Source: Calditrichota bacterium (lineage in GTDB: Bacteria > Calditrichota > Calditrichia > Calditrichales > J004). From it: a DNA stretch of 36,156 bases. A program made the position numbers and the translations under genes. The notes beneath the pieces were generated by a model. It did no database searches. It was not told where the DNA came from and was given only the letters and a program-made list of their open reading frames with translations. Each line of letters starts with the position of its first letter. Position 1 is the first letter of the stretch. Shown piece after piece: positions 1 to 36,156 of this stretch. Where the stretch lies: assembly GCA_003696775.1 (NCBI GenBank), contig RFFS01000148.1, positions 1-36,156 of the forward strand, written 5' to 3'.

Positions 1-2
1 AA

Positions 3-1040
3 ATAACGATTAAACATTTACTCGATCATACTTCGGGTTTTGGTGATTATGTCGGTCCACGTTTTTTTGAATTGCCTGATAATCGCAAAAACATTCAGGG
101 ATTATTGCCGTTGATAAAAGAAATGCCCATCCATTTTATCCCGGGTACGGAAAATGAATATTCAAATGCCGGTTATATCTTATTGGGCGCTATTATTGAG
201 AAGGTAACCGGAAAAAGTTACGCAGAAAATCTTGAAGAGCGTATTAAGAAGCCGCTGCAACTCAGTTCTCTGGTTACTAAAAATGTAAAAAAAACAGCCC
301 GTCGAGCCGTGGGATATACAAAAAATATTTTTGGTGAATATGAGGATAATGAACATTTTGTTTTTGAACCGAAGTCTGATGGTGGCTGTTATGCAACTGC
401 GGAAGATATGATGATCTTTTACAGAGCTTTTTTATATGGAAATAAATTATTTAGCGATAAGGTCAAACATCAGGATCCTTTTTTTAAGCAAATACAACCC
501 ATCTACAAACAACACGGCGCGGGCATTCCTTTTGCCGGTGGTTTTAATGGCGCCAATACGGTACACCTTGAAAGGCTGGCAGATAATATAAGTATTGTGG
601 TCTTCGCTAATATGGATGAACCCGTGGCGGAAAATATAGCTTTGGGAATACATAAAATCATCAATGGGCAAGAACCGCCAAAGCCACAACTCCCCACCCT
701 TCTCTCCGTTTACCAGGCTTATGTTAAAAATGGAATTGAATATATTAGAACAAATTTCAAGTCACTTACTTCCAATTGGTTTGATAATGATCCAAAGGAT
801 TTAATCCTCAATAATTTAGGATATGAATTATTGCACAATGGGCGGCTGGAAGATGCTTTAAAAATATTCAGGCTCAATACAGAAATGTTTCCCAATGTCG
901 CTAACTGCTGGGATAGTTATGGCGAAGCGTTATTTAAATCCGGGCGGAATACGGAAGCTTTGAAAGCGTATAAAAGGGCATTAAAACTCAACCCGAACAT
1001 TCCGTCGGCTAAAAAAATGGTTAAGGAATTGGGAAATTAA
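3..1040 (+). CDS. Serine hydrolase (beta-lactamase/class C PBP family) with C-terminal TPR repeats, 5' truncated by window edge
   Basis: The frame is open from the window edge (ITIKHLLDHTSGFGDYVGPRFFELPDNRK...), so the ORF-track TTG start at 72 is internal. 'NAGYILLGAIIEKVTGKSY' is typical of the family; the C-terminus 'NCWDSYGEALFKSGRNTEALKAYKRALKLNPN' is a TPR. Confidence 0.85.
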   Translation: MTIKHLLDHTSGFGDYVGPRFFELPDNRKNIQGLLPLIKEMPIHFIPGTENEYSNAGYILLGAIIEKVTGKSYAENLEERIKKPLQLSSLVTKNVKKTARRAVGYTKNIFGEYEDNEHFVFEPKSDGGCYATAEDMMIFYRAFLYGNKLFSDKVKHQDPFFKQIQPIYKQHGAGIPFAGGFNGANTVHLERLADNISIVVFANMDEPVAENIALGIHKIINGQEPPKPQLPTLLSVYQAYVKNGIEYIRTNFKSLTSNWFDNDPKDLILNNLGYELLHNGRLEDALKIFRLNTEMFPNVANCWDSYGEALFKSGRNTEALKAYKRALKLNPNIPSAKKMVKELGN

Positions 1041-1071
1041 ACCCGTATATCAAAAGTACGTATCCGTCCGC

Positions 1072-1965
1072 TTACGCAAGACCGGAAACATGTTGGGCGG
1101 CCACCACGGTGTTTTGCATTAACATGGCGATGGTCATCGGGCCCACACCACCGGGAACAGGCGTAATGGCTGCCGCTTTTTGCTTTACAGCCTCAAAGGC
1201 CACGTCACCGGTCAGGCGATAATCCTTCTCACTCGTGGCGTCTTCCACCCGATTAATGCCCACATCGATGACAACGGCGCCTTCCCTGACCATATCGGCT
1301 TTTACAAATTCCGGTACACCCAGGGCGGCCACAAGAATATCCGCGTTACGACATAACGCATCGATATTTTGCGTACGGCTGTGGGCAACGGTGACCGTGG
1401 CATTGGCATAAGGTGCTTTTTGAACCAACATGTTGGCCAATGGTTTACCAACTATATTACTACGACCGAGTATAACGGTGTGTTTGCCGGAAGGATCAAT
1501 TTGATAATGTTTTAAAATTTCCACAATACCGGCCGGAGTACACGGCAACAAATACGGTTGCCCAAGCATCAACAATCCCACATTACGGGGATGAAAACAA
1601 TCCACGTCCTTATCGGGATGTATCGCGTTAATTATCGTGTCGGTATTGATATGTTTGGGCAGGGGGAGTTGCACCAGTATGCCGTGGGTTTGATCATTCT
1701 CATTCAATGAGCGGATAATATCCAGCAGATCGGTTTCCCGGGTTGCGGCATCCAGACGAATGGTTTCCGATCGTATGCCCAGTTTTTCCGATGCACGCGC
1801 CTTATTGCGCACATATACCGCCGAAGCCGGATCATCACCGACTAAAATAACGGACAGGGTGGGATAAATACCCTTTTTATTTAACTCGTGCACCTGTTGC
1901 GCGACACGTTCTTTAACATGAGCGGCCACACTTTTCCCGTTAAGCAATAAGCCCTTTTGCATCAT
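1072..1965 (-). CDS. folD: Bifunctional methylenetetrahydrofolate dehydrogenase/cyclohydrolase
   Basis: Motifs 'VGDDPASAVYVRNKARASEKLGI', 'ILVQLPLPKHI', 'PCTPAGIVEIL', 'GRSNIVGKPLANML', 'TPVPGGVGPMTIAML'. Start set at MMQKGLL (ATG 1965) behind AGGGA; the ORF-track start at 2034 lies inside ymdB. Confidence 0.95.
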   Translation of the reverse strand: MMQKGLLLNGKSVAAHVKERVAQQVHELNKKGIYPTLSVILVGDDPASAVYVRNKARASEKLGIRSETIRLDAATRETDLLDIIRSLNENDQTHGILVQLPLPKHINTDTIINAIHPDKDVDCFHPRNVGLLMLGQPYLLPCTPAGIVEILKHYQIDPSGKHTVILGRSNIVGKPLANMLVQKAPYANATVTVAHSRTQNIDALCRNADILVAALGVPEFVKADMVREGAVVIDVGINRVEDATSEKDYRLTGDVAFEAVKQKAAAITPVPGGVGPMTIAMLMQNTVVAAQHVSGLA

Positions 1966-2749
1966 ACTGTTCCCTGCTGATATGATGAGCGACAATTTTT
2001 CTGCTTTTACCGTTGCGTTCATCGTAATCCACAAAAACAGCGCTGATTTTGGGATTACGGTGCGCCAGTTTAAAATATTTCAAATGCTGTGTACGAAAGC
2101 GTTTAACGGCTGTTTCCGGTTCCATGCCGATCACACTGTCCGCCGCGCCTGTCATCCCCGCATCCGTGATATAGGCGGTGCCCAGGGGCAAAATTCGCGC
2201 ATCGGCGGTTTGCACATGGGTATGTGTACCGAAAATCGCGGTTACCTTACCGTCAAAATTCCAGGCAAAGGCCAGTTTCTCCGCGGAGGCTTCGGCATGA
2301 AAGTCCACCACAATATGTTTATAACGCTGTTGGTAATGTTTCAACAAGTCATCCATTTTTTGAAAAGGACAATCAATCGGCGGTAAAAAACTACGCCCTT
2401 GTAAATTGATCACCAATAAAGAGTGCTCCTTCTTCTCGATGGCCATCACACCTTCACCCGGATTACCTGCCGGATAATTGGCCGGGCGCAATGTTTTAAA
2501 ATCCGGATGATTGAGCACTTCATGACTGTTGCGTTGAAAGCTGTGGTTGCCGCCGGTTATCACATCCGCGCCGGCTTTTAATAGTTTTTCCGCCTGTTGT
2601 TTGTTGATGCCTTTACCCTGATCGGCGTTTTCTCCGTTTACGATGCAAAAGGCGCAACCGTAATCACGGATCATGCGAGGAATCAGGTCACGGGCAATGT
2701 GCAGTCCGATATCTCCGACAATATCACCGATAAATAACAATCTGGGCAT
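1940..2749 (-). CDS. ymdB: YmdB-family metallophosphoesterase (TIGR00282-like)
   Basis: 'LLFIGDIVGDIGLHIARDLIPRM', 'NGENADQGKGI', 'GGNHSFQRN', 'DFHAEASAEKLAFAW', 'FGTHTHVQTADARIL'; directly downstream of rny. Confidence 0.92.
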   Translation of the reverse strand: MPRLLFIGDIVGDIGLHIARDLIPRMIRDYGCAFCIVNGENADQGKGINKQQAEKLLKAGADVITGGNHSFQRNSHEVLNHPDFKTLRPANYPAGNPGEGVMAIEKKEHSLLVINLQGRSFLPPIDCPFQKMDDLLKHYQQRYKHIVVDFHAEASAEKLAFAWNFDGKVTAIFGTHTHVQTADARILPLGTAYITDAGMTGAADSVIGMEPETAVKRFRTQHLKYFKLAHRNPKISAVFVDYDERNGKSRKIVAHHISREQYDAKGLIA

Positions 2750-4302
2750 CAGGCGTAATCCACGGAACGGAATTCACGTAAGACATGCACCTTGACACAT
2801 TGGTTGCTATTGTCCAGCACATCCTTGATTTTATGGGTTATATCGGTGGCCAGTTTATTGCTCATGGCGTCATCTGCTTTGGTATGATCGATAATGATGC
2901 GGATTTCACGCCCGGCCTGAATGGCATAGGCCGTTTTCACGCCTTCAAAATTATCCGCCACTTCTTCAAGATTTTTCATGCGTTTAACGTAATTTTCAAT
3001 AACATCACGCTGGGCGCCCGGTCGTTTGCGGCTTAACTCGGCGGCGATACGAATGATAATGGCTATGGGTGAATGCGCCTCGGCGCGATTGCCAAAGGCC
3101 AGCACGGCGTTTGTGACCTTGGGGTGTTCGTTATATTTTTTTAAAAATTCATGTCCCACCTTGGTATAATCGGATTCATTGGCTTTTTGTATCACAAGAC
3201 CGATTTTATGCAGCATTCCCGCCCGCCGGGCCAGAGGGGCATCCAATCCCAGTTGCGCGGCGATGATCCCGGAAAGTTCGGCGACTTCCTTGCAATGATC
3301 CAGTACATTTTGTCCGTAGGAGGTGCGGTATTTTAATTTCCCAAGTGCCTTGAGGACATCCGGATGCAAGCCGTGGATACCGATTTCATGACAGGCCTGT
3401 TCACCAATTTCCTGAAAAGTTTCATCGATTTCTCGGACAACCTTCTCGTAAGTTTCTTCTATGCGTCCCGGATGAATCCGGCCGTCGCTGACCAGGCGTT
3501 CCATGGTCACTTTGGCTAACTCTCGGCGATACGGATCAAAAGAACTGAGCAACACCGCCTGAGGGGTATCATCCACAATCACATCCACACCGGTAACGAT
3601 TTCAAAAGCGCGTATGTTACGCCCTTCCTTACCGATAATGCGCCCTTTCATGTCATCCGAAGGTAAGGTCACATTGGAGATGGTCGATTCGATGGTATGG
3701 CTGGAAACGATCTGTTCCATGGATGTAAGCAAGATATTTTTGGCTTCGCTGTAGGCGTTTTCTTCCGCTTCTTTTTTAATTTGGAAAACCTTATGCGCCG
3801 TTTCTTTTTTCGCCTCGTCAATCAGGTTATCCATCAGTTGTTGTTTGGCGGCCTCGCTGGAGAGTCCGGAAATGGTCTCCAGTTTCCGGTTAGCCTCATT
3901 GATGGCTTCTTCCAGATTTTTTTGACGTATATTTAGTGCGTTTTCCCGTGCTTTTAATTCCTGCTCAATCGCCAGGAGTTCTTTTTCCTTTTTGGCAACC
4001 AAATCCGCTTTTCGGTCAATGTTGCTGTCTTTGTTGGCCAATTCCGATTCAAGACGATGCAGTTCGTTTTTCTTTTCGCGGTATTCATCTTCCATCTGTT
4101 GTTTTTGCTGGAAGATCTCCTCATTGGCCTCGAGCAGTTTTTCTTTTTTCAGGCCTTCTATTTCGGTTTCCGCTTCGGAAATAATCGACTCGGCTTTTTT
4201 ACTGGCGGTTGCCAGACTGCGTTTACCCAAGGCGGCGTTGGTCAGCCAGCCTGCCAGGAAACCCACGGCAAGAAGAATGATGAATAAAACGATTTCTAAC
4301 AC
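2749..4302 (-). CDS. rny: Ribonuclease Y
   Basis: N-terminal TM, long coiled coil, KH 'GRIIGKEGRNIRAFEIVTGVDVIVDDTPQAVLLSSFDPYRRELAKVTMERLVSDGRIHPGRIEE', HD domain. ORF track starts at TTG 4317, but AAGGAG there is a good Shine-Dalgarno for GTG 4302. Confidence 0.95.
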   Translation of the reverse strand: MLEIVLFIILLAVGFLAGWLTNAALGKRSLATASKKAESIISEAETEIEGLKKEKLLEANEEIFQQKQQMEDEYREKKNELHRLESELANKDSNIDRKADLVAKKEKELLAIEQELKARENALNIRQKNLEEAINEANRKLETISGLSSEAAKQQLMDNLIDEAKKETAHKVFQIKKEAEENAYSEAKNILLTSMEQIVSSHTIESTISNVTLPSDDMKGRIIGKEGRNIRAFEIVTGVDVIVDDTPQAVLLSSFDPYRRELAKVTMERLVSDGRIHPGRIEETYEKVVREIDETFQEIGEQACHEIGIHGLHPDVLKALGKLKYRTSYGQNVLDHCKEVAELSGIIAAQLGLDAPLARRAGMLHKIGLVIQKANESDYTKVGHEFLKKYNEHPKVTNAVLAFGNRAEAHSPIAIIIRIAAELSRKRPGAQRDVIENYVKRMKNLEEVADNFEGVKTAYAIQAGREIRIIIDHTKADDAMSNKLATDITHKIKDVLDNSNQCVKVHVLREFRSVDYA

Positions 4303-4322
4303 TTTTTTCTCCTTCAAAAACT

Positions 4323-4487
4323 AAAAAAGCCCTGTCTCGACATACTAAAAAAGGGACCGGATTGAAGTACGGTGGGCACCTCCTGACTGCGTCATGCTTC
4401 CTCATTTAAGTGGCTTGCAATATTCAGCCAGAGCCAGTTCCCTGATTTAATGGTGTTGGTCCATTTAAATATGTAGAGTACAGGGCT
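4323..4487 (-). ncRNA. ssrS: Candidate 6S RNA (SsrS-like)
   Basis: Intergenic zapA-rny. The ends form a long closing stem, AGCCCTGT-A-CTC-T-ACATA with TATGT-C-GAG-ACAGGGCT, followed by TTTTTT. An inner GGACC/GGTCC stem flanks a large unpaired centre. Position next to zapA matches known ssrS loci. Confidence 0.7.
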
Positions 4488-4510
4488 ATATTTCAGTTTA
4501 TTCTAATTTT

Positions 4511-4798
4511 TTATTCTTCCAATAGCTCCGAAATTTTATGGTTCATTTTGCGTGCTTCTTCATTCAGTTGTTCCAGTAAACGTTCGCGGTATTGTCTTTC
4601 CTGATACAACTCTTCCGCTATGTTTAAGGCGGTAAGAATGGCTATCCTGCTGATGGAACTAATATTTGTCGAACGATCGATTTCACGCATTTTTTTATCG
4701 ACGTATTCCGCAATTTGTTTGACGGAGGCGTCATCTTCATCGCCAATAAGCGAGTATTCCGAACCAAAAATATTTACTTTGATGTGTCCCGGAGCCAT
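4511..4798 (-). CDS. zapA: Cell division protein ZapA-like
   Basis: 'IKVNIFGSEYSLIGDEDDASVKQIAEYVDKKMREI...SRIAILTALNIAEELYQ' is the typical ZapA pattern. Confidence 0.9.
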   Translation of the reverse strand: MAPGHIKVNIFGSEYSLIGDEDDASVKQIAEYVDKKMREIDRSTNISSISRIAILTALNIAEELYQERQYRERLLEQLNEEARKMNHKISELLEE

Positions 4799-4809
4799 CA
4801 GGCCTCTAC

Positions 4810-5103
4810 TTAGTGTTCAACACCATTTTGTTGCGCCAACGTCTGCCCCACTTCTTCAATTAAGGCATTTAGTTTTAGGTTGGCTTGTTGATTGTTTGCT
4901 TTTAATCTTTTGTTTTCTTCAATTAACGCGTTGAGTTTTTTATTATATTCCGCTGTCGGATGATTATTTTTAACTTCGGCTAATTCCTGTTTTAATTGAG
5001 CGTTTTCCTGAATCAATCGATAGTTATGTTGCTTTAAATACATCACTCTTTCCTCAAGACGGTTGAGCAGTTGTTGCAATTTATCGAATTGATTCAGATG
5101 CAT
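4810..5103 (-). CDS. Small coiled-coil protein, ZapB-like by context
   Basis: 97 aa, almost entirely heptad-rich, between pheT and zapA; ATG overlaps the pheT stop (TAATG). Confidence 0.7.
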   Translation of the reverse strand: MHLNQFDKLQQLLNRLEERVMYLKQHNYRLIQENAQLKQELAEVKNNHPTAEYNKKLNALIEENKRLKANNQQANLKLNALIEEVGQTLAQQNGVEH

Positions 5104-7484
5104 TATTGATCCCTTAGGGGTATATCATGTTCTTTTTGAGCACGTTTGATGATCTTTCTGAAGATTTGCTCCACTTCAGAATCTTTCAATGTGCGCTCCA
5201 GGGATTGGAACCGCAGTCGGAAAGCCACGCTACGTTTCCCTTCCGGTATCTTGTCGCCTTCATACACGTCAAAAACCGTAACTTCCTTTAATAAACGTCC
5301 GCCATACGTACGGATCATGTCGATGACGGAAGCGACGGGATGATTTTTGTCTATAACAAAAGCAACGTCTTTTTCAATATAAGGAAATTTCGGAATGGGT
5401 GTGTATTTTAATTCGCGATTTATGATATTTTCCAGAATATCATAATCCAGTTCCGCCCCAAAAATTTCCACATGTATGCCAAAACGTTGGGCAACCTTCG
5501 AATCAATGAGCCCGCCGTGCCCAATAATCCGGTTATTCCATAATATTTGTGCGGCATACCCCTTTTTGTACAATGTGTTGTCATCATATAAAACAAATTG
5601 CACGTTGTCAAGATGAAGGCCGTTGAAAAAGCTTTCCAAAACGCCTTTAAGGTCATAAAAATCAACACGATCGCCGGCATGACTCCAGCTTTCGGGGTAG
5701 CGGTTGCCGGTCAGAGCAAGACCGATTCGCGTCGGTTGTTCCGGTATCTCCTCACTCCCCTTAAAAAAGACACGGCCGATTTCAAAAAAGCGCAAATCCC
5801 TTTGGTTCCGGTTGATATTATAAGCCATGGATAACAATAATCCGGACAAGATGGATGTACGCATACAAGCCAGATCGTCACTGATGGGATTCAGGATGCG
5901 CACGTGCTCGGCAGGCCCGGTGCTTATCAAATGTTTTTCGGCCATCATGGAATTGGTGAATATCTCCTGTAAACCGCATTGTGTCAGCAAGGTACGCAGG
6001 CGGGTAAAAGAGGTTTCCCGGATACGTTCCGGCTGTTCAAGAGATAAAGGTTCAAAAACACTTGTCGGTAAATTATCGTAATTTTTTAAACGTGCCACTT
6101 CTTCTATCAGGTCCACCGGTTCATTGATATCATGCCGGTAACTCGGGACGGAAACAAGGCCGTTTGCGTAGTTTAAATGCACACGCGACAACAGGTCGAT
6201 GATTTCTTCATCGGATAGGGTAGCTCCGAGTATTTTATTGACTTTCGGCAACGGAAGCGGGACCTGTTTGTCGGTTATCGGCGTGGGATAGACATCGATC
6301 ACACCCTGCGCCACCTCGCCACCGGACAATTCGGCTATCAATGCCGCGGCGCGATCCAGTGCAAATGGCACCATATTATAATCCGTGCCCTTTTCAAATC
6401 GTTGTGAGGCGTCGGTCATCAAGCCCAGTTTACGGGAACTGGTGATCACATGCGTGGGATCAAAATAGGCGCTTTCCAATAATACGGATGTGGTGTGATC
6501 GGTCACCTCGGAATTTTGCCCGCCCATAATACCACCTATGGCGACGGCCTTTTCCGCGTCGCATATCATGACGGTATTCTCCGGCAACAGGCGTTCATTA
6601 TCATCCAACGTGATGAATTTTTCATCTTTTTGACTGGCGCGCACACGAATTTCCCCGCCGCTCAATGTCTCATAATCAAACGCATGCAGCGGCTGTCCCA
6701 ATTCATACAATACGAAATTGGTAACATCCACAACGTTGTTGATGCTACGCAGGCCTACTGCTTCCAGGCGTTGCACCAGCCAATCCGGTGAAGGCTGAAT
6801 GGTAACATTCCGGATAAGGCGCGCGGCGTAGCGCGGACATCCCTGGGAATACTCAATGGAAACCTTAACCATGTTGTGAATGTCCGTATCATTCGATTCC
6901 TTTAGTTCAAAATGCGGCATGCGCACTTCCCTGGCGGTAAAAGCGGCTATTTCCCGGGCAATACCGATATGGCTGAAGCAATCGGCGCGGTTGGCCGTGA
7001 TGAACAGATCGAAGACCACATCGCTTTTTTCTTTCAGCACTTCATTCATATCCGTTCCGGCGGGCCATTTATCACTGAGTTCCCAGATACCATCGGAATG
7101 TTCTTCCAAGGCCAGTTCTTCCCGCGAACAGATCATGCCGAAGGATTGCGTGCCGCGAATTTTGGCTTTTTTAATTTTCATCCCGTTGGGCAGACGCGCG
7201 CCCACCCTTGCAAAAGGAATCGTCTGGCCGGCGGCCACGTTTGGCGCGCCACAGATAACCTGTTGTTCCTGTTCGCCGTCATATACGGTGCAAATGCTTA
7301 ATTTATCGGCATCGGGATGCCTGGTGCAGGTACGTACTTTACCCACCACAATGTTACTGACTTCCTGCACCGTGTGAATAATTTCTTCCACTTCCAGACC
7401 GGCATCGGTGATTTTTTCCGCCAATGCTTCGGGAGTTAAATCCACATCAAGATATTCTTTTAACCAGTTGTAAGATATTTTCAT
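5103..7484 (-). CDS. pheT: Phenylalanine--tRNA ligase beta subunit
   Basis: 'MKISYNWLKEYLDVDLTPEALAEKITDAGLEVE', tRNA-binding domain 'VVGKVRTCTRHPDADKLSICTV', B3/B4, B5, C-terminal FDX-ACB domain. Confidence 0.97.
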   Translation of the reverse strand: MKISYNWLKEYLDVDLTPEALAEKITDAGLEVEEIIHTVQEVSNIVVGKVRTCTRHPDADKLSICTVYDGEQEQQVICGAPNVAAGQTIPFARVGARLPNGMKIKKAKIRGTQSFGMICSREELALEEHSDGIWELSDKWPAGTDMNEVLKEKSDVVFDLFITANRADCFSHIGIAREIAAFTAREVRMPHFELKESNDTDIHNMVKVSIEYSQGCPRYAARLIRNVTIQPSPDWLVQRLEAVGLRSINNVVDVTNFVLYELGQPLHAFDYETLSGGEIRVRASQKDEKFITLDDNERLLPENTVMICDAEKAVAIGGIMGGQNSEVTDHTTSVLLESAYFDPTHVITSSRKLGLMTDASQRFEKGTDYNMVPFALDRAAALIAELSGGEVAQGVIDVYPTPITDKQVPLPLPKVNKILGATLSDEEIIDLLSRVHLNYANGLVSVPSYRHDINEPVDLIEEVARLKNYDNLPTSVFEPLSLEQPERIRETSFTRLRTLLTQCGLQEIFTNSMMAEKHLISTGPAEHVRILNPISDDLACMRTSILSGLLLSMAYNINRNQRDLRFFEIGRVFFKGSEEIPEQPTRIGLALTGNRYPESWSHAGDRVDFYDLKGVLESFFNGLHLDNVQFVLYDDNTLYKKGYAAQILWNNRIIGHGGLIDSKVAQRFGIHVEIFGAELDYDILENIINRELKYTPIPKFPYIEKDVAFVIDKNHPVASVIDMIRTYGGRLLKEVTVFDVYEGDKIPEGKRSVAFRLRFQSLERTLKDSEVEQIFRKIIKRAQKEHDIPLRDQ

Positions 7485-7495
7485 GTTGTTTACCG

Positions 7496-8464
7496 TTAGA
7501 ATTGTCTTAAAAAGCGTACATCATTTTCAAAAAAGAGCCGTATGTCCCGGATATCATATTTGAGCATGGCCACCCGGTCGATACCCATGCCGAAAGCATA
7601 ACCGGAATATTTCTCCGGATCGATGCCGACGGAACGAAATACATTGGGATGCACCATGCCGGCACCAGAAATTTCCATCCAGCGACCGTTAAACCAGACA
7701 TCGTATTCGGCGCTTGGTTCCGTAAAAGGGAAAAAGCTGGGGCGAAAGCGTACCCGGGCATCTTTTCCAAACATACGGTGTGCAAAAGCCTGGATAACCC
7801 CTTTCAGGTCGGCAAAGGTTACGGATTCCCCCACCACAAGTCCTTCCACCTGATGAAAAAAGGGTGAATGTGTGGCATCGGGTGTATCCCGGCGATAAAC
7901 CCTTCCGGGCGCGATCATTCGGATAGGCGGTTTACGCTCTTCCATCACGCGTATCTGAACCGGCGAAGTGTGGGTGCGCAAAACCACATCCCCGGATATA
8001 TACAGAGTATCCTGCATGGCCCGGGCGGGGTGTGATTTGGGGATGTTGAGCGCTTCAAAGTTATAATAATCGGTTTCGATTTCCGGTCCATCTTCGATAG
8101 TAAAACCAAAGGAATGAAAGATGTTTTTGATTTCATCGGCGATTTTGAGCAGGGGGTGACGGTTCCCGGCAAAAACCGGTCGTCCGGGCATGGTGACATC
8201 CGGCGCTTTCTGGTCGGCGGCCTGTCCTTCCACTTCTTCTTTAAGTTTTTTGAAGTGCTGCTCTAACTCTTTTTTTAATTGATTGAGTCCAGCGCCAAAT
8301 TTAGGACGGATGTCCGGCGCCACATCCTTGATCATGGCAAATGCCTCGGTGACCCTGCCCTTTCGTCCTAAAAATTCTATACGCAGTTGTTCCAGTTGTT
8401 CGGAATTATTGACTTCTTCTGCCAGGCGAAAATAAGCTTGTTTGATTTTTTCGATTTTTTCCAC
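7496..8464 (-). CDS. pheS: Phenylalanine--tRNA ligase alpha subunit
   Basis: 'HPARAMQDTLYI', 'LRTHTSPVQIRVM', 'GRVYRRDTPDATHSPFFHQVEGLVV', 'GIDRVAMLKYDIRDIRLFFENDVRFLRQF'; GTG start. Confidence 0.97.
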   Translation of the reverse strand: MEKIEKIKQAYFRLAEEVNNSEQLEQLRIEFLGRKGRVTEAFAMIKDVAPDIRPKFGAGLNQLKKELEQHFKKLKEEVEGQAADQKAPDVTMPGRPVFAGNRHPLLKIADEIKNIFHSFGFTIEDGPEIETDYYNFEALNIPKSHPARAMQDTLYISGDVVLRTHTSPVQIRVMEERKPPIRMIAPGRVYRRDTPDATHSPFFHQVEGLVVGESVTFADLKGVIQAFAHRMFGKDARVRFRPSFFPFTEPSAEYDVWFNGRWMEISGAGMVHPNVFRSVGIDPEKYSGYAFGMGIDRVAMLKYDIRDIRLFFENDVRFLRQF

Positions 8465-8482
8465 GGAACGTGCCTCTTTGTT

Positions 8483-8517
8483 AAAAAAAAAGGAAGCGTC
8501 GTAACAACACTTCCTTT
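8483..8517 (-). terminator. Intrinsic terminator-like hairpin between rplT and pheS
   Basis: Minus strand AAAGGAAGTG-TTGTTACGA-CGCTTCCTTT followed by a T-run; 10-bp stem including one G-U. Confidence 0.8.
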
Positions 8518-8547
8518 GGATATGCGATGAACAAAACGCTAAGAAAT

Positions 8548-8895
8548 TTATGCGCTGACTTGTTTGACCAATGCTTCAAAATCCTGAGGATTGTAAACGG
8601 CCATGTCGGCCAGAACTTTACGATCCAGATTGATGTTGGCTTTTTGAAGCAGATTGATGAAACGGGAATAGGAAATGCCGTTCATGCGACAGGCGGCGTT
8701 GATACGAACAATCCATAAGCTTCGGAAAGCGCGTTTTTTAACACGTCTGTCACGATAGGCATATTGCCAGCCTTTTTCAACCTGATCCTTGGCGTTGTTA
8801 TATAATTTGCCGCGTCCCAGACGATATCCCTTGGCGGCTTTCATTATTTTTTTACGGCGTTGACGGGCCGCTACATTATTAGTTGCTCTGGGCAT
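8548..8895 (-). CDS. rplT: 50S ribosomal protein L20
   Basis: '[80 protein letters not shown]'. Confidence 0.98.
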
Positions 8896-8906
8896 TTTTC
8901 AGTCTC

Positions 8907-9101
8907 CTACTTTAAAATCATGCGTTTTACACGAGCTGTATCCGCTTCGGATACCAGGCTTTCCTTACGCAGATTACGCTTACGTTTTGAAGATTTCTTG
9001 GTCAGAATATGGCTGTGAAAGTTTGAATGACGTTTCACCTTGCCACTGGCCGTTACGCGGAAACGCTTGGACGCGCCACGATTTGATTTCATCTTAGGCA
9101 T
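8907..9101 (-). CDS. rpmI: 50S ribosomal protein L35
   Basis: '[46 protein letters not shown]'. Confidence 0.97.
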
Positions 9102-9117
9102 GTTGCTTTCCTTTCTG

Positions 9118-9627
9118 CTATTTTTGTGTCATGATTACGGACATGTTACGTCCCTCGGATTTGATATCGCCCTCGGGCTTAGCGACATCTTCCAACGATT
9201 CGATAACACGTTCCAACAGGTTTACACCAAATTGTTTATAAGCCAGTTCCCGTCCCCGGAATTGAACGGTAAACTTTACTTTATTTTTCTGTTCCAAAAA
9301 CGAACGGGCATGTTTTAATTTATAAGCCAGATCATGCTCGTCTGTTTTGGGACGCATACGAATTTCCTTTACGACTACCGTATGCTGTTTTTTCTTGTTT
9401 AATTTATCTTTTTTACTTTGTTCGTAAAGATATTTTCCAAAATCCAATATCTTACATACCGGTGGCTTGGCATTCGGCGCCACTTCCACCAGGTCCAGGC
9501 CCGCTTCCTGAGCCAGTTCCAACGCCTGGGCAAGGGGTACTATACCTACCTGTTCACTATTTTGGTTGATTAAACGTACCTCGTTAGCCGTAATATCCTG
9601 ATTGATGCGTGTCTTTTGATTTGCGAT
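9118..9627 (-). CDS. infC: Translation initiation factor IF-3, non-canonical ATC start
   Basis: The frame continues upstream of the ORF-track TTG (9522) with conserved IF3 N-terminus '[65 protein letters not shown]'. AAGGAG lies 7 nt before ATC (9627-9625). No ATG/GTG/TTG occurs between the upstream in-frame TAA and TTG 9522. Confidence 0.9.
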
Positions 9628-9638
9628 AACCAGACTCC

Positions 9639-11561
9639 TTAGTTATTGGAACTTTCGTTTAATTCGTTTTGAAGGCGGGATATGAAATCCTGAGCAGTCA
9701 TGCGCCCCAAATCTCCTTCGCCTTTATGGCGCACCGATATGGCCCCGGATTCCATTTCGTTATCTCCGAGGATGATCATATACGGGATTTTCTGAACTTC
9801 CGCTTCACGTATTTTATAGCCGATTTTTTCATTTCTAAAATCGGTTTTAACACGCAGACCGGCCTGCAGGAATTGCATTTCCAAATCACGGGCGTATTCC
9901 ATGTGGCGATCGGCGATGGTGATGATTTGAACCTGAACCGGCGCCAGCCATAATGGAAAATTCCCGGCGTAATGTTCGATCAAAATACCAAAAAAGCGTT
10001 CGATGGAACCCAGCAAAGCGCGGTGGATGGTGATCGGACGATGGGTTTCGCCGTCTTTGTCCACAAAGGTCAGGTCAAATCTTTCCGGTAAATTAAAATC
10101 AACCTGAATGGTGGAACACTGCCAGGAACGTCCCAACACATCCTTGATTTTTACATCGATTTTCGGCCCGTAAAAAACACCTTCACCCGGATCAATCTGA
10201 TAGGCCAACCCGCTGTTGTCCAGCGCTTCACGCAAGGCATTGGTGGCCAGTTCCCAGTTATCTTCGCTGCCCACAAATTTTTCGGGACGCGTCGAAAGAT
10301 AAACCTCGAAATCATTAAATCCGAAACGACTGAGCATTTGAGTGGTAAATTGCAACACCTGTCCGATTTCGGCGGCAAGGTGATCCGGATGGCAGTAGAT
10401 ATGCGCGTCATCCTGCGTAAACCCGCGTACACGCATCAGACCGTGCAAAACGCCGGAGCGTTCATAGCGGTAAACGGTTCCCAGCTCGGCAAAGCGGATG
10501 GGTAAATCCCGATAACTGCGGATTTTGGATTTATAAATCTGCATATGGAAGGGACAGTTCATCGGCTTCAATTGATAACTGACTTCATCCACATCCATGG
10601 GCCGGAACATATTTTCGCTGTAAAAGCCACTGTGTCCGCTGGTTTCCCAAAGATGGTGTCGCGCCACATGCGGTGTGTAAACCAACTCATAGCCGTTTCG
10701 GATGTGGGTATCCTTCCAATAATTTTCAATGATATTGCGGATCATGGCGCCTTTGGGATGCCACAGTATTAAACCCGGCCCCACCTGATCATTGATGGAA
10801 AACAATTCCAGCTCACGGCCAAGGCGACGGTGATCTCGCTTTTTGGCTTCTTCAAGTCGCTTGAGATGCGCTTTCAACTCTTTCTTATCCGGATAGTTGG
10901 TGCCGTAAATGCGTTGTAGCATCTTATTATGTTCGTCACCTTTCCAGTAGGCGCCGGCAAGAGAGAGAAGTTTGAAATTTTTACCGAGCACGCCGGTGGA
11001 AGTCACATGGGGACCACGGCACAGGTCGGTGAATTCACCCTGAGTATAGGCGGTCAATGTACCGTCTATTTCATTGATCAGCTCAAGCTTCAGATGTTCG
11101 TTTTTCTCTTCGAAGAATTGTAAAGCTTCCTCTTTACTGAGTACCCGACGGGTAATAGGCCAGTCTTCTTCGACAATTTTGGCCATTTCAGCTTCAATCT
11201 GCTCCAGGTCATCCGGTGTGAATTTTTTATCCAGGTCAATATCATAATAAAAACCATCGGCAATCGGTGGCCCGATCCCCAACTCGGCCTCAGGATATAG
11301 ACGTTTTATGGCCTGAGCCATAAGGTGGGCGCTGGAATGCCAGAACACTTCCCTGCCTTCGGGTTCCTTAAAAGTGAGGATATCGATGCGGGCATCTTCT
11401 TCCAGGGGCGTATTTAAGGCCACAATACGGTCGTTCAACTTTGCGGCAACAGCTTTTTTCCGAAGGGAATTACTAATAGTGGCGGCGACTTCAAGTGGCG
11501 TTACACCTTTATCAAAGGATTTTTGAGAGCCGTCCGGAAATGTAAGTGTTATCTGTTCCAA
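9639..11561 (-). CDS. thrS: Threonine--tRNA ligase
   Basis: TGS domain, 'HSSAHLMAQAIKRLYPEAELGIGPPIADGFYYDID', 'MNCPFHMQIYKSKIRSYRDLPIRFAELGTVYRYERSGVLHGLMRVRGFTQDDAHIYC'; TTG start preceded by AAGGAAG. Confidence 0.98.
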   Translation of the reverse strand: MEQITLTFPDGSQKSFDKGVTPLEVAATISNSLRKKAVAAKLNDRIVALNTPLEEDARIDILTFKEPEGREVFWHSSAHLMAQAIKRLYPEAELGIGPPIADGFYYDIDLDKKFTPDDLEQIEAEMAKIVEEDWPITRRVLSKEEALQFFEEKNEHLKLELINEIDGTLTAYTQGEFTDLCRGPHVTSTGVLGKNFKLLSLAGAYWKGDEHNKMLQRIYGTNYPDKKELKAHLKRLEEAKKRDHRRLGRELELFSINDQVGPGLILWHPKGAMIRNIIENYWKDTHIRNGYELVYTPHVARHHLWETSGHSGFYSENMFRPMDVDEVSYQLKPMNCPFHMQIYKSKIRSYRDLPIRFAELGTVYRYERSGVLHGLMRVRGFTQDDAHIYCHPDHLAAEIGQVLQFTTQMLSRFGFNDFEVYLSTRPEKFVGSEDNWELATNALREALDNSGLAYQIDPGEGVFYGPKIDVKIKDVLGRSWQCSTIQVDFNLPERFDLTFVDKDGETHRPITIHRALLGSIERFFGILIEHYAGNFPLWLAPVQVQIITIADRHMEYARDLEMQFLQAGLRVKTDFRNEKIGYKIREAEVQKIPYMIILGDNEMESGAISVRHKGEGDLGRMTAQDFISRLQNELNESSNN

Positions 11562-11599
11562 TGCGCTTCCTTATGCGTTACAAAGCGGTTCAATTCAAG

Positions 11600-11673
11600 T
11601 GGGACGAGAGAGATTCGAACTCACGACCTCTACGATGTCAACGTAGCGCTCTAACCAACTGAGCTATCGCCCC
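11600..11673 (-). tRNA. tRNA-Val (anticodon GAC)
   Basis: GGGGCGATAGCTCAGTTGGTTAGAGCGCTACGTTGACATCGTAGAGGTCGTGAGTTCGAATCTCTCTCGTCCCA folds as a cloverleaf; anticodon loop TTGACAT. CCA is not encoded. Confidence 0.95.
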
Positions 11674-11688
11674 AAAAAACAAGCGCAC

Positions 11689-11717
11689 AATTTAACTTAT
11701 AAAGCCAGTAAAATCAA
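11689..11717 (-). promoter_or_regulatory. Putative sigma70 promoter for tRNA-Val (and thrS?)
   Basis: TTGATT - 17 nt - TAAATT upstream of the tRNA-Val 5' end. Confidence 0.45.
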
Positions 11718-11762
11718 TATTTTTAAGAGTTTTATCCGCCTTAAGTTGCGCGCGTTTCAGAC

Positions 11763-11794
11763 AAAAAAAAACCCCAAGGGAAAACCTCAGGGTT
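11763..11794 (-). terminator. Intrinsic terminator after tRNA-Tyr
   Basis: AACCCTGAGG-TTTTC-CCTTGGGGTT (10 bp including two G-U) followed by a long T-run. Confidence 0.8.
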
Positions 11795-11798
11795 AAAG

Positions 11799-11882
11799 TG
11801 GGGAGAGAAGGATTCGAACCTCCGAAGGCACTTGGCCGACAGATTTACAGTCTGTTGCGTTTGACCGCTCCGCAATCTCCCC
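11799..11882 (-). tRNA. tRNA-Tyr (anticodon GTA)
   Basis: GGGGAGATTGCGGAGCGGTCAAACGCAACAGACTGTAAATCTGTCGGCCAAGTGCCTTCGGAGGTTCGAATCCTTCTCTCCCCA; class II tRNA with long variable arm, loop CTGTAAA. CCA is not encoded. Confidence 0.96.
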
Positions 11883-11894
11883 AAACGAGTTTTT

Positions 11895-11924
11895 AATATA
11901 AGAAGACCTGAGCAATCGTGTCAA
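11895..11924 (-). promoter_or_regulatory. Putative sigma70 promoter for tRNA-Tyr
   Basis: Perfect TTGACA, 18-nt spacer, TATATT, just upstream of the tRNA-Tyr 5' end. Confidence 0.6.
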
Positions 11925-11952
11925 CTAAAAAATCTATATTTTAATGCTTTTT

Positions 11953-12798
11953 TTAAGAATTTTCCCCTGTCCTTTTTTCAAATAAATCAGGTATTATTTC
12001 CGGAGGAAAGGGACGCCCTGTCCATATGTTAAACGCCTGACTGCCCTGCTCCACCAGCATGGGCAAACCATTACTGAAAGGACAGCCTAATTGCCTCGCC
12101 TGTTGTAACAGCAGGGTTTCCTCTGGATTATAGATAAGATCATAGACAAAACTATTGGCATGAACCAAATCGGCCAGACGGGGTAACGGTGTTTGATCTT
12201 TATAGGCGCCCATTCCCACCTGTGTTGTGTTTATAATCAGGTCAAATCGGGAAATCGGACTGTCATCCAACAGTGCCGTTTGAATAGGTAATCCGGCAAC
12301 CGCCATCGTTATCGTGAGTTTTTTAGCCCGTTCTTTTGTTCTGTTTTTTATATACAGACGGATATGCGGGGCATGGCGTGCCAAACCGGCCAGTACCGCC
12401 CGCGCGGCGCCTCCTGCTCCCACCATCAGGGCATTATGCATCCCTTTTAACCGCTCGTGAATGGGGGCGACAAAGCCCTCCGCATCGGTGTTAAATCCTT
12501 TCCAGCCACCATCCGCCAAGCGTAGCACGGTGTTAACGGCGCCAATACGGGCAGCCGCATCATCGATTGCGTCAAGGTAAGGTATGATCCGTTCTTTATA
12601 TGGGATGGTTACATTAAAGCCATGCCAGGTTCCTTTTTCCTTCATCATTTTTATTTCCTTGTCAAAATTTTCCGGCGCGATGGCTTTTGTGGCGTAAGAC
12701 CCTTTCCATTTATAATGCCTGATGGCCCATTCATGCATCTGTGGTGAGTAGGTGTGTCCGAGGGGATGACCGATGATGCCCAGTTGCCACGTCTTCAT
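11953..12798 (-). CDS. aroE: Shikimate dehydrogenase
   Basis: 'LGIIGHPLGHTYSPQMHEWAI', 'GFNVTIPYKERIIPYLD', 'GAVNTVLR', 'GWKGFNTDAEGF', 'GAGGAARAVL', 'NGLPMLVEQGSQAFNIWTG'. Confidence 0.95.
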   Translation of the reverse strand: MKTWQLGIIGHPLGHTYSPQMHEWAIRHYKWKGSYATKAIAPENFDKEIKMMKEKGTWHGFNVTIPYKERIIPYLDAIDDAAARIGAVNTVLRLADGGWKGFNTDAEGFVAPIHERLKGMHNALMVGAGGAARAVLAGLARHAPHIRLYIKNRTKERAKKLTITMAVAGLPIQTALLDDSPISRFDLIINTTQVGMGAYKDQTPLPRLADLVHANSFVYDLIYNPEETLLLQQARQLGCPFSNGLPMLVEQGSQAFNIWTGRPFPPEIIPDLFEKRTGENS

Positions 12799-14045
12799 GA
12801 GGTCAAGCGATCCAGGATGTTAAAAAATTCGGGAAAGGAAACCGAAACACAATCGGGATCGTCCAGCGTCATTTCCGTGCCGCATGCGGCGCCGGCGATG
12901 GCAAAAGTCATGGCGATACGATGATCCCCAAAGGTGGTTATACGCGTTTTTTCAAATTGTTGCGGGCCGCAAAACGAGAATCCGTCGTCAAATTCCTTAA
13001 CGGATAGGCCGGCGCGCCGCCAGTTTTCCACAAGGGCACGGATACGATCGGTCTCTTTTACCCTTAATTCGGAAGCGCCTCGTATTTCAAAATGGCCGAC
13101 GGCTTTTACCCCCGCCAGGCTTAAGATCGGAATTTCATCAATCAGATTAGGAATGAATGATTGATCGATGGGTATATTTTGCAAACGGCTGTGCCGGACA
13201 CGTATATGGCCTATGGGCTCGGGTTTTTCCTGAACAGGGGTTATGTCAATGGCTCCGCCCATGTGCTTCAACACGGTCAATAGCGCTGTACGCGTGGGGT
13301 TCAGGGAAATGTTTTGCAGGGTTATATCCGAGCCGGGTGTCAGTAAAGCCGCCACAATAAAAAAGGCGGCGGAAGAAATATCGCCGGGGATCGTCATGGA
13401 AAGATCGGGAAGGGGATGCCCCTTTTTAACATGAATATATTTCCTTCCATCCTTGTATGTAAACGGCAATCCAAGCATGCGTTCCGTATGATCACGCGAG
13501 GGGGTGCTTTCGATGATGATTGTTTCACCTTCGGCATATAATCCGGCCAAAGCCACGGCCGACTTGATTTGGGCGCTGGCCACCGGCAAGGGATAGTGAA
13601 TCCCGTGTATTTCCTTTGCAGGATAAAAGGAAAGGGGCAGGTGTCCGTCGGCGCTTTCGATTTGACCGCCCATTTGACTCAATGGTGTAATAATGCGCTC
13701 CATCGGGCGGCGAGACAGACTGTTGTCCCCGGTTAATTGAGTGGCAAAGGGTAAATGGATCAACAATCCGGATAACAACCGGGATGTGGTGCCGGAATTA
13801 CCGGCATACAAAGGCGCAGCGGGTTGATGCCATTCCGCCGGAGACATTCCGTTGATGATGAGGACATCCTCTTGCCAACGGGAAGCGACCCCCAATTGTT
13901 TTAAACAACTCAGAGTGGAGGCGCAATCGTCGTTTTTACTAAAATTAACAAAACGGCTTTCCCCTTTTCGCAACGCGGCAAACAGAGCGGCGCGATGCGA
14001 AATGGATTTATCTCCAGGTAAACTTATGGTTCCGCGAAATGCCAT
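12795..14045 (-). CDS. aroA: 3-phosphoshikimate 1-carboxyvinyltransferase (EPSP synthase)
   Basis: 'LPGDKSISHRAALFAAL', 'GNSGTTSRLLSGLL', 'RRPMERIITPLSQMG', 'SAQIKSAVALAGLYAEG', 'DEIPILSLAGVKAVGHFEIRGASELRVKETDRI', 'TFGDHRIAMTFAIAG'. Confidence 0.95.
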   Translation of the reverse strand: MAFRGTISLPGDKSISHRAALFAALRKGESRFVNFSKNDDCASTLSCLKQLGVASRWQEDVLIINGMSPAEWHQPAAPLYAGNSGTTSRLLSGLLIHLPFATQLTGDNSLSRRPMERIITPLSQMGGQIESADGHLPLSFYPAKEIHGIHYPLPVASAQIKSAVALAGLYAEGETIIIESTPSRDHTERMLGLPFTYKDGRKYIHVKKGHPLPDLSMTIPGDISSAAFFIVAALLTPGSDITLQNISLNPTRTALLTVLKHMGGAIDITPVQEKPEPIGHIRVRHSRLQNIPIDQSFIPNLIDEIPILSLAGVKAVGHFEIRGASELRVKETDRIRALVENWRRAGLSVKEFDDGFSFCGPQQFEKTRITTFGDHRIAMTFAIAGAACGTEMTLDDPDCVSVSFPEFFNILDRLTS

Positions 14046-14120
14046 GTGCCCTCAATCGATTATAATATAACATAATGTGATTTGGAGCTAAAAGTAGGCA
14101 AATGGGATGAAAAATGAAAT

Positions 14121-14726
14121 TTAAAGTGTGTAGCCCAAAGCAAAAGACTGCTCATATTCTTCAATGATATGAAAGCCGATATGCCGATAGAATCCCACGG
14201 CATGTGTGTTGCTCTTCCCCACTTCGAGATGGACGGCCGGTACGCCTTTGGCTTTTAAGGCATTGAAAAAGGCTGTCAGCAAACGGCGCCCGGCACCGGT
14301 GCCCTGCCCCACGGGTAAAATGTCTATATGCAGATGAGCCGGATAGTCCTTTAAGAATGGCCTGAGCTGATAACCATGATGGATATGATGAACCATACGC
14401 TTTTCAAGCTCCGTATAGGAACCCTCAACAGGGTAACGCTCACGCAATAAAGGATACCAAACATCATTTAACCAGCGGGCAAAAACCTCGGTTTGGCTAC
14501 ATCCGAGAACATAACCCGCCGGACGGGTGTGATGATCCAGTATAAAACACAGTTCCGGCTCATACGCGGCATAAGGCCCGGCATAGACATGGCCGGGCAA
14601 TTCAGGGTCCTTATAAAACGGAGTGGCATCCTTTCCGCTATACCCCGTTTTAAGGCAGATATCGTAAAGATATGTAAAATCCGTCGGATGATAGGGCCGT
14701 AGCCTCAAGTTATTTTTTCGGTCCAT
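14121..14726 (-). CDS. GNAT-family N-acetyltransferase
   Basis: 'LRPYHPTDFTYLYDICLKTGYSG', 'LHIDILPVGQGTGAGRRLLTAFFNALKAKGVPAVHLEVGKSNTHAVGFYRHIGFHIIEEY'. Confidence 0.85.
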   Translation of the reverse strand: MDRKNNLRLRPYHPTDFTYLYDICLKTGYSGKDATPFYKDPELPGHVYAGPYAAYEPELCFILDHHTRPAGYVLGCSQTEVFARWLNDVWYPLLRERYPVEGSYTELEKRMVHHIHHGYQLRPFLKDYPAHLHIDILPVGQGTGAGRRLLTAFFNALKAKGVPAVHLEVGKSNTHAVGFYRHIGFHIIEEYEQSFALGYTL

Positions 14727-15262
14727 GAGCCGGGTTCATTGGATGGGTTTGAAGTTGAATGTCTATTGTTATGGCGCAGACCATCTGCCAGCAAGGCGAG
14801 GCCGAACAAGATGAGTACCACCGGCCAATACAATTCCACCCATTCGCTCATGACCCACCAGTCTATGTTGTAATAATAACCGGCCACGGCAAGCGTACCG
14901 ATCGATGTGTATAAAAGTCCGTAAACCAAACCGGACAAGCGCAATCGCGTGAAAATGAAATAAATAAAATTAGCCAGCCCAAGCGCTACGAATAACATGC
15001 CAAAGCCGATCTCATCGCTGATGGGTAAAAGTCCAAATTGCATAAAACTCAGGCCGGTTGCGATGAGCATAAAAAAACTACCACCCAGCAAACCTTTTTT
15101 ATGTTTGGAATCTATGGAACGTTGCAATAAAAACAGACCGAGCAACGCCGAACCGATTATGAACCATAAAGGACGATTCAAACTGACGATACGGAATTGC
15201 ATCAACAGTAAAAACAATCCGGTCAGGATCAGTGCCAGTGGAAAAAAGCGTTTTGATTTCAT
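14705..15262 (-). CDS. Multi-spanning membrane protein, LiaI/LiaF-like transmembrane region (DUF5668-like)
   Basis: 'FFPLALILTGLFLLLMQF...WFIIGSALLGLFLL' and 'VELYWPVVLILFGLALLADGL'; downstream of a PspC gene. Confidence 0.6.
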   Translation of the reverse strand: MKSKRFFPLALILTGLFLLLMQFRIVSLNRPLWFIIGSALLGLFLLQRSIDSKHKKGLLGGSFFMLIATGLSFMQFGLLPISDEIGFGMLFVALGLANFIYFIFTRLRLSGLVYGLLYTSIGTLAVAGYYYNIDWWVMSEWVELYWPVVLILFGLALLADGLRHNNRHSTSNPSNEPGSWTEKIT

Positions 15263-15918
15263 GCTTTTTCCTCCTCCCGGCTTTCATGCCATTCAGGCAA
15301 ATCGGAAACGATGGGAAAAATGATGACGGCTATGATATACGCCAGAAAACCGATTCCGGCGGATGAAAGCGTGGCGAAAACCCATAACAAACGCACCAGT
15401 GTAACATCCACATCAAAATAACGGGCCAAACCGGTACATACACCGGCAATCATTTTACCGTTTTCGATACGAACAAATGTCCGCTCGTCTTCGCTGTCTT
15501 GTTCATCCCCGGCTGTTTTTTTATCCGAAGCATGCAACAACATGTACACACCAAAGGCAATCAATCCCAATGCCAGAAAAACGGGCCATGGCAGATGAAA
15601 AAAATTGAAATGAAAGCCCAATTGGCGTATCAGAAACAAAGCGCCAAGAATAATCAGCATAAAACCGGCCAAACGTGTATAATCGCCTCGGTTGGCCGGG
15701 GGACTTTGGGCAGCGGCGCCCCCTTCGGGATGAAGCGGGATAATGATAAGCGCCAAAATATACGCCAGGATGCCGGCGCCGCCTATCAGGGTAAGAAAAA
15801 ACCAGGCCAGACGTATCAGCGCCGGGTCCACATTCAGGTATTCGGCAATGCCGCCGCATACTCCGCCTAAAATTCGATCGGTGGATGAGCGGTAAAGTTT
15901 TTTATCCGTACGTTCCAT
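15259..15918 (-). CDS. Protein with two PspC domains
   Basis: Domain 1 'KKLYRSSTDRILGGVCGGIAEYLNVDPALIRLAWFFLTLIGGAGILAYILALIIIP'; domain 2 'RIENGKMIAGVCTGLARYFDVDVTLVRLLWVFATLSSAGIGFLAYIIAVIIFP'. Confidence 0.9.
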   Translation of the reverse strand: MERTDKKLYRSSTDRILGGVCGGIAEYLNVDPALIRLAWFFLTLIGGAGILAYILALIIIPLHPEGGAAAQSPPANRGDYTRLAGFMLIILGALFLIRQLGFHFNFFHLPWPVFLALGLIAFGVYMLLHASDKKTAGDEQDSEDERTFVRIENGKMIAGVCTGLARYFDVDVTLVRLLWVFATLSSAGIGFLAYIIAVIIFPIVSDLPEWHESREEEKA

Positions 15919-15952
15919 GAGCCCTCCTTTTTGGTTACGGGGTTATGGACGT

Positions 15953-15979
15953 AAAAAAGCTCCCCGGGTTTCAAAGAGC
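15953..15979 (-). terminator. Terminator-like hairpin overlapping the greA 3' end
   Basis: GCTCTTT-GAAACCC-GGGGAGC (three G-U pairs) followed by TTTTTT. Confidence 0.5.
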
Positions 15980-16447
15980 CAGAGAAATCTCGAGAATTTC
16001 GTAGCGAATGGTGCCCGCGGGAACTTTGATTTCAGCGATTTCGCCTACTTTTTTACCGAGTAAGCCCTTGCCCACCGGCGAGGCGATGGAAATCCGGCCT
16101 TTTTTGATATCGGCTTCTTCCACGGATACAAGCGTATAAGTGAATTCCTTGTTGCGCTTCAGGTCTTTTACTCTTACGGTGGTCAGGATGCTGGCCTGGT
16201 CGGTGGTGACTTCATTTTCATCGATTACTCGGGCGCGCGCCACGCGATCCTGCAACTGTTGAATTTTCGTCTCGCACAAGGACAACTCCTCCCGCGCGGC
16301 ATGATATTCCGCATTTTCCTTTAAATCGCCATGATCGCGCGCGGTGGCGACTTTTTGCGAAATTTCCGGACGAATGCGGTATTTCAGTTCATGCAGTTCT
16401 TTTTTCAGCTTGTCAAAGCCTTCTTGTGTCAGATATACAAATTCCAC
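15971..16447 (-). CDS. greA: Transcription elongation factor GreA
   Basis: 'VYLTQEGFDKLKKELHELKYRIRPEISQKVATARDHGDLKENAEYHAAREELSLCETKIQQL', 'ISIASPVGKGLLGKKVGEIAEIKVPAG'. Confidence 0.97.
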   Translation of the reverse strand: MEFVYLTQEGFDKLKKELHELKYRIRPEISQKVATARDHGDLKENAEYHAAREELSLCETKIQQLQDRVARARVIDENEVTTDQASILTTVRVKDLKRNKEFTYTLVSVEEADIKKGRISIASPVGKGLLGKKVGEIAEIKVPAGTIRYEILEISLAL

Positions 16448-16462
16448 GGTTTTTCCTTTCTT

Positions 16463-18655
16463 CTAATTTCCTTCGTTTACCCGTTCCACAGAAAATACGC
16501 CGGGAAGTTTATTAATGTTATTAATGACTTTCGTTAGATGATGCAGGTCTTTTACTTCCACGTTCAAATTGCCCCGCGCATACAAATCCTCGGCGGAAAA
16601 GGTTACGCTGACAATATTGATATCCTGCTTGGAAACACAATTGGTGATGTCGCGCAGCAGGTCTTTGCGGTCTTCGCCGATCACACGCAGATGCACCAAA
16701 AATTCCTGGTTTTTTTCCGTATCCCATTCCACATCGATGATGCGTTGTTTCTCTTCCAGCAAATAGATGAGATTTTTACAATCGCTGCGGTGGATGGTAA
16801 CACCCTTGCCGCGGGAAAGATAACCGATGATACTATCGCCGGGTACCGGATGGCAACAACGAGCAAAATTGATAAGCATGTTGTCCAGGCCCTGCACGCG
16901 GATACCGGAACTGTCCCGCGAACGTTTAAGATATTTTTTGAAAAAGCTCTCTTCTTTGGGCGGAGCGGCCGGCTTATTGGGATATAATTTTTTCAGGATG
17001 GCATCGGTAACCACTTCACCACGTCCGATGGCCACGATCAATGATTCCAGATTGCTGAAGCCCATTTTGGGAATCACATCCTGAAATTCCGGACTCTTTT
17101 CCGTGAGTTTATATTTTTTCAGAAATTTATTCAGAATTTCCGTGCCGATATCGCGTGTTTGAGCCTGCTGCTCCTCCCGGATAACTTTTTTTATCCAGTG
17201 GCGTGCCTTGCTTGTTTTTACAAAATTTAACCAATCCTGGCTGGGTTTTTGGTTTTGCGAGGTGATGATTTCCACCTGATCACCGCTTTTTAACGTGGTG
17301 CGCAAGGGAACAATTTTACCGTTCACTTTGGCGCCGATACAATGATTGCCCACTTTGGTATGCACGGCATAAGCGAAGTCGATTGGGCTGGAATCGGCCG
17401 GTAATTTATACAAATCCCCTTTTGGTGAAAAGAGAAACACCTCATCATGAAACAAATCGATTTTAAGGTCTTCCATAAACTCGCCGGCATCCTCGGAAAC
17501 CTGGCGGTCCAGCAATTCCTTCACCCAGTTCAGCGCGGCCTCGATATTCGGGTCTTCATCGGAATCGCCGTGTTTGTATTTCCAATGGGCGGCAATACCG
17601 TCTTCCGCCAATACATGCATGGCTTTGGTTCGTATCTGGATTTCCACCATTTTGCCATCCGGCCCCACCACGGTGGTATGTAACGACTGATATCCGTTGA
17701 TCTTGGGCATGGCGATGTAATCCTTGAAACGATCGTAAACCGGATTGTACAAACTATGGATGATACCCAGAGTGTAGTAACATTCTTCCACCTTTTCCAC
17801 GATGATGCGTATAGCGAGCAGGTCATAAATTTCTTCAAACGGCCGGTTGCGCTTTTTCATCTTGTTATAAATGCTGAAAAAACTTTTGGGGCGTCCTGAA
17901 ATTTGCGGATGAATGTTGTTTTTTTTCATTTCCTCGATAATCGGATCGGAAATGTTTTTGATATATCGTTCACGCTCGGCACGTGTTAGCTTTATTTTTT
18001 TAGCCAGCTCATTATAGGCCTCCGGTTCAAGATGTTTTAAGGCGAGGTCTTCCATTTCCCATTTTATACTGGCGATACCAAAACGGTGCGCCAACGGCGC
18101 GTAAACATCGCGGGTTTCCAAAGCGATGCGCGGCCGCTTGCGCTCGGGAACATGATCCAGGGTGCGGACATTGTGCAGGCGGTCGGCAAATTTTATGATG
18201 ATCACCCGGACATCCCGGGCCATGGAAAGCAGCATCTTTCGAAAGGTTTCCGCCTGACGCAGTTCCTTGCTCTCGAATTTCAATTCGCTGATTTTGGTGA
18301 CGCCGTCCACCAATAAGGCCACATTTTTGCCAAATTCGTTGCGGATATCTTCCAACTCAAAGGGCGTGTCTTCCACCACATCATGCAACAAGCCGGCTAC
18401 AATAGTGGTTTGATCCATACGCAGATCGGCCAAAATTTTTGCCACGTTCAGACAATGCTCAAAATAGGGCTCACCCGAATAGCGTTTTTGGTGCAGATGC
18501 GCCTTCATGCCAAACTGATAGGCATTGCGCACCACATCGGCATCGTAATCATTGCAATAAGCCGCCATTTTTCCCAGGATGTCTTCCATCATGGGGTCGA
18601 GCTTTTGATGCAATTTTTTGAGCAATGTTTCTTCTTTTGATTTTATAACATTCAT
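16463..18655 (-). CDS. rel: Bifunctional (p)ppGpp synthetase/hydrolase (RelA/SpoT homologue)
   Basis: HD region 'VAGLLHDVVEDTPF', synthetase 'RFKDYIAMPKINGYQSLHTTVVGPDGKMVEIQIRT', TGS 'DLYKLPADSSPIDFAYAVHTKVGNHCIGAKVNGKIVPL', C-terminal ACT. Confidence 0.96.
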   Translation of the reverse strand: MNVIKSKEETLLKKLHQKLDPMMEDILGKMAAYCNDYDADVVRNAYQFGMKAHLHQKRYSGEPYFEHCLNVAKILADLRMDQTTIVAGLLHDVVEDTPFELEDIRNEFGKNVALLVDGVTKISELKFESKELRQAETFRKMLLSMARDVRVIIIKFADRLHNVRTLDHVPERKRPRIALETRDVYAPLAHRFGIASIKWEMEDLALKHLEPEAYNELAKKIKLTRAERERYIKNISDPIIEEMKKNNIHPQISGRPKSFFSIYNKMKKRNRPFEEIYDLLAIRIIVEKVEECYYTLGIIHSLYNPVYDRFKDYIAMPKINGYQSLHTTVVGPDGKMVEIQIRTKAMHVLAEDGIAAHWKYKHGDSDEDPNIEAALNWVKELLDRQVSEDAGEFMEDLKIDLFHDEVFLFSPKGDLYKLPADSSPIDFAYAVHTKVGNHCIGAKVNGKIVPLRTTLKSGDQVEIITSQNQKPSQDWLNFVKTSKARHWIKKVIREEQQAQTRDIGTEILNKFLKKYKLTEKSPEFQDVIPKMGFSNLESLIVAIGRGEVVTDAILKKLYPNKPAAPPKEESFFKKYLKRSRDSSGIRVQGLDNMLINFARCCHPVPGDSIIGYLSRGKGVTIHRSDCKNLIYLLEEKQRIIDVEWDTEKNQEFLVHLRVIGEDRKDLLRDITNCVSKQDINIVSVTFSAEDLYARGNLNVEVKDLHHLTKVINNINKLPGVFSVERVNEGN

Positions 18656-18658
18656 GAA

Positions 18659-20050
18659 TCAAAATTCCGACGGTGAAAAAGCCGATGTTTCGTGGAACAT
18701 ATCCGGTTCGCCAAATTTACCGAACTCCTTAAGAAAAGTCAGCTTAACCGTGCCCACCGGCCCGTTCCGTTGTTTTCCGATGATCACTTCGCACATGTTA
18801 TGGGTGGAAGTGCCGTCTTCAAATTCTTCAATTTTGTAGTACTCCGGACGGTAAACAAACATCACCACATCCGCGTCCTGTTCAATAGCACCCGATTCAC
18901 GCAGGTCGGACAATTGCGGCCGCTTGAATTTATCCCGGTTTTCCGTTTGCCGTGAAAGCTGTGACAAAGCGATAACGGGAATATCGAGTTCTTTGGCAAT
19001 CCCTTTAATTGAGCGTGAAATATGTGTGATCTCTTGCTGTCGGTTTTCCCCTTTCGTTCCTTCCATCAACTGTAAATAATCGATGACCAGCATTTGTACA
19101 TGTGCTTCGGCCTTTAAACGTCGCGCCTTGGCCCGAAGTTCAAGCACGTTCAATGAAGGCGAATCATCGATATATATGGGCGCGTTCATCAGTTTCCCCA
19201 CATGACTGGTCAGGCGTTCCATCTCATGTTTGGCCAGCTTACCGGTACGCACGGCCATTTGGTTAACCTTGGCTTCCGTGCACAATAAGCGCATAACTAA
19301 TGATTCGCTGGACATCTCCAGGCTGAAAACCCCGACCGGCATGCCGTGTTCGATGGCGGCGTTACGGGCCAGGTTCAGGGCAAAGGCGGTTTTCCCCATA
19401 CTGGGACGCCCGGCCAGAACGATGAAATCGGCAGGTTGAAATCCGGCGGTCATTTCGTCGAGTTGTTTGTATCCCGAGGCTACCCCGGTAATGCCGGAAT
19501 TATTGGAATGAAACAGAATGTCTATCTTTTCAAAGGTGGTATGCAGGATTTCCTGAATGCCCGTGAAACCCTTTTGCATCCGTTTTTCCGAGATTTCAAA
19601 AATTTTGGACTCGGCCAGATCAAGCATATCATTTATGTTCTCACTCTGTTCATACGCCACATCGAGGATATGGGTACATTCACGAATTAAGAACCGACTT
19701 AGGGCTTTCTGTTTGATGATTTCCAGATAACTGTTTACACCGGCGGCGGAAGGTGTGCTGTTGGCCACTTCCGACAAGTAATAGGCGCCTCCCACCGTAT
19801 CAAGCAAATTTTTCTGCCGGAGCGCTTCGGTCAGGGTAACCAAATCGATGTTTTGGCGGGCATCAAACATTTCCATCATCGCCTTGTAGATTATTTTATG
19901 CGCTTCTTTATAAAAAAAACTGGCATCCACATTTTCCATGGCGATGGATACCGCTTCCTCATCGAGCAGCATGGCCCCCAGCAGCATTTGTTCCACATCC
20001 ATGGCGTGGGGCATGGAACGTACGAGATCGTTATTATTTTTTTGATCCAT
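18659..20050 (-). CDS. dnaB: Replicative DNA helicase
   Basis: 'PHAMDVEQMLLGAMLLDEEAV', Walker A 'GRPSMGKTAFALNLARNAA', 'VFSLEMSSESLVMRLL', 'VIDYLQLM', 'ALSQLSRQTENRDKFKRPQLSDLRESGAIEQDADVVMFVYR'. No intein. Confidence 0.97.
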   Translation of the reverse strand: MDQKNNNDLVRSMPHAMDVEQMLLGAMLLDEEAVSIAMENVDASFFYKEAHKIIYKAMMEMFDARQNIDLVTLTEALRQKNLLDTVGGAYYLSEVANSTPSAAGVNSYLEIIKQKALSRFLIRECTHILDVAYEQSENINDMLDLAESKIFEISEKRMQKGFTGIQEILHTTFEKIDILFHSNNSGITGVASGYKQLDEMTAGFQPADFIVLAGRPSMGKTAFALNLARNAAIEHGMPVGVFSLEMSSESLVMRLLCTEAKVNQMAVRTGKLAKHEMERLTSHVGKLMNAPIYIDDSPSLNVLELRAKARRLKAEAHVQMLVIDYLQLMEGTKGENRQQEITHISRSIKGIAKELDIPVIALSQLSRQTENRDKFKRPQLSDLRESGAIEQDADVVMFVYRPEYYKIEEFEDGTSTHNMCEVIIGKQRNGPVGTVKLTFLKEFGKFGEPDMFHETSAFSPSEF

Positions 20051-20068
20051 TATGTTTCCTTAATCGTG

Positions 20069-20104
20069 AAAAAACAGCAAACGGGGCTGAAAACAGTCCC
20101 GTTT
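20069..20104 (-). terminator. Hairpin plus T-run between udg and dnaB
   Basis: Minus strand AAACGGGACTG-TTTT-CAGCCCCGTTT (one internal A/C mismatch), GCTG, then TTTTTT. Confidence 0.55.
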
Positions 20105-20193
20105 GATGATAGAAATGATGGCTTTGTCTTTTACTGAGAATAAGCAAATTTAAAGATCGATTCAAGATTGAAAAAGCCTGATATTCAAACTTT

Positions 20194-20970
20194 TCAAACC
20201 GGCTTTTCCATGAAATTCAGAATTTTCTTAAAGTCTTGCCAGGCATACTGTTTCCAGCCGGAACTTCTCAAGAGCGCCGAGGGATGATAGGTAACGATAA
20301 ACGGAATACCATTGTAGGTATGCTTCTCCCGGCGCATCTTTCCGAGAGGGGCGTCGGTTTTAAGCAGGGACTGGGCGGCAATGCGCCCCAAGGCGACGAT
20401 CAAACGCGGTTGTATGATGTCTATTTGCTGTTTGAGATAAGGCTCACACAAGGCGACTTCATCGGGTAAAGGGTCCCGGTTGCCCGGCGGGCGGCATTTC
20501 AGAACATTGGCGATATAAACATCCTGTCTCGACAAACCGATGGCAAATAACATCTTATCCAGCAGTTTTCCGGAACGCCCCACAAACGGCAGACCTTGTA
20601 TGTCTTCATCTTTTCCGGGCGCTTCGCCTATAAATAAGATATCTGCCCGGGGATTGCCCATGCCAAAAACAAAATTTTTCCGGTTGCCGCTTAAGGCGCA
20701 TTGCGTGCAATCCCGAATGCGCTCATACAGGGCTTTTAATTCCGCGTGGTTGCCATGTACCCGGAAGGTGTCGTTCACATCCGGCGTTTTTTTCTTTTGA
20801 GATACAGGCGCCTGAGGCGCGGGGGCTGTCTGGGCGGCAGGAGCCGGTTGTTCCCATTGGGCCATAATCGTTTCCGGGTCTATATCCGTATTGAGATGCA
20901 GGGTGTCCCCGAAATTGATCCGGTACCAGGTTAAAAAGGATTCTATGTCGTTTAAAATATCCACACTCAT
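20194..20970 (-). CDS. Uracil-DNA glycosylase, Fe-S family (type 4-like)
   Basis: 'CTQCALSGNRKNFVFGMGNPRADILFIGEAPGKDEDIQGLPFVGRSGKLLDKML', 'VYIANVLKCRPPGNRDPLPDEVALCEPYL', 'VTYHPSALLR'. Confidence 0.93.
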   Translation of the reverse strand: MSVDILNDIESFLTWYRINFGDTLHLNTDIDPETIMAQWEQPAPAAQTAPAPQAPVSQKKKTPDVNDTFRVHGNHAELKALYERIRDCTQCALSGNRKNFVFGMGNPRADILFIGEAPGKDEDIQGLPFVGRSGKLLDKMLFAIGLSRQDVYIANVLKCRPPGNRDPLPDEVALCEPYLKQQIDIIQPRLIVALGRIAAQSLLKTDAPLGKMRREKHTYNGIPFIVTYHPSALLRSSGWKQYAWQDFKKILNFMEKPV

Positions 20971-21980
20971 AATGTTAAGGCTTTATGTAAGATAGCCGCG
21001 GCGGCATCCGTTTTGGACATGAGCGGTAATCTATCGGTTTTATCTTTAGTAATCAATGTAACCTTGTTGGTATCCACGGCAAATCCCGCGCCTTTTTCCA
21101 TGGGATTGTTGGCCACGATCATATCCAGTTTTTTACGTTCCATTTTTTCCCTGGAATGTTCCAGAAGTTTTTCGGTTTCCACGGAAAAGCCGATGATTTT
21201 TTGACCTGCTTTTTTTTGTCGCGCGATATCCTGCAAAATATCACGGGTGCGTACCAGTGTAAGCGAAAGTTGCGCGCCGCTTTTTTTTATTTTATGTGTA
21301 TGTTGTTTATCGGGTGTGAAATCGGCCACCGCCGCCGCGGAAAAGAAATAATCACATTTCGGGAATATATCATGGATAACCCGGTGCATGTCCGCCGCGC
21401 TGCGTACCATATGAACCGCAACGGTGGAAGGCAGGTCGATGTTTACCGGTCCGCATACCAAATGCACATCCGCGCCGAGACGGTAAGCCATCCGCGCCAG
21501 GGCACGTCCCATTTTACCGCTGGAACGGTTGCTGAAAAATCGCACGGGATCAATATCTTCCACTGTGGGCCCGGCGCTGATCAACACGGTTTGACCGTTA
21601 TATACTGTTCCTTTTTGCGATAAACGGTAAAAGGTGTCGGTCAAATCATCCGCGTCGGGCAACTCCCTGCCGGTGCGGGGCCGCACGAGGATACAGTCAT
21701 CGGATGCCAGTTCATTTACTTTTGCTGTCGGGGTTATGACCAACGGGTGAGCTACGTTTTTATGATTATCGGGCCAACCGATGTACCAATGGACAAGACG
21801 GGATGCGTTCGGCGCTGCATGGCCGGCCGAACCGTAAAGTTCAAAAAATTCGGGAAAGGCCTGGTATGTTTCTTCCGGCCATAACAGCCAAATATCCCGG
21901 GTCCGCAGTTCCTTAAACAGTGAGGCGTATTCAAAAACGGTGTTACCGCTGAAATTATGACATTCTACCGTGATACTCAT
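20967..21980 (-). CDS. coaB: Phosphopantothenate--cysteine ligase (CoaB domain) with degenerate N-terminal CoaC-like region
   Basis: CoaB 'VLISAGPTVEDIDPVRFFSNRSSGKMGRALARMAYRLGADVHLVCGP', 'SAAAVADFTP', 'KIKKSG', 'IIGFSVETE', 'ANNPMEKGAGFAVDTNKVTLI'. The first ~120 aa lack recognisable flavoprotein motifs. Confidence 0.88.
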   Translation of the reverse strand: MSITVECHNFSGNTVFEYASLFKELRTRDIWLLWPEETYQAFPEFFELYGSAGHAAPNASRLVHWYIGWPDNHKNVAHPLVITPTAKVNELASDDCILVRPRTGRELPDADDLTDTFYRLSQKGTVYNGQTVLISAGPTVEDIDPVRFFSNRSSGKMGRALARMAYRLGADVHLVCGPVNIDLPSTVAVHMVRSAADMHRVIHDIFPKCDYFFSAAAVADFTPDKQHTHKIKKSGAQLSLTLVRTRDILQDIARQKKAGQKIIGFSVETEKLLEHSREKMERKKLDMIVANNPMEKGAGFAVDTNKVTLITKDKTDRLPLMSKTDAAAAILHKALTL

Positions 21981-22555
21981 GATTCCCGTTCCGGACAGAT
22001 CACTTTTTCCACTTCGGCAACCGCATGCTCCAATTCATCGTTGACAATAACCCGGTCAAAGCGATCCATAAAGGTATATTCAAATTCAATCCGTTGCAGG
22101 CGCTTACGCAATGTGGCCTCGGTTTCGCTTTTACGTCCCTTTAAGCGTTCGATCAGGACATTCAGATCGGGTGGTTTTATAAAAATCAAAAAGCTTTCCG
22201 GATATTGGGCGCGGATGTTCAACGCCCCTTTGACATCGATATCGAAGACAACCGTTTTACCGGCCCGCCGCAATTCTTCCACGGTGGATTTGAGTGTTCC
22301 GTAATAATTGCCATGCACCTGTTCATATTCCAGGAACCGGCCAGCGGCCACTGCTTTCTTAAAGGCGTCTTCATTCATAAAAATGTAATCGACGCCATCC
22401 TGTTCTCCGGGGCGACGGGGACGTGTCGTGGCGGAGATACTAACCGCCAGCTCGGGATATTTTTCAAGTAACCGTTTAACTATGGTGGTTTTACCGGCGC
22501 CGCTCGGTGCGGAAAAAACAATATACGGCGCTATGAATCGCGGTGATCGAGGCAT
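21977..22555 (-). CDS. gmk: Guanylate kinase
   Basis: 'IVFSAPSGAGKTTIVKRLL', 'SISATTRPRRPGEQDGVDYIFM', 'VVFDIDVKGALNIR'. Confidence 0.97.
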   Translation of the reverse strand: MPRSPRFIAPYIVFSAPSGAGKTTIVKRLLEKYPELAVSISATTRPRRPGEQDGVDYIFMNEDAFKKAVAAGRFLEYEQVHGNYYGTLKSTVEELRRAGKTVVFDIDVKGALNIRAQYPESFLIFIKPPDLNVLIERLKGRKSETEATLRKRLQRIEFEYTFMDRFDRVIVNDELEHAVAEVEKVICPERES

Positions 22556-22558
22556 AAA

Positions 22559-23431
22559 TCATTCCAAATTTTGAGCTTGTTCGCGGATTTTTTCAAGTTC
22601 TTCTTTAATTTTTATTGCCAAAGCGGAAATGGTTACATCCGTGGTTTTAGAGTTTATGGTATTGGTTTCACGCAACACTTCCTGTAGGATAAAGGTTAAA
22701 CGCTTCCCAATGGCCTCCGAACCGGCAAGGGTATTGGCCAGTTGTTTTAAATGGCTGTTGAGTCGTGTAATTTCCTCGGAAATATCCACCTTGTCCGAGA
22801 TAAGGGCAATTTCCTGTTCCAGTCGATGATCATCGGTTGGAAATTCCGACATCAAACGCTCAATACGCGACTTGTAACGTTCAAATTCCCTTGTAACATT
22901 ATCCGGCGCTTTTTCGGCTATGGCTGCCACATGGTTTTTAATATGTTCGATGCGTTCGCTGATATCCTTAACAAGATGCGCGCCTTCCGCGCCACGCATG
23001 GCATTGCATTGGACTAAAGCGTCTTCGGTAGTCTCTAAAATGGTTTGTCTGAGATGATCATGGCGGTCAAAATCTATTTTTAATTCAAACAATTCGGGAA
23101 AAGCTAAAAAGTGATCCAGTCTGACCTCGTCCCGCACACCGGTGTTTTTCCTTATCGATTGTAACTGGGCATATAGTTGATTCAATCGGGCGGTGTCCAG
23201 CACCTCGGCCGGAGTTTCGCCACTTTGCTGGATATCCACAAACAAAGAAACTTTGCCTCGTTCCATATGCTTTTTAATTAACCCGCGTAACGCATTTTCC
23301 ATTGCTGCAACATTGATATTGGCGCGAATGAAAATATCAAGATAGCGACTGTTTACGGTTTTCACTTCCACATTAACCTGAAATCCTTCGGCGCTTTGCC
23401 CGGCCTTGCCATAGCCTGTCATGCTTTTCAT
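22559..23431 (-). CDS. yicC: YicC-family endoribonuclease/UPF0701
   Basis: 'MKSMTGYGKAGQSAEGFQVNVEVKTVNSRYLDIFIR', C-terminal 'RLTFILQEVLRETNTINSKTTDVTISALAIKIKEELEKIREQAQNLE'. Confidence 0.95.
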   Translation of the reverse strand: MKSMTGYGKAGQSAEGFQVNVEVKTVNSRYLDIFIRANINVAAMENALRGLIKKHMERGKVSLFVDIQQSGETPAEVLDTARLNQLYAQLQSIRKNTGVRDEVRLDHFLAFPELFELKIDFDRHDHLRQTILETTEDALVQCNAMRGAEGAHLVKDISERIEHIKNHVAAIAEKAPDNVTREFERYKSRIERLMSEFPTDDHRLEQEIALISDKVDISEEITRLNSHLKQLANTLAGSEAIGKRLTFILQEVLRETNTINSKTTDVTISALAIKIKEELEKIREQAQNLE

Positions 23432-23628
23432 GGAATTTTCCTGTTTATTATTCGGTTTTTTATAAAATGATGAAACAAATCACGTTCTTTTAAATATATT
23501 GAGTCCTATATTGTCATTTATTCGGCAAAAAAGTGGCTGACTGACCTGCTTACCGGATAAAAGTTAATTTAATACGCCCCGCATTGCGAATAAAGTGACA
23601 TTTGAACGGAATTAAATCGTAAGGTGTT

Positions 23629-25275
23629 ATGCACAAAAATTATTATCTCTTTAATCGCCAGGTGGATGACCTGTATCCTGTTGTCACCGGCTCGACCATT
23701 CGTTTTTGTCATACGGAAAAGAAGAATGAACTGGTTATCGGTCTGGATAAGGGTATTGTACGCATTTCCATTGCCGCCGATTTACCTTATTTGTTTTTTG
23801 AAGAGAACGGACGCCCTGCCCGCGCCAACCATTTTGAACAATTCCCATTGTGTATCGGGCAATCCATAACGAATGTGCGTATCGTTGCCTGTAATAAACA
23901 TGTTATCTTTGAAACCGGCCAATTTAATCTGCACGTTGTTTTCTACGGCAAACAGCAAAACATCTATTTTACAGACAAGGAAGAGCGGATTATAGATCGT
24001 TTTAAACAAAAACAACCGGAATTAGAACTACTCTCAATAAATGAAGACAGCCCGATGCTCTCTGCCGACTGTTGCAGTGAATTAAAAGAAGACATGAGCG
24101 GCGCCACCCTGAGTGCCTTTATACGTACGGTTTGCCCGGCGTTTAACAAATTAATGCAGCAGGAAGCGCTTTGTCGCCTGCATCAGGAAGCGCACACCTT
24201 GATCCGCGATTTAACGGGCCCGAACGCCCCGGAACAAGTACTACACGCATTGAATGACTCCTGTCGCAACGGATCGGCTTTTGTGTATCGTAAGGAAAAC
24301 GATTACCGGATCACATTATTTAAAAGTGCATGGCTGGAAAAACAGGGCTACGAGGCCGCTGAATATGAAAATGTAAATAAGGCCTGGATGGTCTTTATCT
24401 CCCGTACAATCCATGCGCGACGTTTTTACACAGTGCGGAATCGCATTTTAAAAGCACTTGAAAAACGGCGGGAGCAATTGACTAAAGCGCTTAATAAACT
24501 TGCGGAAGCGGAAGATATTGAACGGCGTAAACAGCTTGCCGACCTGAAAGGTCATTTGTTGTTGACACACAAACACAAAGTACCGCGCGGTGTAAAGGAA
24601 GTTACCCTGGTTAATCTGTTTTCAGAAAAACAGGAAAAAATCACCATTAAACTCAATCCTCAAAAAACAACGGTGGAAAACGCGCAATACTATTTCAACA
24701 AGTATAAAAACAGCGCCAAAAAAAAAGAAGCGCTTACACTCAAAAGAGCCACATACACCCGTCAATTACAGGAAATCGACACTCTTTTGGAACGTGCCCG
24801 ACAATACCACAAAGTGGATAACCTGGAAAAAATCCATCAGCAGTTGGTAGCCATGCACCTAATACAGGAACACACGCCCTCCGCGCGCATAAGCGAAAAG
24901 GCTATGTTGAAATTTGCCTTTAAGCGTGTTATTCTTGATAATCGTTGGGATGTGTATATCGGTAAAAACGATCAAAACAACGATATGCTGACCTTTCAGT
25001 TTGCCAACAAATGGGATATATGGATGCACGCCCAGGGCGTGCCCGGTTCGCATGTTGTAATTAAAAAACAGAAGAAAGAAGAAATCGTTCCGAAGAGTGT
25101 TATAGAAAAAGCCGCGCGTCTTGCCGCGGCAAACAGTAAAAACCGTCATGCCTCCACGGTTCCCGTGGTTTTTACGGAAGCGCGGTATGTTAATCGCATA
25201 CGCAAAGCGCCGGCGGGCACGGTTGCCATCAAAAACGAAAAGGTTCTGTTTGTGGAACCTCTTAATCTGAATTGA
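23629..25275 (+). CDS. NFACT family protein (RqcH/Rqc2/FbpA-like)
   Basis: C-terminal NFACT-R 'FANKWDIWMHAQGVPGSHVVIKKQKKEEIVPKSVIEKAARLAAANSKNRHASTVPVVFTEARYVNRIRKAPAGTVAIKNEKVLFV'; coiled-coil middle 'NAQYYFNKYKNSAKKKEAL'; divergent NFACT-N. Confidence 0.9.
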   Translation: MHKNYYLFNRQVDDLYPVVTGSTIRFCHTEKKNELVIGLDKGIVRISIAADLPYLFFEENGRPARANHFEQFPLCIGQSITNVRIVACNKHVIFETGQFNLHVVFYGKQQNIYFTDKEERIIDRFKQKQPELELLSINEDSPMLSADCCSELKEDMSGATLSAFIRTVCPAFNKLMQQEALCRLHQEAHTLIRDLTGPNAPEQVLHALNDSCRNGSAFVYRKENDYRITLFKSAWLEKQGYEAAEYENVNKAWMVFISRTIHARRFYTVRNRILKALEKRREQLTKALNKLAEAEDIERRKQLADLKGHLLLTHKHKVPRGVKEVTLVNLFSEKQEKITIKLNPQKTTVENAQYYFNKYKNSAKKKEALTLKRATYTRQLQEIDTLLERARQYHKVDNLEKIHQQLVAMHLIQEHTPSARISEKAMLKFAFKRVILDNRWDVYIGKNDQNNDMLTFQFANKWDIWMHAQGVPGSHVVIKKQKKEEIVPKSVIEKAARLAAANSKNRHASTVPVVFTEARYVNRIRKAPAGTVAIKNEKVLFVEPLNLN

Positions 25276-25277
25276 GA

Positions 25278-26528
25278 ATGCTTAAAACAGCACTACTGAT
25301 TGTACTTGTTATTACGTGGTTCCCTACTTCTCTTTTTGCCGGTGACGAAGCCGATCGCGCCTTCAAATTTTGGCAAAAAGCGTTAACGGATTCATCCTTT
25401 TTAAAAAGCCCCAATGATTTGGAAACCGCCGTACAGGGGCTGGAATTTTTTTGGGAACAATATCCGGGACATAAAGATGAAGATGAAGTTTTTATGCTGC
25501 TGGCCCGTCTGCATGCCCGTCTTAAACAGCCGCAATTTCAATGGAACGCCTTTTTAAGACTGGTGGTGCTGCATGGGCAAAGTCCGCTGGCTCCCAGGGC
25601 GCGGGCCCGCCTGGATTCCCTGGCGAATTATACCACCGCTCCCCTGTTCTCCATCCGAAACATAGCCGGGCTCAATGCCTTTCTCGATGCCGAACCGGAA
25701 AGTGACTACCGTCTGGCGTTTATCCGCTATCTGGATATACTGATCACACTGGATATTCCGTCACTTTATGTGAAAACACTCCAGGCCTGTGATCTCTATT
25801 TAAGAAAGTTTACCCTGGAGGCACCGGATGCCGATTTGGTCCTGTATTGGCGCGGATTAATAAAATTCCGTAGCGAGGCCTTTACAGCTGCCCGGTATGA
25901 TTTTTTGTTGCTGCATAGTGTTTTTCCCGAATCCCGGATTATTCCCAATGCTATTTATCAGCTGGCCCGTATCACCGGAAAAGAACACCCGGAAGAAGCT
26001 AAAGCGTGGTTAATAGAGTTGTTAAACCAATATCCCGATCATGAATTGAGTGACGATGCCCAGTTTCTTTTTTCGGAACTGGATTATAAAAGCGGACGAC
26101 CGGACAACGCGCTTAATGATTACCGACTGTTAATTAAGTTATTTCCCCAATCGCCATTTTGCGCCAAAAGTATGTTACGGATGGGGCAAATACAGGAAGA
26201 CCGCGGAAAATTTAAGGAAGCAGTCACCGCTTACCGCCAGGTGTTGCTCTATCCGGCGGATGATTCGACCGCCAAAAACGCCCTGACGCGCTGGATACAT
26301 GTTGCGGCGGACCTGCTCAAAAACGGCGTTATGGAAGCCAACGCGCGTCTGGCCTATGTCAACCGCTTTCCCAACGCTTCCGATGCGGCCGGGCAGCTTT
26401 GGCGCGCCGCAAAACTTTTTGAAAAAGCCGGCAGAAAAAAACAGGCCCGCGCCCTGTTCAAACGCCTTGTGGATGATTACCCCGCCTCGCCCCACGCCCG
26501 GAAAGCTATCAAACAAAACAACAAGTAA
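25278..26528 (+). CDS. Secreted tetratricopeptide protein (YbgF/BamD-like repeats)
   Basis: Signal peptide 'MLKTALLIVLVITWFPTSLFAG'; repeats such as 'AFTAARYDFLLLHSVFPESRIIPNAIYQLARI' and 'KQARALFKRLVDDYPASPHARKAIK'. ATG 25278 preferred over TTG 25272. Confidence 0.75.
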   Translation: MLKTALLIVLVITWFPTSLFAGDEADRAFKFWQKALTDSSFLKSPNDLETAVQGLEFFWEQYPGHKDEDEVFMLLARLHARLKQPQFQWNAFLRLVVLHGQSPLAPRARARLDSLANYTTAPLFSIRNIAGLNAFLDAEPESDYRLAFIRYLDILITLDIPSLYVKTLQACDLYLRKFTLEAPDADLVLYWRGLIKFRSEAFTAARYDFLLLHSVFPESRIIPNAIYQLARITGKEHPEEAKAWLIELLNQYPDHELSDDAQFLFSELDYKSGRPDNALNDYRLLIKLFPQSPFCAKSMLRMGQIQEDRGKFKEAVTAYRQVLLYPADDSTAKNALTRWIHVAADLLKNGVMEANARLAYVNRFPNASDAAGQLWRAAKLFEKAGRKKQARALFKRLVDDYPASPHARKAIKQNNK

Positions 26529-26644
26529 TTTCTTTTCGTTTTCCAATCTGATTACATGGCGGAATGATACAGACCTGAACGATCCGGCCCATTAATGAAT
26601 TCAACCGGCATACATCCCATTATAAAAATTATCTACAACATCGA

Positions 26645-27634
26645 TTAAAAAAGCCTGTTAAGATTCAGGTTGACATTGATACGGTGCACATTGCCTAATT
26701 CACCGGCATAAGCTGTAAAGGCGTAATCAAAGGATATTTTAGGCAGCTTTAAGCCGATACCGCCGTTAAAGCGTTGCAAAGCGTCCAATCCGGCACGGAT
26801 TTTTACCACGTCATTATAATCCAGCTCCAGACCGGTCATCACATCCATGCTTACCGGACCGACATGCCACAGGGCGGCGTAGGAACGCCCTTCCCCCATA
26901 ATACGTGTATCCAGGGCGGGACGCAGAATCATTTCCCAGGCAGGAATCGTAAGCGTATAGGCGACGCCCATGCCCAGCGTGGGACTGACCAGTTCTTTCT
27001 CACCTTCGTTCCAGGCGATTAAGGTGCCCGTCGCGTCATACAGGATGGCGCTGATACGCAAGTCCTCAAGCCGGTATAATGCGGCGGCATCCAATCCAAA
27101 GCCGGCCGCGTCGGTAAAATCAAAATCTCTGTAAATGCTTTTTAAAGTGACGCCCCAGGATAAATGATCATCCAGGCGATGCCCATACGCAACGGACAAT
27201 ACATAATCACCGGTGTTGAAATCTTTCACGCGGGATTCATCCAGACCGATCAGTTCGGCTGTCACAGGATCATAAACGCCGGCGGAAGCGGTATTTTTGA
27301 TGTTATTCACGGTAACAATATATAGCGATACCGCAAGGGTGGATGTGGCGTTATAGGGATGTGAAATCGAAAGATAATTGGTTTGAATGCTGTTGATGAA
27401 TTGTTTGCTGTTCATAAACTGAAGCTGAAAGCCGCGTGCATCCGTTAAAGCGGCGGGATTCCAGTAGGCGGCACCGGCATCATTGACCAGAGCGGTATAA
27501 GCGCCGCCGAGAGCCGTACCACGCGCCCCGGCACCAAGGTACAAAAATTCACCGGCATATTTTTTAAATCCCAACGCATGAAGAGAAAACAGCAAACCGG
27601 CGCAAAGAAAAAGTAGTGTGGTACGTTTCATCAT
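26645..27634 (-). CDS. PorV/PorQ-like outer membrane protein
   Basis: Signal peptide, then 'YLGAGARGTALGGAYTALVNDAGAAYWNPAALTDARGFQLQFMNSKQFI'; beta-rich C-terminus ending 'NLNLNRLF'. Confidence 0.8.
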   Translation of the reverse strand: MMKRTTLLFLCAGLLFSLHALGFKKYAGEFLYLGAGARGTALGGAYTALVNDAGAAYWNPAALTDARGFQLQFMNSKQFINSIQTNYLSISHPYNATSTLAVSLYIVTVNNIKNTASAGVYDPVTAELIGLDESRVKDFNTGDYVLSVAYGHRLDDHLSWGVTLKSIYRDFDFTDAAGFGLDAAALYRLEDLRISAILYDATGTLIAWNEGEKELVSPTLGMGVAYTLTIPAWEMILRPALDTRIMGEGRSYAALWHVGPVSMDVMTGLELDYNDVVKIRAGLDALQRFNGGIGLKLPKISFDYAFTAYAGELGNVHRINVNLNLNRLF

Positions 27635-27635
27635 A

Positions 27636-28226
27636 TCAGTAAATCACCTTTTCGATAAGTGTCAGTAAAACACCTGTTCCCATGGGGATAAGTACATTGT
27701 CATTTAATCTGTTTGGCATTAACTCCAGGATACTTAACAGAGTTCCGGCGCCCAAAGCCAGGCCCGCCGGACGATTTAACAACATTAATATCACCGAGGC
27801 CGATAAGGCGAAGGCCACGCTGCCTTCCACGCTCTTGCGGCCCAGTTTATGGCGCCCCCAGTGTTGACCGGTTAGTGATGCCGCCGTGTCCGAAACAATG
27901 ACAATCCACATGGCGGCGAGGGCGATTTCCCTTGAAAAGAAAACCACCGCCAGCAACAGTCCGCCAAATAAATACGTGGCCCCGTTCACGGGTTGTTCCT
28001 TTTCCGACGGACGCAATAACGGCGCCAGCACTCGTAAATACAGGTTTTTAAAATAAGGCACATAAAGGCGCAAGACTTCACCCAAAAGTAATAAAAGTGT
28101 GCAAGCCAATAAAACCCGCATGATTTCCGCGCGTGTTGCACAACAGCCATACCAGGCGGGAAAGACGGCCGTGGAAAGATGAATGACCTTGCGCGCCCAT
28201 TCCCGGGTCATAAAGCGCTCCTGCAT
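27636..28226 (-). CDS. SEC59/dolichol-phytol kinase-like (CTP-dependent lipid kinase family) membrane protein
   Basis: 'REWARKVIHLSTAVFPAWYG', 'WIVIVSDTAASLTGQHWGRHKLGRKSVEGSVAF', multiple TM helices. Confidence 0.75.
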   Translation of the reverse strand: MQERFMTREWARKVIHLSTAVFPAWYGCCATRAEIMRVLLACTLLLLLGEVLRLYVPYFKNLYLRVLAPLLRPSEKEQPVNGATYLFGGLLLAVVFFSREIALAAMWIVIVSDTAASLTGQHWGRHKLGRKSVEGSVAFALSASVILMLLNRPAGLALGAGTLLSILELMPNRLNDNVLIPMGTGVLLTLIEKVIY

Positions 28227-28244
28227 GCACCGTGCCCGGTAGTA

Positions 28245-28272
28245 AGTATAATAAAATTTACATTACAGACAA
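28245..28272 (-). promoter_or_regulatory. Putative sigma70 promoter for the SEC59-like gene
   Basis: TTGTCT - 16 nt - TATACT upstream of 28226. Confidence 0.45.
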
Positions 28273-28288
28273 GTATCAAAAAATCGCC

Positions 28289-29032
28289 CTACTCATTTTG
28301 TGTTTTACTTTGAAGGCGACTGACAACCAGAGTAACTTCTTCCACATCGGCCAGCAAGACGCCGGTTTTTGGCTTTTGGTTTAAGATGGTATTGGGCAAA
28401 TAACGGGCATTTTCCTCATACTCGGTACGGATGTTTCTGACACCCAATTGTTTTAATTGCTGACGCGCGGCATTCAGGCTTTTGCCCACCAGATTGGGCA
28501 TGACCCGTTCCGAGGGCATTTCGCCAAGACTGACGGTGATGGCGATATAGGTGTTCTTTTCCACCGTTTGACCCTGTGGAAACGATTGGCCGATGATCGC
28601 TCCTTCCGGATAAAGGTCCGAATATTCATAACTGATATTATTTAATTCCAGATGAAGAGATTTAAGCAAAATTTCCGCTTCCCGGACGGATTTTCCGTAA
28701 AGATTGGGCATGACGATCGCTTTTTCTCCGTTGCTGACCGTAATATAAACATTGCGCCCCCTTTTGACCGTGGAAAACGCATACGGTCTTTGTTCCACTA
28801 TGGTACCGGCCGGCGCGTGGGCGTCATAAACCGAATCGGCCACTATCAAATGAAAATCATTTTTATGCAATATCTGTTGCGCCTCATCCACCGTTTTGCC
28901 AATCACATCGGGCATACGGATTTCATCGCCCAGGTCCACATACCAGGGCATGATAACCTTATCCGTCAGGATGATCAGAATGAAAACTCCAAGGATATAC
29001 ATCAAACGGCGTACCCAGGGATGTTGCATCAT
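28289..29032 (-). CDS. Membrane-anchored protein with three PASTA domains, no kinase or PBP domain
   Basis: Single N-terminal TM then three PASTA units: 'MPDVIGKTVDEAQQILHKNDF', 'MPNLYGKSVREAEILLKSLHL', 'MPNLVGKSLNAARQQLKQLGV'. Confidence 0.9.
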   Translation of the reverse strand: MMQHPWVRRLMYILGVFILIILTDKVIMPWYVDLGDEIRMPDVIGKTVDEAQQILHKNDFHLIVADSVYDAHAPAGTIVEQRPYAFSTVKRGRNVYITVSNGEKAIVMPNLYGKSVREAEILLKSLHLELNNISYEYSDLYPEGAIIGQSFPQGQTVEKNTYIAITVSLGEMPSERVMPNLVGKSLNAARQQLKQLGVRNIRTEYEENARYLPNTILNQKPKTGVLLADVEEVTLVVSRLQSKTQNE

Positions 29033-29484
29033 AATTTTTCTCCATTTTTGCTTTCGATGATCAGTGTAACCGGACCATCGTTCACCAGTTCCACCTGCAT
29101 CATGGCGCCAAAGACTCCACAGGCCACTTTTACACCCTTTTGGCGTAGATTCTCCACAAAAAGATTGTACAGGGTTTGCGCCTGTTCCGGTGGTGCCGCC
29201 TGTATATAACTTGGACGTCTGCCCTTGCGTGTCTCACCGAGTAAAGTAAATTGCGAAACCGCCAGAATCGCACCGCCCGTATCGAGAAGAGAACGGTTCA
29301 TCCGGCCCTGTTCATCGTTAAAAACGCGCAAATTCAGACATTTATCGGCCATATAGGCCACATCCCGTTCCGTATCGCCGACGGCGATGCCCACCAAAAG
29401 CATCAGCCCCTCGTCAATGTGTCCGGTGATTTGTCCATCCACGGTTACCGAGGCCCGGGATACCCGTTGTAATACGACTTTCAT
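29029..29484 (-). CDS. dtd: D-aminoacyl-tRNA deacylase
   Basis: 'MKVVLQRVSRASVTVDGQITGHIDEGLMLLVGIAVGDTERDVAYMADKCLNLRVFNDEQGRMNRSLLDTGGAILAVSQFTLLGETRKGRRPSY'. Confidence 0.96.
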   Translation of the reverse strand: MKVVLQRVSRASVTVDGQITGHIDEGLMLLVGIAVGDTERDVAYMADKCLNLRVFNDEQGRMNRSLLDTGGAILAVSQFTLLGETRKGRRPSYIQAAPPEQAQTLYNLFVENLRQKGVKVACGVFGAMMQVELVNDGPVTLIIESKNGEKL

Positions 29485-32400
29485 CCCCGCTCTATCCTTT
29501 TTATGTGAATATTTTCATACCCCAGTATGTCGGCCAGTTTTTGCAGTGTGGGTAATGTCAACTTAACACCGTTTTTAGCGGAACGCATGGCGATTGCCGC
29601 ATCGGGCGACAAATCAAAATTCCAATACACTTTTTGGGTGCCGGGCACGGATGCAAAGGTCAGTTTGAGATGATAAAGGGTATCATTGGTTAATAAATTC
29701 CCCGGGATGGTCAGTTTCATGCTTTCCGTAAACTGCGCGGGGACCTGCCCCGGACTATACATGGCGTCCACGCGTATGCGGATGGTGTCGCTGTTCAGGT
29801 CGCCATTTAATCCGGCTTTAACATAGACGATCTGTCCCTGTTTCAAAAACGGTTCGCATTGCGGGAAAACAGAACTGAAAACCACAGCGTCAAAATCATG
29901 GTCATAGCTTTTAATCTGGACAAAAGCCATTTTTTGATTTTTGGAATCGTATCGTGTACGCATGCCGGTAATTTGCCCGCAAATGTACAAAACCCTGGGG
30001 GTTTGCTGTCCGTTGGTTGGCGCCGTTTTTTCATCACTGTGCGTAAAGGGCGTTAAATCCGTGCTGTATAAATTTACAATCGGCAGAAAATCGTCCAGAG
30101 GATGACCGGATATATAAAAGCCGATCATCTCGAGCTCTTTTTTTAATTTTTCGTTTGTGTCCCAATCCGGCACATCGGGTAGCGGCGGTTCGCTGATTTC
30201 CATCGTCGGCCCGTCGCCGCCTTCGCCAAACAGGCTGATCTGATCTTTGTTTTGCAAAAGCCGGCTCTGAACGCTTTGCCCAAAGTCGATGGCGGTTTCC
30301 ACGGCCATGAATAACTGCGCCCGGTTGCCCTTCAGGCTGTCGAGAGCGCCGGCCAGGGCCAACCCTTCCAGTACCTTTTTATTCACCTGGCGCAGGTCCA
30401 CGCGACGGGTAACATCAAACAACGTTTCGAACTTTCCGTTTTCTTCGCGTTCGGCCACCAGGCTGCGTATGGCATTACCGCCCACATTTTTTATGGCGGC
30501 CATGCCGAAGGCGATGGTTTGGGCGTCCAGAGGTTTAAAATCCGCGACGGAGTAGTTGATGTCCGGCGGGTTGATTTTAATACCCATTTTATTGCATTCC
30601 GACATCAGTACTTTAACACGGTCCAGTTTGGTGATTTCACTTGTCAGGTTGGCCGCCATGAACTCCGCGGTATAATGCGCCTTGAGATAGGCCGTTTGAT
30701 AGGAGATGAGCGCGTAGGCGGCGGAATGTGATTTATTAAAGCCGTAACGGGCGAACTTTTCGATGTGGTCAAAAATGGAGGCCGCCGTCTTTTTGTCAAT
30801 TTCATTGGCCACACAGCCGTCGATGAATTTTTGCCGCTGTTCCTGCATCACATCGGCTTTTTTCTTACCCATGGCCCGGCGCATCAAATCGGCTTCGGCC
30901 AGCGTAAAGCCCGCCAGATCGGACACAATGCGCATCACCTGTTCCTGATAGACCATGATACCGTATGTTTCCTTAAGTATCGGCTCCAGTTTGGGATGCA
31001 GATAGTGAATTTCCTTGCGCCCGTATTTACGATCGATGAAGTCGTCGATCAGGTCCATGGGCCCCGGACGGTACAAGGCGTTCATGGCGATCAGGTCTTC
31101 CACGCGGCTGGGTTTTAATTTTTTAAGATATTCCTGCATGCCGCTGCTTTCAAACTGAAAAACGCCCGTCGTCAGTCCCTTGCCGTATAATTCAAATGTT
31201 TTTTCATCATCCAGGGGTATGTTGCGGATGTCAAACTCCGGATCATGACGTTCACGGATCATATCCACGGCTTTTTTGATCACCGTAAGGTTGCGTAAAC
31301 CGAGGAAGTCCATTTTCAACAGGCCCACTTCTTCACAGTACCCCATGGTCCATTGCGTTACGATATCGCCCTGTGAGGATTTACAAAGCGGTGCGTAATC
31401 GGTGATGTCGGTCGGCGCGATGATCACACCCGCGGCATGGGTGCTGTTGTGGCGGGCAATCCCCTCCAGAGTCATACTGTATTCCACCAGTTCCCGCATG
31501 ACGGGATCATCGTTTTGGGTCAGTTCCTTCAGTTCCGGCACTTCCTCAAATGCGCGTTTCAGGGGAATGGGGCTGTTGCCTTCCAGCGGAATCATTTTCG
31601 CTATGGCATCCGCGGTTTGCAGGGGGACTTTCAACACACGGGACACATCGCGTACCACGCTTTTTGAGCCCATGGTACCAAAGGTAATGATTTGGGCCAC
31701 ATTTCGCCGTCCGTATTTATCCCGTACATACTCCAGAACTTCATCCCGGCGTTCCACGCAAAAATCCACGTCGATATCGGGCATGGAAATCCGTTCCGGA
31801 TTGAGGAAGCGTTCAAAGAGCAAATCATATTTCAACGGGTCCACATCGGTTATGCCCAGGCTGTAGGCCACCAGGCTGCCCGCGGCAGAACCACGTCCCA
31901 AACCCACGGGGATATCGCGTTCGCGCGCGGCATTGATAAAATCCTGAACAATCAAAAAATAACCGGCAAAACCCATCTTTTCGATGATGCCCAGTTCGTA
32001 ATCCATGCGTTCCACCACTTCCTTGCCTAAAGAGGGATAATGGCGGCGGGCGCCTTCCATGGCCAATTTGCGCAGGTAATCACTTTCGGAAATATCCCCT
32101 TCTCCCGCGTCGATGGGAAAACGTGGAATAAGACGGCGGTCGAAGTCGAGTTCTGCGTCGATTTTTTCAAAGATTTCCATGGTGTTTTCCAGCACATGGG
32201 GCTTATCTTTAAACACCTGGAACATTTCATCCGGCGATTTCATGTACAGTTCGGTGGTACCATAGCGCATGCGGTTCGGATCGTCGCGGTCTTTTCCCGT
32301 TTGCAGACAAATCAATATGTCGTGGGCTTTATCATCCCCGTGGTGCAAATAGTGCGTGTCGTTGGTGGCCACGACTTTAACCCCCATTTCCCGGGCCAGA

Positions 32401-32972
32401 TCATACACTTTTGGATAAACGGCCAACTCGTCGGGAATGTGGTGGTTTTGTACTTCAAAATAGAAATCATCGCCAAATAATTGCAGATATTTTTCCGCGT
32501 GGGCAATAGCCTCGTCTTTGCGGTCGGTACGCAGTTTATGGGCAATTTGCCCGCTCATGCAGGCCGAAGTGGCGATTAAACCTTCGGCATGCCGCGCCAG
32601 CACTTCAAAATCAATACGCGGTTTGTAATACACCCCTTCCAAAAAGGCAATGGAAGATAATTTGATCAGGTTACGAATACCTGTATTATTTTTGGCCAAC
32701 AGCACAAGATGATAGGCATCTTTTTCCCCTTCCACCTTTTGACGCAGGCCGCGTTCGCGCGGGGCGATATAGGCTTCCATGCCCAATATGGGTTTGATGC
32801 CATGGGCCCGGCAGGTTTTGTAAAATTCCACCGCGCCGAACAAGTTGCCGTGATCGGTGATGGCCAGCGCGGGCATATTCAGTTCGCCGGCGCGTTGCAC
32901 CATATCTTTTATTTTGGCGGCGCCGTCCAACAATGAATAATGGGTATGGCTATGCAGATGGACAAATGACAA
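29481..32972 (-). CDS. dnaE: DNA polymerase III alpha subunit
   Basis: PHP 'FVHLHSHTHYSLLDGAAKI', 'GLGRGSAAGSLVAYSLGITDVDPLKYDLLFERFLNPERISMPDIDVDF', 'RYGFNKSHSAAYALISYQTAYLKAHYTAEFMAA'. No intein. Confidence 0.98.
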   Translation of the reverse strand: MSFVHLHSHTHYSLLDGAAKIKDMVQRAGELNMPALAITDHGNLFGAVEFYKTCRAHGIKPILGMEAYIAPRERGLRQKVEGEKDAYHLVLLAKNNTGIRNLIKLSSIAFLEGVYYKPRIDFEVLARHAEGLIATSACMSGQIAHKLRTDRKDEAIAHAEKYLQLFGDDFYFEVQNHHIPDELAVYPKVYDLAREMGVKVVATNDTHYLHHGDDKAHDILICLQTGKDRDDPNRMRYGTTELYMKSPDEMFQVFKDKPHVLENTMEIFEKIDAELDFDRRLIPRFPIDAGEGDISESDYLRKLAMEGARRHYPSLGKEVVERMDYELGIIEKMGFAGYFLIVQDFINAARERDIPVGLGRGSAAGSLVAYSLGITDVDPLKYDLLFERFLNPERISMPDIDVDFCVERRDEVLEYVRDKYGRRNVAQIITFGTMGSKSVVRDVSRVLKVPLQTADAIAKMIPLEGNSPIPLKRAFEEVPELKELTQNDDPVMRELVEYSMTLEGIARHNSTHAAGVIIAPTDITDYAPLCKSSQGDIVTQWTMGYCEEVGLLKMDFLGLRNLTVIKKAVDMIRERHDPEFDIRNIPLDDEKTFELYGKGLTTGVFQFESSGMQEYLKKLKPSRVEDLIAMNALYRPGPMDLIDDFIDRKYGRKEIHYLHPKLEPILKETYGIMVYQEQVMRIVSDLAGFTLAEADLMRRAMGKKKADVMQEQRQKFIDGCVANEIDKKTAASIFDHIEKFARYGFNKSHSAAYALISYQTAYLKAHYTAEFMAANLTSEITKLDRVKVLMSECNKMGIKINPPDINYSVADFKPLDAQTIAFGMAAIKNVGGNAIRSLVAEREENGKFETLFDVTRRVDLRQVNKKVLEGLALAGALDSLKGNRAQLFMAVETAIDFGQSVQSRLLQNKDQISLFGEGGDGPTMEISEPPLPDVPDWDTNEKLKKELEMIGFYISGHPLDDFLPIVNLYSTDLTPFTHSDEKTAPTNGQQTPRVLYICGQITGMRTRYDSKNQKMAFVQIKSYDHDFDAVVFSSVFPQCEPFLKQGQIVYVKAGLNGDLNSDTIRIRVDAMYSPGQVPAQFTESMKLTIPGNLLTNDTLYHLKLTFASVPGTQKVYWNFDLSPDAAIAMRSAKNGVKLTLPTLQKLADILGYENIHIKRIERG

Positions 32973-33161
32973 TGAAGTTTCCCGTGGTAAGGGTGAGACA
33001 TTAAAAACAAAGGCTAAATTTAGAACAGTGCGGGATGAATAGCAAAGCCCGCCAGCGATAAATTCCGTTGTTGTACAGCATTTTTTTTAATGGTAAATTA
33101 TGATTTTTAAAACAAACTGGCCGGTATAAGTCTGGCCCGGCATTAAACCAAAGGAGTATCC

Positions 33162-34409
33162 ATGTCTGTTATAAAACCGTTCCGCGCTTTGCGTCCCCGC
33201 AGAGATATGGCCGCTAAAGTGGCTTCCCCGCCCTACGATGTATTAAACAGTGAAGAGGCCCGGGCCATCGCCGCGTCCAACCCCTGGTCTTTTCTGCATG
33301 TTAACAAACCCGAAATCGACCTGCCGCCCGATGTGGACGTGCATTCCGAAGCGGTTTATCAAAAAGGGGCCGAGAATCTGCAAAAGTTTATCCGGGAAGG
33401 TGTTCTTGTTCGGGATGACCGGCCGGGTTACTATCTGTATCGCCAGGTAATGGGTGAACATGTACAAACCGGTCTGGTGGCGCTGGCCAGCGTGGATGAA
33501 TATGACAGGGGGCTGATTAAAAAGCATGAATTTACCCGTCAGGAGAAAGAAGACGACCGGGTCAATCACATCAAGCATCTGAACGCGCAGGTGGGACCGG
33601 TATTTTTGACCTATAAACACCAACCGGTGATGGATATGCTGGTGGAAGAAATCACTGCCGCTGAACCAGAAGTGGATTTTACATCAGACGACGGTATCCG
33701 TCATGTGGTTTGGCCGGTATTTGATGAGACGCACATCCAGGGCATTACCCAGGTCTTCTCGAGTCTGGATGCCATGTATGTGGCGGATGGTCATCATCGT
33801 TCCGCTTCCGCCTCCCGGATACGCGCCATGCGGCAGGCCGAAAATCCCAATCATACCGGTGAGGAAAGTTACAACTACTTCCTGAATGTCATTTTTCCCG
33901 ACAATGAAATGCAGATCATGGATTATAATCGCGTGGTAAAAGATTTAAACGACCTGACCGTCTCGGCTTTTTTAGAAGCCGTTGAAATCGCTTTCGATGT
34001 TCGCCGTCTTGGCAAAAACGGTTTTAAACCCATGGAACGGCATAGTTTTGTGATGTACCTCGAGGGTGAATGGTATCTGCTTAATGCCCATGATGATATC
34101 ATTGATGAAAACGATCCGGTGGGACGTCTGGATGTCTCCATCCTGCAGGAAAATCTTTTACATCCCATTTTGGGTATCGGCGACCCGCGCAAGGATTCAC
34201 GCATTGATTTTGTGGGGGGGATTCGCGGACTGGAAGGTTTGCAAAAACGCGTGGACAGCGGTGAAATGGCCGTGGCCTTTGCCCTGTATCCCACATCCAT
34301 CGATGAGTTGATGGCTATCGCCGACGCCGGTAAGGTGATGCCGCCCAAATCCACCTGGTTTGAACCGAAATTGCGCAGCGGGTTGTTTATTCATCCTCTG
34401 GATGATTAG
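33162..34409 (+). CDS. DUF1015 family protein
   Basis: 'IKPFRALRPRRDMAAKVASPPYDVLNSEEAR', 'HEFTRQEKEDDRVNHIKHLNAQVGPVFLTY', 'YVADGHHRSASA'. Confidence 0.88.
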   Translation: MSVIKPFRALRPRRDMAAKVASPPYDVLNSEEARAIAASNPWSFLHVNKPEIDLPPDVDVHSEAVYQKGAENLQKFIREGVLVRDDRPGYYLYRQVMGEHVQTGLVALASVDEYDRGLIKKHEFTRQEKEDDRVNHIKHLNAQVGPVFLTYKHQPVMDMLVEEITAAEPEVDFTSDDGIRHVVWPVFDETHIQGITQVFSSLDAMYVADGHHRSASASRIRAMRQAENPNHTGEESYNYFLNVIFPDNEMQIMDYNRVVKDLNDLTVSAFLEAVEIAFDVRRLGKNGFKPMERHSFVMYLEGEWYLLNAHDDIIDENDPVGRLDVSILQENLLHPILGIGDPRKDSRIDFVGGIRGLEGLQKRVDSGEMAVAFALYPTSIDELMAIADAGKVMPPKSTWFEPKLRSGLFIHPLDD

Positions 34410-34449
34410 TCCGGTTTAATGCCGGCTTGAAAATTTTCCGTGTGAAAAT

Positions 34450-36156
34450 TCATGGATGCATGGTATAACTACCGGCAAGGGGCATGATTTCTTCCCGCCA
34501 TAACGCTTCAAACCGCTCGTCATCATAGTGGGGGCGCCAATACATCCTGCGGGCCATCCATCTTTGACGCGCGGTGGTCTGCCGGTGGTTATGCCATTGC
34601 AAGGCATAGGATGCGAAATCGCGTACCATGAAGTGGAAGATGCTGTCCAGCAAGGCATCCGAGACCTTGACAAAAGCGGTATTTTCCAGAATAAGCTGTC
34701 CATAGACCACAAGAGTAAACATCTCGCCCAGCAAAAACAGAAATCCGAAATCCGCGGCTTGTTCACGTGTGGGCCGGGCCACGGCCAACATCCTCTTCAA
34801 CCACCGGATTTGTGTTTTGAAAATTTGGATATTGGGCAGATCAAAGCCATTGTAAACGGCCCTGTAATCATGAAATTGTATGCGGCTTAATCCTTTCGTT
34901 TCGCCCTGCCGGAATAGGAATGCATCATCCCCGACACCGTCAAGACGCGGCACAGGCGGATATTGGACCGGTTTAAAAAAATAGTGGGCCATAAATTTGA
35001 TGATCAACGCCATGTTGACATGTACCGTGCCCTCCAGCTTGGGCAAAGCGCGGATATCACGCGCGGCCATCTCAAAAAATGTGTCTTTCTCAAAACCTTT
35101 CGCGGCTATCACATCCCAAAGTAAATTGATGACGGCCTCACCCTGTGAAGTGACCTTCATTTTTTGTATGGGATTGTACAACAGATAACGACGGTCTTCC
35201 TTCGAAGCGGCGCGCATATAATCGGATGCCCGCTGAGCATAAAATTTCATGGCGCACAAACGGGCGTAAGCATCGGTGAAAAAACGTCGTATATGCGGAA
35301 AATCGGTTACATAATGATCAAAAAGCCGACGACGCGAAGCATGATCAATGGCTTCGTAAAAAGCATGGCTGCACAATCCGATGGATGCCCAGCCTAAATT
35401 ATATTTGCCGATGTTAATGGTATTCAGGGCGCTGTCCCACGCTTCCCGTCCGAGGGACATGATGTCGTTTTCGGTTACGGGATAATCGTCCAAGCGGTAT
35501 TCGGCAACATAGTTTTGGGTGTTGACGATATTTTTCACGCAGGTGTAGCGCGGGTGCGCCGGACGCGCGGCAAAAAAAACATAATCATCCGTCGCTTTGA
35601 TTTTACCAAAAGTGGCTATAATTGCCCCTTTATTACCGTTGCCGATGTAATATTTACTGCCGTTGGCCAGCCAACCGCCTTCGGGGGCATCGGTCAAAAG
35701 CATATCGGTGCTGTACAGGTCGGCCCCATGTTCTTTTTCCGAAAGACCAAAACCGAAAATTGCCCCTTCACGCAATAAACGGGCGGTTTCGCGCCGTAAC
35801 GCGGCATTGGAACTCATCCAGATCGGGCCAAGCCCCAACAAGGTGACCTGCCACGGATACCAGTAATTCAGGCCGTAAAAGCCAAGTATTTCATTAAGCA
35901 GACTGTTGCGCCAGGTGTCCCAACGCGTGGTGCCGTCGCCTTCCTTTTGCGGGGTGAGAAATGTGGCAAACAGTTGTTCATCCTTAACCAATTGCAAAAA
36001 ATCATCATACCAGACCCGTTCGCGGTCATCATGTTTCAATTTTTGCAACCCCTTTTGTTCAAAGAAGGCGATCACATGGGTAAGGCGGCGCCGCGTGGGT
36101 GCGTCGGTTTCAAAATAAGTCGCTTTAAGGGGATTGAGTAAATGCATGGCGGTCAT
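34450..36156 (-). CDS. Acyl-CoA dehydrogenase family protein; start codon at window edge, 5' end not certain
   Basis: 'GAIFGFGLSEKEHGADLYSTDMLLTDAPEGGWLANGSKYYIGNGNKGAIIATFGKI', C-terminal helical ACAD region. Confidence 0.82.
   Translation of the reverse strand: MTAMHLLNPLKATYFETDAPTRRRLTHVIAFFEQKGLQKLKHDDRERVWYDDFLQLVKDEQLFATFLTPQKEGDGTTRWDTWRNSLLNEILGFYGLNYWYPWQVTLLGLGPIWMSSNAALRRETARLLREGAIFGFGLSEKEHGADLYSTDMLLTDAPEGGWLANGSKYYIGNGNKGAIIATFGKIKATDDYVFFAARPAHPRYTCVKNIVNTQNYVAEYRLDDYPVTENDIMSLGREAWDSALNTINIGKYNLGWASIGLCSHAFYEAIDHASRRRLFDHYVTDFPHIRRFFTDAYARLCAMKFYAQRASDYMRAASKEDRRYLLYNPIQKMKVTSQGEAVINLLWDVIAAKGFEKDTFFEMAARDIRALPKLEGTVHVNMALIIKFMAHYFFKPVQYPPVPRLDGVGDDAFLFRQGETKGLSRIQFHDYRAVYNGFDLPNIQIFKTQIRWLKRMLAVARPTREQAADFGFLFLLGEMFTLVVYGQLILENTAFVKVSDALLDSIFHFMVRDFASYALQWHNHRQTTARQRWMARRMYWRPHYDDERFEALWREEIMPLAGSYTMHP

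Follow-up and report, generated by a model that had tools for sequence, protein, structure and literature searches.

Positions 4321-4489 of the window (the whole 36,156-nt stretch of Calditrichota DNA analysed here) almost certainly carry, on the minus strand, the single-copy 6S RNA gene (ssrS) of this bacterium, a reading to which we assign a probability of about 0.97. The gene, whose limits include the terminal U run, lies in the gap between zapA (4511-4798; Pfam PF05164, 2.3e-19) and rny, which encodes RNase Y (2749-4317; Pfam PF12072, PF01966 and PF00013; 3.4e-45), both also on the minus strand, so that Pfam bears out the flanks named by the sequence-only reading. Genes for a ZapB-like protein and pheT lie upstream of the zapA/rny pair, and ymdB lies downstream. 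No open reading frame of at least 80 amino acids fills the interval, and the gap stays unexplained at standard thresholds because a default Rfam scan at gathering scores reports nothing at the locus; across the window such a scan returned two tRNAs only. Elsewhere in the window, thrS is preceded by minus-strand genes for tRNA-Val(GAC) and tRNA-Tyr(GTA) at 11599-11882.

When the locus was scanned by E-value, the 6S family model RF00013 matched positions 4325-4489 over its full length (model positions 1-187 of 187; 40.2 bits, E 1.1e-6). The curated gathering score of this family is 46.4 bits, and since the match falls 6.2 bits under that cut-off, the default scan misses it. A search of the entire genome (3.25 Mb, 97% complete), in which this match has E 1.4e-6, gave no other RF00013 match even at E <= 10. 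Among related genomes, RF00013 exceeded its cut-off in 23 of 61 and gave a match at E <= 1 in 38 of 61. Scores in relatives from the window's order (G009, G014) and class reached or exceeded the cut-off (46.4-72.6 bits), whereas the window sequence and seven of eight further loci from close relatives lay systematically below it when rescanned with relaxed filters (33-45 bits); the remaining locus, L043, had no match with an E-value of 0.5 or lower in that rescan. Weak matches to RMST_4, snoZ256 and VR-RNA in the E-value scan of the locus were set aside as chance.

The RNA has the layout of a 6S RNA, with a closing stem, a central bubble and an apical arm. Its 5' arm (4470-4487) and 3' arm (4328-4344) form a closing stem of 16 bp in total, in which AGCCCUGU (4487-4480) pairs with ACAGGGCU (4335-4328), followed beyond a bulged A by CUC/GAG and beyond a U/C mismatch by ACAUA/UAUGU. 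An inner strand GGACC (4462-4458), which adjoins the bubble, pairs with GGUCC (4358-4354). The interrupted end pairing that runs into a T run, and the internal GGACC/GGTCC stem, are thus present exactly where they had been read by eye (4323-4487), and the spans of both covariance model matches agree with those limits. The 5' strand of the bubble, AACACCAUUAAAUCA, occupies 4443-4457 and its 3' strand, unpaired against it in the consensus, 4359-4373; the apical arm, GGGAACUGG...CAGGAGGUGCCC with the conserved internal UUGCAAGCC...GGAAGCAU, spans 4374-4442. G-C pairs flank the bubble at both ends, the inner stem at one and, at the opposite one, GGG/CCC, which is paired in 26-27 of the 27 aligned sequences. 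The minimum free energy of the RNA was -58.4 kcal/mol, compared with -38.9 +/- 4.3 for 200 dinucleotide shuffles (z -4.5; 0/200 as low), and in this single-sequence fold part of the bubble and apical arm pairs differently from the consensus. Directly after the closing stem comes a U run (4328-4323), resembling that of an intrinsic terminator and present also in relatives of the same phylum. Stem and U run together probably end the transcript as well; a default terminator scan missed this 3' end because the closing arms lie far apart.

Comparison across relatives argues strongly for this structure. In a plain MAFFT alignment of 27 sequences, not fitted to the structure, two-sided changes occurred in 15 of the 27 consensus pairs, and 97.1% of cells were paired, as against 90.5% when the 3' letters were shuffled and 32-49% when partners were slid by 1-3 columns. 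None of the shuffles reached any of five covariation measures. All four apical-arm helices of the consensus structure showed two-sided changes, and the outer seven pairs of the closing stem covaried. Its variable part is poorly alignable and was therefore tested without an alignment: each genome's own 5' and 3' arms paired with a mean energy of -14.3 kcal/mol, whereas partners permuted across genomes gave -6.8 (sd 0.7). No permutation in 10,000 did as well, a figure that is not a strict probability because the sequences are related, even though the effect size is clear. The inner stem varied among relatives as GGACC/GGUCC, GGACC/GGUUC, GAACC/GGUUC and GGAUC/GAUUC. With these controls far lower than the real alignment, the proposed arrangement of closing stem, bubble and apical arm holds, as does the 6S identity when the full-length family match and linkage to zapA are added.

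We built a covariance model, R1, from the sequences of 27 relatives, the window sequence among them; it matches the window at 4321-4489 with 154.3 bits, a score earned by a training member. Of the 41 genomes of the phylum, 38 hold a single R1 copy each; all 24 with completeness of 90% or more and contamination of no more than 5% are among them, and the three genomes that gave no match are 76%, 88% and 81% complete. Because most of the searched genomes supplied sequences for the model, its scores are not independent evidence, unlike the RF00013 matches and the synteny. The window gene measures 165-169 nt, inside the range of about 160-200 nt usual for 6S RNAs, and this length together with the adjacency to zapA suits an ssrS locus, as had been suggested. 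The next-best R1 match in the window's own genome had an E-value of 2.5, so no second 6S RNA is detectable there by R1, just as RF00013 found none elsewhere. Blocks common to the gap RNA of relatives are GGACCAACACCAUUAAA, CAGGGAACUG, CUCUGG, UUGCAAGCC, GGAAGCAUGA, CAGGAGGUGCCCAC and a final CAGGG-U run. The zapA-6S gap at L041 (genome G016) contains two strong inverted repeats of hairpin-like form, GGGGACTGATAGCTATCAGTCCCC and another much like it; repeats of this type were not seen in the other gaps inspected.

A search for RNase Y detected the protein in 41 of 42 genomes, and at all 30 rny loci examined zapA lies upstream on the same strand with a recognisable RNA in the gap. A second RNase Y-like protein (~40% identical) is encoded in the window's own genome (G000:C116:49269-50771) and in most genomes of the class. 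In L003 and L004, from other phyla, zapA, 6S and rny also stand together, with the difference that a 5-formyltetrahydrofolate cyclo-ligase gene, absent from that place in the window, lies between 6S and rny; in L005, from another phylum, 6S is followed by genes that resemble the same two downstream genes, judging from reading their translations only. The order in Escherichia coli K-12 is likewise zapA-ssrS-fau. Linkage of 6S RNA to zapA and/or ygfA/fau is frequent, not universal. That between ssrS and ygfA (fau) has been described as highly conserved (PMC4064990). Taken with the orders in L003, L004 and E. coli, this makes the window a variant of a known neighbourhood that lacks the folate gene at this place. 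The arrangement zapA-6S-rny is not universal either, because two Zixibacteria loci (L031, L032) have rny and gave no 6S match upstream by R1 or Rfam. Beyond its position directly downstream of zapA on the same strand, the window RNA shares with E. coli ssrS a full-length RF00013 match and a rod made up of a closing stem, a central bubble and an apical arm. It differs in its length (~165 nt versus 183), in having rny and not the folate gene fau/ygfA as its downstream neighbour, and in the bubble template sequence AACACC, which is conserved in the window's clade.

In every relative the RNA immediately precedes rny in the same orientation, and its closing stem runs into a U run; these features could also be read as those of a cis-acting leader, in which the RNA would be no more than the RNase Y 5' UTR and the terminal stem and U run would control read-through. 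We consider this very improbable: the end-to-end match is to 6S, a folate gene and not rny follows the same RNA in more distant genomes (fau in E. coli), and a conserved structure sequestering the rny ribosome-binding site was not seen. A 6S role and a role as rny leader or attenuator are not mutually exclusive. It is conceivable, if rather unlikely, that besides acting as 6S RNA the transcript serves in this phylum as an attenuator, its terminator-like stem at a fixed site coupling the output of RNase Y to transcription of 6S or to the occupancy of 6S by polymerase.

6S RNA captures the RNA polymerase holoenzyme through promoter mimicry and is released through synthesis of a short product RNA, or pRNA (PMC4227106, PMC9130861). 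By analogy with the family, the Calditrichota RNA would be an abundant and stable transcript, above all in stationary phase, and would mimic an open promoter, binding the primary-sigma holoenzyme when growth slows and holding it. On outgrowth, polymerase would initiate within the bubble, using its 5' strand (region ...GGACCAACACCAUUAAA...), and the resulting pRNA, predicted to be near 5'-AUGGUGUUGGUCC and complementary to ...GGACCAACACCAU..., would disrupt the bubble so that the enzyme is released. The role of the 5' bubble strand (4443-4457) as pRNA template is presumed from known 6S RNAs; the AACA with which this strand begins does not vary among the 27 aligned sequences. Refolding induced by pRNA is known from other 6S RNAs. 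When the presumed template strand was masked during folding, the 3' bubble strand of several distant relatives (G022, G024, G030) was predicted to form a hairpin, consistent with such refolding. In the window RNA, masking leaves the predicted 3'-strand hairpin unchanged, and we therefore claim no refolding for it. A minus-strand scan of the window found no convincing sigma-70 promoter upstream of 6S, and visual inspection of the 60 nt upstream in relatives revealed no shared promoter-like motif.

Structure alone does not prove which form of polymerase is bound. Ms1 RNA of Actinobacteria has a 6S-like shape and is structurally related to 6S, yet binds core RNA polymerase instead of holoenzyme (PMC9130861), and the window RNA could in principle be a 6S-like RNA of this or another type. 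The chance of this is, in our judgement, slighter still than that of a pure rny leader, given the sequence-and-structure match to RF00013 here, which exceeds the cut-off in relatives from the window's order and class, and a neighbourhood of the ssrS type and not the different one of Ms1; at the window locus Rfam returned no match to Ms1.

The literature searched, outside of which lay the main synteny survey (Wehner 2014), contained no report of 6S RNA for Calditrichaeota and nothing on 6S with RNase Y and zapA together. The locus is otherwise ordinary, and the understanding of 6S RNA is unchanged by it. What it adds is a well-supported 6S RNA in a little-studied bacterial phylum, along with the observation that the zapA-6S neighbourhood known from gammaproteobacteria reaches distant phyla, with rny as partner. 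Default Rfam thresholds miss 6S RNA in part of this clade, including every searched member of the window's own family, and the 27-sequence clade seed alignment could improve annotation.
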